Shown here: positions 1 to 64,000 of the stretch, in pieces
Layout: each line of letters starts with the position of its first letter
How positions within the stretch are numbered: the first letter of the stretch is position 1
Source: a virus
Reading direction: 5' to 3' (one strand)
IMG/VR virus record: IMGVR_UViG_3300044837_000112
Coordinates: 1 to 64,000 of that record
Length of the DNA stretch: 64,000 nt
Notes under the pieces: generated by a model
What the model saw: the letters and a program-made list of their open reading frames with translations, nothing else
Databases searched by the model: none
Told to the model about the DNA's origin: nothing
Translations under genes and position numbers: made by a program

Positions 1-1
1 C

Positions 2-40
2 GGGCGGTGCGCTGTCGAGGTCATCTACAGCGCACCGCCC
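2..40 (+). terminator. Hairpin, probable terminator of an upstream operon
   Basis: A 14-base stem (GGGCGGTGCGCTGT at 2-15 pairing with 27-40) closes an 11-base loop. It lies 25 bases before the first gene start, so it most likely ends transcription arriving from the left. No U-run follows, which is common for hairpins in GC-rich phages, so termination is inferred from structure and position. Confidence 0.6.
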
Positions 41-65
41 ACCCTAACTTCGGGAGCCACTCATC

Positions 66-581
66 ATGGAACCAGAGACCATAGAGTTTCCTCGCCCTAT
101 CTTTCCGAGGCAGCGACGGCTAATGCTGTCCCCAGGCGTCGGACGTATAGCCTTGCGTGCGGCCTTGGGACTGGCATTCTACTTCATCGGCGCGTCGGTC
201 GGAAGTACGCACAGCGTGACAACCTACCCGGTAACAAAGACCGTGACCGTCACAGTCACGCAGCCCCCGCTGCCTGTTCCAACGCCAGTGAGCATCGCGA
301 CCATCCCTCAGTCGTGCCTGGGTGCCATCATGCTGCTAAACAAGCTAGCCCCGGCTGTGCACGACATCATCAACGTCTCTACGTCAGCCATGGACGCACT
401 TAGTGCTGGCGAGCTTGCCTTGATTCAGGGTGATCAAAAAGGGATAATTGCTGCCACCAACAAGTTGCAGCAGCTCGACAATGGACTGTCGGGACCGGCC
501 GACAGGTACATGAGCCTGCTGACAAACTTCACCACGGCCAGCACGTCCTGTACAAAGGACTTAGAGCCCACACCGAGATAG
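66..581 (+). CDS. Single-pass membrane protein with exported domain
   Basis: 171 aa of unknown function. The first 26 residues are polar and contain PRQRR. Residues about 27-46 are one hydrophobic segment (ALRAALGLAFYFIGA), and a Val/Thr/Pro stalk (TKTVTVTVTQPPLP, near 57-70) leads into a helical domain. C84 and C162 could form a disulphide if this part is outside the cell, as the basic N-terminus suggests. The gene is isolated by the hairpin at 2-40 and lies 9 bases before the next gene. A role at the host envelope is plausible, but no family is recognised. Confidence 0.75.
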   Translation: MEPETIEFPRPIFPRQRRLMLSPGVGRIALRAALGLAFYFIGASVGSTHSVTTYPVTKTVTVTVTQPPLPVPTPVSIATIPQSCLGAIMLLNKLAPAVHDIINVSTSAMDALSAGELALIQGDQKGIIAATNKLQQLDNGLSGPADRYMSLLTNFTTASTSCTKDLEPTPR

Positions 582-590
582 GCGAGCCAC

Positions 591-1091
591 ATGGTATTCA
601 GTCCGTCAGCCAACAAGCAGGTCAAGCTTTACTCTCGGGACTACGGCTTCCGCCTCTCCAAGGCACACACGATCAACGACGTCGATCCGAACCAGATGGA
701 ACGATTCCTTCAGGCTCGCAGAATCATGTGCGAGCGAGAAGGTTGCACCAAGCTGGCGGTCGGCATGTCGGCTACTCGCCTCGTCGCCTACCTATGCGAC
801 GATGACCTGAACCGGGCTGGCGAGATTCAGCAGGAACTGGTCATGCCAATCATCAAGATACTGGCGTTCTGGACTGAGTGGTATATGCACCATGAGTACC
901 GCGAGAAGCCTGGCTCATCACCAGGCGTCGTCGTGATAGCGCCTGATCCTAGTACTCCAATCCTGGAGACAGGCATCATCGCGGCGTCAGGCGCTGACCT
1001 GACCGGCAGGATGAACCTGCTGCCGACCGTGAAGCTGCCGACACGGGCACCGAGTGGTGGCGTGACGCTGCCGCCGTTTATGGTGTTCTGA
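591..1091 (+). CDS. Hypothetical protein
   Basis: 166 aa, not recognised. The first 110 residues look globular, with two Cys in CEREGC and one in LCDDD, and a Trp-rich helix (AFWTEWYMHHEYRE). The last 50 residues are Pro/Gly/Thr-rich and probably unstructured. It follows the membrane protein by 9 bases with a weak ribosome site (GCGAGCC), so the two are probably co-transcribed. The 127 bases after it contain the promoter for the MoxR gene. Confidence 0.7.
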   Translation: MVFSPSANKQVKLYSRDYGFRLSKAHTINDVDPNQMERFLQARRIMCEREGCTKLAVGMSATRLVAYLCDDDLNRAGEIQQELVMPIIKILAFWTEWYMHHEYREKPGSSPGVVVIAPDPSTPILETGIIAASGADLTGRMNLLPTVKLPTRAPSGGVTLPPFMVF

Positions 1092-1177
1092 CGGTATGTG
1101 AAAGGTTCTAGATTATAACGATTCCGTAACGGTCGCCGCGTGACGCGTCGTGCCGTTAGCTTCGTGTGTGTAGTGCA

Positions 1178-1186
1178 TGCTACAAT
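1178..1186 (+). promoter_or_regulatory. Extended -10 promoter for the MoxR/VWA operon
   Basis: TGC followed directly by TACAAT at 1181-1186 is an extended -10 element (TGn-TANNNT). No good -35 is visible at 16-19 bases upstream, which fits extended -10 promoters. Predicted start is about 1193, giving a leader of about 26 bases with GAGAGG before ATG 1219. It lies in the longest gap of the early operon. Inferred from sequence only. Confidence 0.5.
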
Positions 1187-1218
1187 GAACGCGAAGCGAC
1201 AGATAACGAGAGGTCATC

Positions 1219-2838
1219 ATGGCTACGACTGCAACCCCAAGCTCCGCAGGCGCGACCGGCCGTACCTGCCTGAACTGCCCTTCGATGATCAAGCCGGAGA
1301 ATCAGACGCCCGTGTTTGGTGAGGTAATTGGCGGCCCCGTCTGTGGTCGGAAGTTGCTACCGCTCGTTATGCCTCTGCAGCCCACCGAGGCAGCGAGTGC
1401 GTCGATGCGTGACACGGCCAAGAAGTGTGACAAGTACGGCCTGCCGGTTGAGGCGTTCAAGTCGTTCGGATTTGCTGATACCGTCTCACTGGCTGACGTC
1501 GGCTTCGATGCCGACCCGACGGCCCCCGACGCTGGCACCACTCCTCCGACCATTCGCGGCTGCGGCACCTGCGTACACTACGTCCGCCCCGAAGTGGTCA
1601 AGCGGGCGACCGGTTGGAATCTCGGTCTGTGCCGCGCCAGTGGCAATCTGCTGCTCGGCGGCCTTGCCCGCCGCTACGATCTCGAGTGTGGACGCTTCGC
1701 CACCGATAACTCGAAGACTGCAGCAACAATGAACGCGTTCCAGCTAAACCCGATCTACTTGTCCACCTTCGGCAAGGTTGACCTCGCGAAAGAATACCTA
1801 GACGGAATGGTCAACCTGGTTGATCCCAGGGTCTGGCCGAACGAGCGTGGCGATAGCATCGGCTCGAAGGCGGCAGCGCGAGGAATCCGGGCGTGGCGAC
1901 GGATCGTCGATCCGTCCGGATATGCCGATGACCTGTTCCTGCCAATCTACGACTGGGACGCGAAAGGCAGTGACGGCAGCTTCATCATGCCGCAGCAACT
2001 GCGCCACCTGGTACCGCAGACTGGAGACAAGGAACACCCGGAGGAGTACGCCGACCACGGTGCCAACCTCTTCACGATGGCTGTGATGATGATGAAGGTG
2101 GACGCGACTCCTGCGTTCTGGGGAGCTGGCGGTACTGGCAAGACAGAGTTCGCGCGACACCTCGCCTGGATGATGCAACTGCCGTTTCACCGGCTGTCAA
2201 TCACAGCTCGCACTGACGTGGACGAGCTGGCGGGTACCACGCACTTCGAGAAGGGCGAGACGAAGTTCCACTATGGTCAGATGCCGACCGCCTTCATGAA
2301 TCCTGGCATCATTCTGCTGGACGAGCCAAACACTGGCCCACCCGAGGTGTGGCAGTTCCTCCGGCCACTGACGGACAATGGCAAGCGACTCATCATGACG
2401 ATGCATAAAGGCGAGTACCTCGATCGTCACCTTGACTGCTGGCTGATGATGGCCATGAACCCGGTCTGGGACCCGAGAAACGTGGGAACGACCACGATCG
2501 GTGACGCAGATATGCGGCGTCTCGCACACATGGCCTTCGACTATCCGCCGCCGGAGATCGAGCGAGCCATCATCCAGCAGCGGTGCATCTCTGAGGGCTG
2601 GCCCATTAAGCCGAAGCAGCTTGATGGCATCATGGGCGCCACTAAGGAACTGCGAAAACTGTCCGAGGATGGATCGATCAGTACCACCTGGGGGCCGGCG
2701 CATAACATCAAGGTCGCCGGCATGCTCTGCTACTTCGAGCCGACCAAGGCGTACCGGCACGCACTGACCGATGCGCTCGACCCGTCCGAGCTGGACGCTG
2801 TGTCCGGCGTCATTTCCTCTCACTTTGAGGTGGCGTAA
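1219..2838 (+). CDS. MoxR/CobS-like AAA+ ATPase with Cys-rich N-terminus
   Basis: 539 aa. Residues 302-309 (GAGGTGKT) are the Walker A motif and 365-369 (ILLDE) the Walker B, followed by a PEV...FLRPL helix and an AMNPVWDP sensor-like segment, as in MoxR/CbbQ/CobS ATPases that load dynein-type hexamers. The N-terminal 160 residues are unusual: CLNC near 17-20, a GCGTC near 115, then LCR and ECGR, which could bind zinc or an Fe-S cluster. The partner VWA gene lies two genes downstream, as is usual for MoxR-VWA pairs, where the ATPase remodels a substrate chosen by the VWA protein. The target in this phage is unknown. Start at ATG 1219 has GAGAGG five bases upstream. Confidence 0.88.
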   Translation: MATTATPSSAGATGRTCLNCPSMIKPENQTPVFGEVIGGPVCGRKLLPLVMPLQPTEAASASMRDTAKKCDKYGLPVEAFKSFGFADTVSLADVGFDADPTAPDAGTTPPTIRGCGTCVHYVRPEVVKRATGWNLGLCRASGNLLLGGLARRYDLECGRFATDNSKTAATMNAFQLNPIYLSTFGKVDLAKEYLDGMVNLVDPRVWPNERGDSIGSKAAARGIRAWRRIVDPSGYADDLFLPIYDWDAKGSDGSFIMPQQLRHLVPQTGDKEHPEEYADHGANLFTMAVMMMKVDATPAFWGAGGTGKTEFARHLAWMMQLPFHRLSITARTDVDELAGTTHFEKGETKFHYGQMPTAFMNPGIILLDEPNTGPPEVWQFLRPLTDNGKRLIMTMHKGEYLDRHLDCWLMMAMNPVWDPRNVGTTTIGDADMRRLAHMAFDYPPPEIERAIIQQRCISEGWPIKPKQLDGIMGATKELRKLSEDGSISTTWGPAHNIKVAGMLCYFEPTKAYRHALTDALDPSELDAVSGVISSHFEVA

Positions 2839-3143
2839 TGCCCAGGTTCCCGATGCCAAAGGCGCAGATCCTCGACCAGTTCTTCAACGACCTGACGGCC
2901 GACGAGATCGACGGCCTGATTGCGATCGTGGCTGGGTTGGACCCGTACGAGATGCGCCCCAATGCCGGAGTTTTCTGGGGCACATCTGGCGCTGACGAGC
3001 CCGTGTTCCCGCCCGCGCACCAGTTCGTGATCGAGCGGTTCATCGACCTGAAGCAGCGCCTGGACGCGTCGGCAGCGGAGCTGATGGACAAGCAACTGGC
3101 AGCCCAGTTCGGCCTAGAAGAAACCGTGATCGATACCGTCTGA
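2838..3143 (+). CDS. Small helical protein between MoxR and VWA genes
   Basis: 101 aa, not recognised. The ATG shares its A with the TAA of the ATPase gene (TAATG), so translation is coupled. The sequence is mostly helical (DLTADEIDGLIAIVAGLD; FIDLKQRLDASAAELMDKQL) with a short central Gly/Pro loop. Position between the two partners suggests an adaptor of the same complex; this is inference from context. Confidence 0.75.
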   Translation: MPRFPMPKAQILDQFFNDLTADEIDGLIAIVAGLDPYEMRPNAGVFWGTSGADEPVFPPAHQFVIERFIDLKQRLDASAAELMDKQLAAQFGLEETVIDTV

Positions 3144-3156
3144 AAGGAGGTGCCAG

Positions 3157-6102
3157 ATGGCCCGGACCAGAGTTAAGATCGACACCAAGGACGCCTGGAA
3201 TGCTGTCCAGGCGTTCGAGCACATGATCCCGCAGCTACGCACGTATGCTCGCGCCATGACGGGCAACGCCCGCCTCCAGGTACAGGTGACGGCCGGTCCT
3301 ACCCGGACAGACGGTAACACGATCTTCATCACACCGCCGCTGGCCCTCGCCAGCAAGGAGGTCCACTCGAAGCGGTCCGAGTGTGGAAAGCGCGCTGCTA
3401 ATGGCAAGCTGACCTGCAAGGCGTGCAATCTCCGAGAGGTCATCAACTTCTACCTGTTCCACGAGGTGTCGCACATCCTCTGGGGCACGCTTGCTGATTA
3501 CAACGAGTACTCGCTGGCTCTGTGGCACCGCATCTTTGAAGAGTGGCACCACGAAGACTGCGAACATTACGCGCCGATGCTGACGAAGTTGGACAGCAAC
3601 AGGGCCACCATGGGCCTGGCAAACCTGCTGACGCCGTTCACCGGCATGATGCTCAACGCCCTCGAGGATGCTCGGGTAAACGAGCGGACATTCGAGGTAC
3701 GCCCCGGCCTGCGAAAAATCTTTGCGATCAACATGGACCGCATGCTGATCGATGGCTCCGAGAGCCTGATGACTGGCGAGATGTGCCACTGGCGCGATCA
3801 GCCGCTCGATGCACAATTCATGGTCGGCCTGTACTTCGAAGCCAGTGGCTACGACGCGTCAGCGTTCCTGGCCGACGAGGCGATGGAGATGCTGCGGCAC
3901 CCCGAGATCGTCGCGCTGACTGGGTCGGTTCGCACGGCGGCGAACGTTGACGAAACCTTCGAGATCGTGATCAAGATCTGGCTCGTCGCACAAAAGTATG
4001 GCTTCTGCATCGTCGAGAAGTGCGTCAAGCCGGAACTTTCCAAGGAAGATGGAGACGACCCTGATGATGGGGATGCTGCGGAAGATGCTGCGGGGGATGA
4101 AGACGACTCTGCTGGCGACGATGGAGCCGACGGTACCGGAGAAGAGCCCGACGATTCAGGCGCTGGAAGCGGACCTCCTGAATCTGGAGGATCAGCTGGC
4201 GGCGGTGCGGGGACGGGTGCTGCAACTCCAGCGGAGAGCGACGACGGATCAACGACTAAGCCTGATCCGGGAGGAGAACCGCCTGCTGGGGGAAGTTCGG
4301 GAAGTGCGTCGGATTCTGACGTACCAGATAGAGAAGATGGAGATGTAGATGACCGAGCTACCGGGCGTGAAAGTGAAGCCGGACCTGACGGGATATCTGA
4401 GGGCACCGGAGCCGAGACTCCTGACGATGACGGAACTCCAGGAGAACCTGAACCAGGTGACGGTGATACTGATTCGGGAGATGGAGAATCCGCCGGACCC
4501 GGGAGCGCATCCGCCAAAGAGTCGGAAGAGCCTGATGGCGTGGCACCAGTTATACCTTCAGCAGCTGAAGGATCAGATGAAGTGGATCATCGCGGTCCAG
4601 AAGCAGATCCTGACGAATCCGGAGATGGACCTGACGACCGAGGCGATCCTGGCGACGAGATCCTGGGGAACTCAGACGCGGATGAGGACTCCGACGCTGA
4701 CGGAACTGCTGAATCACTACCGGGCGAAGCCGACGAGGGCGATAGAGTCCGTGGCGGCTGGATTGACGCAGGCCCAGCACGGTACGAAGAAAGCACGCCA
4801 CTCGACGACGCACCTGCTGGGAGTGACCCCGCCTGGGCTGAACGGTCGTCGGAGGAAGATCTCGATGTGGCGGACGCGGACCCTACGTCCGAGCGGAGAC
4901 GTGACGACTTCAGTCCAGACGACGGAGTACCCGATAGCGAAGAGCGCCCGGCCGCGTCGGACGGGCCCGACCCCGATGCGGACGATGCGCCCGACGGGCC
5001 CGTAGACGGCCCTAGCGGGCCCGTAGGGACGTCGGACGGCCCGACCCTAGGTCACGGCACCCCCGACGACGCAGCGACGGCCCTAGGACGCGTCATCATC
5101 CACAAACTACTGGAGGATATGGCTGGCGAGGACCTCTACGGCGTCATGGGTGGCGGCGAAGATGGTCACCCACTAGGCGGGGATGCCCTCGATGCCCTGA
5201 CGTTGGCCATCGCGCAGCGGATTCATTTCGACGAGGCTGCCTACGGCGTGTTGGGCCTCAATAAGCTCCCCTACCCATGCACGGACGTCGGCTGGCAATC
5301 AAGTCCTTACAGGAGCATCGAGCGCTACATGCCGTCGCCTGCATTGCTGGCACGGCCGACGTTGCTGGCTCGTCGGTTCTTCGAAGCCAACGCCATGACG
5401 AAGATCGACTCCAATCGAAAGTCGGGCCGTGTCAATGCCCGTGTCCTGGGTAGGCGAGCACCAACCGGTGACCCTCGCCTGTTTGGCAAGAAGGCTTTGC
5501 CGAAGAAGCACTCGTACGCCGTGACCATCGTCGTTGACTGCTCTGGCAGCATGGGCGATGAGAACATGGAAAAGATCAAAAGATATACAATGGCAATGGC
5601 TGAGATTCTGCATCGCCTGGGTATCCCGTTCTCAGTGTTCGGCCACTCCGCCTCGTCGACAAACCTGGACGATAACGCTCCCAGGTCAAGGTTCGAGGAG
5701 TATGGCAAGTACTGGATGTATATCATGCCGGTCAAAGAGATGCACGAGCCGTGGAACGACAAGGGCCGCGAAAAGCTGGTCGGCCTATCGTCGCTTCAGG
5801 CGAACCTGGACGGGCATGCACTTGAGTACGCACGCAAGTCTGTGATGCAGGCGGACGCTACCGATCGGATCATCTTCTATTTCAGTGACGGTGGCCTGCC
5901 AGCCGAGAACAGCACCGAGGAGAAGGAGATCATCACCCGGGAGATCACCTGGTGTCGCAAGAACAAGGTAACCCTCCTTGGCGGCGGCATCGACAGTAAC
6001 GCCACCGCCAAGGTAGGCATGGACACCGTGATCCTGCGCAGGCAGGAAGACATCACGAAGCTCATCGAATTCCTTCAGAAGAACCTGACCCGATCGGAGT
6101 AA
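3157..6102 (+). CDS. CobT-like VWA protein with HEVSH metallopeptidase-like domain
   Basis: 981 aa. An N-terminal zincin-like domain has HEVSH at 102-106 and a conserved-looking LEDAR at 169-173, as in VWA proteins that carry a putative metallopeptidase domain. Residues about 290-645 are a very acidic Asp/Glu/Gly/Ser/Pro linker. The C-terminus is a VWA domain with the MIDAS motif DCSGS at 794-798. CobT-type VWA proteins act with MoxR/CobS ATPases, and the ATPase gene lies just upstream. A perfect ribosome site (AAAGGAGGTG) precedes ATG 3157. The linker has aberrant third-position composition because two other genes appear to be encoded within it in the +1 frame (see 4064-5005). Confidence 0.88.
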   Translation: MARTRVKIDTKDAWNAVQAFEHMIPQLRTYARAMTGNARLQVQVTAGPTRTDGNTIFITPPLALASKEVHSKRSECGKRAANGKLTCKACNLREVINFYLFHEVSHILWGTLADYNEYSLALWHRIFEEWHHEDCEHYAPMLTKLDSNRATMGLANLLTPFTGMMLNALEDARVNERTFEVRPGLRKIFAINMDRMLIDGSESLMTGEMCHWRDQPLDAQFMVGLYFEASGYDASAFLADEAMEMLRHPEIVALTGSVRTAANVDETFEIVIKIWLVAQKYGFCIVEKCVKPELSKEDGDDPDDGDAAEDAAGDEDDSAGDDGADGTGEEPDDSGAGSGPPESGGSAGGGAGTGAATPAESDDGSTTKPDPGGEPPAGGSSGSASDSDVPDREDGDVDDRATGRESEAGPDGISEGTGAETPDDDGTPGEPEPGDGDTDSGDGESAGPGSASAKESEEPDGVAPVIPSAAEGSDEVDHRGPEADPDESGDGPDDRGDPGDEILGNSDADEDSDADGTAESLPGEADEGDRVRGGWIDAGPARYEESTPLDDAPAGSDPAWAERSSEEDLDVADADPTSERRRDDFSPDDGVPDSEERPAASDGPDPDADDAPDGPVDGPSGPVGTSDGPTLGHGTPDDAATALGRVIIHKLLEDMAGEDLYGVMGGGEDGHPLGGDALDALTLAIAQRIHFDEAAYGVLGLNKLPYPCTDVGWQSSPYRSIERYMPSPALLARPTLLARRFFEANAMTKIDSNRKSGRVNARVLGRRAPTGDPRLFGKKALPKKHSYAVTIVVDCSGSMGDENMEKIKRYTMAMAEILHRLGIPFSVFGHSASSTNLDDNAPRSRFEEYGKYWMYIMPVKEMHEPWNDKGREKLVGLSSLQANLDGHALEYARKSVMQADATDRIIFYFSDGGLPAENSTEEKEIITREITWCRKNKVTLLGGGIDSNATAKVGMDTVILRRQEDITKLIEFLQKNLTRSE
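4064..4348 (+). CDS. Nested overprinted gene 1: coiled-coil protein
   Basis: 94 aa read in the +1 frame inside the acidic linker of the VWA gene. The product has a Met-rich start, then from about residue 30 a clean heptad pattern (IQALEADLLNLEDQLAAV, later LIREENRLLGEVREV) typical of a coiled coil. ATG 4064 has GGAG nine bases upstream; ATG 4049 and 4121 are alternatives. The host frame uses mostly A/T third bases here (42 of 120 codons at 4141-4500 end in G/C, against 43 of 60 at 5101-5280), as expected if the middle codon positions of the +1 frame are constrained. The stop TAG abuts the next nested ATG. Function unknown. Confidence 0.55.
   Translation: MMGMLRKMLRGMKTTLLATMEPTVPEKSPTIQALEADLLNLEDQLAAVRGRVLQLQRRATTDQRLSLIREENRLLGEVREVRRILTYQIEKMEM
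4349..5005 (+). CDS. Nested overprinted gene 2
   Basis: 218 aa in the same +1 frame, starting immediately after the stop of nested gene 1 (TAGATG), with GGAG six bases before the ATG. The first 130 residues look like an ordinary soluble helical protein (MTELQENLNQVTVILIREME; WHQLYLQQLKDQMKWIIAV; LTELLNHYRAKPTRAIES). The rest is basic and Pro/Thr/Arg-rich. The third-base composition of the VWA frame returns to normal just past the end of this frame. Together with nested gene 1 it would be translated from the VWA message by internal initiation. No family is recognised. Confidence 0.55.
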   Translation: MTELPGVKVKPDLTGYLRAPEPRLLTMTELQENLNQVTVILIREMENPPDPGAHPPKSRKSLMAWHQLYLQQLKDQMKWIIAVQKQILTNPEMDLTTEAILATRSWGTQTRMRTPTLTELLNHYRAKPTRAIESVAAGLTQAQHGTKKARHSTTHLLGVTPPGLNGRRRKISMWRTRTLRPSGDVTTSVQTTEYPIAKSARPRRTGPTPMRTMRPTGP

Positions 6103-6103
6103 C

Positions 6104-6520
6104 ATGACAAATGACCGCTTCAAGGCGAACGGCACCACCCTCGCACCCTTCTTCAAGAAGGTGGTGGCGATCAATGTCATGCGGGAAGACGGTGATGATC
6201 ACGAGGTGGTACAGGGCCGCGTAGAAGCAATTAGCGACCTGGCGATCATCATTCGGACTCGTGGGGGCAGCGAGGTAATCACCAACTCGTGGATTCTCGA
6301 CGCACCATCGATCGTGCCGCCACGCAAAAACAGCCGCGTCATCGTTCGCAAGCTGCGACCGCTGGAGACGACAGTGCGTCAACACCTGGTTGACCGACAT
6401 GGTCTGGCTGTCGACCTGACTAACTCGTTGACCGAGGGTCAGGCGATCACGTATCACGATCGGATCGACCACTCGAACCTGGGGCATCGTCATATCGCGG
6501 CAGATCCGGAAGAGGTGTAA
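6104..6520 (+). CDS. Hypothetical protein after VWA gene
   Basis: 138 aa, not recognised. It begins one base after the VWA stop, so it belongs to the same transcript. The N-terminal 80 residues alternate short strands (VVAINVMRED, GRVEAISDLAIIIRTRGGSEVITNSWILD) and resemble a small beta-barrel. The remainder is charged and His-rich near the end (YHDRIDHSNLGHRH). Function unknown. Confidence 0.7.
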   Translation: MTNDRFKANGTTLAPFFKKVVAINVMREDGDDHEVVQGRVEAISDLAIIIRTRGGSEVITNSWILDAPSIVPPRKNSRVIVRKLRPLETTVRQHLVDRHGLAVDLTNSLTEGQAITYHDRIDHSNLGHRHIAADPEEV

Positions 6521-6808
6521 ATGGACCTGGATGACTATGCCCGGCGACGGGCCGCCAGAGGGTTACCCGTGCCTCCTGCAGATGACCTACTCGATAGGTC
6601 ATGGATGTCGCCAGAGGCACGGGCGATAATGGGCAACTCGGCCAACTACATTGAGGTAAGGAGAGACCATGCCGAAGCCACCGGCCCATCCGTCGCTGAC
6701 GGACCTGAGCCCGTTCATGCCAGGCGTAATCTTCTCGTTTCGGGTAAACGCCTTCTTGGACGGATCGCTTCCGCACTGGGTTATCACCGGCTTCCGGCTC
6801 GAGACTGA
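6521..6808 (+). CDS. Small hypothetical protein, 3' part overlapping next gene
   Basis: 95 aa. ATG 6521 follows the preceding stop directly and has GAAGAGG upstream. The first 48 residues look genuine (MDLDDYARRRAARG; WMSPEARAIMG). The last 47 are read in a second frame of the following gene, whose codon use fits the genome better there. The true product may therefore have a short functional N-terminus with an incidental tail. Confidence 0.5.
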   Translation: MDLDDYARRRAARGLPVPPADDLLDRSWMSPEARAIMGNSANYIEVRRDHAEATGPSVADGPEPVHARRNLLVSGKRLLGRIASALGYHRLPARD

Positions 6809-7082
6809 CAGCTCAGTGCTGCGTACTCTCAATGGCAAGGTGGACGTGATGATGCGCGTCTGTACGATGACGGCCAGCTGCCTGCCAGTCCGGCCAGATT
6901 CCATCGCCGACGTCGCCTACGAGATCGGCAACGATGGTGACTCGATACACCAGATGAGCAGCGGTGACTTCTGGGGCATGCGGCACCACGATAAGTGCGA
7001 TGCTGGCATCGATATCGTTTACGACTGGGTGCCGCCGAAAGAGTGGCCACGCTGGAAGAAGACAGTGGTGATCTACAGATGA
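6669..7082 (+). CDS. Hypothetical protein
   Basis: 137 aa, not recognised. A strong ribosome site (AAGGAGAG) fixes ATG 6669, inside the end of the previous reading frame. Beta-rich, with a Trp-rich C-terminus (YDWVPPKEWPRWKKTVVIY) and three Cys. The stop overlaps the next start (ATGA). Confidence 0.75.
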   Translation: MPKPPAHPSLTDLSPFMPGVIFSFRVNAFLDGSLPHWVITGFRLETDSSVLRTLNGKVDVMMRVCTMTASCLPVRPDSIADVAYEIGNDGDSIHQMSSGDFWGMRHHDKCDAGIDIVYDWVPPKEWPRWKKTVVIYR

Positions 7083-7366
7083 GTAAGCGCATAATCCTGG
7101 ACAAGTTCAGCAACTGCTCAACGTCGGCGTGCCCTGGCCAGACGATCGATCGGGTGCCATCACTCGGGGGCCCGCGCGTTGTCTTCGTGCCAGCTCCTGG
7201 TCGGTGGCGCCTATATGGGAACCTGAACGACGACGCTAAGGTGGTTGGTGACTACTGTGACACTTGCCACGATATCATCTCCGATCGCAGCACGTCGATC
7301 TGGGTACGGCTCTACGTCTGGGTCCAAGACCCACTACCCCTCTCGGAATTCAAGGAGGCGGCATGA
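7079..7366 (+). CDS. Hypothetical zinc-binding-like protein
   Basis: 95 aa. Start MSKRIILDK at 7079 is chosen because it overlaps the previous stop as ATGA; upstream in-frame starts read poor sequence. Cys residues occur as CSTSAC near 14-19 and CDTC near 60, a possible four-Cys zinc site. Function unknown. Confidence 0.7.
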   Translation: MSKRIILDKFSNCSTSACPGQTIDRVPSLGGPRVVFVPAPGRWRLYGNLNDDAKVVGDYCDTCHDIISDRSTSIWVRLYVWVQDPLPLSEFKEAA

Positions 7367-8091
7367 CCGCGTTCCCCGGCATCGTCGCTGACATCATCCC
7401 GCTGCCGCCGCGCGGCATCACGGTAAGCTATTGCCGCATCGGCGAGCGGGTGATCACGCAGTGGATGTACCTGTGCACCGAGCGAGATGACTGCTACGCG
7501 CTGGCCACTTCTGAGGTTTCTGAAGAGGCAGCGCGTAATGCTGTTGCTCGTCACACCTGCCCGGCACCGTACCTTCGGTCTCGCGTACCGTCCGGGAAAT
7601 CGGGCAGCGAGAAGATGTGGGACACCCTGGACGACGCGATCGATGCACTGCATGCCGGAAAGATGTTCTGGACCTACGAAGGCGATGCGGTCCGGGCCAT
7701 ATGTGTGACGATGGCTGAATGCATCAGCATCTGGAACCACTGTGTCCCGAGGATGCAGCAGCAGGACGTGCTACGCGAGGCGCAGCGACGGTGGAGGATG
7801 CGACAGGGCGAGATCCCCTACGCGCCGACGCCAGGCTATCGGATGCTACAGCCGCACCTGCTGAACGATGACAGCCGAGATCTGCTGCCCGGCGCCGTCG
7901 AGCCGAAGCCGGTCAAGGCCACACCGGCGAAGCGGACCACGCGTCCCTCTTCGCTGGGCACGCCGATCCCGCGAGTCTGGTCGGCCAAGGAGGTCGGCGC
8001 CATCAAGTACGCGATGACGATGATGGATGTTGGCGAGGTGGCGGGAATGTTCAACGCCACCGAAGATGAGATCAGAAAGGTGATCGCATGA
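7363..8091 (+). CDS. Hypothetical protein with C-terminal helix-turn-helix-like segment
   Basis: 242 aa. ATG 7363 has AAGGAGG upstream and overlaps the previous stop. Near the N-terminus are YCRIGERVITQWMYLC and HTCP, possible metal ligands. After a basic linker (KPVKATPAKRTTR) the last 45 residues (WSAKEVGAIKYAMTMMDVGE, then VAGMFNATEDEIRKVI) resemble a small DNA-binding HTH. A DNA-binding role is inference. Confidence 0.7.
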   Translation: MTAFPGIVADIIPLPPRGITVSYCRIGERVITQWMYLCTERDDCYALATSEVSEEAARNAVARHTCPAPYLRSRVPSGKSGSEKMWDTLDDAIDALHAGKMFWTYEGDAVRAICVTMAECISIWNHCVPRMQQQDVLREAQRRWRMRQGEIPYAPTPGYRMLQPHLLNDDSRDLLPGAVEPKPVKATPAKRTTRPSSLGTPIPRVWSAKEVGAIKYAMTMMDVGEVAGMFNATEDEIRKVIA

Positions 8092-8507
8092 CAATCAAGC
8101 AGCCGATCGTCTTCGAAGAGAGTAGCCGCGACTGGTACCATGAGCCGCGCACCTTTCTGGACGTCATCCGCTGTCGACTCGGGTGGCACCAGCGGATCAC
8201 GCGCGCCCAGGATGGCAAGAACTTTGTCTCTCGCTGCTCCTGTGGTGGTCTCGAATTCGACCGGGACGGCTACTGGATGGACGTCAAAAAGGTCGGCCGC
8301 CGGAAGGGGAAGGAAAAGCCGGAAGGTCTGACGTGGAGATGCATGGTCTGTAATGGAATGCGTCCCGACGCAAAGATATCAGTCGCGCACAAGTCGCACC
8401 CCCTCATCGAGGACCCCTTCATCAAGACAACCCTCAATGTGAGGTACTGCAACGACCGGCCTGACTGCATCAACCGCGCCCTGGCGCCTGGTCCCTGGAA
8501 AGGGTAA
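8088..8507 (+). CDS. Zinc-ribbon-like hypothetical protein
   Basis: 139 aa. ATG 8088 overlaps the previous stop. CSCGG near residue 49, CMVC near 86 and two later Cys form plausible zinc knuckles, with a WHQRI...RC context at the first. Function unknown; several small zinc proteins of this kind lie in this operon. Confidence 0.7.
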   Translation: MTIKQPIVFEESSRDWYHEPRTFLDVIRCRLGWHQRITRAQDGKNFVSRCSCGGLEFDRDGYWMDVKKVGRRKGKEKPEGLTWRCMVCNGMRPDAKISVAHKSHPLIEDPFIKTTLNVRYCNDRPDCINRALAPGPWKG

Positions 8508-8511
8508 CCGA

Positions 8512-8700
8512 ATGGAGAAACCAGAGCCGCTGCTGACGCCTGCCGAGGTGGCGTCGATGTTCCGCGTCGACCCCAAGACAGTCACTCGGTGGGCGAAGGC
8601 AGGCAAGCTCAGCGCCATTCGCACGCTCGGCGGTCACCGCCGTTACCGCGAGTCGGAGGTTCGAGAGCTGCTTTATGGGAAGGAGGTACTACCGTCATGA
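8512..8700 (+). CDS. MerR/BldC-like helix-turn-helix protein
   Basis: 62 aa. LLTPAEVASMFRVDPKTVTR, then WAKAGKLSAIRTLGGHRRYR is the standard small winged HTH of BldC/excisionase-type proteins: a helix-turn-helix, a Gly-Lys turn and the GGHRRY wing that contacts DNA. Almost the whole protein is the domain, with no effector part, as in recombination directionality factors and BldC. With a tyrosine recombinase in the same operon it could be its directionality factor, or a transcription regulator. The stop overlaps the next start. Confidence 0.85.
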   Translation: MEKPEPLLTPAEVASMFRVDPKTVTRWAKAGKLSAIRTLGGHRRYRESEVRELLYGKEVLPS

Positions 8701-9035
8701 TCTTCGAAATACTTATCGGTGCCTGGCTCGTCGGTGACAAGGTGGTCGATTTCATCCATGACCGCCGCGAGAGCAAGAAAGCACCCGAGCCGATCTGTGG
8801 CTGTGGCCACCACCTGGCTAATCACGATCCTGCGACGGGCATCTGCCATGATATCGATCTCGAGAGTGTCTACTCGTCCAAGAAGGGTGACTACATCGAG
8901 AAGATCCCATGCACCTGTCGTCAGTATGTTGGACCGATGCCGATCGCTCACTTTTGGACGCCAGGGGTGATCGATAGCAGTCGCCATGCTACACCACACG
9001 AGATTACTCCTAAAGACGATATGGGTATGGGTTAG
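8697..9035 (+). CDS. Membrane-associated Cys-rich small protein
   Basis: 112 aa. ATG 8697 overlaps the HTH stop and has AAGGAGG upstream. A short hydrophobic N-terminus (MIFEILIGAWLVGDKVVDFI) is followed by a basic patch and a Cys/His-rich part (CGCGHHLANHD, CHDID, CTCRQY) that probably binds zinc. Function unknown. The gene ends the first transcription block; a promoter follows. Confidence 0.7.
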   Translation: MIFEILIGAWLVGDKVVDFIHDRRESKKAPEPICGCGHHLANHDPATGICHDIDLESVYSSKKGDYIEKIPCTCRQYVGPMPIAHFWTPGVIDSSRHATPHEITPKDDMGMG

Positions 9036-9064
9036 CCTAGAGGTAGTCATGAAGCAGATGCTAG

Positions 9065-9100
9065 TTGACACGGCCCATAGTACCCGCTAGGATGGCCCCA
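9065..9100 (+). promoter_or_regulatory. Leaderless promoter TTGACA-17-TAGGAT
   Basis: TTGACA at 9065-9070 and TAGGAT at 9088-9093 are separated by 17 bases. The A of ATG 9100 lies exactly where transcription should begin (7 bases after the last base of the -10), and no ribosome site exists, so the mRNA is predicted to be leaderless. The same arrangement occurs at 14561-14597. Confidence 0.75.
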
Positions 9101-9531
9101 TGCCCCGCGTAGCCCCCGACATGGCCTGCTTCATCTGCGGGCTGGCGCCGTGCGAATGCGGCAAACCCCCAAAGAAACCTGTGCCAAAAAAAGCCGCACC
9201 GAAGCCAGTGCCCGAACCAGTCGTGGTTGCGGTGCCGGTAGACGAGCGGCCTACGCGTGCCCCGCTTTCGGCTGTACCCGTGATCCAGCATGTGATCCCT
9301 GCGCCACGAGTACAGCCGAAAGCGCGAGGCGAGCTGGTCGACCTGCCAGTGGACAAAGGCCGCCAAGAAGCTGAAGACGATGAACGACGAGCCATCACCG
9401 TGCTGTTCACTTCCGGACTCATCGCCTGGGAGGACATGGTGGAGCACCGAGACAAACTTCTCATGACGCCGCTTGAAGCGTCTGCATTGATTTGGAGGGC
9501 GCGACGTGATCAGCGGAATGTCAGCACTTGA
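9100..9531 (+). CDS. Hypothetical protein, leaderless start
   Basis: 143 aa. The N-terminus has a compact zinc knuckle (CFICGLAPCEC near 11-21), then a Pro/Lys/Ala-rich linker, then a helical C-terminal domain of about 60 residues (DDERRAITVLFTSGLIAWED; MTPLEASALIWRARR). The start is set by the promoter rather than a ribosome site. Function unknown; its last 26 bases overlap the next gene. Confidence 0.75.
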   Translation: MPRVAPDMACFICGLAPCECGKPPKKPVPKKAAPKPVPEPVVVAVPVDERPTRAPLSAVPVIQHVIPAPRVQPKARGELVDLPVDKGRQEAEDDERRAITVLFTSGLIAWEDMVEHRDKLLMTPLEASALIWRARRDQRNVST

Positions 9532-10723
9532 GGGTGAGATATCGCGCCTCAAGATGGTCATCCTGTCGCAGCGTAGTCTTCTGGATAGCATGCGTCCAAA
9601 GTTGGATAAGATGTACGTCGAGGGCAAGAAGGAATCTCCCGAGTACAAGGCACTCCTGAAGCGCGCCGATACCGTCGGCATGCAGGTCGCTGGTTTCGCG
9701 CTAATGCTGAAGACTCTTGGCTACCGCATCGACGAGGACGGCGTCATGCGAGTAGTTAGACCTGATCCTCTGGATATCGATCCGGCTGATCGCGAGATGG
9801 AGATGCACCCGGTAGACGATCCCTGGGCAAAAGATCCCCCCGCTTCTGCTTCAATGCGGATCCCGACTGAAATTGAGCATAAGCTGGCCGAGCGGCATCA
9901 CGTGAAAGATCTCAAGGAAAAGAACTACAAGGAGATGGGCGCGGCCTACGAGAAGGAGGACACACTTCTCGGCGATGCCCTGAAGGCTAAGATAGTTGAA
10001 CTAGACAAGAAGCTACTGAAGCTTGATAGGGAGATAGAGCGCCTCGTGGAAAGTCCAGTGAAACTGCCACGCCCAGCACGACCTGTCAGGCCTGGTCGTG
10101 CTGTTCATCGCTTCACGTTCGAAGAACTCATCGGTTACAGCGTGCCAGTGTATGGCGTGAAGTGTGCGTGTACTAAGGGACTCCTGTGTGAAGAATGGAC
10201 TGTGGCGCTTGGCCAGCGTACTTTGATCACGCAGTACTATGCTTGCTTTAATACCAGAAGCAAACCACTGAATGTTATGGTGCCCATCTTTGGTCAGATT
10301 CTAGAAGGGATCAAGGACAGCACGATAAAGTTTCCAGAAGCAGTGGATCGCTATAACGACTACTCTTTCAAGGTTACACCTTGGAGATCGATCGAGATAG
10401 CCACGATGCCGGGTGCGATTCTCTTCCTGCCTGAAGTCACCGACGTGTCGCACCTTCAGATAGTTCAGAACCAGGCACAGTTAATCATCAGTACACTACC
10501 TGCGTCTGTGGAAGCGAAGATTCGTTCAAGGCCAGATAAGTGTATATCATCTAATCACAACTATGGCGACACGGATAAGATGACGCGATTAATCGCGACA
10601 GGTGATCGCGAGAGCAACGCGTACAAGGCGATGCTGTACCTGCGTGCTACGCGGGACACCTGTCTGTTCTGTTATACCAAGGAAGAGCCTGCATTCATGG
10701 GCGAACACATCCCCGTCGTCTGA
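9506..10723 (+). CDS. Large hypothetical protein with coiled coil
   Basis: 405 aa, GTG start with GGAGGG six bases upstream. Residues 1-75 and about 120-190 are helical and charged, the second a strong coiled coil (LKAKIVELDKKLLKLDREIE). The C-terminal half (from about 205) looks globular, with CACTKGLLC and a later CLFC that could bind zinc. No catalytic motif or family is recognised. Confidence 0.7.
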   Translation: MISGMSALEGEISRLKMVILSQRSLLDSMRPKLDKMYVEGKKESPEYKALLKRADTVGMQVAGFALMLKTLGYRIDEDGVMRVVRPDPLDIDPADREMEMHPVDDPWAKDPPASASMRIPTEIEHKLAERHHVKDLKEKNYKEMGAAYEKEDTLLGDALKAKIVELDKKLLKLDREIERLVESPVKLPRPARPVRPGRAVHRFTFEELIGYSVPVYGVKCACTKGLLCEEWTVALGQRTLITQYYACFNTRSKPLNVMVPIFGQILEGIKDSTIKFPEAVDRYNDYSFKVTPWRSIEIATMPGAILFLPEVTDVSHLQIVQNQAQLIISTLPASVEAKIRSRPDKCISSNHNYGDTDKMTRLIATGDRESNAYKAMLYLRATRDTCLFCYTKEEPAFMGEHIPVV

Positions 10724-10752
10724 GATATCCAGAACACCAGGGGAGTAACGAG

Positions 10753-11013
10753 ATGCCCAGCTATACAGACTACAAATGCGGCAAGTGCCACAAGCCGACA
10801 GAGCGTGAACTGCTCATAGTCAAGAGGGCAGTCTTCGTACCGATCGGCCGGGGTGCGAAGATCGTCAAGAACAGGACAATAATGTGGCTGTGTGACGATT
10901 GCCTCAAGTTGGACCCCGACTGGAACCGCGAGAGCCACGATGCACCTGGTCTCAAGTCTGTCACTCGCGAGAACGTCCGCGAGCTACGACGCCAGATGAG
11001 CGAGGATATCTGA
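10753..11013 (+). CDS. Small zinc-finger protein
   Basis: 86 aa. C9/C12 and C47/C50 form a treble-clef or ribbon-like pair of knuckles with a basic linker (KRAVFVPIGRGAKIVKNR) between them. The stop overlaps the next start (TGATG). Role unknown, possibly nucleic-acid binding. Confidence 0.75.
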   Translation: MPSYTDYKCGKCHKPTERELLIVKRAVFVPIGRGAKIVKNRTIMWLCDDCLKLDPDWNRESHDAPGLKSVTRENVRELRRQMSEDI

Positions 11014-11582
11014 TGCCAGTTCGTCGACCTAAGGTAACCGACAGTGTCTTCAGCCGTCTGAACCGACTTCTGTGGGTGCGGACGGAGAATCAGTCCATCA
11101 CTGTCTTTACGCCACCACCAGAGGGCGAGTGGCCCACCTCGTCGGTACTGGTGATGTTCCAGTCGATGAAAAACTCTACGAAGCAGTACACCATAAACCT
11201 GTCGGACATGACCGTGGAAGAGTTAGCAGTGTTCCGACAGGCAATTATCCTGGCACTCGATCTGGCTGAACCCCAGTCGCGTGAAAATGATCGCTTAACG
11301 AAGGATGGGATTCTCGAAGATGGAAACCCTGGACTCAGATTCTATCGACATGCTCCGACGGTGGTGTTTGGAAAGGGGGCGCTCGAACGACACGATCCGA
11401 GCATATACGGGGGACATGCGGAGTTTCTTTCGCGAAACGGGGCTGACATCCCTACCGCTGAAGGACTTCCCGAGCGAAGCAGCAGCGTGGCTGATCTCGA
11501 AGCGGATGACACTGGAACCCAAGACATTGCTCCGTCGCTTGTCATCCGCTCGTCTGATGGGGAAAGTGATGGGGTGTGGTGA
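11013..11582 (+). CDS. Hypothetical protein overlapping the integrase gene
   Basis: 189 aa as an open frame. The first 95 residues look real (FSRLNRLLWVRTENQSITVF; YTINLSDMTVEELAVFRQAI). The rest overlaps the recombinase gene in another frame and reads less naturally, while the recombinase frame there has better codon use. The start is fixed by the TGATG overlap. The tail may be incidental. Confidence 0.6.
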   Translation: MPVRRPKVTDSVFSRLNRLLWVRTENQSITVFTPPPEGEWPTSSVLVMFQSMKNSTKQYTINLSDMTVEELAVFRQAIILALDLAEPQSRENDRLTKDGILEDGNPGLRFYRHAPTVVFGKGALERHDPSIYGGHAEFLSRNGADIPTAEGLPERSSSVADLEADDTGTQDIAPSLVIRSSDGESDGVW

Positions 11583-12141
11583 TATCCTCCAGGACATCAC
11601 ACTTCCGGTGCCGGCGAAGGCAATCCCACATCCTCTCCCTGGAGGAATTCGAGATCTTCGTGCACTTCTTGGCGTCTGCAAGAGCGATCAACACCGGGCG
11701 CTTGTTGGTTGCCTTGGCTTTGAGGGAATGCGGATGTGCGAAGTACTTACGCTTCGTCCGCGCGACATCGACATGCACGACAAAACGCTGCGCATCTGGG
11801 GTAAAGGCTCCAAGGTTCGTGTCGTCCCGTTCACCAAAAAGGCACAAGAACTGATCCTGCCTGTCTATCTGGACAAGATCTTCATCGATCCCAAGGCTCC
11901 GATGATCGAGTACTCGGATCGACACGCGAGAGCCATCATCACTCAGATGGGCGTAGCTGCCGGAATCTCGCGACCGATCGCATCGCACGATCTTCGTGCC
12001 ACATTCGCTACCCTCGCCTACGCCAAGACGCGGGACGCGAAAGCAGTCCAGAACTGGCTCGGTCACGCGAGCGGGGACACCACGGCTATCTATATCGAAG
12101 TGCCGATGGATACGCTTCGCATCGTCGGCGAGATAGACTAG
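11305..12141 (+). CDS. int: Tyrosine recombinase/integrase
   Basis: 278 aa. An N-terminal SAM-like core-binding domain (about 1-95) precedes a catalytic domain with all expected residues: R143 in GMRMCEVL, K167 in GKGSK, H228-x-x-R231 in HDLR, H254 in LGHAS and Y263 in AIYIEV. It is short for a phage integrase and lacks the usual N-terminal arm-binding domain, so it is closer to XerC/D-like recombinases. The start is uncertain: ATG 11305 or 11320, neither with a clear ribosome site, so it may be read by coupling to the preceding gene. I could not identify an attP core nearby. Confidence 0.9.
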   Translation: MGFSKMETLDSDSIDMLRRWCLERGRSNDTIRAYTGDMRSFFRETGLTSLPLKDFPSEAAAWLISKRMTLEPKTLLRRLSSARLMGKVMGCGDILQDITLPVPAKAIPHPLPGGIRDLRALLGVCKSDQHRALVGCLGFEGMRMCEVLTLRPRDIDMHDKTLRIWGKGSKVRVVPFTKKAQELILPVYLDKIFIDPKAPMIEYSDRHARAIITQMGVAAGISRPIASHDLRATFATLAYAKTRDAKAVQNWLGHASGDTTAIYIEVPMDTLRIVGEID

Positions 12142-12149
12142 GAGAAGAT

Positions 12150-12965
12150 ATGACAACTGATGTAAAGGTGCCAAAGGTAAGCACGTACACCACCGGGCTC
12201 TGTCAGGTGGGCGGTCACGAAGGAGCGCCACAGCTCTCGCCGGGAGGTGCGCTACGCAAACCATGCCTGGGCGAGTACGACTTCCAGCGTGGCACCAAGG
12301 TGCGCTGTATGTGCTGGTGTCACGAGATGTTCCGGGAGGTGCGCGCCATGAAGGCGTCCCTGGAGCCGCAGGAGGTGGACGCGGCCGGGAACGCCCTGGT
12401 GCTGGATGACACTGGCTGGGAGACCATAACGCCTGCCACCGTTGTTCAGGAGATCGGCCCGGCGATCGAGGCGGCTACCGGACGGCAGCTGTTGCGGCTG
12501 CCACCAGCGTCGTTCATCTTCCACGACGGGGGACCGGTCGTGGAACTGTGGGCTGGTGGATATGCAATCCTAGAGGAGCTGGCCAGCTCGGAGCACCTCA
12601 CCGACTACCTTGATCTCTTCATGCGCAAGCACGACCTGGTCAAGGGACCGAAGGTCCCGCACAAGCGGTACGCCAGCAACGACACTGAACGGCGAGCGAG
12701 AGGGAGTCTCGATATAAATGTCGAGGCCGTCTGTCGACTCGCCTCGCTTGGCTTCTGCCCGTGGGACGATGCGACACCGACGAATATCTCCCTGATGGTC
12801 GATCCGCTCGACCAGCCATCGGCCGGCGCAGTTCGCGAGGTACTGATCCGCTGGGGCAAGGCCGGCGTCGCCGAGGTAACCGACAAGCCGGTGCTGTTCG
12901 TCAAGTTCATCGGCCTCGCACAGAACCGCTCGATCGCTGGCGCGACAGCTCCTAGGTTCGTATGA
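12150..12965 (+). CDS. Hypothetical protein with N-terminal Cys cluster
   Basis: 271 aa. Cys/His residues cluster in the first 60 residues (CQVGGHEG, PCLGEYD, CMCWCHE), a likely zinc site. The middle is globular and the C-terminus (PSAGAVREVLIRWGKAGVAE, then VTDKPVLFVKF) could be a small winged helix. GGAGAAG lies upstream of ATG 12150. Function unknown. Confidence 0.7.
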   Translation: MTTDVKVPKVSTYTTGLCQVGGHEGAPQLSPGGALRKPCLGEYDFQRGTKVRCMCWCHEMFREVRAMKASLEPQEVDAAGNALVLDDTGWETITPATVVQEIGPAIEAATGRQLLRLPPASFIFHDGGPVVELWAGGYAILEELASSEHLTDYLDLFMRKHDLVKGPKVPHKRYASNDTERRARGSLDINVEAVCRLASLGFCPWDDATPTNISLMVDPLDQPSAGAVREVLIRWGKAGVAEVTDKPVLFVKFIGLAQNRSIAGATAPRFV

Positions 12966-12966
12966 A

Positions 12967-13257
12967 ATGGCATCACTTGACAGCGACGAGGAGCGTGGTA
13001 GGATAGGACTGCCACCGTTACTGTTCCTGTTCACCCTGGAGCAGATCTGTTCGATGATCCAGGTGGACATGACTTCGCTCATGCGGAACCATCTCTGGTA
13101 CACAGGAGTTACGCCTGGGATGCCGATGCGCCGACAGATGCGAGCGGTGAACGTAGGCGAGCACAAGGAGCCGATCTGGCGGGTATCGCAGCGCGACTTC
13201 GTATCGTGGGCGAAGCGACAAGGATTCAAGGTGTCCGACTATGCGAATTACTCTTGA
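12967..13257 (+). CDS. Small HTH-like DNA-binding protein
   Basis: 96 aa. FTLEQICSMIQVDMTSLMRN is an HTH-like pair of helices, followed by a wing-like WRVSQRDFVSWAKRQGFKV, a layout seen in small actinophage DNA-binding proteins. No ribosome site precedes ATG 12967. The first codons overlap a TTGACA...TAGGAT pair with 16-base spacing (12977-13004), so a shorter product from an internal start is possible. Confidence 0.65.
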   Translation: MASLDSDEERGRIGLPPLLFLFTLEQICSMIQVDMTSLMRNHLWYTGVTPGMPMRRQMRAVNVGEHKEPIWRVSQRDFVSWAKRQGFKVSDYANYS

Positions 13258-13894
13258 CAACGTCTACCTTCTAGCGGGCCATAAGCCCATCGACTGGATG
13301 ATGGAGCTGTCAGTCCCGATCGAGGGGGACTATGAGGAGAAGTCGGAAGCTCCTGAGACGTTCACTGAATTTCTCGACAGCTTCGCCAAGGCTGGCTCAG
13401 ACTTCTACACTGCGCTCAAGGCTAGTTTTCCCATAGTTCCTGGCTTCAAGAAGACATTCGAGGACGTAGCCGATGCGGAAATGCGAGCCAGCCTACTGAG
13501 AGCAGAATTCGTCTCACCACACGCACGCATCGAGTGGTCGAGTGAGGCCGGGAGTCCGCTAGATGATATGATTAAGTATGCAGAAAGTCTGAGGGGTGGA
13601 AAGATGGCTCCATGGGGTCCAATTGATGCGACGACCCCTCGCGAGAGTCACGTCCACATCTCTGCTAAAGGATGGGAGGGTGCGAGTCCCAGTCGCGGCG
13701 TCATCGACGAGCCTTACTGGTACGAGTACGCTAAGCGTACCGAAGTCAGAGAACAGAAGGAACGCGATGAAAGTGAGATCGCTGATCAGATAGCCGAAGA
13801 GAACGGTACCAGTATTCTTCGATCGGCGAAGAAGGACATCGCCCTGCCGCCGATAAAGAAGAACTCCGGTCCGCCAAAGAAGAGGATGCGATGA
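13241..13894 (+). CDS. Hypothetical protein
   Basis: 217 aa, overlapping the previous gene by 17 bases. Mixed alpha/beta N-terminal part, then a charged helical region and a basic tail (PPIKKNSGPPKKRMR). No motif recognised. The stop overlaps the next start (ATGA). Confidence 0.7.
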   Translation: MRITLDNVYLLAGHKPIDWMMELSVPIEGDYEEKSEAPETFTEFLDSFAKAGSDFYTALKASFPIVPGFKKTFEDVADAEMRASLLRAEFVSPHARIEWSSEAGSPLDDMIKYAESLRGGKMAPWGPIDATTPRESHVHISAKGWEGASPSRGVIDEPYWYEYAKRTEVREQKERDESEIADQIAEENGTSILRSAKKDIALPPIKKNSGPPKKRMR

Positions 13895-14301
13895 CTATCA
13901 AGTGGGAGAAGGCAGACTACTCGGTCGGCAGTAGTGAATGTATCCAGGTAGGCAGGGATACGTCTGTGCCGGACTGGATACATCCACTCATCTTCATGAA
14001 GACGCAGGGTGGCATGTTCGTCGCCACCAACAGAGAATTCGCCAACTTCGTCGCGCAGTGTGCGCGTGGAGACTGGAACCACCTCATCGAAGGATACGAG
14101 ATGACCACACCAGCCGAGCCGTCTGCAGATCCAGACATCGCCGTCATCGAGGCAATGAAGGGCATCGTCGTCAGCGATGCAGTTGTCACTCGTGCAGCCC
14201 TGATGGGGCTGTCACGTGACGACGTCTATTCGCTGAAGCACAAGGCGATGGAGCTGATCGGCTTCGTCGAGGAGCGCTTCGAAGAGCTGCCGGAAGAGTG
14301 A
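13891..14301 (+). CDS. Hypothetical protein
   Basis: 136 aa, not recognised. An N-terminal beta-rich part with Trp (WEKADY, DWIHPLIFMK) precedes a helical C-terminus (VVTRAALMGLSRDDVYSLKH). Translation is coupled on both sides through 4-base overlaps. Confidence 0.7.
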   Translation: MTIKWEKADYSVGSSECIQVGRDTSVPDWIHPLIFMKTQGGMFVATNREFANFVAQCARGDWNHLIEGYEMTTPAEPSADPDIAVIEAMKGIVVSDAVVTRAALMGLSRDDVYSLKHKAMELIGFVEERFEELPEE

Positions 14302-14540
14302 CACTCTACATGGCGACGGCCACAACGTATATCGGTACTCATCCAGCAGAGAGGCCAGAGGTGGAGGCTGCGCCAGGTGTCGCCGAACTTGACCGTGGCC
14401 CGATCGAAGGCGATGACCTCGATGAACTGTACTGGCGCAACGACCACGGAGTAAACAAGCTTCGCTGTACAAGTACTGATCGTGATCTAGCGCTGGATCT
14501 CGTCGAGACGAAGTACTATCAGATCAAGAATAACCGATAA
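14298..14540 (+). CDS. Small hypothetical protein
   Basis: 80 aa from GTG 14298 (GTGA overlap with the previous stop); ATG 14310 is an alternative. Acidic centre, with a basic, Tyr-rich C-terminus. Last gene before a leaderless promoter. Function unknown. Confidence 0.6.
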   Translation: MTLYMATATTYIGTHPAERPEVEAAPGVAELDRGPIEGDDLDELYWRNDHGVNKLRCTSTDRDLALDLVETKYYQIKNNR

Positions 14541-14560
14541 CAATTGATAGCCGTTCACGT

Positions 14561-14597
14561 TTGACGTGGGTACCTAGGGCCGACTAGGATGGACACA
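14561..14597 (+). promoter_or_regulatory. Leaderless promoter TTGACG-18-TAGGAT
   Basis: TTGACG at 14561-14566 and TAGGAT at 14585-14590, spacing 18. The A of ATG 14597 lies 7 bases after the -10, the same geometry as at 9065-9100, and there is no ribosome site. The block TAGGATGG is identical in both. It drives the SSB-like pair of genes. Confidence 0.75.
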
Positions 14598-15067
14598 TGA
14601 CGAACATGTATCAGTCACTCGCCTACGCCGACCAGTTCGGCGCCGAGAAGACGCACGCAGACGCGCTCAACCTGAACATCGAGATCGCCAACACGGAGAT
14701 CGAGATCGCCGGGGCGGCCAGCCGTCTTCGTCGAAACAGGGCCCTCCTCGTGTGGCGCGAGGAAGAGATCGCCGTGCTGGTTACGGTCGATGCGACCAAG
14801 GTCGACGAGAAGGTGTCGCAGGCAGCGATCGATCGGAAGGTGAAGGCGGCTGTCGCTGTCGACCCGCAGGTACGAGAGTTAAACGAGTTCATCCTTGGCG
14901 TCCAGGAGGAACTCGACCGACACGTGGCCGTCCTATCCGGGCATAAGGTGGCACATAAGACGGCCATCGCGCGAATCGAGAGCCTCGGTGGCTGGTTCCA
15001 TTTCCTTGGAGCCGTCAAGGACGCAAACACCCAGCATGAGGTGGCCGTGGCTGCGACGCCTTTCTAG
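14597..15067 (+). CDS. Coiled-coil hypothetical protein, leaderless start
   Basis: 156 aa, almost entirely helical with heptad repeats (IEIANTEIEIAGAASRLRRN; DKVSQ-type segments; LNEFILGVQEELDRHVAVL). It ends in VAVAATPF. It shares a transcript with the SSB-like gene and may work with it in DNA replication or recombination; this is inferred only from position. A small hairpin (GGCCA...TGGCC, 15067-15081) follows the stop. Confidence 0.7.
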   Translation: MTNMYQSLAYADQFGAEKTHADALNLNIEIANTEIEIAGAASRLRRNRALLVWREEEIAVLVTVDATKVDEKVSQAAIDRKVKAAVAVDPQVRELNEFILGVQEELDRHVAVLSGHKVAHKTAIARIESLGGWFHFLGAVKDANTQHEVAVAATPF

Positions 15068-15159
15068 GCCAACCGCTGGCCTTGTGCACGATCCCGTAAC
15101 ATGCAACACTGCAACACACGCAAATCCGGCAAATCTGTAAAACTGAGGGGAACCACAGA

Positions 15160-16140
15160 ATGACGAGTACTGAAATCGAAGCGGCTGGCGCGTACGGCGA
15201 CCTCTACGGTGGCCTGGAAGACTTCACCGTCAGCGATATGAAGCTGGCGCGGGTCACGATCGAGCACGCGGATGGCGTCTTCAAGGACTCGCTGACCGGC
15301 GAGACATTCAAGGAGATCTTCTTCATCCCGCTGGCACTGATCAAGCAGCGAGTGCTGTGGCACCCGACCGTAACGGACGATTCGCAGCCGCTGTGCAAGG
15401 CGACAAACTTCGAACTCGGCTTCCCGACCGTCGGCCAGCCGAAGGACGTCCAGAACTTCCCCTGGGGCGCAGCCAAACTGAACCCCGCTGACTTCCCGGC
15501 CTCGCCAGAGTTCGGACGGCCGGTGGTCCCGTGCTCCTCCTGCGTTCTCAAGGACTGGGGCAGCGACCCGGTCGGCGGCAAGAAGCCGTGGTGCACCGAG
15601 CAGCACTCGATCCCGGTCCTGTACGGCGCGACGTCGGACGACTGCATCAACATGGCAGTCATGACATTCCAGCGGTCGTCGATGCAGGCCTCGAAGGCGT
15701 TCTTCGCCAGCATCATGCGGGCCAGGAAGCCGGCCTTCTCGGTGATCGGCAAGGCGACCTTGCTCGCACAGAAGCGTGGCACGAACACCTTCCACGTCCC
15801 GGTGCTCGCGAAGTTCACGGACACCGAGATGTCGACCTGGGGTGCCTTCTCGGAGCAGGCGAAGACGATCGCCGACTACCTGCGCGAACCGCCGCTGCTC
15901 AAGATGGACGGTGCTCCGGACGTTTCTGGCATCGCGGCGGCAACCACCTGGACGCCGGGTGTCGCTGCTCCCGTTGCTGTAACTCCGACCGTCGTGACGG
16001 CCCCGCCGGGCGCCACGATCGCCGGAGCAGTCGTTACAACGGCCCCCGTGGCCGTCCCCGCGACACCAGCACCGGCGATGATGGCGCCAATCGCGACGCC
16101 TGCTGGCGGTCGCGACGGCAACGACGACCTGCCTTTCTAG
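15160..16140 (+). CDS. Putative single-stranded DNA-binding protein
   Basis: 326 aa. A globular N-terminal part of about 250 residues with four Cys (CSSC, WCTEQ, DDCIN) is followed by a long Ala/Pro/Thr/Val linker and ends in GNDDLPF. An acidic tip ending in Asp-Asp-hydrophobic-Pro-Phe is the signature of bacterial SSB proteins, which use it to recruit repair and replication partners. The core does not look like a standard SSB OB-fold to me, so the call rests on the tail architecture and on neighbours. GAGGGGA precedes ATG. A strong terminator follows. Confidence 0.6.
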   Translation: MTSTEIEAAGAYGDLYGGLEDFTVSDMKLARVTIEHADGVFKDSLTGETFKEIFFIPLALIKQRVLWHPTVTDDSQPLCKATNFELGFPTVGQPKDVQNFPWGAAKLNPADFPASPEFGRPVVPCSSCVLKDWGSDPVGGKKPWCTEQHSIPVLYGATSDDCINMAVMTFQRSSMQASKAFFASIMRARKPAFSVIGKATLLAQKRGTNTFHVPVLAKFTDTEMSTWGAFSEQAKTIADYLREPPLLKMDGAPDVSGIAAATTWTPGVAAPVAVTPTVVTAPPGATIAGAVVTTAPVAVPATPAPAMMAPIATPAGGRDGNDDLPF

Positions 16141-16152
16141 GCAGCCGATACT

Positions 16153-16190
16153 GGGCGACCCGACCCTATCTCTAGGGGGCCGGGTCGCCC
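16153..16190 (+). terminator. Rho-independent-type hairpin after SSB-like gene
   Basis: GGGCGACCCG (16153-16162) pairs with CGGGTCGCCC (16181-16190), with a further ACCC/GGGG-type extension inside, followed by TCTCT. It ends the leaderless SSB-like transcription unit 12 bases after the stop codon. Confidence 0.75.
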
Positions 16191-16208
16191 TCTCTAAGGA
16201 GACAAATC

Positions 16209-16763
16209 ATGTCCGATGAGGACAACGAGCTGCCAGAGCCGCCACCGGGCTTCCGGTTCATCACGCCCGAGATACAGGCGGAGATGCAGCAGCGTGCGAT
16301 GGCACAGGCCACCGAAATGGGTTTATCGGTACACAGCCTGTTCGAGAGTCTGAAGCCGGAGCAGATGCATACGCTGATGCGTATGTTCAACATCTGCGTC
16401 GGCAACAAGAAGCTGATGCTGCCAACCTATTGGGCTGGACAACTGCACGCGGTACTCCGCTACAAGCACGGCATCTGTTCCTGCTGCGGCAACCCACTGC
16501 ACGACGAGCTGGATATCTCCAAGTTCGTCGGCAGCGAAGAGGCTGCGACCGAGGAAGTTGCAAAGGTGGAGGGTCCGGAGATCGAGGAGTCGTCGGTGGA
16601 GCAGATGCTGCGATACAACGTCTCCTCCATCCAGCCGGGTGATCCGTCCGTGGAGTGCAACAAGTGCAGCACGTACTTCCCTAGCCTGGAAGCTCGGATG
16701 GAATCGGGGCTCAAGTGCCCGGTCTGCCTCTTGGGGGAGCGCTTTGGGAAAGCTGACTCCTAG
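16209..16763 (+). CDS. Zinc-finger hypothetical protein
   Basis: 184 aa. A helical N-terminal half (IQAEMQQRAMAQATEMGL) carries a Cys cluster CSCCGNPLH, an acidic linker follows, and the C-terminus has a four-Cys knuckle (CNKCSTYF ... CPVCL). AAGGAGA lies before ATG 16209. Function unknown. Confidence 0.7.
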   Translation: MSDEDNELPEPPPGFRFITPEIQAEMQQRAMAQATEMGLSVHSLFESLKPEQMHTLMRMFNICVGNKKLMLPTYWAGQLHAVLRYKHGICSCCGNPLHDELDISKFVGSEEAATEEVAKVEGPEIEESSVEQMLRYNVSSIQPGDPSVECNKCSTYFPSLEARMESGLKCPVCLLGERFGKADS

Positions 16764-16932
16764 ACAGAAGGCGTTCGACATTACTGAACACCTGCCAGCC
16801 GACATGTCGAGTGGCGAGAAGATAAACCAGACACGCGACCCGTTCACGGGAGACGTATATGGCCCTGGCTTGAAGATAAGCGCAGACGGTGAAATCACCA
16901 GGATTGAACTAACTGAAGAGCTTCCCGACTGA
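16744..16932 (+). CDS. Small hypothetical protein, TTG start
   Basis: 62 aa from TTG 16744, with GGGGGAG four bases upstream, overlapping the end of the zinc-finger gene. The first possible ATG is 16804. The sequence is soluble and acidic (KINQTRDPFTGDVYGPGLKI, then ADGEITRIELTEELP). Start codon uncertain; function unknown. Confidence 0.5.
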   Translation: MGKLTPRQKAFDITEHLPADMSSGEKINQTRDPFTGDVYGPGLKISADGEITRIELTEELPD

Positions 16933-16989
16933 GCTTTCCCTAGCCCGCCGGTAGGGGAGAGTAATGCGAAGAACCTGGAAGATGAAAAT

Positions 16990-17274
16990 ATGGGTAATGA
17001 TCCTGCACCACATGCGGGACCACCCTGCTGCTATCAGGAGTACGTCGACATCCTGGCCTCCAAGAAAGACTGGAGCGCAGTCAGACGTAAAGGTTACACC
17101 GACGCCATCAATAATACTGTTGCCACTATTCCAGATGGCAGCAGCCAAGACGAAATAGCTGATTACTACCGGGGGTACAACGATGGAGCCAAATCGAACG
17201 AAGTCTGGATTGATTGTCCCCGCCGGTGTTCCATCCAGCGCATCCACGCCCGCCGTTGGCTTGCCAACCACTGA
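16990..17274 (+). CDS. Small hypothetical protein
   Basis: 94 aa. The frame is favoured over the alternative at 16964 because it reads as a normal protein (YQEYVDILASKKDWSAVRRK; DEIADYYRGYNDGAKSNEVW). GGAAG lies nine bases before ATG 16990. The last 90 bases overlap the next gene. Confidence 0.55.
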   Translation: MGNDPAPHAGPPCCYQEYVDILASKKDWSAVRRKGYTDAINNTVATIPDGSSQDEIADYYRGYNDGAKSNEVWIDCPRRCSIQRIHARRWLANH

Positions 17275-17527
17275 GCCGACGAAGGTACCAGTCATCGACG
17301 GCTTCCCGCTCGCGAGCCAGTTCATCCTGGCTCGCGAGGTGCACGTGATCGCCAGACTTCTCGAGGGTAACAAAACGGCGACTGTTATTTTCTCGCTAGT
17401 GGGTGCGACGGCGCAGGATATGGACGCAAACCTCTGTGCCACGTTTATCTCTGACTATCACGGATCGATGGCACTGGGGCGTGAACTCATCAAGCACGCG
17501 ACTGATATACCGCTCGTACAGCGATGA
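17183..17527 (+). CDS. Hypothetical protein
   Basis: 114 aa. A Pro/Thr-rich N-terminus leads to an alpha/beta part (FILAREVHVIARLLEGNK; TVIFSLVGATAQDMDANLC). Ends in an ATGA overlap with the next gene. No family recognised. Confidence 0.65.
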   Translation: MEPNRTKSGLIVPAGVPSSASTPAVGLPTTEPTKVPVIDGFPLASQFILAREVHVIARLLEGNKTATVIFSLVGATAQDMDANLCATFISDYHGSMALGRELIKHATDIPLVQR

Positions 17528-17805
17528 AGTACCTCCTGATTCCGCATAATGCCAGATATTCACGGGACGAGGATGGCAAGTTTCACACCTGGAAAGTTAT
17601 AATGGCGAACTGGGACGATTCGCCAGGATTTCGAGCTGACGGCAGGACGCGTACCTGGGCAACCGAGGAAGAGGCGCGCGCCGATATCGCAAAGCGGAAG
17701 CGTAACTGGCCAGCACTACTGCAGCACATCGTCACCGAAAACGTGGAGGAGTTCACTGATGACCCCAGCGCCTCGGAAATCGATGGCTCCGGAGTTGCTG
17801 GATGA
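17524..17805 (+). CDS. Small hypothetical protein
   Basis: 93 aa. Aromatic-rich N-terminal part (MKYLLIPHNARYSRDE; FHTWKVIMANWDD) and a helix with ATEEEARADIAKRKR that recalls small prophage accessory domains. Overlaps the helicase gene start by 47 bases. Function unknown. Confidence 0.6.
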   Translation: MKYLLIPHNARYSRDEDGKFHTWKVIMANWDDSPGFRADGRTRTWATEEEARADIAKRKRNWPALLQHIVTENVEEFTDDPSASEIDGSGVAG

Positions 17806-19234
17806 TGTCGACTTCTACGACCACCAGATTGACGGCGTACGAGAGATGTGTCGGATGCGAAGTATCATCCTCGCAGACGACATGGGGCTCGGAAAGTCTC
17901 TACAGGCGCTAGCGGCCTTCATTGCCGATATTAAGATGTCCGGGGCGCCGTCGACGGCGGTAGTCATCTGTCCGACGTCACTGCGGGACAACTGGGCTGA
18001 CGAGATCGACAAGTTTACAACCTTGCCGTACATGCTTCTCGGTCAGGACATCAACCCGAAAACCGGAAAGCTACGAACGCTGACTGGCGCTGGTCGATCG
18101 TTGCAGATAGCCGAGTTCGCGTCGTGGATCGGCACGAAGATCCTGATCATGAACTACGAGCAGGTAAAGCCACACCTGGTCGAGCTGAACTCGCTCGCCA
18201 TCCGAGTTGGCATCTTCGACGAGGCGCACTACATCAAGAACCACTCGTCACAGCGAACGAAGGCATGCCTTAGCCTGAAGGACGAGCGGTCCTTCCTGCT
18301 GACTGGCACACCACTGCTGAACCACGTCGGCGAGTTGTGGCCGCTGCTGAACAAGGTGGCACCATCTAGCTTCAAGTCGTACCACGCCTTTATGAACCGC
18401 TACTGCGTATTCGGCGGCTGGAATAACCGACAGGTAATGTCGGTGAAGAATCAAAAGGAACTACAGGCCATCCTCGACAAGGTGATGATTCGTCGACTCA
18501 AAAAGGATGTCCTAGATCTGCCCGAGGTACAGTACATCCAGGTGAAGGTGGACCTGCATCCTAAGCAGCGCTACCTGTATGACCAGATAGAAGAAGAACT
18601 TCGGCTCGAGTCTGTAGATCCGGGCGGCATCGATACTGAAGTCAGTAATGCACTCACGCAGTTCCTGCGGCTGAAGCAGATCTGCGGAACGCCGTTCACC
18701 CTCGGCTTCGGTGATGACAGTTACAAGCTAGATGCGGTCGTCGCCCGGCTACTGGAGAAGGTTGACGCTGGCGAGAAGGTAGTTCTGTTCTCCCAGTTCC
18801 GAGGCGTCCTCGAAGCACTGCGACTGCGCTGCATGGAAGTCAGCATCCTGTCGCTTTCGCTGAATGGAGATGTGCCGGTGGGCGAGCGGCAAGCACTAGT
18901 CAAACGCTGGGCCGCAATACCAGGCGGTGCGGTAATCCTGTGCCAGTCATCCGTGGCTGGCGTGGGTCTCAATATGACCGCAGCAAAGGTAGGCTTCTTC
19001 GTAGACAAGCTGTTCGTCCCGGGCCTGAATCAGCAGTGTGTTGACCGCATGCACCGGATCGGCGCCTCGACTACCCAACCCGTCCAGATCTTCGAGTTCA
19101 TTGCCAAGGGGACCGTCGAGTCTCGAGTCGAGGCGATCCTGCGATCGAAGAAGATAACGTTCGACAAGGTGATCGGCGGCACCGCGCTGATGCGAAAGTT
19201 GTTGGCCGCGCTGAGGGAGAAGGAGGAAGTGTGA
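17759..19234 (+). CDS. SNF2-family DNA helicase/translocase
   Basis: 491 aa. Motif I DDMGLGKS at 40-47, motif II DEAH at 154-157 within IFDEAHYIKN, motif III LLTGTPLLN, and motif VI QCVDRMHRIGAS identify the SNF2 branch of superfamily 2. Both RecA-like lobes are complete, but there is no extra chromatin or zinc domain. Such phage proteins translocate on duplex DNA and are thought to act in replication, recombination or displacement of bound proteins. The start overlaps the preceding gene; the stop overlaps the next (GTGA). Confidence 0.93.
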   Translation: MTPAPRKSMAPELLDDVDFYDHQIDGVREMCRMRSIILADDMGLGKSLQALAAFIADIKMSGAPSTAVVICPTSLRDNWADEIDKFTTLPYMLLGQDINPKTGKLRTLTGAGRSLQIAEFASWIGTKILIMNYEQVKPHLVELNSLAIRVGIFDEAHYIKNHSSQRTKACLSLKDERSFLLTGTPLLNHVGELWPLLNKVAPSSFKSYHAFMNRYCVFGGWNNRQVMSVKNQKELQAILDKVMIRRLKKDVLDLPEVQYIQVKVDLHPKQRYLYDQIEEELRLESVDPGGIDTEVSNALTQFLRLKQICGTPFTLGFGDDSYKLDAVVARLLEKVDAGEKVVLFSQFRGVLEALRLRCMEVSILSLSLNGDVPVGERQALVKRWAAIPGGAVILCQSSVAGVGLNMTAAKVGFFVDKLFVPGLNQQCVDRMHRIGASTTQPVQIFEFIAKGTVESRVEAILRSKKITFDKVIGGTALMRKLLAALREKEEV

Positions 19235-19413
19235 TCTGGCAGATCGGCGCATTAGCAGTAATGATAATCACCCTGTGCTACGCACTCGACTGGCCATCCG
19301 TGACCACCGGCAAGAAAATCAACGCCCTCGAGGAAGACATAAAGGAGCTTCAGGACGCCATCGCGCGAATCGAGGCGTACATTCAACTTCCGACGACATG
19401 GAGAGCCAAGTGA
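19231..19413 (+). CDS. Small membrane protein with coiled coil
   Basis: 60 aa, GTG start overlapping the helicase stop, GGAGG upstream. Residues 1-20 (IWQIGALAVMIITLCYALDW) are a membrane anchor, followed by a short helix with heptads (INALEEDIKELQDAIARIEA). Function unknown. Confidence 0.65.
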   Translation: MIWQIGALAVMIITLCYALDWPSVTTGKKINALEEDIKELQDAIARIEAYIQLPTTWRAK

Positions 19414-19598
19414 TCTGCAAGCCGTGCCGCGAGGCTGGAGATACAAGGGTAATCATCGAGGCAGGCGAACCTATGGGCATCTCGCCTATGGGCTACGCGA
19501 ACCTGGTCAACATGCACAAGAACTGCAATATTCCAGGCAGAGGTTGCGCCTGTCAACATAAAGTTCCGAAGGTAGGTATACAATGGGGGAAGAGCTAG
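19410..19598 (+). CDS. Small Cys-rich protein
   Basis: 62 aa. GTG 19410 is chosen because it overlaps the preceding stop (GTGA) and has GGAG six bases upstream; ATG 19398 is an alternative. CKPC near the start and CNIPGRGCAC with a preceding MHKN give a likely zinc site. Function unknown. Confidence 0.6.
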   Translation: MICKPCREAGDTRVIIEAGEPMGISPMGYANLVNMHKNCNIPGRGCACQHKVPKVGIQWGKS

Positions 19599-19816
19599 CA
19601 GGTGATGACAAGCCGATCGAGCGACAGTACGTCGTCGCCGAGATCGCGCTGATCCTCAGCCTCAACGAGGAGACGGTTCGCGTAAAACTGCGGGCCGGTA
19701 ATCTTCGCGGCAAGAACGTGGACGGCATCTGGCGCGTGCCGAAGTCAGAGATCGCTCGCTACCTCGAAGAAGGTAGCTACAAACCGGAGGCCAGCAATGG
19801 AACCAGTAGTAAGTAG
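19583..19816 (+). CDS. Excisionase-like helix-turn-helix protein
   Basis: 77 aa. YVVAEIALILSLNEETVRVK, then LRAGNLRGKNVDGIWRVPKS and EIARYL matches the small HTH of excisionase and BldC-type proteins (helix, sharp turn, recognition helix, Gly wing, W-R-V-P/S). It is a second candidate, besides 8512-8700, for a recombination directionality factor or a regulator. Overlaps both neighbours. Confidence 0.8.
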   Translation: MGEELAGDDKPIERQYVVAEIALILSLNEETVRVKLRAGNLRGKNVDGIWRVPKSEIARYLEEGSYKPEASNGTSSK

Positions 19817-20492
19817 TATCACGCGTCGCCTGCTGCCCGGCGAGACGCCGCTATTCTGGATCGACATCGAGACGACCGGCCTCGATCCGGACGATGACAT
19901 CATCCTGGAAGTCGGCATCCGGATCACCAACCAGAACCTGTTGGAGCTGGCGCGGTACACGACGCTCGTCATGTGCGTGCTGCCGAATACCCTGTCTGCG
20001 ATTGGCCGAGCGAGCCAGTTCGTCAAGGACATGCACTACAAGTCAGGCCTGACGGAGGATATCAAGCAGCTCGGCCTCTCGGAAGCCTCGCATAACTTCT
20101 GGCCGGAGCACTGCGAGCAGGCGATCCTCGGCTTCATCAACGAATTCCTCGGCCGCGTCGACTGGGCGTGGCCGAGGAAGCCGCCGATGTGTGGAAGCTC
20201 GGTCCAGTTCGATCGATCGTTCCTGGCCAAGCACATGCCGATCCTGCACGACTTCTTCGACTACCGGCAGCGCGACGTCTCCTCGGTCAAGGAGTGGTGC
20301 GTCGTTCTCAACCCGAAGATCGCCGCACACCTGAAGGAAGAGGAGGCCGCCTGGGTGAAGGTGCACCGTCCGCAGGCGGACCTCGACGCCAGCATCCGTG
20401 AGATGAAGTTCTACATCGAGGAGTTCCTGCTGGTCGATTCGGTGATCGATATCTACGAGGACCACGACCCGGCGCAACAGCCCCTGTTCTAG
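19797..20492 (+). CDS. DEDDh 3'-5' exonuclease (DnaQ/oligoribonuclease-like) with clamp-binding tail
   Basis: 231 aa. The ExoI motif is WIDIETTGLDP, the ExoII-like segment is GSSVQFDRSFLAKHMP and the ExoIII H-x(4)-D is HRPQADLDASI, giving the DEDDh set. Length and layout match oligoribonucleases and DnaQ-like proofreading subunits. The C-terminus is QQPLF, which fits the bacterial clamp-binding consensus QxxLF, and the next gene is a sliding clamp. Proofreading or primer-end processing on the clamp is inferred. Confidence 0.88.
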   Translation: MEPVVSSITRRLLPGETPLFWIDIETTGLDPDDDIILEVGIRITNQNLLELARYTTLVMCVLPNTLSAIGRASQFVKDMHYKSGLTEDIKQLGLSEASHNFWPEHCEQAILGFINEFLGRVDWAWPRKPPMCGSSVQFDRSFLAKHMPILHDFFDYRQRDVSSVKEWCVVLNPKIAAHLKEEEAAWVKVHRPQADLDASIREMKFYIEEFLLVDSVIDIYEDHDPAQQPLF

Positions 20493-20506
20493 GTAGGAGA
20501 GCCCCT

Positions 20507-21640
20507 GTGCCAACCCGAGTTGTTTTTGAAACAGGTACCATCGGAGATGTCATCCGAAAAGCCACCCAAGTGGCACCAGCGAAGGTTGGCGCAGCGTTCG
20601 ACTCGGCGGCGGGTCTCGTGTTTGACATCGATCCCGCCGCCGAGGCGAAGTGCGTAGTCCGCGCCACCGACACCTCCCTCTTCTACCTGGAGGTCGTCGA
20701 TGTACTGGAGTGCACCGGCGATGCAGTCCGCTGGCGTCTGCCCTCGCAGTTGCTAGCAGCAGTGGTCGGCGGCATGTCGACAAAGACATCGAAGAACATC
20801 ACCTTCCAGCAGGACGGCAAGAAGGTAGAGATCCTCTCCGGCCGCATGAAGGGCGACCTGATCCCGATCACTGGGATGTCGTATCCTGACTGGAACGTCA
20901 GCGCCGATATCGACCTGGTTACCGCGCCCGACTTCGGTGCCCGCCTGCAGCGAGTCGAGTGGGCTTCGGCTAGCAGTGGCGACAAGAACGAACTGGCACC
21001 GATGGCGGGCGTGCTGGTGAACGGCACCCACCTAGTTGCCACCGACCGCTACAGGGTCGCTCGTGTCCCGTGTGAGATACCACTCGGGGAACCAGTTCTT
21101 ATCCCGGCCAAGACACTCGCATCCCTCACGTCCAGAATGGGTAATGTAAAGGTCGGCTTCGATGGACATCTGTTCGTCGTGATGCCGGACTCATACACCC
21201 AGATAAAGACAGTTGTCATCACGACCGCCTTCCCGAACCTCGCTCCAGTATTCGCCAAGGAATTCACGACCGAGGTCGTCTTTCCAAAGTCGGAACTGAT
21301 CGAGCGGGTTCAGCGGACTGGCGCATTCACCGGCTCCGAGCGGAACCCTATTGTCCAACTGTACCTCGGCCGCGAAGAGATCGCCGTCTACGTGACGAAC
21401 CATGAGATCGGCTCGCTCGGCGATGTCCTCGAAGTGCCCGGCCAAATTGAACACGAGCGGTGCATCATCCGCTTCACGCCCAAGTTTTTGCTGGATGCGC
21501 TGACAAACGCACCGTCCGAGATGGTTACGATAAGGTATGATAACGACCGCGTCCGAGCCACCTCGCCAGTGAAGTTCGAGGCGCCAGGTGGTTACGAGGT
21601 ATGGGTTTCCCCTCGTGCTGAAACTACACCTGCTGCTTAG
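20507..21640 (+). CDS. dnaN: Sliding clamp, DnaN-like (DNA polymerase III beta)
   Basis: 377 aa, the usual beta-clamp length. Recognisable segments are the domain 1-2 linker with VWASASSGDKNELAPMAGVL, the NGTHLVATDRYRVAR motif (typical GLRLVATDGHRLA) and a C-terminal domain that ends shortly after KFEAPGGYEVWVSP rather than in the PMRL motif of cellular clamps. It would form a ring tethering polymerase and exonuclease to DNA. GTG start at 20507 with TAGGAGAG upstream; ATG is absent. It follows the exonuclease by 14 bases. Confidence 0.9.
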   Translation: MPTRVVFETGTIGDVIRKATQVAPAKVGAAFDSAAGLVFDIDPAAEAKCVVRATDTSLFYLEVVDVLECTGDAVRWRLPSQLLAAVVGGMSTKTSKNITFQQDGKKVEILSGRMKGDLIPITGMSYPDWNVSADIDLVTAPDFGARLQRVEWASASSGDKNELAPMAGVLVNGTHLVATDRYRVARVPCEIPLGEPVLIPAKTLASLTSRMGNVKVGFDGHLFVVMPDSYTQIKTVVITTAFPNLAPVFAKEFTTEVVFPKSELIERVQRTGAFTGSERNPIVQLYLGREEIAVYVTNHEIGSLGDVLEVPGQIEHERCIIRFTPKFLLDALTNAPSEMVTIRYDNDRVRATSPVKFEAPGGYEVWVSPRAETTPAA

Positions 21641-21641
21641 G

Positions 21642-21671
21642 TTGTGCTTTCCGTCCGTTTCACCCTAAGCT
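21642..21671 (+). promoter_or_regulatory. Possible promoter after clamp gene
   Basis: TTGTGC (21642-21647) and TAAGCT (21666-21671), spacing 18, lie in the 52-base gap after the clamp stop, and the downstream gene has its own ribosome site (AAAGGGGGCGAG). Both hexamers are weak matches, so this is tentative. Confidence 0.35.
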
Positions 21672-21692
21672 GGCGATCACAAAGGGGGCGAG

Positions 21693-22046
21693 ATGGCTAC
21701 GAAATACGATTTCATCCTGAGCAACTCAATCGATGAGGGTTCGGTTTTCAAGTACAGTCTGCCGTTGCCGGTAGCCTATACGAGTGTTAACCTGGCACTC
21801 TACACTGTTGAGATGAAGGTAAAGAATAAGCGTGAGCCGGATGGCGTAATACTGATCGATCTGAGTCCTTATGTCTCGATCGATCCTACTGCGAAAACAG
21901 TGAACATCGTCGTACCATCTAATGTCTTATCGCTTTTGTCTTGGACAAAGGGTGAGTACGACATAACGATCCGGCTGACTGCCGATGCAACCACGCGTAC
22001 GCGTTTGCAGCAAGGCAGTATCACAATAAGCCGTGCTGTCTTCTAA
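21693..22046 (+). CDS. Virion-like beta-sandwich protein (baseplate/fibre N-terminal type)
   Basis: 117 aa. The pattern YDFILSNSIDEGSVFKYSLP, VNLALYTVEMKVKNK, DLSPYVSI, SWTKGEYDITIRLTA, LQQGSITISRAVF matches the short beta-sandwich domain that many phages carry in head fibres or baseplate upper proteins. It is unexpected among replication genes, away from the late operon. AAAGGGGG precedes the ATG. Confidence 0.6.
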   Translation: MATKYDFILSNSIDEGSVFKYSLPLPVAYTSVNLALYTVEMKVKNKREPDGVILIDLSPYVSIDPTAKTVNIVVPSNVLSLLSWTKGEYDITIRLTADATTRTRLQQGSITISRAVF

Positions 22047-22055
22047 GGGAGGGTG

Positions 22056-22556
22056 ATGGAGTTCAAGGAACTGGACCCGGCCGAGCTTGCCCGCGCCGGG
22101 TTCAACGTCTTTCGACGTAGCACGCAAGGATACTGGCGGGGAGTAGAACTTCCGCCCTGGGAAGACCTCGGCGACGTGACGCGAAATCCCTGGATCGCCT
22201 TCGTCGAGAAGCTGCAGATGCGGATAGCGGATAGTGAAAGCTTCCGTTGGACACTGCTGCGCGCAAAGAGTGAGTTGCGACGCCGCAATGCGCTCGAAGT
22301 TCTCGATCAGATAGACCTGCTGCACGTTCAGGGTACACTCGGAATGGGAGTTGTAAGTGGCTACTGCATCGGATGCGACCTCGTCTGGCCGTGTGAAACT
22401 AAAAGGCTCATCCGAGCGTTTAAAAACCAAGCTACCGTGGCTGCCACAGCCGTGGACGGCGAAGCAGGGGCCAGTGTTCTACCTGGCGGGACGGATGACC
22501 GGCCTGCCGGAGTACAACTACCCTACGTTCAGGAAGGCAAGCGCCCGCCTGCGTGA
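22056..22556 (+). CDS. Hypothetical protein with C-x2-C...WPC motif
   Basis: 166 aa from ATG 22056 (GGGAGG upstream). Helical body (WIAFVEKLQMRI; FRWTLLRAKSELRRRNALEV) followed by GYCIGCDLVWPCETKRL, a metal-knuckle arrangement that looks conserved. That part and the tail lie in the 200-base overlap with the next gene. The last 35 residues may be incidental. Confidence 0.6.
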   Translation: MEFKELDPAELARAGFNVFRRSTQGYWRGVELPPWEDLGDVTRNPWIAFVEKLQMRIADSESFRWTLLRAKSELRRRNALEVLDQIDLLHVQGTLGMGVVSGYCIGCDLVWPCETKRLIRAFKNQATVAATAVDGEAGASVLPGGTDDRPAGVQLPYVQEGKRPPA

Positions 22557-22821
22557 ACGCGGTCTGACGGTAGTATCGCCCCATGAGATCGAACTCATCG
22601 GCATCCCACTGGAAAAGCAACACGAGCTAGACCCCGAGCAACTATGGCGGACGATGATGACGGCCGCCATGATTTGCTTGACGCGGTGTAACCAGATTAT
22701 TCTTATGACCGGCTGGAGCGAATCGCGCGGTGCGAGACGCGAACTAGAGTCCGCGTTGACATGCGGGCATGGGTTGTGGTACTATGATCCCGATACCGAC
22801 AATCTGATTGAGGTAAAATAG
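22357..22821 (+). CDS. DUF4406 / nucleoside 2-deoxyribosyltransferase-like protein
   Basis: 154 aa, GTG start with GGGAG six bases upstream. From residue 38, GPVFYLAGRMTGLPEYNYPT, FRKASARLRERGLTVVSPHE and GWSESRGARRELESALTCGH match the Rossmann-like DUF4406 family, related to nucleoside deoxyribosyltransferases (SAGR.ELE active-site region). It probably acts on nucleotides. The first 35 residues are read across the preceding gene in another frame and look unstructured, so a later start is possible. Confidence 0.8.
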   Translation: MATASDATSSGRVKLKGSSERLKTKLPWLPQPWTAKQGPVFYLAGRMTGLPEYNYPTFRKASARLRERGLTVVSPHEIELIGIPLEKQHELDPEQLWRTMMTAAMICLTRCNQIILMTGWSESRGARRELESALTCGHGLWYYDPDTDNLIEVK

Positions 22822-23018
22822 TGCCCAGCGAAGATGACCCGAAGGTCAAGAAGTACGCGGAACTGCCCTGGTCTCCGTTCCACCCGGACATTAAGCCGTC
22901 GGTGACTGGCCAGAAATTTGGCCTCGGTATCGGCATCATTCTCGGTGGAACGGTCAGTATCGTACTACTGCTGCTGGTGCTTAAGCTGATCATCATCGTC
23001 GCCACCTGGGTCTTCTGA
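22821..23018 (+). CDS. Small C-tail-anchored membrane protein
   Basis: 65 aa, GTG start. Soluble charged N-terminus (PSEDDPKVKKYAEL) then a strongly hydrophobic C-terminal segment (IILGGTVSIVLLLLVLKLII) ending at VATWVF. Its position between metabolic genes gives no hint of role. Confidence 0.65.
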   Translation: MPSEDDPKVKKYAELPWSPFHPDIKPSVTGQKFGLGIGIILGGTVSIVLLLLVLKLIIIVATWVF

Positions 23019-23019
23019 A

Positions 23020-23571
23020 ATGCTGATAAAAGACGAAAACTTTATCAAGTGGTACGCGTTAAACCTCAACCCCGAGCCGTGGCGCATTGGCCCGATTGGC
23101 TGGAAGGTCGTCAACGGGCGAAAGATTCCCTTCGTTGCGCCCGATCCTGACCTCAAGAACTACCAAGAAGCAGTCCGCGAACAGTTGGGCTTCCAGCTGG
23201 AACATGGCGGAATTCTGCCGTACGGTGGCTTGGTAAGTCTGCACTTCTTCTTCTGGAGACAGCTCGACTCCTACGAGACCGACGAGAAGAAATCGCAACG
23301 GCATATCGCCGACGCAACGAACATGCAGAAGGCACTCGAGGATGCCCTGCAGGGCACGCTGATCACGAACGACCGGAACGTCCGGCGCATCAGATCTGAC
23401 CTCATCGAACAGACACCGACGACGGTTCCGGCTATCATCATCAAGTTCTCAAGCTATCAGGAACCGTCAATGGGCGAGCTGTGGCGGGAGGCTGACTTCC
23501 CTGCATATGTAACCAAGGTGCTTGCGGAGTTCGCCGAGACGCCGGGCCTGGCATTCGACAACTCACTGTAG
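23020..23571 (+). CDS. RusA-like Holliday junction resolvase
   Basis: 183 aa. HIADATNMQKALEDALQG followed by LITNDRNVRRIRSDLIEQTP and a terminal beta strand (VPAIIIKFSSY) matches RusA: Asp residues coordinating metal in D-x(2)-N-x(2)-K-x(2)-x-D and the N-D-x-x-V segment. RusA dimers cut four-way junctions made in recombination or replication. Starts one base after the preceding stop. Confidence 0.8.
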   Translation: MLIKDENFIKWYALNLNPEPWRIGPIGWKVVNGRKIPFVAPDPDLKNYQEAVREQLGFQLEHGGILPYGGLVSLHFFFWRQLDSYETDEKKSQRHIADATNMQKALEDALQGTLITNDRNVRRIRSDLIEQTPTTVPAIIIKFSSYQEPSMGELWREADFPAYVTKVLAEFAETPGLAFDNSL

Positions 23572-23581
23572 GGGAGTAGCA

Positions 23582-24046
23582 ATGCACATTCTGATAATGG
23601 ACAGCGACGAGCACATCCTCGGCAGCAAGAAGTGCTGTGGTGGTGTCTCTGGCAACTGTTCCGAGGAGGGTTGCATCGCCTGGGTGCACTACCAAGCGAT
23701 GTACGGCGGCTACGACGAGGCCTGCGAAGTACACGACATCGCTCGATTCGAAGCTCGACCGGCAAAGCTGCCAGAAGCTGTTAGCGAAACCTTCAGCTTC
23801 GAAGAGTTCCGCGACAAGGGAGTGCTATTCCTGCTCAACACGGCTGTCTTCCATCCTCGCGGTATGGCCGTCGAGTGGGTCTACGACAAGGATGACCGGA
23901 CCGTCCTCGTCGGCTGGCGCGTACGCGGCGACGGCACTGAGGTCTGGAGCTTCATGAAGTCCGATGAACTCGACGACGTCTTCGCGCGGTCGCAGGCGTT
24001 CCTGGAATCACTGATCCGCAAGGTGGAGGTCACCAATGGGAACTGA
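23582..24046 (+). CDS. Hypothetical protein
   Basis: 154 aa. ATG 23582 follows GGGGAG. The N-terminus has CCGGVSGNCSEEGC, possibly metal binding; the body is alpha/beta with Trp-rich strands (VEWVYDKDDRTVLVGWRVRG). Not recognised. Overlaps the next gene by 11 bases. Confidence 0.7.
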   Translation: MHILIMDSDEHILGSKKCCGGVSGNCSEEGCIAWVHYQAMYGGYDEACEVHDIARFEARPAKLPEAVSETFSFEEFRDKGVLFLLNTAVFHPRGMAVEWVYDKDDRTVLVGWRVRGDGTEVWSFMKSDELDDVFARSQAFLESLIRKVEVTNGN

Positions 24047-24497
24047 ACCCGACTTCGAACACGGCGAGCCCGCACCAAAGCCAGGAACTGGTCCATCGAT
24101 GCATGACCTGATCCTGGAAAATATCAAGATGCAACGCTTCATGTCCGAGCAGCATCTTGCAAACGGAGTCGCGCCGATCAACTCGCTGGCGACGCTCGAT
24201 GCTGCAGCGGAGCGTATCAAGCGTCGCAAGGAATACGGCGCGGAGAAGTACAAAACAATCCTCCAGGCAAACAACGGTCGCGACTCCCTCAACGATCTCC
24301 TCGACGAGATGGAAGACGTGCTCGCCTACAGCCGACAGCACGCCGAGGAGTTCGCCCAGTCGGAGATCGTGGATCTGGATGTCTTCAACATGATGCTGGC
24401 GCAGAAGCGTAACGTCTTCCTCCGGCTCCTTGACATCTACCTCGACCTGATAGAGATGAAGATCCTGCAGGAGCCGGCGGTCGATAGTGCCATATGA
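24036..24497 (+). CDS. Hypothetical helical protein, MazG-like in part
   Basis: 153 aa, all helical. The segment YGAEKYKTILQANNGRDSLN, then DLLDEMEDVLAYSRQ resembles all-alpha NTP pyrophosphohydrolases (E-x-x-D helix in MazG/dUTPase-type folds), but I do not see the full E-x-x-E...E-x-x-D set, so the assignment is weak. Overlaps the methyltransferase gene. Confidence 0.6.
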   Translation: MGTEPDFEHGEPAPKPGTGPSMHDLILENIKMQRFMSEQHLANGVAPINSLATLDAAAERIKRRKEYGAEKYKTILQANNGRDSLNDLLDEMEDVLAYSRQHAEEFAQSEIVDLDVFNMMLAQKRNVFLRLLDIYLDLIEMKILQEPAVDSAI

Positions 24498-25218
24498 CGA
24501 GAACGGCCGGTACCACGACATCTGGTTGGGCGACAGCGCAGAGCTGGCCACGAAGTTCAAGCCAGGAACGATCAACTGTGTCATCACAGATCCACCGTTC
24601 GGCGTCGACAACCAGAGCAACATGGCCGTCACTGCTGCCGGCAAGGCCAACGCACGGAAGATCGCGAACGACGAGTCGCCAGAAGTAGCTATCAAGGTCT
24701 TCAACCAGGTGATGGACGAACTGCTTCCGAGGACCGCCGATAACGCCGACCTCTACATATTCACCGCGCAGCAGGTCCTGAAGGATTGGCTCGGCGTGGC
24801 GGACGAACTAGGCCGTCACGGGTACGCCCGGTGTGCTACATTGGTCTGGGTCAAGGACGGTCCGGGCATGGGCGACCTAGAAACGTGGGGCCAGGGGTAC
24901 GAATTCATCCTGTTCCTCAAGAAGGGCCGACGCCCAAGATCGGACGGAGTCAACCGTCGATCCGGGATTCTGACGTTCCCACAGTTGCGACCTAGCGATC
25001 TCATTCACCCTCACGAGAAGCCAGTGCCGCTTCTTACTGAACTGATCCGATGGTCCACCAATCCTGGTGACTGGATCGTCGATCCTTTTAGTGGGTCCGG
25101 GTCGACGGTACGTGCAGCAAAAGCAAACGGTCGGAACTCGATCGGCATGGAGCTTGATCCCCATAATCATGCCAGGGCACACGAAAAGCTCACGACAGGT
25201 GAGTCAGAACTCTTTTAA
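24487..25218 (+). CDS. DNA methyltransferase, beta class (N6-adenine or N4-cytosine)
   Basis: 243 aa, GTG start. DPPF at 35-38 (motif IV) precedes the AdoMet-binding motif DPFSGSGST at 199-207, the order of the beta class. LIHPHEKPVPLLTELIRWS and ELDPHNHARA are typical flanking segments. The central target-recognition part is short. It is a solitary enzyme without a visible nuclease partner, so it most likely protects phage DNA or marks it. It ends in GESELF, loosely like a clamp-binding tail. Confidence 0.9.
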   Translation: MPYDENGRYHDIWLGDSAELATKFKPGTINCVITDPPFGVDNQSNMAVTAAGKANARKIANDESPEVAIKVFNQVMDELLPRTADNADLYIFTAQQVLKDWLGVADELGRHGYARCATLVWVKDGPGMGDLETWGQGYEFILFLKKGRRPRSDGVNRRSGILTFPQLRPSDLIHPHEKPVPLLTELIRWSTNPGDWIVDPFSGSGSTVRAAKANGRNSIGMELDPHNHARAHEKLTTGESELF

Positions 25219-25230
25219 GGGGACCAGCGC

Positions 25231-25737
25231 ATGGCCGAGCCGCGCAACATTGAACGGAAGCCCTTCGTGATCGTAAGGCCGGTTGATCAGTTCCAAAGGG
25301 CAGGCGAGTTGGATGCTCCAGATCTCACGAAGGCGCGGAAGGTGCATGCCTTCTCTGTGAAGGCGCCCCTCGCGTCCAACGGAAGCACTGTTGATCTGCG
25401 CCCGCAGTCGGTACCGACCGACGTGGATCTGACCGTCCCAAAAGCGACGGAGGTGACGACGCCGACTGTGGACTCGTCTGCGACCGTCAGTGCCTCCTCC
25501 TCCGAGACCGACTCGTCAGAGACTGGGTCCACTCCGGAGCCGAAGGAAGTAGCCCCCCCGAGTTCGCCGTCGGAAAGCCCGGAGACGCCTGCAGTTGTGG
25601 AGAAGGATACTCCCGAGATGGACATGGTGGAACTGCCGGTCTACCCTGTCCTCGAACCGAAGGTGCAGCCAGGGATGGCATTTCCTTCGCTTCCAGCGGT
25701 TCTCACGCTTCCGCCAAAGTCGACAACCCCTTCGTAG
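25231..25737 (+). CDS. Disordered Ser/Thr/Pro/Glu-rich protein
   Basis: 168 aa. A short ordered N-terminus (RKPFVIVRPVDQFQRAGELD) is followed by about 110 residues rich in Ser, Thr, Pro, Glu and Val without structure. The last part overlaps no gene, but the WhiB frame is open beneath it. Function unknown. Confidence 0.6.
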   Translation: MAEPRNIERKPFVIVRPVDQFQRAGELDAPDLTKARKVHAFSVKAPLASNGSTVDLRPQSVPTDVDLTVPKATEVTTPTVDSSATVSASSSETDSSETGSTPEPKEVAPPSSPSESPETPAVVEKDTPEMDMVELPVYPVLEPKVQPGMAFPSLPAVLTLPPKSTTPS

Positions 25738-25751
25738 TTCGCGAACCCTGG

Positions 25752-25979
25752 ATGCTCGAAGCCGCCTGTCCAGGCAAGGCCCTAGTGACAGATGCGAACG
25801 GTAATGTACGTGATATCTTCTTCCCTCGCAAGGGAGAAAGCGCCGACGACGGCATAGCAGTTTGCTTCGTCTGCACAAAGATACCAGAGTGTGACAGTTG
25901 GGCCACCAGGTCCAATGCTCGCCACGGGATCTGGGGTGGTCGGCGTAGGGGAGGTTTAAATGATTCCAAGAACCATTAG
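25752..25979 (+). CDS. whiB: WhiB-family Fe-S transcription regulator
   Basis: 75 aa. C6, C38, C41 and C47 give the C...C-x2-C-x5-C cluster of WhiB proteins; FFPRKGE, the CFVCTKIPECDSWA core and HGIWGGRRRGG are the family's conserved turn and basic tail. WhiB proteins bind a 4Fe-4S cluster and act through the primary sigma factor; phage copies can repress host whiB targets or superinfection. The frame is open for a long way upstream (reading ...NPFVVREPW before the ATG, as in the W-x(n)-C start of the family), so the real start may be earlier or by frameshift. Confidence 0.9.
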   Translation: MLEAACPGKALVTDANGNVRDIFFPRKGESADDGIAVCFVCTKIPECDSWATRSNARHGIWGGRRRGGLNDSKNH

Positions 25980-27120
25980 CGCTACTTCGCTGCAAACCTT
26001 CGTGGAATGTCCGGCGAAGTTCCAGGCGATGATGATTGACCGCGCGGGCACCTTCAGTGGCGACGCTGCGACGCTAGGTAGCTGTCTGCACTCTGTGCTG
26101 GAAGAGTTCGTCAATCCAGTCGACATGGCTGTTGGTAACTGGGACTGGGATAAGATGGAGTTCCTGTGGTTCTCCGCTTGGCTGAAGTTCTTTCCGGGCC
26201 AGCCGCCGCGTGGTGATATCTGGGACGACGGCCTAAAGATTCTGCAAGGTTGGTTTAATCGGACTGGCATGCTACAGGACATCCAAGAGGGCGTCGTCGT
26301 CTCTCGAGAGATTAAGCACTTCTTTCCGGTGCCGTATCTGTACGAAGGCGAGAAAGGCGAAGTCAACTTCAACTACATCATCGACCGGCTCGATCAGATC
26401 GATGACACTACCTGGCGCGTTGTGGACTACAAGTCGCAGCGGATTCCGTGGTCGGCTGAGGAGATGCGGAAGAAGCTGCAGGTCCTCCTCTACGCGTTAG
26501 CCGTCAAGATAGCGCACCCGGAGGCGACGAAGATCTGGGTGCAGTTCGACTTCCTGCGCTCCGGTACCGTCTCGGTGTTGTTCGAGTACGATGACCTGGT
26601 CGACGCCTGGAGACTGGTAAAGACTCTGCTGCAGCAGGTAGTCGACACGGACGTGGACGCTACGCCCGAGCGGCTGAACGAGAACTGTGGCTACTGCGTG
26701 CGCAAGCTGCGCTGTATAACCCTGCTGAAGCACCGGGTCCACGGCATCCTCGGCATGTCGGAGGATGACCTCGCAGCCGCATACCTGGATCTCAAGGATT
26801 CCATCAAGGCCCTCGGTATCCTGAAGGAGGAGATCGAGAATTCCTTCCTAGTAAAGGCGGCGGCGGAGGATATCCTCGACTGGTATACCGAAGAGGGTAT
26901 GCTGATCAAGGTAACGGCGCCGTCGCGGCGCAGCATTAACCGTGACAGGATGTCCGACATCCTCGGCAAAGAACTAATGACAAAGTACGGCCGGATCAAC
27001 GTCGGAGATCTTGATACCCTCCGTGCCGATCCGGCCCTTACCTTTGAACAGAAATCCTTGCTGAACTCTGCAATCGAGATGAAGCAGGGTGAACTGGGAA
27101 TCTCAATCAAGAGGAAGTAG
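25960..27120 (+). CDS. Cas4/RecB-like PD-(D/E)XK nuclease
   Basis: 386 aa. SATSLQTFVECPAKFQ (C17), LGSCLHSVLEEF (the RecB-type G-x2-x-H), the catalytic strand pair DRLDQID...WRVVDYKSQR (D156, K158), KLQVLLYALAV (Q-x3-Y), and C243/C246/C252 form the RecB/Cas4 nuclease with a four-Cys Fe-S site. It would process DNA ends in recombination or replication. It is the last rightward gene before the convergent late operon, six bases from its end, with no terminator visible between. Confidence 0.88.
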   Translation: MIPRTISATSLQTFVECPAKFQAMMIDRAGTFSGDAATLGSCLHSVLEEFVNPVDMAVGNWDWDKMEFLWFSAWLKFFPGQPPRGDIWDDGLKILQGWFNRTGMLQDIQEGVVVSREIKHFFPVPYLYEGEKGEVNFNYIIDRLDQIDDTTWRVVDYKSQRIPWSAEEMRKKLQVLLYALAVKIAHPEATKIWVQFDFLRSGTVSVLFEYDDLVDAWRLVKTLLQQVVDTDVDATPERLNENCGYCVRKLRCITLLKHRVHGILGMSEDDLAAAYLDLKDSIKALGILKEEIENSFLVKAAAEDILDWYTEEGMLIKVTAPSRRSINRDRMSDILGKELMTKYGRINVGDLDTLRADPALTFEQKSLLNSAIEMKQGELGISIKRK

Positions 27121-27125
27121 AGTCC

Positions 27126-27554
27126 TCAATAATTCAGCAGTATCGTGAACGTCATGGGAAAGTCGTTCACGGTGATGGTGAACCAGTGATTGGTCCCACC
27201 GGTCACGTAGCCGAGTCGTTGCCAGCCACCTGCACCGGGCACAAGCCAGCCGGACGCGATCACAGACCCAGTGCCACCGGTCGCCGACGTGTACTGGATC
27301 AGCTTGAACGTTGCAGGCTGGTTATCACTTGGCGTGTAGTCCTTGTAGTTGACCTCGCCACAGCTGGGCGACTCCTTGACGCGCGAGTAGAGACCGTTGC
27401 CGGTACCTCCACGCGTGGCCGTGGCGCAGCCTTCCGGCGGTATAACCGTGTGGGGGCTGATAACTCCGACATGGGGCGCAGCCGCCTGGGCGGCGGACAC
27501 TGGCACTGCGATGAGGCCAGCTGCCAGCACGAGTGCAACGAAGAACTTGCGCAT
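27126..27554 (-). CDS. Secreted protein, last gene of the late operon
   Basis: 142 aa with a clear Sec signal peptide: MRKF, a hydrophobic core (FVALVLAAGLIAVPVS) and an AQA-A cleavage site near residue 25. The mature part has two Cys (C43, C65), many Gly/Thr/Val and looks like a beta-sandwich. Ribosome site AAAGG precedes ATG. It lies at the end of the lysis cassette, so it could modify the cell surface or block superinfection; no family recognised. Confidence 0.75.
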   Translation of the reverse strand: MRKFFVALVLAAGLIAVPVSAAQAAAPHVGVISPHTVIPPEGCATATRGGTGNGLYSRVKESPSCGEVNYKDYTPSDNQPATFKLIQYTSATGGTGSVIASGWLVPGAGGWQRLGYVTGGTNHWFTITVNDFPMTFTILLNY

Positions 27555-27566
27555 GCAATTACCTTT

Positions 27567-28046
27567 CTATCGGTGCTTCTTTGACGGACTCGTGGAGGGA
27601 GTAGGACTCGGAATGCGTACTGGCGCGAAGTTGCCGGTGCAGCGGAGGGCCGTACGACCTGCTAGGATTGCCTGGTAGCTCTGGATGTACTGGTCGCGAA
27701 GTGGGCCAGCGGGACGAAGCTCCGGGTGGTAGCCGGTCAGTATTAGATTCCAGACCGGACACAGTACGATGCTCGAAGTGATATCCTGCTGGTGTCGTAC
27801 CTGTTGTTCGACGTTAAACAGGTAGCCGGTCAGTACAACATCGAAAAGGAAACTGATAATCAGCGCAACAGTTGAGTACCAGTTAATCTTACTGCGCTTC
27901 GTCGTGGTCGCTAGCTGGGCCGACATTGCACCCGCCAGCGTTGTCACGATTCCAGTGAGTTGCGCAAGCTCTTGTTTGATGCCACCCGCTTCCTGGGCAA
28001 GCGTCTCGGCCGCCTGGGAGTCATGTACTTCTATAGGCTCGGTCAT
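27567..28046 (-). CDS. Single-pass membrane protein, possible lysis accessory
   Basis: 159 aa. ATG 28046 has GGGGGGAG five bases upstream. N-terminal helical cytosolic part (AAETLAQEAGGIKQELAQLT), a membrane helix near 55-77 (WYSTVALIISFLFDVVLTGY), then an outside domain of 80 residues with two Cys (CPVW, LRCTG) that could be disulphide-linked, and a Ser/Pro/Lys tail. In the lysis region of actinophages such proteins often lie next to holins. Confidence 0.7.
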   Translation of the reverse strand: MTEPIEVHDSQAAETLAQEAGGIKQELAQLTGIVTTLAGAMSAQLATTTKRSKINWYSTVALIISFLFDVVLTGYLFNVEQQVRHQQDITSSIVLCPVWNLILTGYHPELRPAGPLRDQYIQSYQAILAGRTALRCTGNFAPVRIPSPTPSTSPSKKHR

Positions 28047-28047
28047 C

Positions 28048-28233
28048 TCAACTCCCCCCATGCTTCTTTCGTCTCTCTACCTTGCGTTCTTCTTGTGCCG
28101 CTATCTCTTCTAGCTTGTCTGTGAAGTCGCCGAGACGCCCAGTGAGGTGATCGAGGAGCGCCTTCGTCTCCCGCGAATGGATGACGATCGGATCGTCCTC
28201 TACCGCCAGTGCTGGTCCACGACGCCATGCCAC
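28048..28233 (-). CDS. Small charged helical protein
   Basis: 61 aa, GTG start one base after the preceding stop, AGAAGG upstream. Helical (HLTGRLGDFTDKLEEIAAQE) with a very basic tail (ERKVERRKKHGGS). It sits between two membrane protein genes in the lysis cassette. Function unknown. Confidence 0.65.
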   Translation of the reverse strand: MAWRRGPALAVEDDPIVIHSRETKALLDHLTGRLGDFTDKLEEIAAQEERKVERRKKHGGS

Positions 28234-28234
28234 T

Positions 28235-28510
28235 TCAGGGCCTTCTCTCGTCGAACAACGCCAGGACGCGAGCAGTTGCATCTGTTGCTCGCGTCAACTG
28301 GGCGATGACGTTGTCGCGGAGGGTATCGTTCAGGAGTTTTAGTTCTGCCTCCGCGCGGTCGGCGCGCATCACCTCGCGCTCGTTGTTCTTCTGAAGCATG
28401 TTGAACAGCTTCACAAGACCGTAGAGCGCGAGGAGCGCGACGACACCGACGATGCCGTACTGAAGGAACGCACCTGTTGGGTCTGGAGCAGCCCCTTCAG
28501 CAGGCGTCAT
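28235..28510 (-). CDS. Small membrane protein, holin/antiholin-like
   Basis: 91 aa. One membrane helix (about 17-37, LQYGIVGVVALLALYGLVKL) followed by a long charged coiled coil (EREVMRADRAEAELKLLNDT). This type III-like layout occurs in small actinophage holins. With the two-helix protein at 29229-29693 it may act as a holin/antiholin pair. Ribosome site GGAGG. Confidence 0.65.
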   Translation of the reverse strand: MTPAEGAAPDPTGAFLQYGIVGVVALLALYGLVKLFNMLQKNNEREVMRADRAEAELKLLNDTLRDNVIAQLTRATDATARVLALFDERRP

Positions 28511-28536
28511 CGGTGCCTCCTAGCTTTGCCTGCCGC

Positions 28537-29229
28537 CTATTCGCCGAGCTTCGACGTAGGCGAGTGGGGCGTCGCGACTGATGGGGTGGGCGGCGCGACC
28601 GGGGCGGTCTGCGCCGCGATCTTGTCGAGGTCCTTGATCATCTGCGGGTTCTGGATGTTGACCTCGGTGTTTGTCCGAGCGCGCAGCTGCACCAGCAACT
28701 GTGCGACCGTACCCTTGTCCGGCAGTGTGTACTCCATGATCGCCTTCGCGATCTCGTCAGCAGTAGGCATGTCGCCCTCCATGAAATCGATGAGTGAGAC
28801 GGGGGGAATGTACGCTTCGGCAACCAGGTCGTAACCAGTCCCGGTTGCCGCGTTCTTGCCTGTCGAGCCGTGCTTGCTGGACACGTGGATGTGATCCTTG
28901 TGCCGGTCGCGGTTCGGGTTGTTCGGCTGATAGGGCGCACCCTTCCAGCCGTTGGCCTCATTGCGGCCGTAGATCCGGTCGTCGTGAATCACGTACTGTA
29001 GGTCGGTGACGTCGCCGAGCAGCCACGCCAGGATGATCGGGGCGGCGGCAGCATAGGACGTGTCGGTCCTGGTCATGATGTCGAGCGCATGCCAGATACC
29101 ACGCGAATCAGCGTTGTGGTCCGACCTCTCGGACTGATGCTTGGGGTCTCCAAAGGAGAAGATCGTCATCGCCGGATAGACGGCGTGGACCATCGCCTGG
29201 CGAGCGGCGAGGTTCCTGGCGAGTGGCAT
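28537..29229 (-). CDS. Endolysin, M15-type peptidase domain
   Basis: 230 aa. H38 (SDHN), D50 (HALDI) and H115 in HKDHIHVS give the zinc-ligand pattern of M15/VanY-like peptidases that cut peptidoglycan stem peptides. The C-terminal 90 residues are helical then Pro/Thr-rich and may anchor to the cell wall. ATG 29229 is chosen because GGAGG lies six bases upstream and it shares a base with the holin stop; a longer open frame upstream reads implausible Cys/Arg-rich sequence. No second lytic domain is visible. Confidence 0.8.
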   Translation of the reverse strand: MPLARNLAARQAMVHAVYPAMTIFSFGDPKHQSERSDHNADSRGIWHALDIMTRTDTSYAAAAPIILAWLLGDVTDLQYVIHDDRIYGRNEANGWKGAPYQPNNPNRDRHKDHIHVSSKHGSTGKNAATGTGYDLVAEAYIPPVSLIDFMEGDMPTADEIAKAIMEYTLPDKGTVAQLLVQLRARTNTEVNIQNPQMIKDLDKIAAQTAPVAPPTPSVATPHSPTSKLGE

Positions 29230-29693
29230 CACTTGCCTCCGATGCTGGGGGGTGGTGGAAGATACAGGGGTAGGCCAGTTATCGGCCGAGGTGTAGCGGG
29301 AGTGTCCGCAGCAGTGTTTACCACCGCGACTGCATCGGTTGCAACAGCGAGCCCTGCGGCAACGTGACTCGGATCGTTGACGGGATCGGGCTTGTAGACA
29401 ACGACACGTTGATTTGCCGTGACTGCACCGCGAGTCCAGAACGCCTGGACGAGTCCCACGACTGCAGTAGCAAGAGCAATAACAGCTCCAGTACTCTGAT
29501 CTGAGACAACCAGTCCAGCCGCACCAGCAAGCGCAGCAACGGCAACCACTGCACCTCGATACATGGCCGGTTCGAGGTGCGTGAGGTGCCACCAGAATCC
29601 AACGTCCTCCGGGATGCCGTCGGCATGAAAGTCAACCGCCTCGTCCTTGAGAAGCTCCAGCCCCTTTACGAGCTGACTTACATTGAGCGCCAT
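29229..29693 (-). CDS. Holin, two membrane helices
   Basis: 154 aa. After a soluble 45-residue N-terminus two hydrophobic helices follow (AVVAVAALAGAAGLVV and AVIALATAVVGLVQAF) separated by a short polar turn, then WTRGAVTANQRV, a context typical of actinophage holins. It would oligomerise in the membrane and release the endolysin encoded just downstream. GGAGG precedes ATG 29693. Confidence 0.8.
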   Translation of the reverse strand: MALNVSQLVKGLELLKDEAVDFHADGIPEDVGFWWHLTHLEPAMYRGAVVAVAALAGAAGLVVSDQSTGAVIALATAVVGLVQAFWTRGAVTANQRVVVYKPDPVNDPSHVAAGLAVATDAVAVVNTAADTPATPRPITGLPLYLPPPPSIGGK

Positions 29694-29759
29694 ATGGGAA
29701 CCTCCGGGTCCTACGATGGCTTTGTGGTAGCTAGAATACACCCGTGGGCTGCCGTGGGT

Positions 29760-30083
29760 CTACTTCTTCTTGGGCCCGTGTTTAGCCGAGTCCCAATGCT
29801 CCAGTCGGACCGGACCGTCGTCGAACAGGCCGACAATATCGTGTATCTCCTGCTGGCAGTGACCACAGTGTGCCCGGAAAAGACCATCGACGTTGTCGGC
29901 GCATCTGCCCGGATTATGGACTCCGTCCATAATACAGCCTGACGTATGGCAGGTCATGTAGACATCGACAGTATGCCAGTCATCCCCTTCGGGGAAGTTT
30001 CCCTGACCTGCTGGCTTCTTGGATTCCACCAGCAGCAATGCACGATGCGCCTGTGACCTTGCTAGATGCTCGTGATGCTTCAC
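29760..30083 (-). CDS. Cys/His-rich hypothetical protein
   Basis: 107 aa, GTG start with AAGGAGGTG five bases upstream. Cys/His pairs (CHTSGC, HNPGRC, HCGHC) suggest zinc binding. It lies between the tail and lysis modules. Function unknown. Confidence 0.65.
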   Translation of the reverse strand: MKHHEHLARSQAHRALLLVESKKPAGQGNFPEGDDWHTVDVYMTCHTSGCIMDGVHNPGRCADNVDGLFRAHCGHCQQEIHDIVGLFDDGPVRLEHWDSAKHGPKKK

Positions 30084-30094
30084 GGTTCACCTCC

Positions 30095-32509
30095 TTACGG
30101 GGCTCGGTAAATCCTATACGAAATAAGTGTTCCACCTGTAGTTGTCCTCATGAGCCACACCAGTGCACTGGTAGATCCGAGACCATTCCAGCCGGTAGCT
30201 ACACCCATGAGATTAGTATTAGGAGACGTTAGCATATTTTCTGTGCCAGTACCAGTAATCGTAAAAGACAGTGTTGAACTTATTGGAGTATTGGCAACAG
30301 CCGTGGTAACAGTAACGTTACCAATAACCTCATTACCGACCGATAAGGCGCCCGGAACAGTCGTCGTCGTCCCAGAATCACCGAGGACAACAGTTCCACC
30401 GACGAACTGCCCATTAACCTTGGCCGTCGATCCACTGGAGTCGACGATTGCAATGAGGACAGCCCACTCTGGCGGCGACCAGTAGCCAGCACAAGCCAAG
30501 TTGTCGACGATGAACAGACCACCGACCAGGCGGGCGTCGGCGTTCTGATATGTCTTCTGCGGCACACTCTGTGCCAGTACTCCTGGTGGGATTCCCCACC
30601 AGAGCGACTGATTCGCGGCGAGTGGCACGCCCGACGCGGTACAGGTAACGAATGGCGAGCCCGTGAAGATATTAGCAGGGTAAACATTGATCGTGCCTGA
30701 CGTCGGACATGGGAGTATTGCCTTGCCAACATTGAGGCCACGCCGCGATCGGCCGATGCCAGCGATCTCAAACTGTGAACTCCACTTTAGGAACCCACTA
30801 ATATAACTTGTGGTGCTTCCAGTTGAAGAGTGCGACAGAACCGCAGCACCGCGTTGTCCGATCAACAGATCTGGATTACGCCACGGACCCGTACTGGCTG
30901 CCGAAGTCGGGAACTGATAACTGGTCCCAGTAGTACTCCAGGGGTTGTTACCGTCGCTGTAGCCGAGGATGCCATTGTTCAGCGGCGGTGCTGTGTCATA
31001 CTCGAAAACGACGAGACCTGTCTTCGTACTCTTGGGATAATTCCAGGAGTTAAGATTTTTGAAGCGAACAACGAAAGGAACGTTATTCGAGTTGTTGTTA
31101 AACTGAAGAAAATCAAGGTAGATACGAATCCAGATCTCACCAGGTGAGGTCGTAACGTCTACACCGGGCGCACCGTGAATCGTCTGGCGCATGCCAATCT
31201 CGAGCGAGTAGTCACTCTGTGAACTCATATCGTTAGGAGAGAACTGGAAGATACCACAGTAGAAGATAGTAGTCGTTGCCGGAGTACCAGCAATCTGAAT
31301 GTAAGGATTACAGTATGCAGCATTCACAGGCGCAGAGAAGGTAGCAAAAACACTGGTCCATGTAGTCGCTACCAGGTTAGTCGGCAATGGCGACGCAACA
31401 GTACTAATAAGTGTGTTAGCGCTGTCATACCAGTCAATGCCGATGCGGGAGTCAGCTGTCGTCACAGTCGCGTACAGTCTAGTACTCACCAGATAGCTAG
31501 CGTTTGGAACGACCGAGTAACGCGTCGTCGCTCCCTCTGCCACCTTGAGCACCGCATGCGAGACGTTCGATTGCATCTTCATCGATGCCACAGCAAACGA
31601 GGCGGTATCGATCGGCGTTGATACCGCAGTAACTGTCACCTGCGTATCGGCGCTGTTATTCCAATCGTACAGGTTTGGCACGCCAGCCAGATCGAAGTAT
31701 TGATGCGCATTCAGAACCGAACCGACCGGTGCGTTCTCGTACTGGTAATAGTCTGCCAGTAACTTGTACCAAGTATCCTGAGAGCCACCATAGCCGTTTG
31801 GTGGGCCATTGAAACAGTTACCACCAGACATGAATGCCTGATCAAAAAGACTAGTGCCAAAACGATATCTGTTTGTACCAATCGGCGACGCTACCTCTAC
31901 TTCAAACAGTCCATCCCAGATGTCATTTTGATCGCTAAATCCTGCGCGCTGGTCAACTGCGAAGTTACGAGTGAAGGGGCCGATGTTGATCGCGTACGGC
32001 CCACCAGACTTCGGAAGAGTTCCATCACCGGTCCACATCGTCCGAAACGTATAGTCTGCACCACGGACGTACTCTGGGGCGCCGGTTGCACCGAGGGCAA
32101 TTGTCTGATTACCAGAAGTCGCCCAGTCGCTGGCAAATTGGCCGCCAGTGAGGATTTCGGTAACGTAGAGAGAACCAAAGAATGATTGGACAAGGACCTG
32201 CGAACCGATGCCCTGCGTAGACGTAGAGACAGAGCCAGAAAACTTTGTGTCCCAAATTCCGGGCAGGGTAGACGGGAACAGATTAACTGTGATTGACTGC
32301 GTATCACTCGGAAACCAGACCTGAGCACGGTAATTAGTGAAGTCAACGGAAACGACCCTACCCTTCTTGGCTGGTGGATTGAGACTGTTGCCAACCTTCT
32401 CGATGTGCCTTGTAAGGATGTCTCGGATGGCAGCAGCCGTGGAAGGATGATCAAATCCCTTGGTGTCGGGCGGCGCAGGCATCCCCTGAACATCTACTGG
32501 GCTTGTCAT
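30095..32509 (-). CDS. Distal tail protein with OB-like and carbohydrate-binding-like domains
   Basis: 804 aa. N-terminal about 40-125 is a small beta-barrel (KGRVVSVDFTNYRAQVWFPS) as in baseplate hub OB domains. About 300-440 is a jelly-roll with RIGIDWYD...TTWTSVFATFSAP...YIQIAGTP, a CBM-like fold also present in the neighbouring gene. The C-terminal part is Gly/Ser/Thr-rich beta structure typical of receptor-binding proteins. ATG overlaps the upstream gene's stop (ATGA). Binding to host surface glycans is inferred. Confidence 0.78.
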   Translation of the reverse strand: MTSPVDVQGMPAPPDTKGFDHPSTAAAIRDILTRHIEKVGNSLNPPAKKGRVVSVDFTNYRAQVWFPSDTQSITVNLFPSTLPGIWDTKFSGSVSTSTQGIGSQVLVQSFFGSLYVTEILTGGQFASDWATSGNQTIALGATGAPEYVRGADYTFRTMWTGDGTLPKSGGPYAINIGPFTRNFAVDQRAGFSDQNDIWDGLFEVEVASPIGTNRYRFGTSLFDQAFMSGGNCFNGPPNGYGGSQDTWYKLLADYYQYENAPVGSVLNAHQYFDLAGVPNLYDWNNSADTQVTVTAVSTPIDTASFAVASMKMQSNVSHAVLKVAEGATTRYSVVPNASYLVSTRLYATVTTADSRIGIDWYDSANTLISTVASPLPTNLVATTWTSVFATFSAPVNAAYCNPYIQIAGTPATTTIFYCGIFQFSPNDMSSQSDYSLEIGMRQTIHGAPGVDVTTSPGEIWIRIYLDFLQFNNNSNNVPFVVRFKNLNSWNYPKSTKTGLVVFEYDTAPPLNNGILGYSDGNNPWSTTGTSYQFPTSAASTGPWRNPDLLIGQRGAAVLSHSSTGSTTSYISGFLKWSSQFEIAGIGRSRRGLNVGKAILPCPTSGTINVYPANIFTGSPFVTCTASGVPLAANQSLWWGIPPGVLAQSVPQKTYQNADARLVGGLFIVDNLACAGYWSPPEWAVLIAIVDSSGSTAKVNGQFVGGTVVLGDSGTTTTVPGALSVGNEVIGNVTVTTAVANTPISSTLSFTITGTGTENMLTSPNTNLMGVATGWNGLGSTSALVWLMRTTTGGTLISYRIYRAP

Positions 32510-34281
32510 GCCGCCACTCCCGTCACTGCAGGCGTTCCAACGATTGTAACGCGCTTCGCCGTGCCAGTCATCGCGCCAAGGTTCATCGGCAGCGTATAAG
32601 AACTCAGCAGGAATCGCGTCGGAATATAGGTATTACCACTCGGATCAATGACCTCGATGATGTCGTTCGCATCGATCCATGGCAGAATGAGGGTCGAGAA
32701 GTCGATCGAAAACTCTTCGAGGCCATTCACGCGCAGCAGTGTATCTGCTAGCGCTTGACAGTCAGCAGTGGTTGTCAGCAGGTCTGAGGTGAACGGCAGA
32801 ACTCGGTCACTCATGCGGAAGATGTTGGTAGGGGAGGACAGATCCGTGTTAACTGCCTCGCCATATGCCGTCGTACTCAGACCCGCATCATCCGTGACAG
32901 TGGCACCAGTCACGATGATGTGGTTCTTCAGGAGTGAGTCATCGCCGGTCTTCTTATAACTGACCATCGTTCCGCCGGAGCCACTGTGAATGCTGTACAC
33001 CATCGGCGACAAAACTGGGTCCTGGAAAGGCCGCATCGTCAGGTATCCGTCTGGTGTGAAGTAAATCTCGTAACCAATTGCCGTAGCGATCGTCTTCATA
33101 ACAGCCCAGCGCGCAGTACCGACTGGGAATACAGTAGCATCTTCGAAGAAGAGACCGGTTGCAGGCAGTCGGAACTTTCGCACACCTGCGTTGCCGGCCA
33201 GACCCTGAATGATCTGGTCAGCCGAAAAGGTAGTACCATACTCCAGCGAAGTAGTAAGATCAGAATTCAGGCACTGCTTCGCGTAATCACGTCCCGTGAT
33301 ATGGATCGTGTTCGGAAAGCGATCCTGGTCAATCGTGTCAACCATGAACTCGCCTACCTGCACCTCCCAGCGTCGGAGCGTAGGTCGCGCCTGCATCGCT
33401 GCCAGGGGCGAGTTGAAGTAGCCAAATGCGAACTGATCCAGATATAGTGCCGTGCCCGCGACAGGGCTGCCAGTAATGGACGGACCGCCTCGCGCGTACG
33501 AAGACCCAGCCGGTACCGTAAAGTTGGCCGTGATATATGTCCAGGTGTTTGCTGCCACCGTAATGGCAGGCGTACTACTTGTCGACTGATAATTCAGGTA
33601 TCTGTCGTACCAGTCAATCGCGAGCCTTGCATTCGGAGTGCTCGAAGTCGCGAAGACCCAGCCAGCTATGTTGATGACCTGATTCTTTATGACTGTCGAG
33701 AAGCCAGGACGAGCAGTCGTCTGCGTGGGGGTTCCGACCGTCGTCATGACGCCAGAGAAATTGCCGGAGTATGCGAAGGCGTTCGTCTGGGCAAAGGTGC
33801 CACCACCGATGGAATCCCAGCCAATTATACCTGTCTCGAACGTTCCATCCACTGACAACAGCGAGACGGGAGCATTAGTGGAAGCATTCGTAGACGATCT
33901 CTCGGTATGATAGTACTCAATTCCCCAGAATGCCTTGATGATGTTGTCGTACCAGAAGCCACCGTATGGGTCTTCATTCAGTGCGAAGTCAGTATTGTCT
34001 AGAGTAAAGTCCATCGCACGGCGCTCATCACGAGTGCCATCTACAGTTACGCTTCCACTAATGAGGCGTGCATTCCAGTCGGTGATCGCCATCGGCGTCA
34101 CACCATCGTTCTGGTAGATCTCCACACGCCGTCGAATCTGGACAACGCCACCCGTCAGTGCGGCGATCACCTCATCAGAGGGAATGCCGACTGTCGGAAT
34201 TATTGGAGGGTAGCTGTAGACGTTGGATGGAGGTAACCCAAGTCCACCGATAATCGCTACGCTCGTGTCCGTATTTGTCAC
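32506..34281 (-). CDS. Distal tail/baseplate hub-like protein with CBM-like insertion
   Basis: 591 aa. The beginning (VVQIRRRVEIYQNDGVTPMA; DERRAMDFTLDNTD) and end (SIDFSTLILPWIDANDIIEV, then YIPTRFLLSSYTLPM) resemble gp27-type baseplate hubs, with YTLPMNLGAMTGTAKRV at the end. In between (about 145-275) lies a jelly-roll with ARLAIDWYD...NTWTYITANFTVP related to that in the next gene. A virion part at the tail tip is the best reading. Confidence 0.8.
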   Translation of the reverse strand: MTNTDTSVAIIGGLGLPPSNVYSYPPIIPTVGIPSDEVIAALTGGVVQIRRRVEIYQNDGVTPMAITDWNARLISGSVTVDGTRDERRAMDFTLDNTDFALNEDPYGGFWYDNIIKAFWGIEYYHTERSSTNASTNAPVSLLSVDGTFETGIIGWDSIGGGTFAQTNAFAYSGNFSGVMTTVGTPTQTTARPGFSTVIKNQVINIAGWVFATSSTPNARLAIDWYDRYLNYQSTSSTPAITVAANTWTYITANFTVPAGSSYARGGPSITGSPVAGTALYLDQFAFGYFNSPLAAMQARPTLRRWEVQVGEFMVDTIDQDRFPNTIHITGRDYAKQCLNSDLTTSLEYGTTFSADQIIQGLAGNAGVRKFRLPATGLFFEDATVFPVGTARWAVMKTIATAIGYEIYFTPDGYLTMRPFQDPVLSPMVYSIHSGSGGTMVSYKKTGDDSLLKNHIIVTGATVTDDAGLSTTAYGEAVNTDLSSPTNIFRMSDRVLPFTSDLLTTTADCQALADTLLRVNGLEEFSIDFSTLILPWIDANDIIEVIDPSGNTYIPTRFLLSSYTLPMNLGAMTGTAKRVTIVGTPAVTGVAA

Positions 34282-34288
34282 CGGACTC

Positions 34289-34453
34289 CTAGCTGGTCGT
34301 TAGAACGATGCCGCCCTCGCGGAGCATGGCAACCTGATGTCCAGGGTGAGACTTGCCCAGTTCGGCCCAGCCGCAGATGCAGCCACTGAAGTCGCGCCGC
34401 TGGTGGTCAATGAGAATCTTCTCGGCTGCCCTGTCTACTTCATCAGCAGTCAT
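34289..34453 (-). CDS. Small conserved-looking protein with CxCG and HxxH
   Basis: 54 aa, in the gap between two tail genes. ATG 34453 has AGGAG nine bases upstream and the frame ends at TAG 34289. It reads TADEVDRAAEKILIDHQRRD, then GCICGW, GKSHPGHQVAMLREGG: a Cys/His arrangement (C-x-C, H-x2-H) that could hold zinc. Such short proteins are common among actinophage tail genes. Function unknown. Confidence 0.65.
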   Translation of the reverse strand: MTADEVDRAAEKILIDHQRRDFSGCICGWAELGKSHPGHQVAMLREGGIVLTTS

Positions 34454-34465
34454 ACCGGATAACTC

Positions 34466-37400
34466 CTAGCTGGTGCGAGTAGTAAGGGTGATGCTTGTAT
34501 TGTATACCTGAGTATATGCCATTGTCAAGTCGGAGAGATCCGCCGGTCCAACACCAGAAATACGTGTTACTGCCGGCGGCGCGAACTTGACGTATAGGAC
34601 ATCTCCGAATGGAGTCTTCATGTAGCAACCCACTCGATTCTTCGCCAGGTAGATGAAGAACTGCTTGTCACCAGGCGCCGAGACGGTATCACGCAACTGA
34701 ATATTCAGACTGCCGACGATTCCAGTCGCCGAGCCTAACTGCATCTGATTACCACGATCGACCACCAGCAGCGTGGCCTGCTCAATACCGTCGGTGTACC
34801 CATCAGCCGTTACGTTCTTCGCCTCGAATGAAGCAATCGAGCCGATGGCAACGTCAGGCACGAAGACATATCGATCTCCAGGCATCACTACCGTCGTGAA
34901 GCTACCGATAGCAGAGTCAATAAGCGAACCGAACCGCTCTACTGTCTGCGTGACCACATAGTCGATATTCTTCCCCTGTGGAGCAAGGTAGTCATTGTAG
35001 GTAAAGTTGGTCGACGTACCGTCCTGCGTCTCGAACAGCAGAACCCAGGTACTACGGGTATTCTGCGTATCCATGTCAGCATTCGCTGCGACGTTGTAGC
35101 GTCGCCATACTCGCCAGCTGTTAAAGTCGGTATCCTGAGCCGAGTTGGTCCAGGTAATCTGTGCGTACAACTCAGTTGGCAAGATCGAGTAAGCAGCTAT
35201 AGCTCCAGGCGTCCAAGCCGCGACGTCCAGCGCCTTGGCGTTACCGAGGAGCCCAGTCGTATCCTGGATCTCGACTCGGAAGACATACCACAGATTCTGA
35301 GTCATCACGTTCGCGCTGAACTGATACTGCTGCAGGGCGCTGGTGATCCAACCGCTGGTAACCCGCGTTGCCGGGTCGGCATCGGTAACAGACAGATTCG
35401 TCATCCGGATTACAGTAGTCGTATTCGTCACGCCAGTATTTTGGAGCGCAAATAGGCCCATCTGTCCAGCAGCAACCATCACAAGTGACTGCACGCCCGT
35501 ATCAAGATTCCAGTTGGCGGGCTCGTTCGCGGTCAGCGCCCATGTTTTGCACTGGATTCGTTGGCCAGTTACCCTGAATCGGAAGTTGATGTCCGTTCCA
35601 GCTGTGTAAGTATTAGGTGCCCCAGAACTACCACCATCATTCAGCGCGTAGACGAAGGCGCCACCGCTAAGGACCTGGATATTCATGGCGAAGGTGCCAT
35701 CGGCATTGAAGTTCGGTCCGATAAGTATATAGTTGTTGATGTCGACGTAGCGCATCATGAGCTTGCCAGCGATCGGTGCGCCAACTGCCGTAACATTGAT
35801 ACCGAGACGGCAACTGATATCCGAGTCAGCGACTACATCACCATCCAAGATGGCACGGAAGGAGCCAACCACGTCACCGATGAGCAGATTGCCCCAGGTT
35901 CCATCAGTACTGAACTTGCTAGCAGCTCCAGCGAGGATATTGTAAGAGCCACCGCTAGAGGACGTACCCCAACCGTTTGCTGTCACGCGAGCGTAGATGT
36001 CCGCGAACCGCGCCGGGTCGATGCTCACCTTGTAAGCATTCTGCGCACGGCCGGTCACTGACGAATAGTTCCAGGTAACGGTGGGCGCCGCCGACGTCAC
36101 CGTTCCGGCATCCACCGGCGACGTTAGCGTCGCAGTAGGCGGATCGGATAGGGTGAATGACACCGGATTACAGTAGGGCCCTTGAGTATTATCGGTATCC
36201 CAAACCGACACCTGCCAATATAGAGGGATATCCTTGTAGGTCGACGCAATCACGATCTGTGTCGAGGTAACAGGCGATGTTATCTTAGTTGTGTCGTAGA
36301 TGAGACTATTGGTGTCGTAGCGGTATACCTGGACCTGGTACGCGGTTTGCGTGTCAGTTGTCTCGGTGTCGCTAAACTTCCAAGTGAACGCAACGCCAGG
36401 AAGGTAGAAAGCTGCAACGGAGCCGGCAAGTGGAGACGTCGGAATCGCTGTCGGCTGATGTAGTACACTGAATGTCGTCGTAAGAGACCAGGCACCAATC
36501 GATCCAAGGTCACTCAAGACACGGGAACGAATGTACCAAGTGCCAGTAAACAGTTTCTCAACGCCAATGCCAGATAGCTGGTGCTTGGTTGTCAGTAGCG
36601 GCGCAGCGGCAGCCGTGCTGCTGCCCATATACCTGTAGGCAGAGTCCAACTCAGTGATGACGTGTACGCTCGTCGTAAATCCAGCATCCGCCGCGATGTT
36701 CCACTCCAACTTGCCATTGGCAAGTGGATAGGCCACCGGCGCCTGAGATGTCACCTGCAGTAGTGGAGTATCTTTCGCCTGCACTCCATTCGGTGACGCA
36801 TTAGTTGGCGCATTGAATGAGACATCAGTGATGGCTCGAACGATTGGCGCCGTCGGCAGGTAGACGCTGCTGGCTTGGCCAATATATGTCATGAAGTTAA
36901 ACTGGTGAAGACCGCCGGTGTTAATGTTGTTGCCAGTGCCCCAGATAGCAATCGGGTAGTATGCTGACTGATAGACGAAGTTATTATCGAGAGTGCGGGA
37001 CGATATGTCCTTGCGAGACACATGCGGATCGGTGTTTAGCTTGTAGGTAAACGTGACTGCATTCAGAACCGAGTTGTGCGCACCCGATACATAGCTTGGT
37101 ACATTACTTGTGATAAAAGCGATCACTACCTGGTTATCTACAAACGCGCTACAGACGTAGTTATAAGGCGTCGAAGCAGTGTAGATCGCCGAGTTCGCAA
37201 CGGCACTTCGAGGACCTATCGACTGGATGATGTCAATAGGCACATTGGTGTACGTGCCGGAAGTGAGTCGCGCGACCGAGAACTGTGGCTGCGACGCGCC
37301 AGCAACGAAAGCCGCCTGATACATGCCGCCAGCCATCCGATACAGCCAGATGCGACGGTATGGGGAGCCGACCCCCTTGTTAAACTGACTCCAAATGCCG

Positions 37401-38176
37401 AGGGTAGTCGCGGCAGCTCCAGTGCTGATATTGAATGTCAGCTCACGGATATTGTCTCCGTAGTCGATGGTCGTCGTCATCCGCGTGTAACTCATGACCA
37501 ACTGAACTACGTTGGCGACGACGCCAACACTGTTAAACGTGATCGATGTATCTTCCGAACCAGGCTTGATCGTCAGAGCGCCGCCCGACAGACCTGCCTG
37601 GTCCTCAGTAAAAGCGTTCACCCAGGTTACGTTATCGTTCTTGCGACAGAATAGACGTGTAAAGGCCGAAAGGCTCGCAGTCGTCTTCGCCTCGAAAGCA
37701 GTGATTGCAATGGTAGCGGTCGTACCAGAAGTACCGGCAGCAACGTCGATATCAACCGCACGCCAGCGCCGAACTACAGCGTTGCTAGCTGAGACGATCT
37801 GCTTTGTCCCAGCCGTCCACACACCAGCGCTGTAAGTATTCACTACGTAGTTGAGACTGTTATCCGTGCCAGCCCAGACGACGTGCATGTTGTTACCCGA
37901 GTCCAGAACCATCGACATTACTGCCTGGAACGTCGTCGACGCAAAGACAGTAGCAGGTGTCCAGGTCATATTCAGTGTCCAGGTAGTCCGAGCCACGTTG
38001 GACTTGTAAACACGAACCTTCGCCACGCCAGTCGTATCAACGCTTGCCGCTGTTGCACTGTTCGTGTCAGGTACGATCATCACAGCGGAGCCGTCAGAAA
38101 GCGTGGCTGTCGCCTTCTTTATGACAGGCGACAAGGTCGAATTAAATCCGACCGTGCTCAGGTTAGCGCTTGTCAT
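34466..38176 (-). CDS. Large minor tail protein
   Basis: 1236 aa. The first 440 residues look like a beta-propeller (repeated VVWAGTDNSLNYVVNTY, YNYVCSAFVDNQVVIAF). Then two or three fibronectin-III-like domains (AYPLANGKLEWNIAADAG; TAYQVQVYRYDTNSLIYDTT) and a laminin-G/concanavalin-like domain (about 760-880, INNYILIGPNFNADGTFAMN). Directly downstream of the tape measure, so it is expected at the tail tip. Sugar or protein binding is likely. Confidence 0.78.
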   Translation of the reverse strand: MTSANLSTVGFNSTLSPVIKKATATLSDGSAVMIVPDTNSATAASVDTTGVAKVRVYKSNVARTTWTLNMTWTPATVFASTTFQAVMSMVLDSGNNMHVVWAGTDNSLNYVVNTYSAGVWTAGTKQIVSASNAVVRRWRAVDIDVAAGTSGTTATIAITAFEAKTTASLSAFTRLFCRKNDNVTWVNAFTEDQAGLSGGALTIKPGSEDTSITFNSVGVVANVVQLVMSYTRMTTTIDYGDNIRELTFNISTGAAATTLGIWSQFNKGVGSPYRRIWLYRMAGGMYQAAFVAGASQPQFSVARLTSGTYTNVPIDIIQSIGPRSAVANSAIYTASTPYNYVCSAFVDNQVVIAFITSNVPSYVSGAHNSVLNAVTFTYKLNTDPHVSRKDISSRTLDNNFVYQSAYYPIAIWGTGNNINTGGLHQFNFMTYIGQASSVYLPTAPIVRAITDVSFNAPTNASPNGVQAKDTPLLQVTSQAPVAYPLANGKLEWNIAADAGFTTSVHVITELDSAYRYMGSSTAAAAPLLTTKHQLSGIGVEKLFTGTWYIRSRVLSDLGSIGAWSLTTTFSVLHQPTAIPTSPLAGSVAAFYLPGVAFTWKFSDTETTDTQTAYQVQVYRYDTNSLIYDTTKITSPVTSTQIVIASTYKDIPLYWQVSVWDTDNTQGPYCNPVSFTLSDPPTATLTSPVDAGTVTSAAPTVTWNYSSVTGRAQNAYKVSIDPARFADIYARVTANGWGTSSSGGSYNILAGAASKFSTDGTWGNLLIGDVVGSFRAILDGDVVADSDISCRLGINVTAVGAPIAGKLMMRYVDINNYILIGPNFNADGTFAMNIQVLSGGAFVYALNDGGSSGAPNTYTAGTDINFRFRVTGQRIQCKTWALTANEPANWNLDTGVQSLVMVAAGQMGLFALQNTGVTNTTTVIRMTNLSVTDADPATRVTSGWITSALQQYQFSANVMTQNLWYVFRVEIQDTTGLLGNAKALDVAAWTPGAIAAYSILPTELYAQITWTNSAQDTDFNSWRVWRRYNVAANADMDTQNTRSTWVLLFETQDGTSTNFTYNDYLAPQGKNIDYVVTQTVERFGSLIDSAIGSFTTVVMPGDRYVFVPDVAIGSIASFEAKNVTADGYTDGIEQATLLVVDRGNQMQLGSATGIVGSLNIQLRDTVSAPGDKQFFIYLAKNRVGCYMKTPFGDVLYVKFAPPAVTRISGVGPADLSDLTMAYTQVYNTSITLTTRTS

Positions 38177-38179
38177 GCC

Positions 38180-41100
38180 TCAACTCCCGACACTAACTTG
38201 CAGGTTGCGAATGAACGCCTCGGCGTCGCCACCGTTCTTGACATTCGGGAATGAAAGGTCTCCGTGGAAATGGTAAACGTTATGCGTAATCGTCGACTGG
38301 AGACGAACGCCGGTCGGCGTCTTCGTCATCGACATCGAGCCGACGCCATTGAACATTCCACCAGCTTGGTAATACTTGACACCCGTAGCACTGAATGGTG
38401 TCGTAATATCAATGCCGAGTTGCTTGCCAAGTTGGTCGAACAACAGGCGAGCGTTATCACGATAAATCGGGTCAGTCGGAATCACGAACTCCGGGAAACC
38501 GCGACGCCCCTCTCCTACTATCGCAGTCGCCTCGTTGACAATCCGACCACCCTGGGCAAACTTCGGCATCTGTGGAAAACTGAACGAGTCACCACCGATG
38601 CCGGGAATCCAACTTGGAATCTTGAAGTTTACCTTGCCAAGTGTCTTATTCCAGATATCAGCAATGCTGTTGAACACACTCTTGGCGGCATTCTTCATAC
38701 CGTCCCACATCGTTGATGCCGCCGCCTTGATGCGACCAGGGATGCCCGTTACCGCACTGACTAGCTTGTCAACCCAGCCCTTAACGGTATTGTATGCCGT
38801 CTTGAAGCCTCCGGCAATGTTTCCGATCACACCGGCGATGATGCCGATAGCCGCTTTGAACTTGTCGCGGGCCGACTGAACCAGTGTGATAAACTGGTTC
38901 CAGTGACCCTTTACGGCAGCAACTGTCGCCTTGAAGATGTCAACGATACCAGAGATAATCAGGCCAATGGCCTCGAACAGTGGCTTGAGTACCTTATTCC
39001 AGATCGCCTTCAGGCCGGTGATAAACGCGTTCCAGATGGCGATCGCAACGTCTTTTAGCATGGTAAAGAAGCCGATGATGCCGTTCACCATGTCGGGGAT
39101 GATACTGTGGCCGATAAGTTCGTCGTACAGCCAGACGAAGAAGTTCCAGATGCCCAGGACGATACCCTTGAACAGGCCCCAAACAATCAGTCCGAAGTTC
39201 TTGAAGAACGAGACGATACCCCAGAAGAGGCCAAAGACTAGATCCTTGAGACCATGTAGTGCAAGTCCAATATCACCAGTTAACAGACCGACAATTATCT
39301 CGACAATGCCACGGATGACTCGAATTACCATCTTGATCATGTCGATGATGAATCCGAGAACAGGACTCAATACATCCTTAAGTACCTCGGCTAGGATACT
39401 AAAGGCACCGAGAAGGAGGCCGCCGATGATCTCTGCCAGTGGCTTAATTGCCTGCCACAGATCGCTCAGCAGAGTACCAATGGGGCCGATGAGGTCCTTG
39501 AACTGTTTTATCTGTGGAAGGATTGTCTTCCATGCATCCTTGAAAGCTGTACCAATTACCTGAATGATTCCAGAGATGGGTGGCCAAAGCAGCTTCCAGG
39601 CCCGGCTAGCAAAGAGGGCGATAGATCCGAAAAGGTCCTTGACCGTATCGATGTATCCACCGAAGTCGACACCCTTGAACGGATTGCCGATACCCTTGAA
39701 CATCGACGAGAAGCCCTTGCCAACAGCTCCAAGCGATGGACCGACCTCTTTACCCAGCCAACTCATAGCAGAATTCCAGCCACGCTTGACCGGACTCAAG
39801 AAGTCAAGACTGAAGCCGCCGAACATGCCTCCCATCTTCTTTGACAGATCTTGGGTGAACTGATCAATCATAGCCGACTGATCTGGAATACCAGGCAACT
39901 CGCGACCTAGCTTGCCACCACCCGTGACACTCGGGAAGTTAGCGCCCGCTCCAGCAGCAAACTGATCGACGCCACCGGCTGACGTCTTCTTGGCTGCGTT
40001 AGATGCCAATTTCTGTGCGGCCGAGTCGAAATCGGAAATAGCCTGCGTAATGGCATCGATCTGCGTCTTGATTTGATCGTACTGTGCTTGAATCTTGTCG
40101 AGAGAGGCGTTTTCTGAATCATAAGTTAGCTGAAGTGCATCACGAGAAACAGTCAATGAATCAACGAGCGCCTTCTGTGTTGTGTATGCCGCAGTGGCAG
40201 CTGCTAGTTGGTCATTGATCCCCTTCTTCTGGCCTTGTAGCGCGTTGAGTTGAGCATCGTAAGCACCGAGAATATCTGAACCTGCGCCTGCCTCGCGAAG
40301 CGACTTCTGGATACCACTAAGCGTCTCAATGTCACCATTGATCATGGCAACCTTGTTCGAGAAGCCGTCCATGGCATTCTTCATGCCATCGAGGATATCC
40401 TTCTGGAGAGTCAGTGAATCGTTTGCTGCATCAAGCTCCGTCTTGAGAGCATTGACTATCGCCTGCTGTGCCTGTAGGCGAGTATTTACAGCATCAAGCT
40501 CGGCGTTAAGGGGTTTTAGATCCTTTATGAGCGCGTCGAACGCCGGAACTGCATCCTTGGCGATGGACAGCAACTCTTTGCGGATCGCTGCGTAATCGGC
40601 TGCCTGTGCAGCTGCTTCTACCTCGCGTACCGCTGCGGCGAACGCTTTTAGGTCTCCGCCCGCCTTCTGGAAAGTAGAGCCGACGTCATGCAGTTCTTCG
40701 TACTGAGTCTTGATTGCAGCGACACCTGTTGTCACGTTGTCCACGTGCGAAGGCGAGTGCCGCTGCCAAGGGTTGATGTGCTGGAACCAGCCGTAAATCG
40801 CATGCGCTGCTGCCGCGATCGTGTCGACCACTGCGATCATCGCACTCTGAATACCCTTAGGAAGAGCATTGAATGCGCTGAGCACGAAGTTGACAACAGC
40901 GTTAGCTGCATCTGCTAGCGGCTTGAAAATGGTACTCAGATCGAAGTATTTCTGCAGCCACTGGACAAAGTTCTGCCAGCCTTGCTTGATGTCATTCCAG
41001 AAAACAACGAATACAGCAATTACGGCTGCGACGATCAATCCAGGCCAGCCGACAAGAAATGTACCGACCGCTATTAATGCATCAACGATACCTCCGGCTA

Positions 41101-42499
41101 TAGACACAATCCCCAGCACAAGCCAGCGACCAAGACCGAAAAGCCAAAGGAATCCCTTCGCCACCTCGGCAATCAGAATCTCGAGTGCGCCGAAGATACG
41201 AAGCACCGGACCAATGCCTGCCAGAATTAGCAGACCGAACAGGATGAATTTCTGTACAGCCGGGTTCAGATTGGCAAACCAAGTAGCCAACCGTGCGACC
41301 GACTGGGCCAGATACAGAATCGTCGGGATCATCGGCTGAATGATGTCCGCCATCGCATTCTGTAGGGTTACCCAGATCTCTTTCAGTCGCTGTGGATTCG
41401 AGTTGAGGACCTGGTTAAGTTCCTTCTGTGCCTGCGCATACACCTTCGTCTTGTCTGCCGTACTGGCCAGCGCCTTAGCGTAGTAGCCAGTGGACGAATT
41501 CAGCTCCACCATCAGCTGATTGAACCGTGTCACCTGGTAAATGCCGGCTATCTGCTTTCCGACGAAGCCCTTCTGTGCGTCGCTCAGCGTGCTATACGCC
41601 TTTGCAACGGTGAGGAGCCGCTGCTGGGCGTTCAATTGCTCAAATGACATGGCGTTCGTGTTGATGCCCATGTCTTTAAGTGCCGAACTCACCGATGCAG
41701 TAGGCGACATTAGACGCGTCAAGATTGTCTTGAGGGCGTTACCTGCCTGGGATGCTGTTGCAGCAGTAGGGACGAGTGCAGCTATATCAGCAGCAAGATA
41801 GCGAGCGCTAATTCCATACGTGGCTGCCGTAGAAGCCGATCGCTGGAAACCTTCGATCAAACCCTGCATAGAGACGCCGGTCTGATTCTCTACCATATTC
41901 AAGATGTCAATTGTTGTCGCGAGTTCTGTAATACTCTGGCCGTACTGTGCCTGGATTGAGATCAATGACTGAGTTGCCTCAGCGGCCGTCTGCTCGCCAA
42001 GGATCATCGTCTGCAGTGTCAACTGTACCGACTTGGCAAGCGCAATACCAGAAACTCCGGCTGCTGCCCAGTCGGCGGCGATGTTAAGCACGTCCGCCTG
42101 TGACACGCCAAACTCATCAGACAGCAGCACGAACGCCTTCCTCAAGGCGTTAATCTCGTTTGTCATTTGTGCAACTGTCTGGGTGCCGTCGCCGTACACC
42201 TTCTGGATCCGAACGAGGGCCGTCTCGTTAGCGAGTTCAAACTTCATCGCCGCCGCTGCAGCTGCCACAATAGGCAAAGTGAAGTTGTACTCTAACTGGC
42301 GACCGAGCCACTGCGTGCGACTGCCGAAGCTGGTCATGCGATTCAGCGTATTACCGAGGGCGACACCGAAACCATCGGTCTGCATGGTAGCGCCAGTCAT
42401 CCGGCCACCGAGAGCAGTCAGTTGAGCACGAATCGCCGCGAGGGCCGCCTGCGCCTGTGCGGTAGTAATTCGGATCTGAATGTTCAAGATGGAGTTCAC
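38180..42499 (-). CDS. Tail tape measure protein
   Basis: 1439 aa from GTG 42499, with AAGGAG five bases upstream. The N-terminal part (EFGVSQADVLNIAADWAAAG; LETTIDILN-type helices; TILTRLMSPTASV) is the TP901-like tape measure domain, followed by membrane-like helices (LFGLLILAGIGPVLRIFGAL; GLIVAAVIAVFVVF), coiled coils (about 660-870) and many hydrophobic stretches. It sets tail length and helps DNA pass the membrane. The C-terminus is a beta-rich tip. A hairpin separates it from the chaperone genes. Confidence 0.95.
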   Translation of the reverse strand: MNSILNIQIRITTAQAQAALAAIRAQLTALGGRMTGATMQTDGFGVALGNTLNRMTSFGSRTQWLGRQLEYNFTLPIVAAAAAAMKFELANETALVRIQKVYGDGTQTVAQMTNEINALRKAFVLLSDEFGVSQADVLNIAADWAAAGVSGIALAKSVQLTLQTMILGEQTAAEATQSLISIQAQYGQSITELATTIDILNMVENQTGVSMQGLIEGFQRSASTAATYGISARYLAADIAALVPTAATASQAGNALKTILTRLMSPTASVSSALKDMGINTNAMSFEQLNAQQRLLTVAKAYSTLSDAQKGFVGKQIAGIYQVTRFNQLMVELNSSTGYYAKALASTADKTKVYAQAQKELNQVLNSNPQRLKEIWVTLQNAMADIIQPMIPTILYLAQSVARLATWFANLNPAVQKFILFGLLILAGIGPVLRIFGALEILIAEVAKGFLWLFGLGRWLVLGIVSIAGGIVDALIAVGTFLVGWPGLIVAAVIAVFVVFWNDIKQGWQNFVQWLQKYFDLSTIFKPLADAANAVVNFVLSAFNALPKGIQSAMIAVVDTIAAAAHAIYGWFQHINPWQRHSPSHVDNVTTGVAAIKTQYEELHDVGSTFQKAGGDLKAFAAAVREVEAAAQAADYAAIRKELLSIAKDAVPAFDALIKDLKPLNAELDAVNTRLQAQQAIVNALKTELDAANDSLTLQKDILDGMKNAMDGFSNKVAMINGDIETLSGIQKSLREAGAGSDILGAYDAQLNALQGQKKGINDQLAAATAAYTTQKALVDSLTVSRDALQLTYDSENASLDKIQAQYDQIKTQIDAITQAISDFDSAAQKLASNAAKKTSAGGVDQFAAGAGANFPSVTGGGKLGRELPGIPDQSAMIDQFTQDLSKKMGGMFGGFSLDFLSPVKRGWNSAMSWLGKEVGPSLGAVGKGFSSMFKGIGNPFKGVDFGGYIDTVKDLFGSIALFASRAWKLLWPPISGIIQVIGTAFKDAWKTILPQIKQFKDLIGPIGTLLSDLWQAIKPLAEIIGGLLLGAFSILAEVLKDVLSPVLGFIIDMIKMVIRVIRGIVEIIVGLLTGDIGLALHGLKDLVFGLFWGIVSFFKNFGLIVWGLFKGIVLGIWNFFVWLYDELIGHSIIPDMVNGIIGFFTMLKDVAIAIWNAFITGLKAIWNKVLKPLFEAIGLIISGIVDIFKATVAAVKGHWNQFITLVQSARDKFKAAIGIIAGVIGNIAGGFKTAYNTVKGWVDKLVSAVTGIPGRIKAAASTMWDGMKNAAKSVFNSIADIWNKTLGKVNFKIPSWIPGIGGDSFSFPQMPKFAQGGRIVNEATAIVGEGRRGFPEFVIPTDPIYRDNARLLFDQLGKQLGIDITTPFSATGVKYYQAGGMFNGVGSMSMTKTPTGVRLQSTITHNVYHFHGDLSFPNVKNGGDAEAFIRNLQVSVGS

Positions 42500-42561
42500 T
42501 GAAGCTCCTTGGTCTTTTCCCGACCTACACTGGACCTCATGTGTCCTACATGACAGAGAAT

Positions 42562-42607
42562 AACGGAACGCGGCCACCCCCGTCTATCAAAGTGGCCGCG
42601 TTCCGTT
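42562..42607 (-). terminator. Hairpin between tail chaperones and tape measure
   Basis: A 16-base perfect stem (42562-42577 with 42592-42607; ACGGAACGCGGCCAC core) with a 14-base loop. On the leftward transcript it follows the chaperone stop directly. It probably lets only part of the transcription reach the tape measure gene, or protects mRNA ends. Confidence 0.7.
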
Positions 42608-42898
42608 TCACATTTTAACTCGCGATGGATGCCCAAGTAGTCCCTTGTTTGCACCACGCTTATTCTTTTCCGCTTGATCTTTTTGCGCTTCCAGCTTCTC
42701 GTTCTGCGCTATGCCAACCTGCTGGAGGATATAGAACATGTCTGACACGAACTGAGGGTCCTGGTCGTACATGCCACCTGCCTCCGGCAGGTGTGCCCAC
42801 TTCATCCCAGCGAGCAGGGCGAACATCCGAATCGCGCCACAGGGATTTGATATTTCCTCGTCATGCGCGAAGGCTTCGACCTGGGCTAGGAAGAGGGT
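42608..42898 (-). CDS. Tail assembly chaperone, frameshift extension (gpT-like)
   Basis: About 96 residues joined to the upstream chaperone by a -1 frameshift at 42898-42904. The frame is open from the slip site to TGA 42608 and reads TLFLAQVEAFAHDEEISNPC, then GAIRMFALLAGMKWAHLPEA. The first ATG (42826) has no good ribosome site, supporting expression by frameshift. The fusion would be about 291 aa, matching lambda gpGT-type chaperones that load tail tube subunits on the tape measure. Confidence 0.82.
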   Translation of the reverse strand, partial: TLFLAQVEAFAHDEEISNPCGAIRMFALLAGMKWAHLPEAGGMYDQDPQFVSDMFYILQQVGIAQNEKLEAQKDQAEKNKRGANKGLLGHPSRVKM

Positions 42899-43482
42899 TT
42901 TCCCGCTTCGCGCTCCTCGGCCTTAATGAGTGCCTCCTGCAGCTTAGCGATTTCCTCGCGGATCATGTCCGGCGTCGCGTTCGCCGTCATGAAGGGGTTC
43001 GCCTCGACAATTGCAGCGTGCAGATCGCTGACGTGCTTCGGGTTGGCTTCCTTGAGCCACTTCTCCAGTTCGGCATGCTGGCTGCCCTTAGAGAAGGGAA
43101 TCGGCACGATTTCGATGCTGCCATCTTCAGCGTACCGCTTTGTAACGAGGTGCCAGCCGGTGACGCTACCAAGGATCAACTCGTGTCGTTCCTTGGCCGT
43201 ATCGACAGCGAGGGAGGCTTCGTCCGTCGACCGACTCATCTTCAGTGACTTTGACGTCGCTCGCTCGAACTTGGCTCGATCGCCTTCGTTCAGTTTCTTG
43301 AACTCGATCTTCTGCTTGCCATCCGGGAAGAACCACTCCCCGAACTCCTTGAAGCCGTAGTAATCACCATAGCCGGTACTGTCGTCGATCTCGGCGTTGA
43401 TGGTCGACGCCTGGCCGCCATTGCCGCCCGAAAGCGGCATGTTTCCAAGCTGCATGACGTTCGCTTGATCGTGTACGGTCAT
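42886..43482 (-). CDS. Tail assembly chaperone (gpG-like)
   Basis: 198 aa between the major tail protein and the tape measure gene, the canonical place for the chaperone. It has an acidic, mixed alpha/beta body (FPDGKQKIEFKKLNEGDRAK; GWHLVTKRY) and a helical charged end (IREEIAKLQEALIKAEERE). AGGAGG precedes ATG. The end of the frame contains a slippery GGGAAAA in the correct phase, so about 195 residues are shared with a longer product. Confidence 0.88.
   Translation of the reverse strand: MTVHDQANVMQLGNMPLSGGNGGQASTINAEIDDSTGYGDYYGFKEFGEWFFPDGKQKIEFKKLNEGDRAKFERATSKSLKMSRSTDEASLAVDTAKERHELILGSVTGWHLVTKRYAEDGSIEIVPIPFSKGSQHAELEKWLKEANPKHVSDLHAAIVEANPFMTANATPDMIREEIAKLQEALIKAEEREAGKPSS
42898..42904 (-). 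promoter_or_regulatory. -1 programmed frameshift site GGGAAAA
   Basis: Read leftward, the heptamer is G-GGA-AAA in the chaperone frame (X-XXY-YYZ), four codons before the stop at 42886. Slipping back one base places the ribosome in the frame that runs to 42608. This is the classic place and form of the siphovirus tail chaperone frameshift. Confidence 0.85.
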
Positions 43483-43521
43483 TCTAGGTCCTCCTGAACC
43501 TTTTGGACTTCACTGAACAAC

Positions 43522-43555
43522 GCCGGGCGCCAGTCTGTCTGCACTGGCGCCCGGC
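43522..43555 (-). terminator. Hairpin after major tail protein gene
   Basis: GCCGGGCGCCAGT (43522-43534) pairs with 43543-43555 through 13 bases around an 8-base loop, in the gap between tail tube and chaperone genes. Likely a partial terminator that keeps tube protein mRNA abundant over chaperone and tape measure mRNA. Confidence 0.7.
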
Positions 43556-43582
43556 ACTCCTAGATATCTTGTCACGGGAAAA

Positions 43583-44929
43583 TTACGCCGGGTTACCACC
43601 AGTCGCGATGATGACGTAGACTCGCATGATCGGAGTCGTCGTGACTGGCCGAAGTGGCTGGAAGACGATATCCGAGTCAATGATGTCGTCGCCGGACACC
43701 TTCAACGCGTACGGTTGCAAGGCCGCCAATGGGAAGACAAACTTGATCGTGTTGGAAAGCAGTGGAGACGAACCCGCGATCGTGCTGTACGTCTGGCAAG
43801 TGATCACGATCGGTGACTTTGTCACCACGCCACCGGGCGACGTCGCTGCCGAGCTGCCGTAGACCGCCTGGCGCCACAGCGTCTTGTCCTGCTCGCGGAT
43901 CGTCACGCCGACGGTGATGTTGCGCCGCTTGGCCGTGAGGTCACCGAGAACGAAGCTGCCGAGGCGGAAGTCGTCCGCCGCGAACTGATTGTCCAGGTCG
44001 AACTTGAACGACTTCGCCGCCAGGCTGACGCCACCGTAAGTGATGGTGATATTCGTGCCGGTAATCAAGTCACCGTTGTCGTACAGCGCTGGGTTAGTGA
44101 TCGGGCTGGCGACCGCATTCTGAATACGAGCGATCATGCCCGCAGTGCCCATGAAGTAGCCAGCTGAGGCCGCTTCGAAATGCAAGGTGTTCACGACGGC
44201 GTCGGTGTACTGCCAGACGTCGAAGACGGGACCGCCGGAGATCTGCTCTTCGATCGACAGGAAGTTGAGCTGCCCATCGATCGGAACGAACAGGTGCTGG
44301 AAGCCCGCCGCGTTGCTGACACCGGTCGTGGTATGCGTGACGGTGACGATGGGCGACGAGCCAACCAAGCCAGCGCTGGTTGCCGTGATGGCTGTCGTTG
44401 TACCGTTGAGCGCGCCGTCGAAGGTAACGACGACAGTGGCCGCACCCTGGAACAGCGGGCCGCCAGTACAGATGACATCGTTATCGCCGATATTACTCAG
44501 CAACGCAAGGGCCGCCTGAATCTGGCCAGCTGTTGCGTTGTACGGAATAGCCGCTGTCGTCTGCGCACCGTACGTAAGCGTGAAAGTACCACTTGCGGCC
44601 GTGCCGGTATAGCCGAGCGTCTGGACGTCCTGAGTACCGGCCGGGCCGACGTAGTGCAGCCCCATCGCCGCCTGCAGCAGCGTCATGATGGACTGAAGGC
44701 GACCGTAGAACTCGTAGTCACCGGCGTACGATACGGGACCAAGGAAGGCGTCCGTGACGTCACGGCCGCCACCGATCTCCGGGTCCGGGATCATCAGCGT
44801 ACGAGACGGCGCCAGCGCGCCGGTCTTCGTCTTCATCGCGACGCCTGCGGTCGTGATATCAGCTTGGAAGGTACCCGCCACCGCCTGCGTACGGAGAATG
44901 ACGTGCCCTGGCTGGGATGAGAAACCCAT
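43583..44929 (-). CDS. Major tail tube protein with added Ig-like domain
   Basis: 448 aa, long for a tube protein. The tube core is split: residues about 1-110 and 200-448. Between them (about 105-195) lies a Thr/Ala/Gly-rich domain (GTFTLTYGAQTTAAIPYNAT; AGQIQAALALLSNIG; GGPLF; SSPIVTVTHTTTG) that has a close relative in the capsid decoration protein at 49390-50160. GGAGAAG precedes ATG. Such add-on domains usually stand on the virion surface. Confidence 0.85.
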   Translation of the reverse strand: MGFSSQPGHVILRTQAVAGTFQADITTAGVAMKTKTGALAPSRTLMIPDPEIGGGRDVTDAFLGPVSYAGDYEFYGRLQSIMTLLQAAMGLHYVGPAGTQDVQTLGYTGTAASGTFTLTYGAQTTAAIPYNATAGQIQAALALLSNIGDNDVICTGGPLFQGAATVVVTFDGALNGTTTAITATSAGLVGSSPIVTVTHTTTGVSNAAGFQHLFVPIDGQLNFLSIEEQISGGPVFDVWQYTDAVVNTLHFEAASAGYFMGTAGMIARIQNAVASPITNPALYDNGDLITGTNITITYGGVSLAAKSFKFDLDNQFAADDFRLGSFVLGDLTAKRRNITVGVTIREQDKTLWRQAVYGSSAATSPGGVVTKSPIVITCQTYSTIAGSSPLLSNTIKFVFPLAALQPYALKVSGDDIIDSDIVFQPLRPVTTTPIMRVYVIIATGGNPA

Positions 44930-44932
44930 GGG

Positions 44933-45352
44933 TTACTTCTCCTCTCCGGTAGCGGGGATGAAGATGGAAGCCATCGGCGACGGCATAGCCACCGGGGTGG
45001 CTTCGGTCGGTCCGGTAGGCCCTGTCGGCTCCGTAACGCCAGTCTTCTCGACGGGCAGGTCGACGGGCAGGTCGACGGGCAGGTCGACGGGCGCCGGATC
45101 GATTCCGGCAGCAGCCAGCAGCATCGCCGCCTTGGCCTCAGAAACCGTGCCACTGCTTACTGCGCGATCGACCTCTTGCTTAAACTCCGTCTGCGCGAGC
45201 AGGTGATCCTCGTCCAACTTCTTGGCCTGGATCTCATCGTGCGACAGCTGAAGCGTATGCTCCGTGTGAGTCTTGAGAGTACGCGTCAGATCGCGAACGG
45301 CGTCGTTGCGACGAATCCGCTCCTCGATCGACAACTGCTCCGGTTCGGTCAT
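44933..45352 (-). CDS. Hypothetical structural-operon protein with VDLP repeats
   Basis: 139 aa. Helical charged N-terminus (IRRNDAVRDLTRTLKTHTEH), then near residues 88-101 PVDLPVDLPVDLPVEK, encoded by a 12-base tandem repeat, and a Thr/Pro-rich tail. It lies between tail terminator and tube genes, and may be a non-virion assembly factor. Confidence 0.65.
   Translation of the reverse strand: MTEPEQLSIEERIRRNDAVRDLTRTLKTHTEHTLQLSHDEIQAKKLDEDHLLAQTEFKQEVDRAVSSGTVSEAKAAMLLAAAGIDPAPVDLPVDLPVDLPVEKTGVTEPTGPTGPTEATPVAMPSPMASIFIPATGEEK
45048..45092 (+). repeat. 12-base tandem repeat TCGACGGGCAGG
   Basis: Three full units starting at 45048, 45060 and 45072 and a partial fourth at 45084. In the leftward gene each encodes V-D-L-P, so the number of units may vary between related phages without breaking the frame. 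Confidence 0.85.
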
Positions 45353-45361
45353 CTGACGTCC

Positions 45362-45850
45362 CTACTGTGTCTGCGTCTCAAGCCAATATTCGATGGTCGA
45401 CAGGTGCATGAAATTACCCTTTACTTCGTTACTCAGGTAACGCGTCCGGGCAACTCCGCGCCGCTGGATCTTCTCCGTCTTCCCGAACATGGTGATCTGG
45501 AGTTGGTCCAATCCTATGCGGAGCGGCGCGTCGTTGTAAAGCAAAGACCGCATCACTTTCGACAACACAGAATGCACCCGGATACCCTTCACTGGGTCCG
45601 CGTCGATCACCCAGGCCTGTACGCCAATCGTGTATTTCTGAAGCGTCGGCTCTTCGTAGCCACCAGTCTCGAAGCTGGCCTCGTTCGGTGCCCAGCTAAG
45701 CGGATAGATACCCACACTCTGGGTTGGATCTCCAGTATTCAGCATCCGCTGGATTACGAAAAGATCTGGGTAAAGCATCTCTGTCCGAGTACTAATCAGT
45801 TCGATCGCGTTGCTTGGGAAGACCTCTGTGGTCTCGTCGAAAAGTGTCAT
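45362..45850 (-). CDS. Tail terminator-like protein
   Basis: 162 aa, in the position of gpU-like tail terminators, after the neck protein and before the tube. It is an alpha/beta protein with FVIQRMLNTGDPTQSVGIYP, TIGVQAWVIDADPVKGIRVH and STIEYWLETQTQ, reminiscent of this family (long helix, then final strand). Start shares a base with the upstream stop. Assignment is mostly by order. Confidence 0.65.
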   Translation of the reverse strand: MTLFDETTEVFPSNAIELISTRTEMLYPDLFVIQRMLNTGDPTQSVGIYPLSWAPNEASFETGGYEEPTLQKYTIGVQAWVIDADPVKGIRVHSVLSKVMRSLLYNDAPLRIGLDQLQITMFGKTEKIQRRGVARTRYLSNEVKGNFMHLSTIEYWLETQTQ

Positions 45851-46371
45851 CAGATGCCAATCAATCCACCGATAAGGTACCTGGACAGATCATCGGTAAG
45901 GTCAACCGCATCAATCTGGTTGATACCAAGTACTGGACGCTTTGGCGTCTTGGGCGTGTCACGACCGAACTGCGCAGTCATCAACTTCTGCTGAACCTCG
46001 ACGGACATACTGCCACCCGGATAGGTGACGCGGATATCACCAGGTGCTGCACTGATCTCGCCCTGGTTCGTGTCGAGGTAGTCGAGCATCTCGCCAGTTC
46101 GCTGATTGATCGGATGGTCGCCCGGATAGCCAAGAGACTGACGAATAGAGATCGTCGCGCCAGCTAGATCCTTCCATTGACCAACGACGTCGTCGCCCTC
46201 GTTGGCGAAGCGCTGATCAACCCTATCTTGCAGATAAGGGACCGCAACATTCGAGAGAAAGTTCTCCAGAGAGGACTCACTGATCATCAGCTCAATACTA
46301 TCGAGCTGTTCCATGACGCGACTGTCGTCGAGCGTGATGGTGAACATACCATTAACAACAGCCCTGGCCAT
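45850..46371 (-). CDS. Head-tail joining/virion morphogenesis protein (Mu gpG-like)
   Basis: 173 aa. The centre WKDLAGATISIRQSLGYPGD, then HPINQRTGEMLDYL matches the W-x-x-L...T...K/R...L..TG.L signature of neck proteins of the Mu virion-morphogenesis/HK97 gp10 group. Place in the operon agrees. It probably binds between connector and tail terminator. Confidence 0.75.
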   Translation of the reverse strand: MARAVVNGMFTITLDDSRVMEQLDSIELMISESSLENFLSNVAVPYLQDRVDQRFANEGDDVVGQWKDLAGATISIRQSLGYPGDHPINQRTGEMLDYLDTNQGEISAAPGDIRVTYPGGSMSVEVQQKLMTAQFGRDTPKTPKRPVLGINQIDAVDLTDDLSRYLIGGLIGI

Positions 46372-46380
46372 AGGACTCGC

Positions 46381-46926
46381 CTACCCGCCGCCGATGAAGG
46401 GGTTACCCCAGCCGCCCTCCGGCGGACCCCAGGGGGCGCCGCCAGCCGGGAAGATGGGGTTCGGATTTGGGTACAGGTAAGGCGCCCGCTGTGTGAAGAT
46501 ATAGAAGCTGTCGACACCGGAAGCGAGATCCTGCTGACCGATAACCGGTCCCTGAACGCCTAGATCATCTGTGTTAATGAACGGGGCGCCCGGGAGAACG
46601 ATATCTCCATTGGTCACCTTATAAAGCGCAGACTGCGCCTCTTTGAGGAGTTGGGCTGCATAAGCGTTGACATGGTCGGCTTCCGCACCCGCCTGCACAG
46701 CCATGAGCCAGCGCGCCGATGCGATAAAGTTGTTGATCCGCTGCAGCCAGCTGACTGTGATCCTGTTTGCGGCCACAGCCTCGTCGACGACGATCGGAGT
46801 GACATAACGGAGACCCAGCGCGATATCTATCTCGTTCGCAGCGTCATCGACGTACTGTCGTCCCATCTCCTCGGAGGGAGTCGGAATGACACCAAGCAGC
46901 ATGTCGCTCACAGCCGAGTAGGCCAT
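46381..46926 (-). CDS. Head-tail connector/adaptor protein
   Basis: 181 aa. An all-helical N-terminal 130 residues (EEMGRQYVDDAANEIDIALG; WLQRINNFIASARWLMAVQA; YAAQLLKEAQSALYKV) as in gp6/gp15-type adaptors below the portal, then a Pro/Gly-rich C-terminus (YPNPNPIFPAGGAPWGPPEG) unusual for the family. GGGAGTG precedes ATG. Confidence 0.72.
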   Translation of the reverse strand: MAYSAVSDMLLGVIPTPSEEMGRQYVDDAANEIDIALGLRYVTPIVVDEAVAANRITVSWLQRINNFIASARWLMAVQAGAEADHVNAYAAQLLKEAQSALYKVTNGDIVLPGAPFINTDDLGVQGPVIGQQDLASGVDSFYIFTQRAPYLYPNPNPIFPAGGAPWGPPEGGWGNPFIGGG

Positions 46927-46966
46927 TCCGCACTCCCTTCGAGTTGTTACTGCCTAACGGGAATTA

Positions 46967-47443
46967 CTACTTCTTGAAGCCAAGCGAACTGGCCTCGGGG
47001 GCCTTGGCTTCCTTCTCGTCGTCGGCCTTCTTGGCAGCCAGGGCCGCCTCGATTTCCTCCGGCGAGGAGTTCTCGTCGACCTCGTCGTCGTCGCTGCCTT
47101 CGGCCGGCTCGTCGACGCTGTGGTGCAGCAACTCCGGGTCGTCGTCGGCGTTGCCGATCAGGTGATCGTACTGATCGGTGTGCTTGAGCCGGTCGGCGTC
47201 GGTCAGCAGCGGCTTGCCGCCGATGTCTGCGTAGTTCATGTACTCGGGATCGACGCCGATGAAGTCACGAACGTCGTTGCCCTCGACGCGGAAGTCGCGA
47301 GCGTTGGGGTCGTCGCGTAGGTACTTTGGGACATAATCCGCGCCGTCGCCGCGCACGGGCAGCGAGCTGTTCTCGCTGGCGTCGGAATCGGTCTCGGAAA
47401 CGACAACCTCGGCATCGTCGTCCTTCTTTGTGGCGTCATCCAC
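46967..47443 (-). CDS. Acidic protein of the head module
   Basis: 158 aa, very acidic at both ends, with an ordered part near 33-95 (YVPKYLRDDPNARDFRVEGN; VRDFIGVDPEYMNYADIGG). May be a minor head or assembly protein. No family recognised. A 126-base gap with no gene precedes it in the operon. Confidence 0.65.
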   Translation of the reverse strand: MDDATKKDDDAEVVVSETDSDASENSSLPVRGDGADYVPKYLRDDPNARDFRVEGNDVRDFIGVDPEYMNYADIGGKPLLTDADRLKHTDQYDHLIGNADDDPELLHHSVDEPAEGSDDDEVDENSSPEEIEAALAAKKADDEKEAKAPEASSLGFKK

Positions 47444-47569
47444 CGGAAGCTCCCTGTCGTGATGTGCTCTGAGGCCGACGGGCGAGACAGGGCTTTACAG
47501 ACCCGCCCCGCCCATCGCTGGTATCCGACTCGAGCATTTAACGTCCGCAGGTCGGCTTGGACGGTGTGT

Positions 47570-47767
47570 CTAGAAGCCGTTCTTGGAGACTGCGCCGCGA
47601 CCCGGCTGACGTGAAGTAACGCCAACTCGGCCGTTCTTGTTGCCACCGCCACCAGGACCGACTGCTACTGCTGGACTCCGCTTGCCAGGCCGACCGCCGG
47701 ACGGGATCGCCCGCTGACCGGAAGGCTGCATGACGACCGAGCCGTCAGGCAGACGTGTTGCCGCCAT
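47570..47767 (-). CDS. Small basic Gly-rich protein
   Basis: 65 aa, rich in Gly, Arg, Lys, Pro (RAIPSGGRPGKRSPAVAVGP), probably unstructured. AGGAGGTG precedes ATG and the gene overlaps the upstream one by 23 bases, which supports real translation. Possibly binds DNA or the capsid interior. Confidence 0.6.
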   Translation of the reverse strand: MAATRLPDGSVVMQPSGQRAIPSGGRPGKRSPAVAVGPGGGGNKNGRVGVTSRQPGRGAVSKNGF

Positions 47768-48020
47768 CGGTGGTCACCTCCTCTTCCTTCTCGTCGAGCA
47801 TGAACGTAACCGTGAACTCGTCGCCCATGGTGAGCTGGTCGGCGAGTTCGTTCTTCATCGACATCTGAAGCTGGAGACCGGGAGTGGAAGACGCCCACTC
47901 CTTGTTGACCTCGCGGCCATTCGACCCGTAGTTCGGACCGAAGCTGAATGCCGTGACGTTCTCGCCGTTCGGCTGCTTGTAGCCGAGCTTGAGCTTGGCC
48001 GTGAAGGACTTCAGAGCCAT
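47745..48020 (-). CDS. Small beta-rich protein after the capsid gene
   Basis: 91 aa. Beta-rich (KSFTAKLKLGYKQPNGENVT; DQLTMGDEFTVTFMLDEKEE). It follows the capsid gene by three bases, a place often used by small decoration or head completion proteins. Not recognised. Confidence 0.65.
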   Translation of the reverse strand: MALKSFTAKLKLGYKQPNGENVTAFSFGPNYGSNGREVNKEWASSTPGLQLQMSMKNELADQLTMGDEFTVTFMLDEKEEEVTTDGGNTSA

Positions 48021-48023
48021 GCG

Positions 48024-49331
48024 TTAGACGCTCCCGTCGAGTACAGAGATGGTGTAGGTAGCGGTGAGGTCCATGTGGAGGAAGACCGGGAACGCCTTGA
48101 TTCCCGTGCCGACGTCCATACCCCAGGGGTCGACGCCGAAATCCTTCTCCCACTCGTAATAGCCGGACGTCCAGTTACCGGCCGGGTGCGGCGAGGTCAG
48201 CGTCTTCGCGAAGCCGATCTGGGTGTCGTCGAACTGGGCAATGTCATCCTCGGATGGGAGGAAGATCACCTTGTTCTGCGGCAGGAAGCGGTTGTTGGTA
48301 GTAACGGTCGCTCCGACCGACCGAGTACGGTAGACCGCGTCGTACTCGATGAACGTGAGGCCGGTCGCGTTCTCAATGATTGCCTGAGCCGCCGACGGCG
48401 ACCAGCCATCGAGCAGGTACTTCGGGTCGATCGGCGAGGATAGCGGACTGCCAGCCGCCACAAGGCCGGTACGCGCCGTGAACTTCGCCGAGTTCCAGAT
48501 CTGGCTCAGCAGACGACGCGAGGCGATGGCTCGGTTGAGTCGGATGCCGTACGTGTCGTAGAACCAGTTCTGGAGGTTGATGATGTCGCCGATGGGGTCA
48601 CCGGTACCATCACTCTTGATCCAGGAGCTGCTGTTAAGCGTGATGTTCGCGGCGTTACCAGCCGGGTCGATCAGCGTACTGCCCATCACCATGTTCTGCT
48701 GGGCTGGACGCTGGAAGTCAACGGTGAAGTTGATTCGACCATCGTTGTAAGCGATGGCGCCGGTGGAGAGCGCATTCATGATGAGCCACTCCATCCGGTT
48801 GTCGATCTTGCGCCGACGCCGGAGGGTATCACGGGCAAGCCGCGCCTGCCAGTCCTCGGTGGCCGACTGTGCCGTGAGGGGCAGGTTGCTGGTGTCCCGG
48901 AGTTGCTGCTGGATCAGCAGCCATTCCCGGTATCGACTGACATCGGATGCGCTGTAGTGGTCCTTGACTGCCCAGTCAATGACGGACGCGCGACCCTCCA
49001 GCTCGAAGATGTCGTCCTTCTGACTCAGTTCCGATTCCGCGTCTTCTGCGCGGGCCGGAACCAGGCCATCGGACATGCCGAGGGCGTACTGGAAGATCAC
49101 GTCGTCCGTCGGGACCTCGAGGAACGGCGCGATAAGGCTCAGACCGATGTGGTTCTGCGGCAGAACGATCTCGCGAATGACACCAAGCGAGACCTCCTTC
49201 CGGACCAGTCGGTCCTGAGGGATAGGAGTTGCGAACTGGCTTCCACCAGCCACGCCGTGACCGAGACCGAACTGAGGACCAGTCGTCGTCGACGGCGCGG
49301 CCGGGAAGGCAAGCCCAGCACCAGTTGTCAT
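48024..49331 (-). CDS. Major capsid protein (lambda gpE-like)
   Basis: 435 aa from ATG 49331. ASVIDWAVKDHYSASDVSRY, ARLARDTLRRRRKIDNRMEW, AYNDGRINFTVDFQRP and the C-terminal FLHMDLTATYTISVLDGSV fit the HK97-fold Phage_cap_E (gpE) family, which uses a separate small decoration protein; the D-like gene is immediately upstream. The longer open frame to 49616 reads Arg/Ser/Cys-rich and is not coding. Confidence 0.92.
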   Translation of the reverse strand: MTTGAGLAFPAAPSTTTGPQFGLGHGVAGGSQFATPIPQDRLVRKEVSLGVIREIVLPQNHIGLSLIAPFLEVPTDDVIFQYALGMSDGLVPARAEDAESELSQKDDIFELEGRASVIDWAVKDHYSASDVSRYREWLLIQQQLRDTSNLPLTAQSATEDWQARLARDTLRRRRKIDNRMEWLIMNALSTGAIAYNDGRINFTVDFQRPAQQNMVMGSTLIDPAGNAANITLNSSSWIKSDGTGDPIGDIINLQNWFYDTYGIRLNRAIASRRLLSQIWNSAKFTARTGLVAAGSPLSSPIDPKYLLDGWSPSAAQAIIENATGLTFIEYDAVYRTRSVGATVTTNNRFLPQNKVIFLPSEDDIAQFDDTQIGFAKTLTSPHPAGNWTSGYYEWEKDFGVDPWGMDVGTGIKAFPVFLHMDLTATYTISVLDGSV

Positions 49332-49389
49332 GGAAACATCCTCTGTGTTCGGATCGGGATCGACTGCTTGGCTGTTATTGGGCCGTCGA

Positions 49390-50160
49390 CTACTGGAAAG
49401 TGAGCGACAGAGTCTTTTGGGCAACCGTCGCCGTTGCAGTCGCATTCTGCATCGCCTGCGCGATGCCAGCTGCGGTAAGTTCGATGCACCAAGCCTGGAC
49501 ACAGGTAGCGTCGTATGTGACGGCGATCTCCCGGTCCGACTCCAGCAGTTGCCAGGGCAGGAAGGTGTCGTTGACGCCGACGATACCCGCCGTGCTGCTG
49601 CGGCCATCGAGGGCACCGGCGATACCAGTCGTAGTGTGCACCGGCGTGATCGTCGGGCTAGAGCCGGTGACTGAGGCGATGCTCATAGAGAGCGTCACCG
49701 GACCGGCGAGGTTGCCAGCCGCCGTGTAGACGGTGGCGGTCGTCAGCTGCGGACCGCCGGTGACGAGCAGGTTACCCGCACCAACGCTGGAAAGTGCCTG
49801 GACGGCCGTCTGGATCGTCGCGATCGAGGCGTTGAACGCCAGTGCTGGGGTCGTCTGACCATTGACGGTAATCGTGAACGTACCCGCCGACCAGGTACCA
49901 CCCGGAGTCAGCGTCCAGACGTCAGCGGTACCGGCCGCCTGGAACGGGCCGATCTTGCCAGAGTCGGGACCGGAGGTGATCTTGGCCATCACCGTACCGG
50001 GCTGAAGGATCTTCTGGGTAGAGCCGTCAATGATGACGACGCCGGGAACGGAGTTCTTCGCGACTGTGTACGACGTCTTCTTGACACCAACCGTGGACCG
50101 GAGATACCGGTTGACACCGAACGGAGTCTGGAGCGCGCCGCCCTTGGAAAAGCCGGGCAT
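49390..50160 (-). CDS. Head decoration protein (gpD-like) with added Ig-like domain
   Basis: 256 aa, more than twice lambda gpD. The D-like core is split into SGPDSGKIGPF (before) and STAGIVGVNDTFLPWQLLES (after). Between them, about 85-180, is a domain (GTFTITVNGQTTPALAFNAS; IQTAVQALSSVGAGNLLVTG; GSSPTITPVHTTTG) closely similar to that in the tail tube protein. The core stabilises the capsid, while the domain would project outward. Confidence 0.85.
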   Translation of the reverse strand: MPGFSKGGALQTPFGVNRYLRSTVGVKKTSYTVAKNSVPGVVIIDGSTQKILQPGTVMAKITSGPDSGKIGPFQAAGTADVWTLTPGGTWSAGTFTITVNGQTTPALAFNASIATIQTAVQALSSVGAGNLLVTGGPQLTTATVYTAAGNLAGPVTLSMSIASVTGSSPTITPVHTTTGIAGALDGRSSTAGIVGVNDTFLPWQLLESDREIAVTYDATCVQAWCIELTAAGIAQAMQNATATATVAQKTLSLTFQ

Positions 50161-50215
50161 ATCTGGTCCTCTCGGTCTTTACTTGCTAGAAGAACATCGT
50201 AGCTGGCCTGACTGT

Positions 50216-51508
50216 TTAGACCTTGATGGCCGGGCGTTCGCCCGCAGAGACCAACTTCTGGTAGGACGGCGTGTTGCAGTACATCGTCGGGATCTGACCG
50301 GACCGTTCGTGGATGCGGACGATCTGACGAGCCGTTTCCAGCTCGGTGCTTGCGGCCGTCGGCTGCGCGCCGTTCGCCGGGTTGGTGACACCGCCGCCGT
50401 GGTTGGCGAGCAGCGGGTTAGGCAGGCCGAACTGCTGCGTCCAGGCCGCGTACTGCGCATCGTCGAGGGCGAGGGCAAATGCCTCGTACTCAGGCTGCTG
50501 TGGCGCGAGGATCTTGTTGTTGATCACGAGGCCCTTGACGAACTCCTTGCGGTTCGTGTCACGCAGTTCACGCTGCGCCGACTCGAACGCGTTGATGTAC
50601 GCCTGAACCTGGCCGAAGTCGGTGACCTGCTGACCGGCACAGGTGAAGATGATCTGCTGCGGGGCCGACGGCTGTGCGAATGGCATCGACTGCTGCGGCG
50701 CTGGCTGCATAGCCGGCTGCTGCATCGGCTGCACCTGCGGCTGCGCGAACTGTGGGAACGTCGGCTGTCCGAGCTGCGGCTGCGCCAGTGGCTGCATCTG
50801 CGGCAGAACGGGCAAAGCAAGAAGGCCGGCAGGCTGACCCTGCTGAACCCCTGCGGCCTGCGGAGTTGGCTGCACGTTAATCTCCCTGAGAGAAGCGCCG
50901 AGATCGAAGATTACCCGAGTACCTGGGGCAACCGCACTATCGGCTTGATGTAATCCGAAGTTTAGACCCTCGACTGCGGGCATGTCGACGTATGCATAGC
51001 CCCCGAAAACGGGCCACAGTTCAGTTTCATTATTGGTTGTGTACTGGATGATCTCCGAAGACCTATTGCGCCAAGTGCCATTGGCTAGATTCTCCGCAGC
51101 GTATAGCTGCGTGATCTCAACGTCGGCCAGCAGATAGCTGTACTCCTGCTTATCAACTGGCGACTGCATCGGCCTTGTCTTCAGATCCTGAGTCCAGCCG
51201 ACGACGTTACCGCGTCCCTGTATGTTGCCAATGAGCCACGTTTTATGGCCATCGCGCACCGGCGCCGCAGGCAAAATGCTCTTCTGGGCGAGGAAGCTGT
51301 TGTTCGAGATCATCTGATCAAGGTGAAACTGTTCCCACGTCGACTGCATTCCGGAACTGTCACGGAATGTACCAGTCCGAAAGACCGGAATGTCAGTGAA
51401 GACAGTACCACCCTTACTGCCAGAATACTGCTTGCCAAAACTGGTCGCAAGTCCATCCATCACGTAGAGGAGGGACCGCGCCGCAGCCGGAAAAGCAGTA
51501 ACTGTCAT
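50216..51508 (-). CDS. Capsid maturation protease fused to scaffold
   Basis: 430 aa from ATG 51508; GTG 51535 would add 9. Residues 75-210 (APVRDGHKTWLIGNIQGRGN, NVVGWTQDLKTRP, YSYLLADVEITQLYAAENLA, YAYVDMPAVEGL) resemble Mu gpI-type prohead proteases. The following 120 residues are Gln/Pro/Ala repeats (QPQLGQPTFPQFAQPQVQPM) and the end is helical, a typical scaffold. Such fusions cleave themselves and the scaffold during maturation. I cannot place the catalytic residues with certainty. Confidence 0.7.
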   Translation of the reverse strand: MTVTAFPAAARSLLYVMDGLATSFGKQYSGSKGGTVFTDIPVFRTGTFRDSSGMQSTWEQFHLDQMISNNSFLAQKSILPAAPVRDGHKTWLIGNIQGRGNVVGWTQDLKTRPMQSPVDKQEYSYLLADVEITQLYAAENLANGTWRNRSSEIIQYTTNNETELWPVFGGYAYVDMPAVEGLNFGLHQADSAVAPGTRVIFDLGASLREINVQPTPQAAGVQQGQPAGLLALPVLPQMQPLAQPQLGQPTFPQFAQPQVQPMQQPAMQPAPQQSMPFAQPSAPQQIIFTCAGQQVTDFGQVQAYINAFESAQRELRDTNRKEFVKGLVINNKILAPQQPEYEAFALALDDAQYAAWTQQFGLPNPLLANHGGGVTNPANGAQPTAASTELETARQIVRIHERSGQIPTMYCNTPSYQKLVSAGERPAIKV

Positions 51509-51531
51509 GGGGCATACATTACGGCACGCCC

Positions 51532-51822
51532 TCACCTACCGGAAGCGGCGCTTGGTGCCCCAATTTCCAGTTCGTGTGGCGGATCTATCTCTTCCATGAC
51601 TGCGCGACCACCACTGATGACGATATCTTGCCATCGATAGCAGTCGCGACATTTGATACTGACTGAACCACCCTTGAACACAGACTCGGTTGTCGTACGA
51701 CCCGACCGCTCAATTTTGACATGGACGTAGAGGCGTCCGTCGACATCGACGCCATACATGGCCAGCAGTGGTCGGCGCGGACAGAAAGGGCACCGCCACT
51801 CCTTCGGCTTTCCAGTCAACAT
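51532..51822 (-). CDS. Com-like zinc protein
   Basis: 96 aa. C11/C14 (CPFC) and C58/C61 (CRDC) with a strand-rich centre make a zinc ribbon. Between portal and protease genes, as small zinc proteins (Com-like) appear in some Mu-related head modules. Function here unknown. Confidence 0.72.
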   Translation of the reverse strand: MLTGKPKEWRCPFCPRRPLLAMYGVDVDGRLYVHVKIERSGRTTTESVFKGGSVSIKCRDCYRWQDIVISGGRAVMEEIDPPHELEIGAPSAASGR

Positions 51823-53570
51823 CAGTCCTCTTCCAGCTGTTCAGCTAGGCAACTGGTCAGGATCTGCTCCAGGTAGATCTTGAGTTCGCCGGTCGAATCC
51901 ATGCCAATCAGGATCTCGTCCGACTCAAACAGGACAGCCTCGGCCAGGCCATACATGCCCAGTTTGATGCCCTGTTCGTTCTCGAAACCGTCTTTTGTCA
52001 GTGCCGCTTGGAGCTGACCATCGAAGCCGAACGAGAGAGTCGTGCCGATATTGGCGTGCCCTTCAGAGACTCGCTTACTGACCTGAGCAGCGACCCTGGT
52101 TGCGATATCGCTGATAACCAGGGAGGCGTTTGCTGTCTTCTTCTTCGTGCCAGTTCCGCCAGCACCGCCAGTCTTCTTCGGCGTTCCTCCGGCCTTGGCT
52201 TTCGCCTGCGGGTCGGCTGGCTTCGTTCCGGGGGCTCCTGTGTCATTGCCTGTTAGCACCTGCACCTCTTTGAAGGACAGGCCAGCGATATCACCCAGTT
52301 CCTGAAGGTCTGGCATCGCCCGACCGGTTGGGATGAGCGCCTGCAGGATCGCAGTTATCATCTGGATTTTATCGCTGCCCATCTTGCGGAAGCTGATGGT
52401 TGCGCGTGGGGCATTTGTTCCGAAGTTGAAGTCGACAAGCCGCGACAGGATGAAGGCATCGATATATGTCTTCATGTCGGCCGCAAGAGCGTTGAGCATA
52501 TTCTGATAGGTCACCCAGTGGGTTGACCCGAGGTTGTATGATCCTACATCTGCAGTTCTAAGAACCAACAGTGGCGTGAAGAGCGCGAGCGACATCTCTT
52601 CGTCAAGACGCATTAAGTAGCGCTCAAAATCAGCGCCACGCATCTGCGATTCGAGATATTCGATCTCGTAGTCGTATTCGACCGCCTTGCCGGCTGATCC
52701 CGTACCTATCTGGGTTCGGTCGTTCGGCAGCACGACGGCAGATCGGTTCCGCAGACTCTGCAGGACGTTCAGCATCAACTGAGCGCCGTTTATCTTTACT
52801 GCCTGGCCATCCGAGTTAACAGTGATCTGCTCATCGTACGGCGCCCGACCAACTGGTACCGGCTCTCCAAACCGCTCGAAGTATCGGTTAGAGAACATGT
52901 GGATCAGGAGAGAGAAGTACCAACTTGTAAAGGCAGCACGGAGCAACTTCCGTCCGTACATATCGCCATTCTCGGAAAGCAATGGATACCAGAAGGTGTT
53001 CGCGCTTGGAATCGGCCAGTCCTGACCCCAGACTCTGATGCCGTCGTAGATCGGAATCTTTGGAGGGATACGCCCGGCGGGAGCGTACCCATCCACCATC
53101 TTCCAGTGAACCAGCGAGGTCTCCGGGATTAGGTCTTTTATCTTGGTCAAGACCACGCGACCAGAGCCAGGATCGTTCTCAAACTGCAAAACACAGGGCG
53201 CATAGCCAGCCCAGTGCGCCTGCGAGCACGCCTTGATGATGTTCGTCCACATCGCATCCATGTTACCCTGGACAAACTTCTTAATCTTCGGATCGTCACA
53301 CTCGATCTTCCAATCGAGCTGATGCAGCATGAAGCTCATAACACTGAGGGCAGCATTGATCTGATAGTGGTCGCGCATCGTGCGGAAGTCCGCGAGCTGC
53401 AACTTACTCAGATCGAACTGCACAGCACCATAACCGGGTAGATTCCTGATGAGACGGTTGTCCCACTCATTTGCCCAACGAGGAGCAAACTTCTCGCCCA
53501 GTGCTGGCGGCTGCGCCTTCGCGAAGTTGGACGAACTAAGCGGGTTGCCATTTTTATCAACGAGTTGCAT
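51822..53570 (-). CDS. Portal protein (Mu gp29/DUF935-like)
   Basis: 582 aa. The layout (YQINAALSVMSFMLHQLDWK; KIKDLIPETSLVHWKMVDGY; WYFSLLIHMFSNRYFERFGE; LDEEMSLALFTPLL; FNFGTNAPRATISF) fits the DUF935 portal family of Mu-like phages. Residues about 440-480 are a Lys/Gly/Ala linker (KAKAGGTPKKTGGAGGTGTK) that ties on a C-terminal extension, perhaps a minor capsid-like part. It forms the twelve-fold DNA entry ring. Confidence 0.9.
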   Translation of the reverse strand: MQLVDKNGNPLSSSNFAKAQPPALGEKFAPRWANEWDNRLIRNLPGYGAVQFDLSKLQLADFRTMRDHYQINAALSVMSFMLHQLDWKIECDDPKIKKFVQGNMDAMWTNIIKACSQAHWAGYAPCVLQFENDPGSGRVVLTKIKDLIPETSLVHWKMVDGYAPAGRIPPKIPIYDGIRVWGQDWPIPSANTFWYPLLSENGDMYGRKLLRAAFTSWYFSLLIHMFSNRYFERFGEPVPVGRAPYDEQITVNSDGQAVKINGAQLMLNVLQSLRNRSAVVLPNDRTQIGTGSAGKAVEYDYEIEYLESQMRGADFERYLMRLDEEMSLALFTPLLVLRTADVGSYNLGSTHWVTYQNMLNALAADMKTYIDAFILSRLVDFNFGTNAPRATISFRKMGSDKIQMITAILQALIPTGRAMPDLQELGDIAGLSFKEVQVLTGNDTGAPGTKPADPQAKAKAGGTPKKTGGAGGTGTKKKTANASLVISDIATRVAAQVSKRVSEGHANIGTTLSFGFDGQLQAALTKDGFENEQGIKLGMYGLAEAVLFESDEILIGMDSTGELKIYLEQILTSCLAEQLEED

Positions 53571-53576
53571 CAGTAC

Positions 53577-55472
53577 TTAACTCCCGGATCTTAGGTGCGG
53601 CGGAAGCGACATACCAGAACCCATCGAGCCGAAGCCAGGCATTGAGCCAAACCCAGGAATCTCGGGAAGTTCCAAACCAACGCCGCTTCCTTCGCGGGGG
53701 AGGTGTGGAAAAGGTATTGCCGAACCACCAGAGCTAACCGATGCTCCCGATTGTGCCAGACCTCGACGGTATTGTCTATCACCCATGAGGGTGCAAACAA
53801 CACCAGCCATCGCATCGGTGACGTCCTTACTGCCGCCCGGCGGGTGATCCACCTTCTTGCCGTCGCCAGCATGCATGAGTTCTAAGAGTTCTTTGGTGAT
53901 TATATCGATCAGCTTGGTGTCACCATTATGCCAGTAGGTCATCAAGCGTGGCCATTCGACCCGGTCCTCGTAGATTGCCTCACGCAAGTCATGATAAGGT
54001 AGTAACTCTTTGTCGACGGATAGGTAACCTGCATTCATTTTCTTTTTATTTAGTTGCTGCAGTGTATCTGTTGACTGAAAACCGTCTAGAGTTACCTGTT
54101 TAATTCTGAATCCACGTGCATCTCTCAATCGATACAGAATATCACGCATATCTGAGAGGATAATCTCCGTACCAGGTAGTGGCCTGATGCGGATAATGCA
54201 ATCAAACACGATAACTGGCTTGAGTTCATCGTCAACTTCTTTTAATTCGTGCACGTGTCCGACGGCCAACCCTAAAGCATCGCCGTTAGGGCTAATACCG
54301 ATGTCTACGTGGGCCACTCGCTTCAGTGAATCCGTAGCCATGAACCAATCGGCGAACTCGGGTCGATTGAGACGTGGCCCGACAGGACCTTCCGATATTC
54401 CATAACGCGTATGCCACTTTGTAAACGCTGCTTCCACCTTCTCTGGCATCGAGATGAAGGCGTCACCGACCATTGGCGGAATACCAGCATGGTCCCGGAG
54501 CGCTTGTTGCGGGTTACTCGTAAAGTCTTTACGGTATACATTTGGCACCTCCATCAACTGATCGGGCGTCATAAAGTCGCGCATCAGCTCATCAACGATT
54601 GTCTTTCGCGCCGGATCGAACCAGAAGCTATCCCGAGTGATGTTGTCTGGCTTTAGGAACTTGTCCCAGCCAAGACTATCCCAGATGGTCAACTTGGTGG
54701 CGTACGAACCGCCCTTGAAACCTTCCTCCATGAACTCTTTGTACATGTTCGCCGCAAATCCGACCGACTTCTTCATCTGACCAATCAGAATGAGAAGACC
54801 GCGGTTACCGAAGCGAGACGTAATACGGTTCCGGATCGTGTTGTAGCCATCCAGAGCGTAGTCTTTTTTCTCGGTAACGAGGTGCGAGTCCATTTCGTCG
54901 ATGATGCCGCCGAGAATGTTATAACCCTCAAACGTCGTATCCTTGGAGTCACCGGGCACGATCCAAATATCCTTTGGCAGCCGGATCTGCCTCTTGTACG
55001 AAGGATCGTGTGGGTGCTTACGGAACCACGGACTGTGATTGATACGTGCGAAGATGTCGCCAAAGAGAACCTCCCGAGCATTCGTTTCTGAAGTTGACAT
55101 CTGCATGAATGCGATGCGAGATCCCGGCAGCAGACCAAAGAATTCCTGCGGGTTCTTCAAGCACAGCACCCAGTGAGCCATGTAAGGGAGGGCTATCGAC
55201 GCGAACGTCGTCTTACCGACACCAATAGCCCCAGTAAACATAGCACGCTGAACATTAGCCAGATTATAAACGTTGGGTTCAGCACCGAAGATACTAACCA
55301 GTGCTTCACGGACCCCATCGCGAACACCCTTTTCGATGTCAAGGTAATCTTTACCAAGAAACTCTAACAGACCAGCTGGTCGTTCCGTGAAGTCAGTATT
55401 CTTCTTCAGCCAGTCCAGCTCACGAATAGCAATAAGCTCGGAATCAGAATCCACGTAAGTAGGAACTGTCAT
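53577..55472 (-). CDS. terL: Terminase large subunit
   Basis: 631 aa. Walker A GAIGVGKT at 81-88 and Walker B IIDE at 190-193 give the packaging ATPase; the C-terminal RNase H-like nuclease is seen in VAHVDIGISPNGDALGLAVG and KQVTLDGFQSTDTLQQL. The last 60 residues are Gly/Ser-rich. It docks on the portal encoded next. ATG 55472 lies two bases after the preceding stop. Confidence 0.95.
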   Translation of the reverse strand: MTVPTYVDSDSELIAIRELDWLKKNTDFTERPAGLLEFLGKDYLDIEKGVRDGVREALVSIFGAEPNVYNLANVQRAMFTGAIGVGKTTFASIALPYMAHWVLCLKNPQEFFGLLPGSRIAFMQMSTSETNAREVLFGDIFARINHSPWFRKHPHDPSYKRQIRLPKDIWIVPGDSKDTTFEGYNILGGIIDEMDSHLVTEKKDYALDGYNTIRNRITSRFGNRGLLILIGQMKKSVGFAANMYKEFMEEGFKGGSYATKLTIWDSLGWDKFLKPDNITRDSFWFDPARKTIVDELMRDFMTPDQLMEVPNVYRKDFTSNPQQALRDHAGIPPMVGDAFISMPEKVEAAFTKWHTRYGISEGPVGPRLNRPEFADWFMATDSLKRVAHVDIGISPNGDALGLAVGHVHELKEVDDELKPVIVFDCIIRIRPLPGTEIILSDMRDILYRLRDARGFRIKQVTLDGFQSTDTLQQLNKKKMNAGYLSVDKELLPYHDLREAIYEDRVEWPRLMTYWHNGDTKLIDIITKELLELMHAGDGKKVDHPPGGSKDVTDAMAGVVCTLMGDRQYRRGLAQSGASVSSGGSAIPFPHLPREGSGVGLELPEIPGFGSMPGFGSMGSGMSLPPHLRSGS

Positions 55473-55474
55473 GA

Positions 55475-56956
55475 CTAAAACACCCTGGTGGCGGGAACCT
55501 CTAGCACGACTGATCCCTCAATCTCCTTGCGTGTCGGAGGTGTCGGAGCCGCAGTCGCCGCATGGACCATCCGCTCGCCTACCGCAAGACCACCCAGGGT
55601 GCCACCAGCACCGAGTCCCTTCAGCATCCCCTTGATCATGTCGCCATCGATCTCGTTACGAGGGATGCCAGCCTCCTCCAGCGCGCGGACTGCTGCGGCA
55701 ACCAGCTCCTTGGGGTTTTGGCTGCTAACTATGCCTGCCGAGACGCCGACCCCGACGTTGACGTTGACGTTCGCCGCGCCCGACAGCTTCGGGTCCACCA
55801 GCTTGGCGAGTTTGACGCCATCAGCGAACAGTCCACCCATCTGCTTAGTAACCTCAGGATCAAGCTGGTCACTCTCGGACTCCTTCTCCATCGCGGTCTC
55901 GAGCCGCTCTGCCCGCATCCTGGTCAGCTCGGCGAGTCCCTCGACGATCCGACCCGCGTCGCGGTGCTGGAAGAACTTGGCAAGATCGGCCATCTCGGAC
56001 TCCTTTAGGCCGCAGATCTGACCGGCACGAAAGACTCTACAACCAGGAGCGATGCTACACTGGTCACAAAGTACCTTCTCGGCGGCGGCGGTGGTGTACT
56101 GTTTGCGCTGAATGACGATACTCTGGCCCTGATGCGGTAGCCCAGTCGCAGCGATGCGCTCCATAGCTCTGGTGGCGCCACGACCCGCGTACCTGAAGTT
56201 CGAGTTGTAGTGCTGCTGCGCCCACAGGATCGAGCGGATACGCAGCAGATAGCGAGCCTGCTGACCCAGCGAGCCTCCATCGAGAAAGTCTTTGACGGTG
56301 ATGCCGAACAGCTCGATCCAGTGACGCCAGTCATTTATATCGCGGTAGAAGTTACTCGAGTCCATATCAAGCGTCCGGCCCGGCGCCAGCCGAATCTTCC
56401 GGTTCTGGTCACCCAGATCCTCTAGGCCGACATCGACGCTGGCCAGATCATACGCGAACATGTACGCGAAGCTGATGAGGCCATTGACGTGCAGAGTCAC
56501 TCCTGGATTGTCGAGCTGCAGTTTGCCAACTCTTGCCAGCATGCTAGACGGCATGCCACCGAAGTTATAGAGCACAACCTTGTGCTCCTGGCCAAATACT
56601 GACCGCATCGTCCGGTCTATCGTCTCGTCCGCACATAGCCGGGCGTTATCACCAGCTGGGTTGGCGATCAGGAACTCCAGATCTTCCCAATCATCTGTTT
56701 TGGGAGACCAGGTGGGATACACAGCACTCGGCTCACCGAAGCAATCCTCGGGCCGGTACAACTGCGCGCCTTGCTTGCCCAAGATCATGATCTGCGGGTG
56801 GATCTGTGAGCTGGCGTAAATCTGCCGGATTAGGTTCAAGCCGTTGTGCTTCTGGCGACCCAATTCTGTCTGTGAAAAGACGATCCGCGAGATACCTTCA
56901 TCGCGGAATAGGGAGACATTAACGCGAGGGTTCCGAAACCACACCTCAGTCATCAT
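55475..56956 (-). CDS. Unknown packaging-operon protein with four-Cys cluster
   Basis: 493 aa from ATG 56956 (or 492 from 56953), with GGGAAGGG just upstream; ATG 57004 is less likely. It is the first gene of the late operon, where a small terminase is often found, but it is much larger. The N-terminal 300 residues look like a globular alpha/beta enzyme-like domain (HGLNLIRQIYASSQIHPQIM-like; VVLYNFGGMPSSMLARVGKL). LCDQCSIAPGCRVFRAGQIC could bind zinc or Fe-S. The C-terminus has the odd NVNVNVGVGVSAG. No family recognised. Confidence 0.7.
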   Translation of the reverse strand: MMTEVWFRNPRVNVSLFRDEGISRIVFSQTELGRQKHNGLNLIRQIYASSQIHPQIMILGKQGAQLYRPEDCFGEPSAVYPTWSPKTDDWEDLEFLIANPAGDNARLCADETIDRTMRSVFGQEHKVVLYNFGGMPSSMLARVGKLQLDNPGVTLHVNGLISFAYMFAYDLASVDVGLEDLGDQNRKIRLAPGRTLDMDSSNFYRDINDWRHWIELFGITVKDFLDGGSLGQQARYLLRIRSILWAQQHYNSNFRYAGRGATRAMERIAATGLPHQGQSIVIQRKQYTTAAAEKVLCDQCSIAPGCRVFRAGQICGLKESEMADLAKFFQHRDAGRIVEGLAELTRMRAERLETAMEKESESDQLDPEVTKQMGGLFADGVKLAKLVDPKLSGAANVNVNVGVGVSAGIVSSQNPKELVAAAVRALEEAGIPRNEIDGDMIKGMLKGLGAGGTLGGLAVGERMVHAATAAPTPPTRKEIEGSVVLEVPATRVF

Positions 56957-57060
56957 GTCCCTTCCCTCGCCCTCTCGGAGCATTAGTAGATATCTGTACA
57001 CCATACAACCAGGACGCCCACGCGCGGGAGCAATGTAACGGTAGGGAATGTTGGATACAG

Positions 57061-57097
57061 TTCGGGCCAGCCCCCCGTGGAAGAAGGCTGGCCCGAA
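57061..57097. terminator. Strong hairpin upstream of late operon
   Basis: TTCGGGCCAGCC (57061-57072) pairs with 57086-57097 over 12 bases, loop 13. It could stop transcription in either direction and so insulate the divergent units, or fold the leader of the late mRNA. No U-run on either side. Confidence 0.55.
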
Positions 57098-57119
57098 ACT
57101 ACTCTGTGTTAAGTCCTAC

Positions 57120-57158
57120 CCGTCACTCTCGCCCAACAGCCCGTCACTCTCGCAACAG
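57120..57158 (+). repeat. Tandem repeat CCGTCACTCTCGC-AACAG
   Basis: CCGTCACTCTCGC at 57120-57132 and again at 57141-57153, each followed (after CC or directly) by AACAG. Two sites 21 bases apart, two helical turns, suit a regulator binding one face of the DNA. Confidence 0.7.
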
Positions 57159-57261
57159 GGGGCCTCCGGGGGAGTCTCACAGATACTTGATTGTTTATCC
57201 TGGAAGATGATCGCTCAAGTAAGGTCACTATACCATGACCCGTAAACCGTGTCAAATCATC

Positions 57262-57301
57262 TTAACAATCGCCGGTAATAAAGGTGAATAATGGACACAT
57301 G
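57262..57301 (+). promoter_or_regulatory. Probable promoter of the replication operon
   Basis: TTAACA (57262-57267) and AATAAT (57287-57292) with 19-base spacing. From the -10 onward, ATGGACACATG is identical to the leaderless promoter at 14588-14599, so transcription should start at A57299, which here begins a mini-frame of four codons (M-G-R-R-stop). The real gene starts 125 bases later, after a structured leader. Confidence 0.5.
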
Positions 57302-57328
57302 GGACGCCGCTAGACCGGCCACCACGTG

Positions 57329-57388
57329 CCGTGATACGGTCACGGGACCGCGATAGGCGGAAGTTCCAGCTAGGTTACCGGCGGAACT
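57329..57388 (+). promoter_or_regulatory. Inverted repeats in the leader of the primase gene
   Basis: CCGTGA-TACGG-TCACGG (57329-57345) and AGTTCC...GGAACT (57362-57367 with 57383-57388). Both lie downstream of the predicted start of transcription, so they could be operators or mRNA hairpins. Confidence 0.55.
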
Positions 57389-57423
57389 AGAGCAAACATC
57401 CTGGAAGATGAATCGGAGATGCC

Positions 57424-58329
57424 ATGAGCGTCCAAGAATACACTGACGATATGCTGAAGGATGTTGCCAAACTACTGGCGAAGCACTTCATTGCCAGGTC
57501 TGACGTGATGGCCCAGCAGCACCCCGACGGAGGCTACTCGCCTACCCGCGGGCCCCGTAACCCTGACGGTACACCTGGTGACCTGGCTGGCTTCTCCATG
57601 CCGGCCCTGATGAACCACCTCAAGGGTACGGCGACCCTGGGCCACTATCTGCTGAACAAAGATAACCAGTGCAAGCTGTTCGCCTTTGATATTGATATCG
57701 ACGGCATCAAGTCGGGTACGCCGAAAGAGGATTGGTGTCTGCTTCCAACCTCGTACATCGACGGCGAGTATCGCGAGTACTTCCACATCGATGGGAGGCT
57801 CGCCTGGAAGACTGATATGGCGGGATTCCAGCTAGACGGCGGGCCTACCTATACTCGGGATATGCAAATAGTGAGCCGCGACTTCCTGCGGTACCAGTTG
57901 CGCCGAGTGGCCGACGAACTGATGATCGCGATCCGAGAGAACTTGGAAATCCCGACCGTCTTCGCGTACACCGGCAACAAGGGTCTGCACGTGTACGGGT
58001 TTACTGGCCTGATGGACGCCAAAGATGTGCGTGAAGGGGCCGAAATCTGTGCGGAAGCCGCTAGAATGCGCCCGCATAAGGGGTCTAACTTCTGGAAACC
58101 GACCGATAACTTCGCTGAACCCTGCGCCCTAACGGTTGAGATCTTCCCCAAGCAGACGACCATCGGCGAGGACGGCTTCGGGAATCTGCTCCGTCTGCCC
58201 CTCGGAAAGAACCTGAAGAACCCGGAACACCCCACTTTCTTCTGTTCTGACGTGCCAGGTGGCGAAAGATCCTCTATCACCCCGGTCGATACTCTGCAGC
58301 TGTTTGAAACAGTCTTCCGAGGTCTGTAA
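57424..58329 (+). CDS. Archaeo-eukaryotic primase (AEP)-like protein
   Basis: 301 aa. Catalytic features of AEP primases: FAFDIDID with D89/D91/D93 (metal-binding D-x-D), TGNKGLH with H189 (S/T-G-x-K-G-x-H), the third acidic residue E239 in VEIFPKQT, and LRLPLGKN near the end. Compact, no zinc domain, like plasmid and phage Prim-Pols. The adjacent DUF3987-type ATPase supports a primase-helicase pair. GGAGATGCC precedes ATG. Confidence 0.85.
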   Translation: MSVQEYTDDMLKDVAKLLAKHFIARSDVMAQQHPDGGYSPTRGPRNPDGTPGDLAGFSMPALMNHLKGTATLGHYLLNKDNQCKLFAFDIDIDGIKSGTPKEDWCLLPTSYIDGEYREYFHIDGRLAWKTDMAGFQLDGGPTYTRDMQIVSRDFLRYQLRRVADELMIAIRENLEIPTVFAYTGNKGLHVYGFTGLMDAKDVREGAEICAEAARMRPHKGSNFWKPTDNFAEPCALTVEIFPKQTTIGEDGFGNLLRLPLGKNLKNPEHPTFFCSDVPGGERSSITPVDTLQLFETVFRGL

Positions 58330-58449
58330 TCCAGTGTACCAAAATACCAGGGATTACTGTCTCGAAGTGCATAAAAAGCCCCATAAAAGGCGGGAAAACG
58401 CCGTGAAAGTGCCTAAAACTGAGCGGACGGCAACGGGGGGCAGAAGTAT

Positions 58450-60390
58450 ATGACAGATGTGAGTACGGCGGGGACTGTAGCGGTAGGTACTACAGTCCCC
58501 GCACCGCGATCTGGCAAGTTTGCGGAGGCTCTTGCAGCCCGCCGGGCGGCGAAGGCGGCAGAGTCTGGGGTAGAGAAGTCGCTACTAGAGGCAGTAGAAG
58601 ACTTCATCCCGGACATACCACCAGACCCGCTCACGGAGTATCAGTCGAAGGTGAACGCAGCCATCGAGGAGATCACCTTCCAGGAGGTCTTCGAGTTGAT
58701 GGTCTCGATGGGGATCATCTCCAGGTCGGCTAAGCCGATCAGCTCCTGGGTCGGCGACTCCAACAAGTTCTTCTGTCCGGACCCGTCCCACGACAACTCC
58801 GGCGGCACCATGAGTGCCTGGGGTTCCCGCGAGAAGGGGAAGTGGACCTGCTCCAAAGGCTGCGGCGATGGGGCAGGTGGTGGCGACAAGTTGTCGCTGG
58901 CTAAATATCTGTTCGGCGAAGAGTTCCACGACAGATGCAACAAATTAGCTGGCGCCCTGCGTGGTGTTAAGAAGCCTGAATTTTTGGTTGGTGGCCTCCC
59001 GCCGGAGTCACCAGTCGCCCTGGTGACACCTTCGACTTCAGTAGCTTCAGCTGAAGTAGCTGAAGTCGGTCCAGCCGGACCAGGGGAAACTACAGATCCG
59101 TTGCTACTGCGTTTCGATGGGAATGCAGTCCTTGCCTTCTCGTCAGTGAAGGATTCGTTCCTTCACAAATACGTTGCCGCAATGGCGCTCAGCTCATCCC
59201 CGGAAGAATTTAATCTGCCACTAGCCATGCTCGTGATTGCACTGGTCAGTGGCCGCCGCGTACAGTTGGACGACGAGTACCCCGTGATCCCGACGATGGG
59301 CATTGTCCTTGTTGGCACCTCGGGTGATGGAAAGACGAACAGCATAAAGCCAGCCAAGAAGCTAATGAGAACTGTTGATCCAGCCGGTCCCGAGAGGTTC
59401 GGCATCAACATCGACAAGAACGTAATCTCCGGACAGGAACTCGTCCACACCTTCCGGAAGGTTGAAAAGGATCTCGAAACCGGCGCCGTAACGGAGTACC
59501 CGATCCGGGCGCTACTCGAGTACCCAGAGTTCTCCGGCTTCTTTGGCAGTACGAAGATGACTGGGTCTTCACTCAAGACGTTCCTACACGAGATGCTCGA
59601 TGGGGACGAATACCTCGGCTACGGGAGCCGCTCCGCTGGAGGCAAGGTGATTGCCCGGAACGCTTTCGGATGCGTCATCTCGACAGTACAGACGGATATG
59701 CTGTCTTCCCTGTTTACGCGGGAAGACGCCGCGTCCGGCTTCATGAACCGCTTCATTATGATCAGCGGAACAGAGAAGGAGCAGGTTGGAATCAATCGAG
59801 CTGTCATCGACAGCGATGGGTATACCGCTGCCCTGCGAGAGGTGAAGTCCTTCTGCCACGGCACGGGGCGATCGAAGCCAATCCTCTGGAACCCTGACGC
59901 AGAAGCTCTGTATAACAAGATCTATAAAGAATATCTCAAACCGATCAAGGACGCTGACCGGCGTGCGCTACTAAAGCGTATCGACCTATACTTCAAAAAG
60001 TTCTGTCTCATCTTTGCAATCAACGAGCGTTCTGAGTATGTGCTGCCACACCATGTACAGATGGCCAGACAGATGACCACGTACATCGTGCCGACAAGTC
60101 AGACCATCTCCGAGAACGTCTTCGTCGCGGACGCGAACGACATGGACGAGTGGCTCGTCCGTCGGATCGGGGCGCTGGAGCTGCTGTCCAGAGAGAAGGA
60201 ACCGACCAAGGAGCACCACGGCCCAACCGTCGCCGCACTCGGACGCGAGTTTAAGAAGAAGAAATGGACCATTGAATCCGTCAACAAGGCACTCAAGGGT
60301 CTCGAGATCGCCGGCATCATCAAGGGGATCGACGGCGGCGGCAAGCGTGGCCAGCGAACTAAGTACTACTATCTTATCGAGCCAGACTAA
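58450..60390 (+). CDS. DUF3987-like helicase with zinc finger
   Basis: 646 aa. C109/H114/C134/C138 make a zinc finger of the primase CHC2 type. Walker A GTSGDGKT at 289-296 lies in LPLAMLVIALVSGRR...VGTSGDGKTNS, the DUF3987 arrangement. A C-terminal winged-helix-like end is seen in VAALGREFKKKKWTIESVNK. It probably unwinds the origin or fork with the AEP primase. The first codons form a strong hairpin (58470-58500). The 120-base gap before it shows only A/T-rich sequence. Confidence 0.8.
   Translation: MTDVSTAGTVAVGTTVPAPRSGKFAEALAARRAAKAAESGVEKSLLEAVEDFIPDIPPDPLTEYQSKVNAAIEEITFQEVFELMVSMGIISRSAKPISSWVGDSNKFFCPDPSHDNSGGTMSAWGSREKGKWTCSKGCGDGAGGGDKLSLAKYLFGEEFHDRCNKLAGALRGVKKPEFLVGGLPPESPVALVTPSTSVASAEVAEVGPAGPGETTDPLLLRFDGNAVLAFSSVKDSFLHKYVAAMALSSSPEEFNLPLAMLVIALVSGRRVQLDDEYPVIPTMGIVLVGTSGDGKTNSIKPAKKLMRTVDPAGPERFGINIDKNVISGQELVHTFRKVEKDLETGAVTEYPIRALLEYPEFSGFFGSTKMTGSSLKTFLHEMLDGDEYLGYGSRSAGGKVIARNAFGCVISTVQTDMLSSLFTREDAASGFMNRFIMISGTEKEQVGINRAVIDSDGYTAALREVKSFCHGTGRSKPILWNPDAEALYNKIYKEYLKPIKDADRRALLKRIDLYFKKFCLIFAINERSEYVLPHHVQMARQMTTYIVPTSQTISENVFVADANDMDEWLVRRIGALELLSREKEPTKEHHGPTVAALGREFKKKKWTIESVNKALKGLEIAGIIKGIDGGGKRGQRTKYYYLIEPD
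58470..58500 (+). promoter_or_regulatory. Hairpin inside the start of the helicase gene
   Basis: GGGGACTGTAG (58470-58480) and CTACAGTCCCC (58490-58500) form an 11-base perfect stem with a 9-base loop, 20 bases after the ATG. It may limit translation of the helicase or be a DNA operator. Confidence 0.55.
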
Positions 60391-60404
60391 GCAGGGAGAA
60401 TGAC

Positions 60405-60746
60405 ATGCCCAAGAAGATCAGAACTGAACTGATCGAGGACGAAGAGAACGACATCAACGAGTTCGACATGCTGCACAAGGCGGCGGACGTGGCGACGGAT
60501 CTCTTCTTGAAGCAAGGCTGGCACATCCCGCACGGGGCCTACAAGGGTCCTCGGGTTCACCAGGAGCTGCTCCACGAGATCATCTTCGCGGCGTTGACCG
60601 AGACGTACCTCGCAGCCGTCAACTCGCCCGGCTGGGGACCGTTCCAGTGTCGAGGCACTGACAAGCGCCTGGCAATTCTGAAATGCCTAGAGCTGGACGG
60701 CCGGATTTCCTTCGAGACGATTTGCTACCTCGGCCCTGGGCGGTAG
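60405..60746 (+). CDS. Hypothetical protein at the end of the replication operon
   Basis: 113 aa. Acidic start (ELIEDEENDINEFDM) then helical (HKAADVATDLFLKQGWHIPH; LLHEIIFAALTETYLAAV). Small, possibly a replication accessory protein. Its TAG stop is part of the first TAGATCAACTAGC motif of the non-coding region. Confidence 0.7.
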   Translation: MPKKIRTELIEDEENDINEFDMLHKAADVATDLFLKQGWHIPHGAYKGPRVHQELLHEIIFAALTETYLAAVNSPGWGPFQCRGTDKRLAILKCLELDGRISFETICYLGPGR

Positions 60747-60758
60747 ATCAACTAGCGG

Positions 60759-60975
60759 TAATGCGGAGCAAAATAATGCGGAGCACGAATCTTTTTCGTG
60801 CTCCGCATTACTCTCTGTCACGGGCAATAATGCGGAGTAAATCGGCTCCTACTTATTTACTACGAATTACTTTGGCTAGTTGATCTATAAATCGGTTATT
60901 CGGAGCGGCTCCCCAAAACATAAAGGAGCACGTTTGACCTGCGGTTATGCATAGAGGAGTGCGTAAAATGCGGAG
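60759..60975 (+). repeat. AATGCGGAG direct repeats
   Basis: Copies at 60759-60767, 60775-60783, 60829-60837 and 60967-60975, with a complementary copy at 60801-60809 inside the hairpin. Possible iterons at the replication-gene side of the region. Confidence 0.75.
60774..60810 (+). terminator. Terminator of the replication operon
   Basis: A 16-base perfect stem (60774-60789 with 60795-60810) and a 5-base loop TCTTT, 27 bases after the last replication gene. Followed by CTCTCT. Very stable; it also contains two copies of the AATGCGGAG element in opposite orientation. Confidence 0.75.
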
Positions 60976-61429
60976 CCGTACCGTCTATACCCGTAGGGCC
61001 ATACAGGTATCAAGAAACATCAAGTACTAAATTTCTCCCCTACGGTTACCGTGTGTAGTCATCCGAGTCCTTATACGAAGACTTTGATCACGGTATACGC
61101 CTAGCTCCTAATTCCCCTAATTCTCCTCATTGCGTTTTCGCAGGTCAAACGCCATATGATCATGCTCATACTACTACTACTACTAACTCCTACTTACTTA
61201 TATATATATATATTATAGATAATGAACCATCTGAAGACCCTAAGATGGGGGGTGTAGGCGAGGGTCTATACAACTGGCTATATCTTTCTAGATGATCATG
61301 CTTTCAGAAAAACTTGGTGTGTGTTGCGCGAGGCAAGAGAGGCCCGATTTCGTGCCCGGTTTGTCATTTTTTGTCCGGTATGCCCCGATAATTTGTCCGT
61401 TTTGCCCCGATTCTAATGTGGACAAGTCC

Positions 61430-61620
61430 ACATCGGACTGTCCGTTTTGCACCGATCTGTACCATTGGTCAGTCCGATATGGCACAGATGCCCGAGTCCA
61501 CATTGGACAGGTCTACATCGGACTGTCCGTTATACCCCGATCTGTACCATTGGCCAGTCCGATATGCACGAGATGACCCTGTTCCACATTGGACAGGTCT
61601 ACATCGGACTGTCCGTTATG
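61430..61620 (+). repeat. 85-86-base tandem repeat, about 2.3 copies
   Basis: Units begin at 61430, 61515 and 61601 with ACATCGGACTGTCCGTT. Each full unit contains ATCGGACTG and its complement CAGTCCGAT about 30 bases apart and a TCCACATTGGACA or close variant. GTGGACAAGTCCAC (61418-61431) precedes it. Confidence 0.85.
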
Positions 61621-61630
61621 TCGTGATATC

Positions 61631-61658
61631 ATCACCGATAGTGTGCACTATCGGTGAT
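61631..61658. repeat. Perfect inverted repeat ATCACCGATAGTG
   Basis: Arms of 13 bases (61631-61643 and 61646-61658) with a 2-base centre, directly after the tandem repeat. A short spacer favours a protein-binding palindrome or cruciform more than an RNA terminator. GACCATC-A-GATGGTC follows at 61662-61676. Confidence 0.8.
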
Positions 61659-61727
61659 CTAGACCATCAGATGGTCCAAAGGTATGACCATTAGCATGAC
61701 CAGCCATCGTACAGGTGTGCTATGCGA

Positions 61728-61747
61728 GACGTTTCACGTGAAACGTC
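61728..61747. promoter_or_regulatory. parS: parS site 1
   Basis: GACGTTTCACGTGAAACGTC is a perfect 20-base palindrome whose core GTTTCACGTGAAAC (61731-61744) is the chromosomal parS sequence of Streptomyces and related bacteria, the binding site of ParB. No ParB gene is in the window. A GCTAGTTGATCT motif lies 31 bases to the right. Confidence 0.9.
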
Positions 61748-61865
61748 AAAGATCATCTTCGTGTGGTCGCGTAGGGCTAGTTGATCTTGGTCTAGTCTTG
61801 GCGCGAGACTAGTTCACATCCACCATACCGTCTGGTGGTAAGACCTTTCCAACGGACCATCTGCA

Positions 61866-61906
61866 TGACTGTCTAATGGTCCTACCATTAGACCATTAGA
61901 CAGTCA
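61866..61906. repeat. 15-base inverted repeat with alternative hairpin
   Basis: TGACTGTCTAATGGT (61866-61880) is complementary to 61892-61906. The inner TAATGGT (61874-61880) can instead pair with ACCATTA at 61884-61890, so two exclusive folds exist. Confidence 0.75.
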
Positions 61907-61963
61907 GACCATTGGCACAGCGGCCAGTCAAACCAGTAGTACGTGACACAAACTAAAAAGAAA

Positions 61964-62246
61964 GTTAACAGTCCGGTAAACAACCTTTACAATTGCCATC
62001 CAAGCAACTGTAAAGAAACCTAACCCAATGGTAAACAACCTTTACAGTTGCCCATACCCAACCATCCTAGGAAGCTAGGAGGCTAGGATGCCCACCACCA
62101 GCACTGTTAAGACTCTTTACAGTAACGCAAACCTTCTTTACAATTGCATCAGCAACTATCATCGCGGCAAACATCTAACTGTTAACAAACCTTCTTCAAT
62201 AGCAAACCTTGTTAACAGTCATCCATGATCACTGTTAACAAACCTT
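61964..62246. repeat. Iteron-like repeats (CTTTACAATTGC and ACTGTTAACAAACCTT)
   Basis: CTTTACA(A/G)TTGC at 61985-61996, 62040-62051, 62136-62147 and reversed at 62004-62015, with a partial at 62115. A 23-base block containing it (61975-61997 and 62030-62052) repeats with one mismatch. ACTGTTAACAAACCTT is exact at 62178-62193 and 62231-62246; GTTAACAGTC at 61964 and 62211 is the opposite orientation. A/T-rich, typical for an initiator-binding origin. Confidence 0.75.
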
Positions 62247-62774
62247 ACCGTACAGCCAACCTTCCTAACAGTCGTACCACACCCACAACCTAGCCCATCT
62301 GTCAACCAGAAACGCCGGGCAATCCACCGAACGGTCTGACATCCAGCCCTAGCGGTTGGGTAGCCGAGCCGTTCGGTCATTCCGCTAGTTGATCTACGCC
62401 CGGCCGTCCGACGTCATCCGCCAATGGCCCATCTAGACCCCCTAGCGTCGCCACCGACGGGCGTTCTAGCGCCTGGTTATAACCACACCGACCTAGGCGA
62501 TTTCTCGCGGCACGATCGATCCTAGCGCGTTTCCGCTGGTCAACCGATGTGATCATTTGTCCGTATCGGTCCGCGTAGCGCCTACGGTGATCCAGTAGGC
62601 CACCGAATGTGGCCGAAAAACCCTTGACAATCACCCATCTGGCCGATACCTCATCGCCCGTAGGCGAGCTGTCCTAGCTTCCTAGGATGCGTCGCATCCC
62701 CCAAAGATCTAGGGCACCTGGGCATCCTAGGACACTAGGAAGGTGACCCGGCTGGGCATCCTAGGACACTAGGA
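62063..62774. repeat. CCTAGG/CTAGGA-rich repeats
   Basis: CATCCTAG...CTAGGATG (62063-62090) is an inverted repeat. A 23-base sequence (62718-62740) containing CATCCTAGGACACTAGGA recurs exactly at 62752-62774, and TTCCTAGGATGCG lies nearby. CTAG is usually rare in bacterial DNA; here it is frequent. Confidence 0.75.
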
Positions 62775-63149
62775 CGCTGGCCGAAAGGTTGATCCTCCGA
62801 ACGGTTGGCCAGGGCTGACCAGAAGTCTTTTTTGTCTAGCCGTTCGACAGCCGTTCTAGCGTGCATATGCGTGTCCTAGGCACTAGGATTGGCGTAGCGC
62901 CAAAGACGGAACGAAAAACGGTACGGGGTAGGGGACGGGCCAGGGGCCAGGCGCAACCTAGCGCATGCGGGCCCCGGGCTAGTTGTTCGTTGACATCTGA
63001 ATGTGCCTGGTTACTAATGGGCACCACTCTGACCAACCATGGCGCTAGCTAGCGCCCGTTGCGTGATCTCGTAGACCTATGTGTCCGGGATATCCGACAT
63101 GCCTCAGCCATGGTTTAGCCCGTAGACGGGCTGGTCACCTGACGATGAC

Positions 63150-63183
63150 TTTGGTTACGTCCTTATGACGGGCCGTTTTGATC
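63150..63183. repeat. Left arm of 34-base inverted repeat
   Basis: Complementary to 63737-63770 with two mismatches: 13 perfect bases (TTTGGTTACGTCC), a 5-base centre with 2 changes, then 16 perfect bases (ACGGGCCGTTTTGATC). The two arms enclose parS site 2 and two small genes. Confidence 0.9.
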
Positions 63184-63205
63184 CTCGTACGTTTCATGGT
63201 TTCTG

Positions 63206-63219
63206 GTTTCACGTGAAAC
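63206..63219. promoter_or_regulatory. parS: parS site 2
   Basis: GTTTCACGTGAAAC, identical to the core of site 1, followed by A as in the common TGTTTCACGTGAAACA form. Six bases to the right is GATCAACTA, the complement of the dispersed motif. It lies 28 bases before the ATG of the next gene, so ParB bound here could also act on its transcription. Confidence 0.9.
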
Positions 63220-63246
63220 ATCGAGATCAACTAAAAGGCGGCTGTT

Positions 63247-63531
63247 ATGAGTGTTTTGGGCGTTATGACTCACCGTGATTTTCACGCGGAAACGCACGCG
63301 TTCCTCGCTAGTAAGGGCATCGACACGTCGTCGGACTCGTTCGACGAGATCGACGTCGATGACCTCCGCACCATGATCAGCCAGACGTTCGCCGACGAGG
63401 CGAACCTGGAGAAACTGTTTGCTATGCCGTATAACTCGGGCGCCCAGTTGGCGCTCGGTGGCGCGTTGTCCGTACTGCGGGCGTTGCGCAACGACTACGC
63501 CGACTTGATCAAGTACCTGATCGGAGCCTGA
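63247..63531 (+). CDS. Hypothetical protein downstream of parS site 2
   Basis: 94 aa, helical and acidic (DSFDEIDVDDLRTMISQTFA; LALGGALSVLRALRNDYADL). AAAAGGCGG precedes ATG. Not recognised. With the next gene it forms a two-gene unit inside the 34-base inverted repeat. Confidence 0.7.
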   Translation: MSVLGVMTHRDFHAETHAFLASKGIDTSSDSFDEIDVDDLRTMISQTFADEANLEKLFAMPYNSGAQLALGGALSVLRALRNDYADLIKYLIGA

Positions 63532-63533
63532 TC

Positions 63534-63728
63534 ATGACGAAAACGGCTCGCACCATCGCTAGTCGGCTGGCCCGCGAATATGACGTTTGCGCTGGCAACT
63601 ACGAGCCAATCGGCGCGCAGATGGTCAACGATTGTGCACGCGCGCTCGACCTAGACTTTCCGGGCGTATGGGCCCACTACCGGGCGCTGGTAGCGGCGTC
63701 CGACTACGCCGCGCTGGTTCGGGCGTAG
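63534..63728 (+). CDS. Small hypothetical protein
   Basis: 64 aa, helical (ARTIASRLAREYDVCAGNYE; HYRALVAASDYAALVRA). GGAG seven bases before ATG, two bases after the preceding stop. Function unknown. Confidence 0.65.
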   Translation: MTKTARTIASRLAREYDVCAGNYEPIGAQMVNDCARALDLDFPGVWAHYRALVAASDYAALVRA

Positions 63729-63736
63729 GCAGGCGA

Positions 63737-63770
63737 GATCAAAACGGCCCGTGATATGGACGTAACCAAA
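63737..63770. repeat. Right arm of 34-base inverted repeat
   Basis: Begins 8 bases after the stop of the second small gene. Pairs with 63150-63183, with two mismatches in the 5-base centre. The arms are 553 bases apart. Confidence 0.9.
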
Positions 63771-63823
63771 TGTGTCTGGTTTGAGTCATCTAGGCCGAAA
63801 GCTGACCTAAAGGCGGATTTACC

Positions 63824-64000
63824 ATGTTTGAGACAGACAAATTGAGCGATGCCGTGCGCGTCGGGACCTTTTCCGACATGCGCAAGACCGACTCGCTCCA
63901 GTGGATTCAGCGCGTTAGTGGTTTCGTGCTTGTCCGCTTCATGGAGGTTTCTTCGTTTTATCACTTTGAGGACTTTGTGTCCGTTATCGCGTACGGCTAT
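63824..64000 (+). CDS. Partial gene running off the window
   Basis: At least 59 codons from ATG 63824 with no stop before the window ends. Begins MFETDKLSDAVRVGTFSDMR. AAAGGCGGATTT upstream resembles the leader of the 63247 gene, so both may be regulated alike. Function unknown. Confidence 0.65.
   Translation, partial: MFETDKLSDAVRVGTFSDMRKTDSLQWIQRVSGFVLVRFMEVSSFYHFEDFVSVIAYGY

Follow-up and report, generated by a model that had tools for sequence, protein, structure and literature searches.

Candidate overprinted genes in the acidic linker of a phage HExxH-VWA protein and its homologues

The stretch of DNA analysed here (hereafter the window) comprises 64,000 bases of an IMG/VR virus record that is 78,971 bases long, a genome of ~79 kb, and its terminase, head, tail, primase-helicase and polymerase genes identify it as belonging to a tailed phage. 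A DNA N6/N4 methyltransferase (24487-25218; PF01555, E=3e-26) lies among its replication genes. Two genes on the + strand, both with relatives in phages of Gordonia, Tsukamurella and Rhodococcus, encode a MoxR/CobS-like AAA+ ATPase of 539 aa (1219-2838; PHROG 5424, Pfam AAA_5) and a 981-aa VWA protein (3157-6102; PHROG 5298, "CobT-like", E=9e-130); the ATPase gene adjoins the VWA gene in the relatives too. The VWA gene, whose ATG is preceded at 6 nt on its 5' side by the Shine-Dalgarno (SD) sequence AAAGGAGG, specifies an N-terminal HExxH domain joined through an acidic linker to a VWA domain at the C-terminus. The HExxH motif reads HEVSH at residues 102-106 (window 3460-3474) and is invariant in the 32 homologues examined. 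An EDxR motif downstream of it is seen in many members of the "CobT-like cobalamin biosynthesis protein" family.

These proteins resemble CobS/CobT and other MoxR AAA+/VWA pairs in the placement of an AAA_5 ATPase next to a VWA protein, in the acidic linker and in a match to the CobT C-terminal VWA domain (CobT_C, PF11775), which scores above cutoff in the window (E=1e-4), Reynauld, Woes, Katyusha and the homologue L044, and below it in Mbo2. They differ from them in the invariant HExxH of the N-terminal domain. We rejected an identification of the host protein as the CobT cobaltochelatase subunit: the VWA part corresponds, but the CobT N-terminal domain has no Pfam or NCBIfam match in the phage protein, and no cobalamin genes were seen among the window genes examined. 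The family name "CobT-like" probably hides a metallopeptidase-VWA protein.

An initial annotation of this DNA proposed that the +1 frame of the linker encodes two proteins, of 94 and 218 aa, across a TAGATG, each with a ribosome site. This layout is indeed present on the + strand: the +1 frame is open from 3971 to 4345, with an ATG at 4064 giving 94 aa, and, after the TAGATG, again from 4349 to 5002 (218 aa). The first nested ORF (ORF1, 4064-4348) follows a putative Shine-Dalgarno GGAG at 4051-4054, 9 nt before its ATG. At its end lies a stop-restart junction of the form GGAG-atg-TAG-ATG (4339-4351), resembling junctions in relatives, in which the GGAG at 4339, 6 nt before the ATG at 4349, would serve the second (ORF2). 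ORF2 falls into two parts, namely 4349-4720, its first ~124 residues, to which GC3, codon score and predicted helices lend support, and a C-terminal tail (4721-5005) that is open and predicted to be disordered. ORF1 draws on GC3, the codon model, heptad contrast and AlphaFold2 (AF2) prediction.

Such an open frame could be a compositional artefact, in which a linker built from D/E/G/S/P has few +1 stops and codons that have drifted or that avoid GC-rich repeats, so that GC3 falls with no second gene behind it. As regards length this is sound: if the amino acids of the linker are kept constant and codons are sampled at the frequencies of this phage, the longest +1 ORF expected by chance is 202±64 codons against 218 observed. 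Consequently the open +1 frame was rejected as evidence by itself, in keeping with the initial annotation, which had called it weak. When the gene's own codons were permuted among synonymous sites over 4063-5004, 4.9±1.1 +1 stops were expected and 2 were observed (p=0.014).

The third bases of the VWA frame carry a stronger signal. Their G/C preference had been reported as lost over the linker from hand counts of G/C-ending codons that prove exact (42/120 at 4141-4500, 43/60 at 5101-5280), and the loss is highly significant, with a change-point scan placing the best-fitting low-GC3 segment of the VWA gene, the putative dual-coding footprint, at 4033-4650 on the + strand (GC3 0.35 versus 0.76 elsewhere, LR 115). 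Under the chance model above, GC3 is 0.37 against 0.57 expected in the ORF1 region (4063-4347) and 0.39 against 0.59 in the first part of ORF2 (4348-4719), each matched in at most 1/5000 draws, while the ORF2 tail (4720-5004) stands at 0.66 against 0.59 expected, so that its last ~95 codons are without a dual-coding signal. The anomaly therefore ends near 4650-4720, and not near the end of the nested frame at 5005 as had been claimed. It begins ~30 nt before the proposed start codon at 4064, and an onset near the nested start together with an end inside the linker speaks against a compositional origin. A model of codon use built from 15 other genes of this phage favours the +1 over the VWA frame from ~4057 to 4776; across the whole nested stretch the +1 reading scores z=+4.3 and frame 0 z=-9.2, and the supported part of ORF2 (4349-4720) by itself scores z=3.8 in +1. 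The codon signal is carried by ORF1 and the first ~124 codons of ORF2, the tail being excluded. Among the confident genes of the 79-kb genome the VWA gene alone shows such an internal +1 preference, besides two hits that look like start overlaps. One of these, 48024-49616, overlaps the start of the neighbouring gene at 49390-50160, and its own ORF start is hence probably placed too far upstream; the other is 28537-29592 on the - strand.

Comparison of homologues in both frames, which the initial annotation had proposed, was possible for one suitable pair. Searches of IMG/VR with N-terminal, C-terminal and AAA queries found no close relatives of the window, a profile (A2) search of GTDB genomes gave no match, and L044/L045, considered as a second pair, turned out to be identical in sequence. 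In the Gordonia phages Orchid, Gibbles and RobinSparkles the linker of the homologous VWA gene contains a 133-codon +1 ORF, with AGGA 5 nt before its ATG; this homologue is distant from the window and its nested protein is unrelated in sequence to the window's. Between RobinSparkles and Orchid, differences at VWA codon positions 1/2/3 number 20/2/5 inside the nested ORF and 21/14/128 outside it (12/4/53 upstream, 9/10/75 downstream; Fisher p=8e-11 for position 1 versus 3, inside versus outside), with third-position changes of frame 0 suppressed about five-fold inside. Of the 27 differences inside, 24 change the linker protein (frame 0 syn/nonsyn 3/24) and 20 are silent in the other frame (+1 syn/nonsyn 20/7). 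Neither a nested stop nor an indel separates the two phages, and identity across the nested ORF is 95% in +1 versus 82% in frame 0. This outcome favours dual coding: the second frame is under purifying selection in the Orchid-group homologue, where +1 appears as the more conserved frame of the gene. Relaxed selection would spread changes evenly over the codon positions, and the pattern, with most changes synonymous in +1, thus speaks against it and against a compositional artefact. The same shift in position would also arise from a gene on the opposite strand, in register with frame 0; yet that antisense frame is closed, with 6-7 stops in the nested region of the Orchid group, and closed likewise in the window, and we therefore rejected an antisense reading.

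A control is offered by GordTnk2 and Gmala1, which lack a protein-like +1 product. Their differences, 18/12/46, follow the ordinary third-position pattern, and their linkers align with 19 gapped codons, one of the two having a +1 stop. These linkers (L017, L018) consist of D/S/Q-rich low-complexity repeats whose lengths differ between the phages; they maintain the linker by other means and make a useful control. Their mild GC3 depression (z -2.5) in the absence of a protein-like +1 product is a point for the compositional artefact, as are the long open +1 frames in the acidic linkers of L026 (283 codons), L057 (257) and Jumbo (257). On the other side, equally acidic control linkers keep normal or raised GC3, with z of +4.0 in L026, +5.3 in L057, +0.9 in L064, +0.7 in Camerico and +0.8 in Jumbo. 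With the RobinSparkles/Orchid pattern added to this, we consider it improbable that composition without a second gene accounts for the locus.

Scored by +1 sequence and GC3, and with nested-ORF boundaries in several relatives chosen after inspection, 16 of the 32 homologues examined appear to carry nested +1 ORFs, ~11 of them with strong support. The strong cases are the window, the Rhodococcus phages Mbo2 and Reynauld, Orchid/RobinSparkles, L020, L032, L033, L042, L043 and L044, and the weaker ones L021, L023, L046, L048 and L056. In 14 phages the GC3 of the linker lies below expectation, at z -3.4 to -8.9; in the Orchid group, the genome of which is AT-richer, the drop is weak (z -1.0 and -1.9). 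Restricting the count to D/E/G/S/P/T/A codons, GC3 in the nested region versus the linker beyond it is 0.38 versus 0.69 in the window, 0.46 versus 0.78 in Mbo2, 0.43 versus 0.78 in L044 and 0.46 versus 0.85 in L021. By these measures the codon signature of +1 coding is present in the window and at least about ten other homologues and absent from the acidic-linker controls. SD sequences are present at nested starts among the homologues, and TAG(n0-3)ATG junctions, which read in frame 0 as sequences like G-D-V-D-D, occur in Mbo2 (two), L020, L032, L042, L043 and L046. The short-linker relatives Woes, PokyPuppy, TIN2 and Austin have no nested ORF. On a tree of the VWA proteins, the nested label needs five changes, and the window's sister is L042 (100/99), with a layout like the window's, in which a coiled-coil ORF is followed, across a TAGATG, by another. 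The linker of Mbo2 (L002) seemingly holds three consecutive +1 ORFs at 4956-5630, the first and third with strong predicted transmembrane (TM) helices.

Frame 0 still behaves as a functional coding frame under selection: no frame-0 stop was found in any nested homologue tested, and conserved domains flank the linker on both sides. Among informative codons, the third bases of the +1 codons prefer NNG over NNC at 0.82-0.93, versus 0.41-0.53 in normal frames, an excess that would be expected if frame 0 has to stay D/E/G/A-rich. Taken together, we read the acidic linker as a same-strand overprinted region that would encode a disordered linker in frame 0 and one to three small proteins in +1, with a rough probability of 0.85. 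The proposal in the initial annotation that the linker is shaped by a second set of proteins is supported, mainly by the relatives; within the window this support covers ORF1 and ORF2 to ~4720 and does not extend to the ORF2 tail (4720-5005).

Alternatively, the +1 frame might have no start codon of its own and be reached solely by frameshifting from the N-terminal HExxH domain, which it would then extend. Some nested frames are open far upstream of the first SD-ATG, as in Mbo2 (from 4737, 73 codons), which would suit such an extension; but the Mbo2 linker upstream of the ATG at 4956 keeps a GC3 of ~0.78 though +1 is open there, and the signal sets in where the SD-start pairs lie. We regard an extension of this kind as very improbable.

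Under the preferred reading of an overprinted linker, the products in the window would be a 94-aa helical hairpin or coiled coil followed by a second helical product, ~120 aa long or longer. ORF1 is predicted to form an antiparallel helical hairpin or coiled coil (residues 29-58 and 61-93). Its AlphaFold2 model from the single sequence has a mean pLDDT of 74, with 76-86 in blocks spanning 31-90, and its heptad contrast exceeds that of synonymous-codon permutations (p=0.018). ORF2 has predicted helices at 27-46 and 59-89 (AF2 pLDDT ~67-69), and its tail reaches ~40. The nested products of Mbo2, Reynauld and Orchid have predicted TM segments whose hydrophobicity exceeds that of most codon permutations (p 0.001-0.046). 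PHROGs, Pfam and tblastn searches recovered no homologues of the nested proteins in known families or among un-nested phage genes. Compared all against all, the nested proteins are mostly unrelated; the best pair is L042-ORF2/L043-ORF2 (z 8.4), followed by L044/L046 (z 6.6, to which sequence preceding the nested start contributes), and ORF1 of the window and of L042 reach z 2.9. Such weak resemblance suggests that the position is shared and that the product changes fast or is replaced.

ORF1 is probably translated by internal initiation, which would use the GGAG at 4051, and ORF2 by termination-reinitiation at the TAGATG, where ribosomes ending at the TAG at 4346 would restart at the ATG at 4349 with the help of the GGAG at 4339. 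Internal initiation and restart of this kind would have the nested proteins produced alongside the AAA+/VWA machine. From this presumed co-expression we would guess that they act with or on that machine, for instance as adaptor, membrane anchor or substrate. The frame-0 D/E/G/S/P linker is seemingly kept for its composition, as a tether or for solubility, and not for its sequence. Selection on composition would leave the second frame nearly free, and this may be why the site hosts nested genes. It is possible, though we propose it tentatively and at somewhat less than even odds, that the linker is a recurrent site of gene birth, at which unrelated helical or membrane +1 proteins have repeatedly arisen or been replaced, in tandem, linked by stop-restart junctions and co-produced with the AAA+/VWA pair.

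The order of origin could also be the reverse, with the +1 genes older and the linker added to the VWA gene later, by readthrough of a gene pair already in place; this reading likewise accepts dual coding. There is a parallel in hepatitis B virus (HBV), where part of the polymerase spacer has been proposed as a newcomer read through an older gene. Codon usage in the nested +1 frame matches the phage more closely than does that of frame 0, which by the codon-usage criterion (PMC8227390) points to older +1 genes, but this criterion is a poor guide where frame 0 can vary freely. Un-nested acidic linkers occur in several branches, nested proteins are unrelated between branches, and no un-nested homologue of them was found. 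Codon usage thus favours older +1 genes and the phyletic pattern an older linker; on balance we hold the former order to be unlikely.

Out-of-frame nested genes in dsDNA phages are best known from the spanins, and gene finders usually discard them. The N-terminal region of paramyxovirus P is disordered. That overprinting occurs and is tied to disordered regions is well established (PMC8227390), and three known systems resemble the present one in part. As here, the HBV preS gene overlaps a flexible tether, the polymerase spacer, between two domains of a larger viral protein (PMC9093120); unlike here, the genome is that of a compact animal virus and a single long overlap continues into the RT domain, in contrast to the one to three short complete ORFs lying wholly within the linker in a ~79-kb dsDNA phage, whose product varies among relatives. 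The embedded spanins Rz/Rz1 of lambda likewise have a dsDNA phage gene wholly embedded in the +1 frame of another, but there the embedded product, Rz1, is a lipoprotein and belongs to a lysis cassette of Gram-negative phages (PMC6139136), whereas the present host gene is metallopeptidase-like/VWA, with no lipoprotein or lysis context seen. We rejected an embedded spanin here, as the host gene is not an i-spanin (PHROG 5298) and the nested proteins, when inspected, showed no obvious lipobox; the endolysin/esterase families PF01510 and PF01083, sought in the genome in connection with a lysis role, were not found. The paramyxovirus C protein is a small protein overprinted on the N-terminal region of the larger P (PMC3934983), in this case in an RNA virus, with one overlapping frame and no tandem ORFs coupled by TAGATG. 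We found no report in the literature of nested genes in a phage gene of the PHROG 5298 type; a 2026 survey that includes Reynauld and Mbo2 says nothing of nested genes or of CobT, and the deposited annotations of Orchid, RobinSparkles, Gibbles, Mbo2 and Reynauld list no nested genes. Overprinting as such is known; tandem +1 arrays recurring in a linker of dsDNA phages represent a new form of it.

The nested genes recur in relatives across much of the protein family, including isolated, culturable phages, and with Orchid, RobinSparkles, Gibbles, Mbo2 and Reynauld as carriers the question becomes testable in the laboratory. They raise the questions of whether disordered linkers act as permissive hosts for new genes and of how two frames share one sequence, and suggest that acidic linkers whose third bases depart from the usage of their genome are worth screening for hidden genes.
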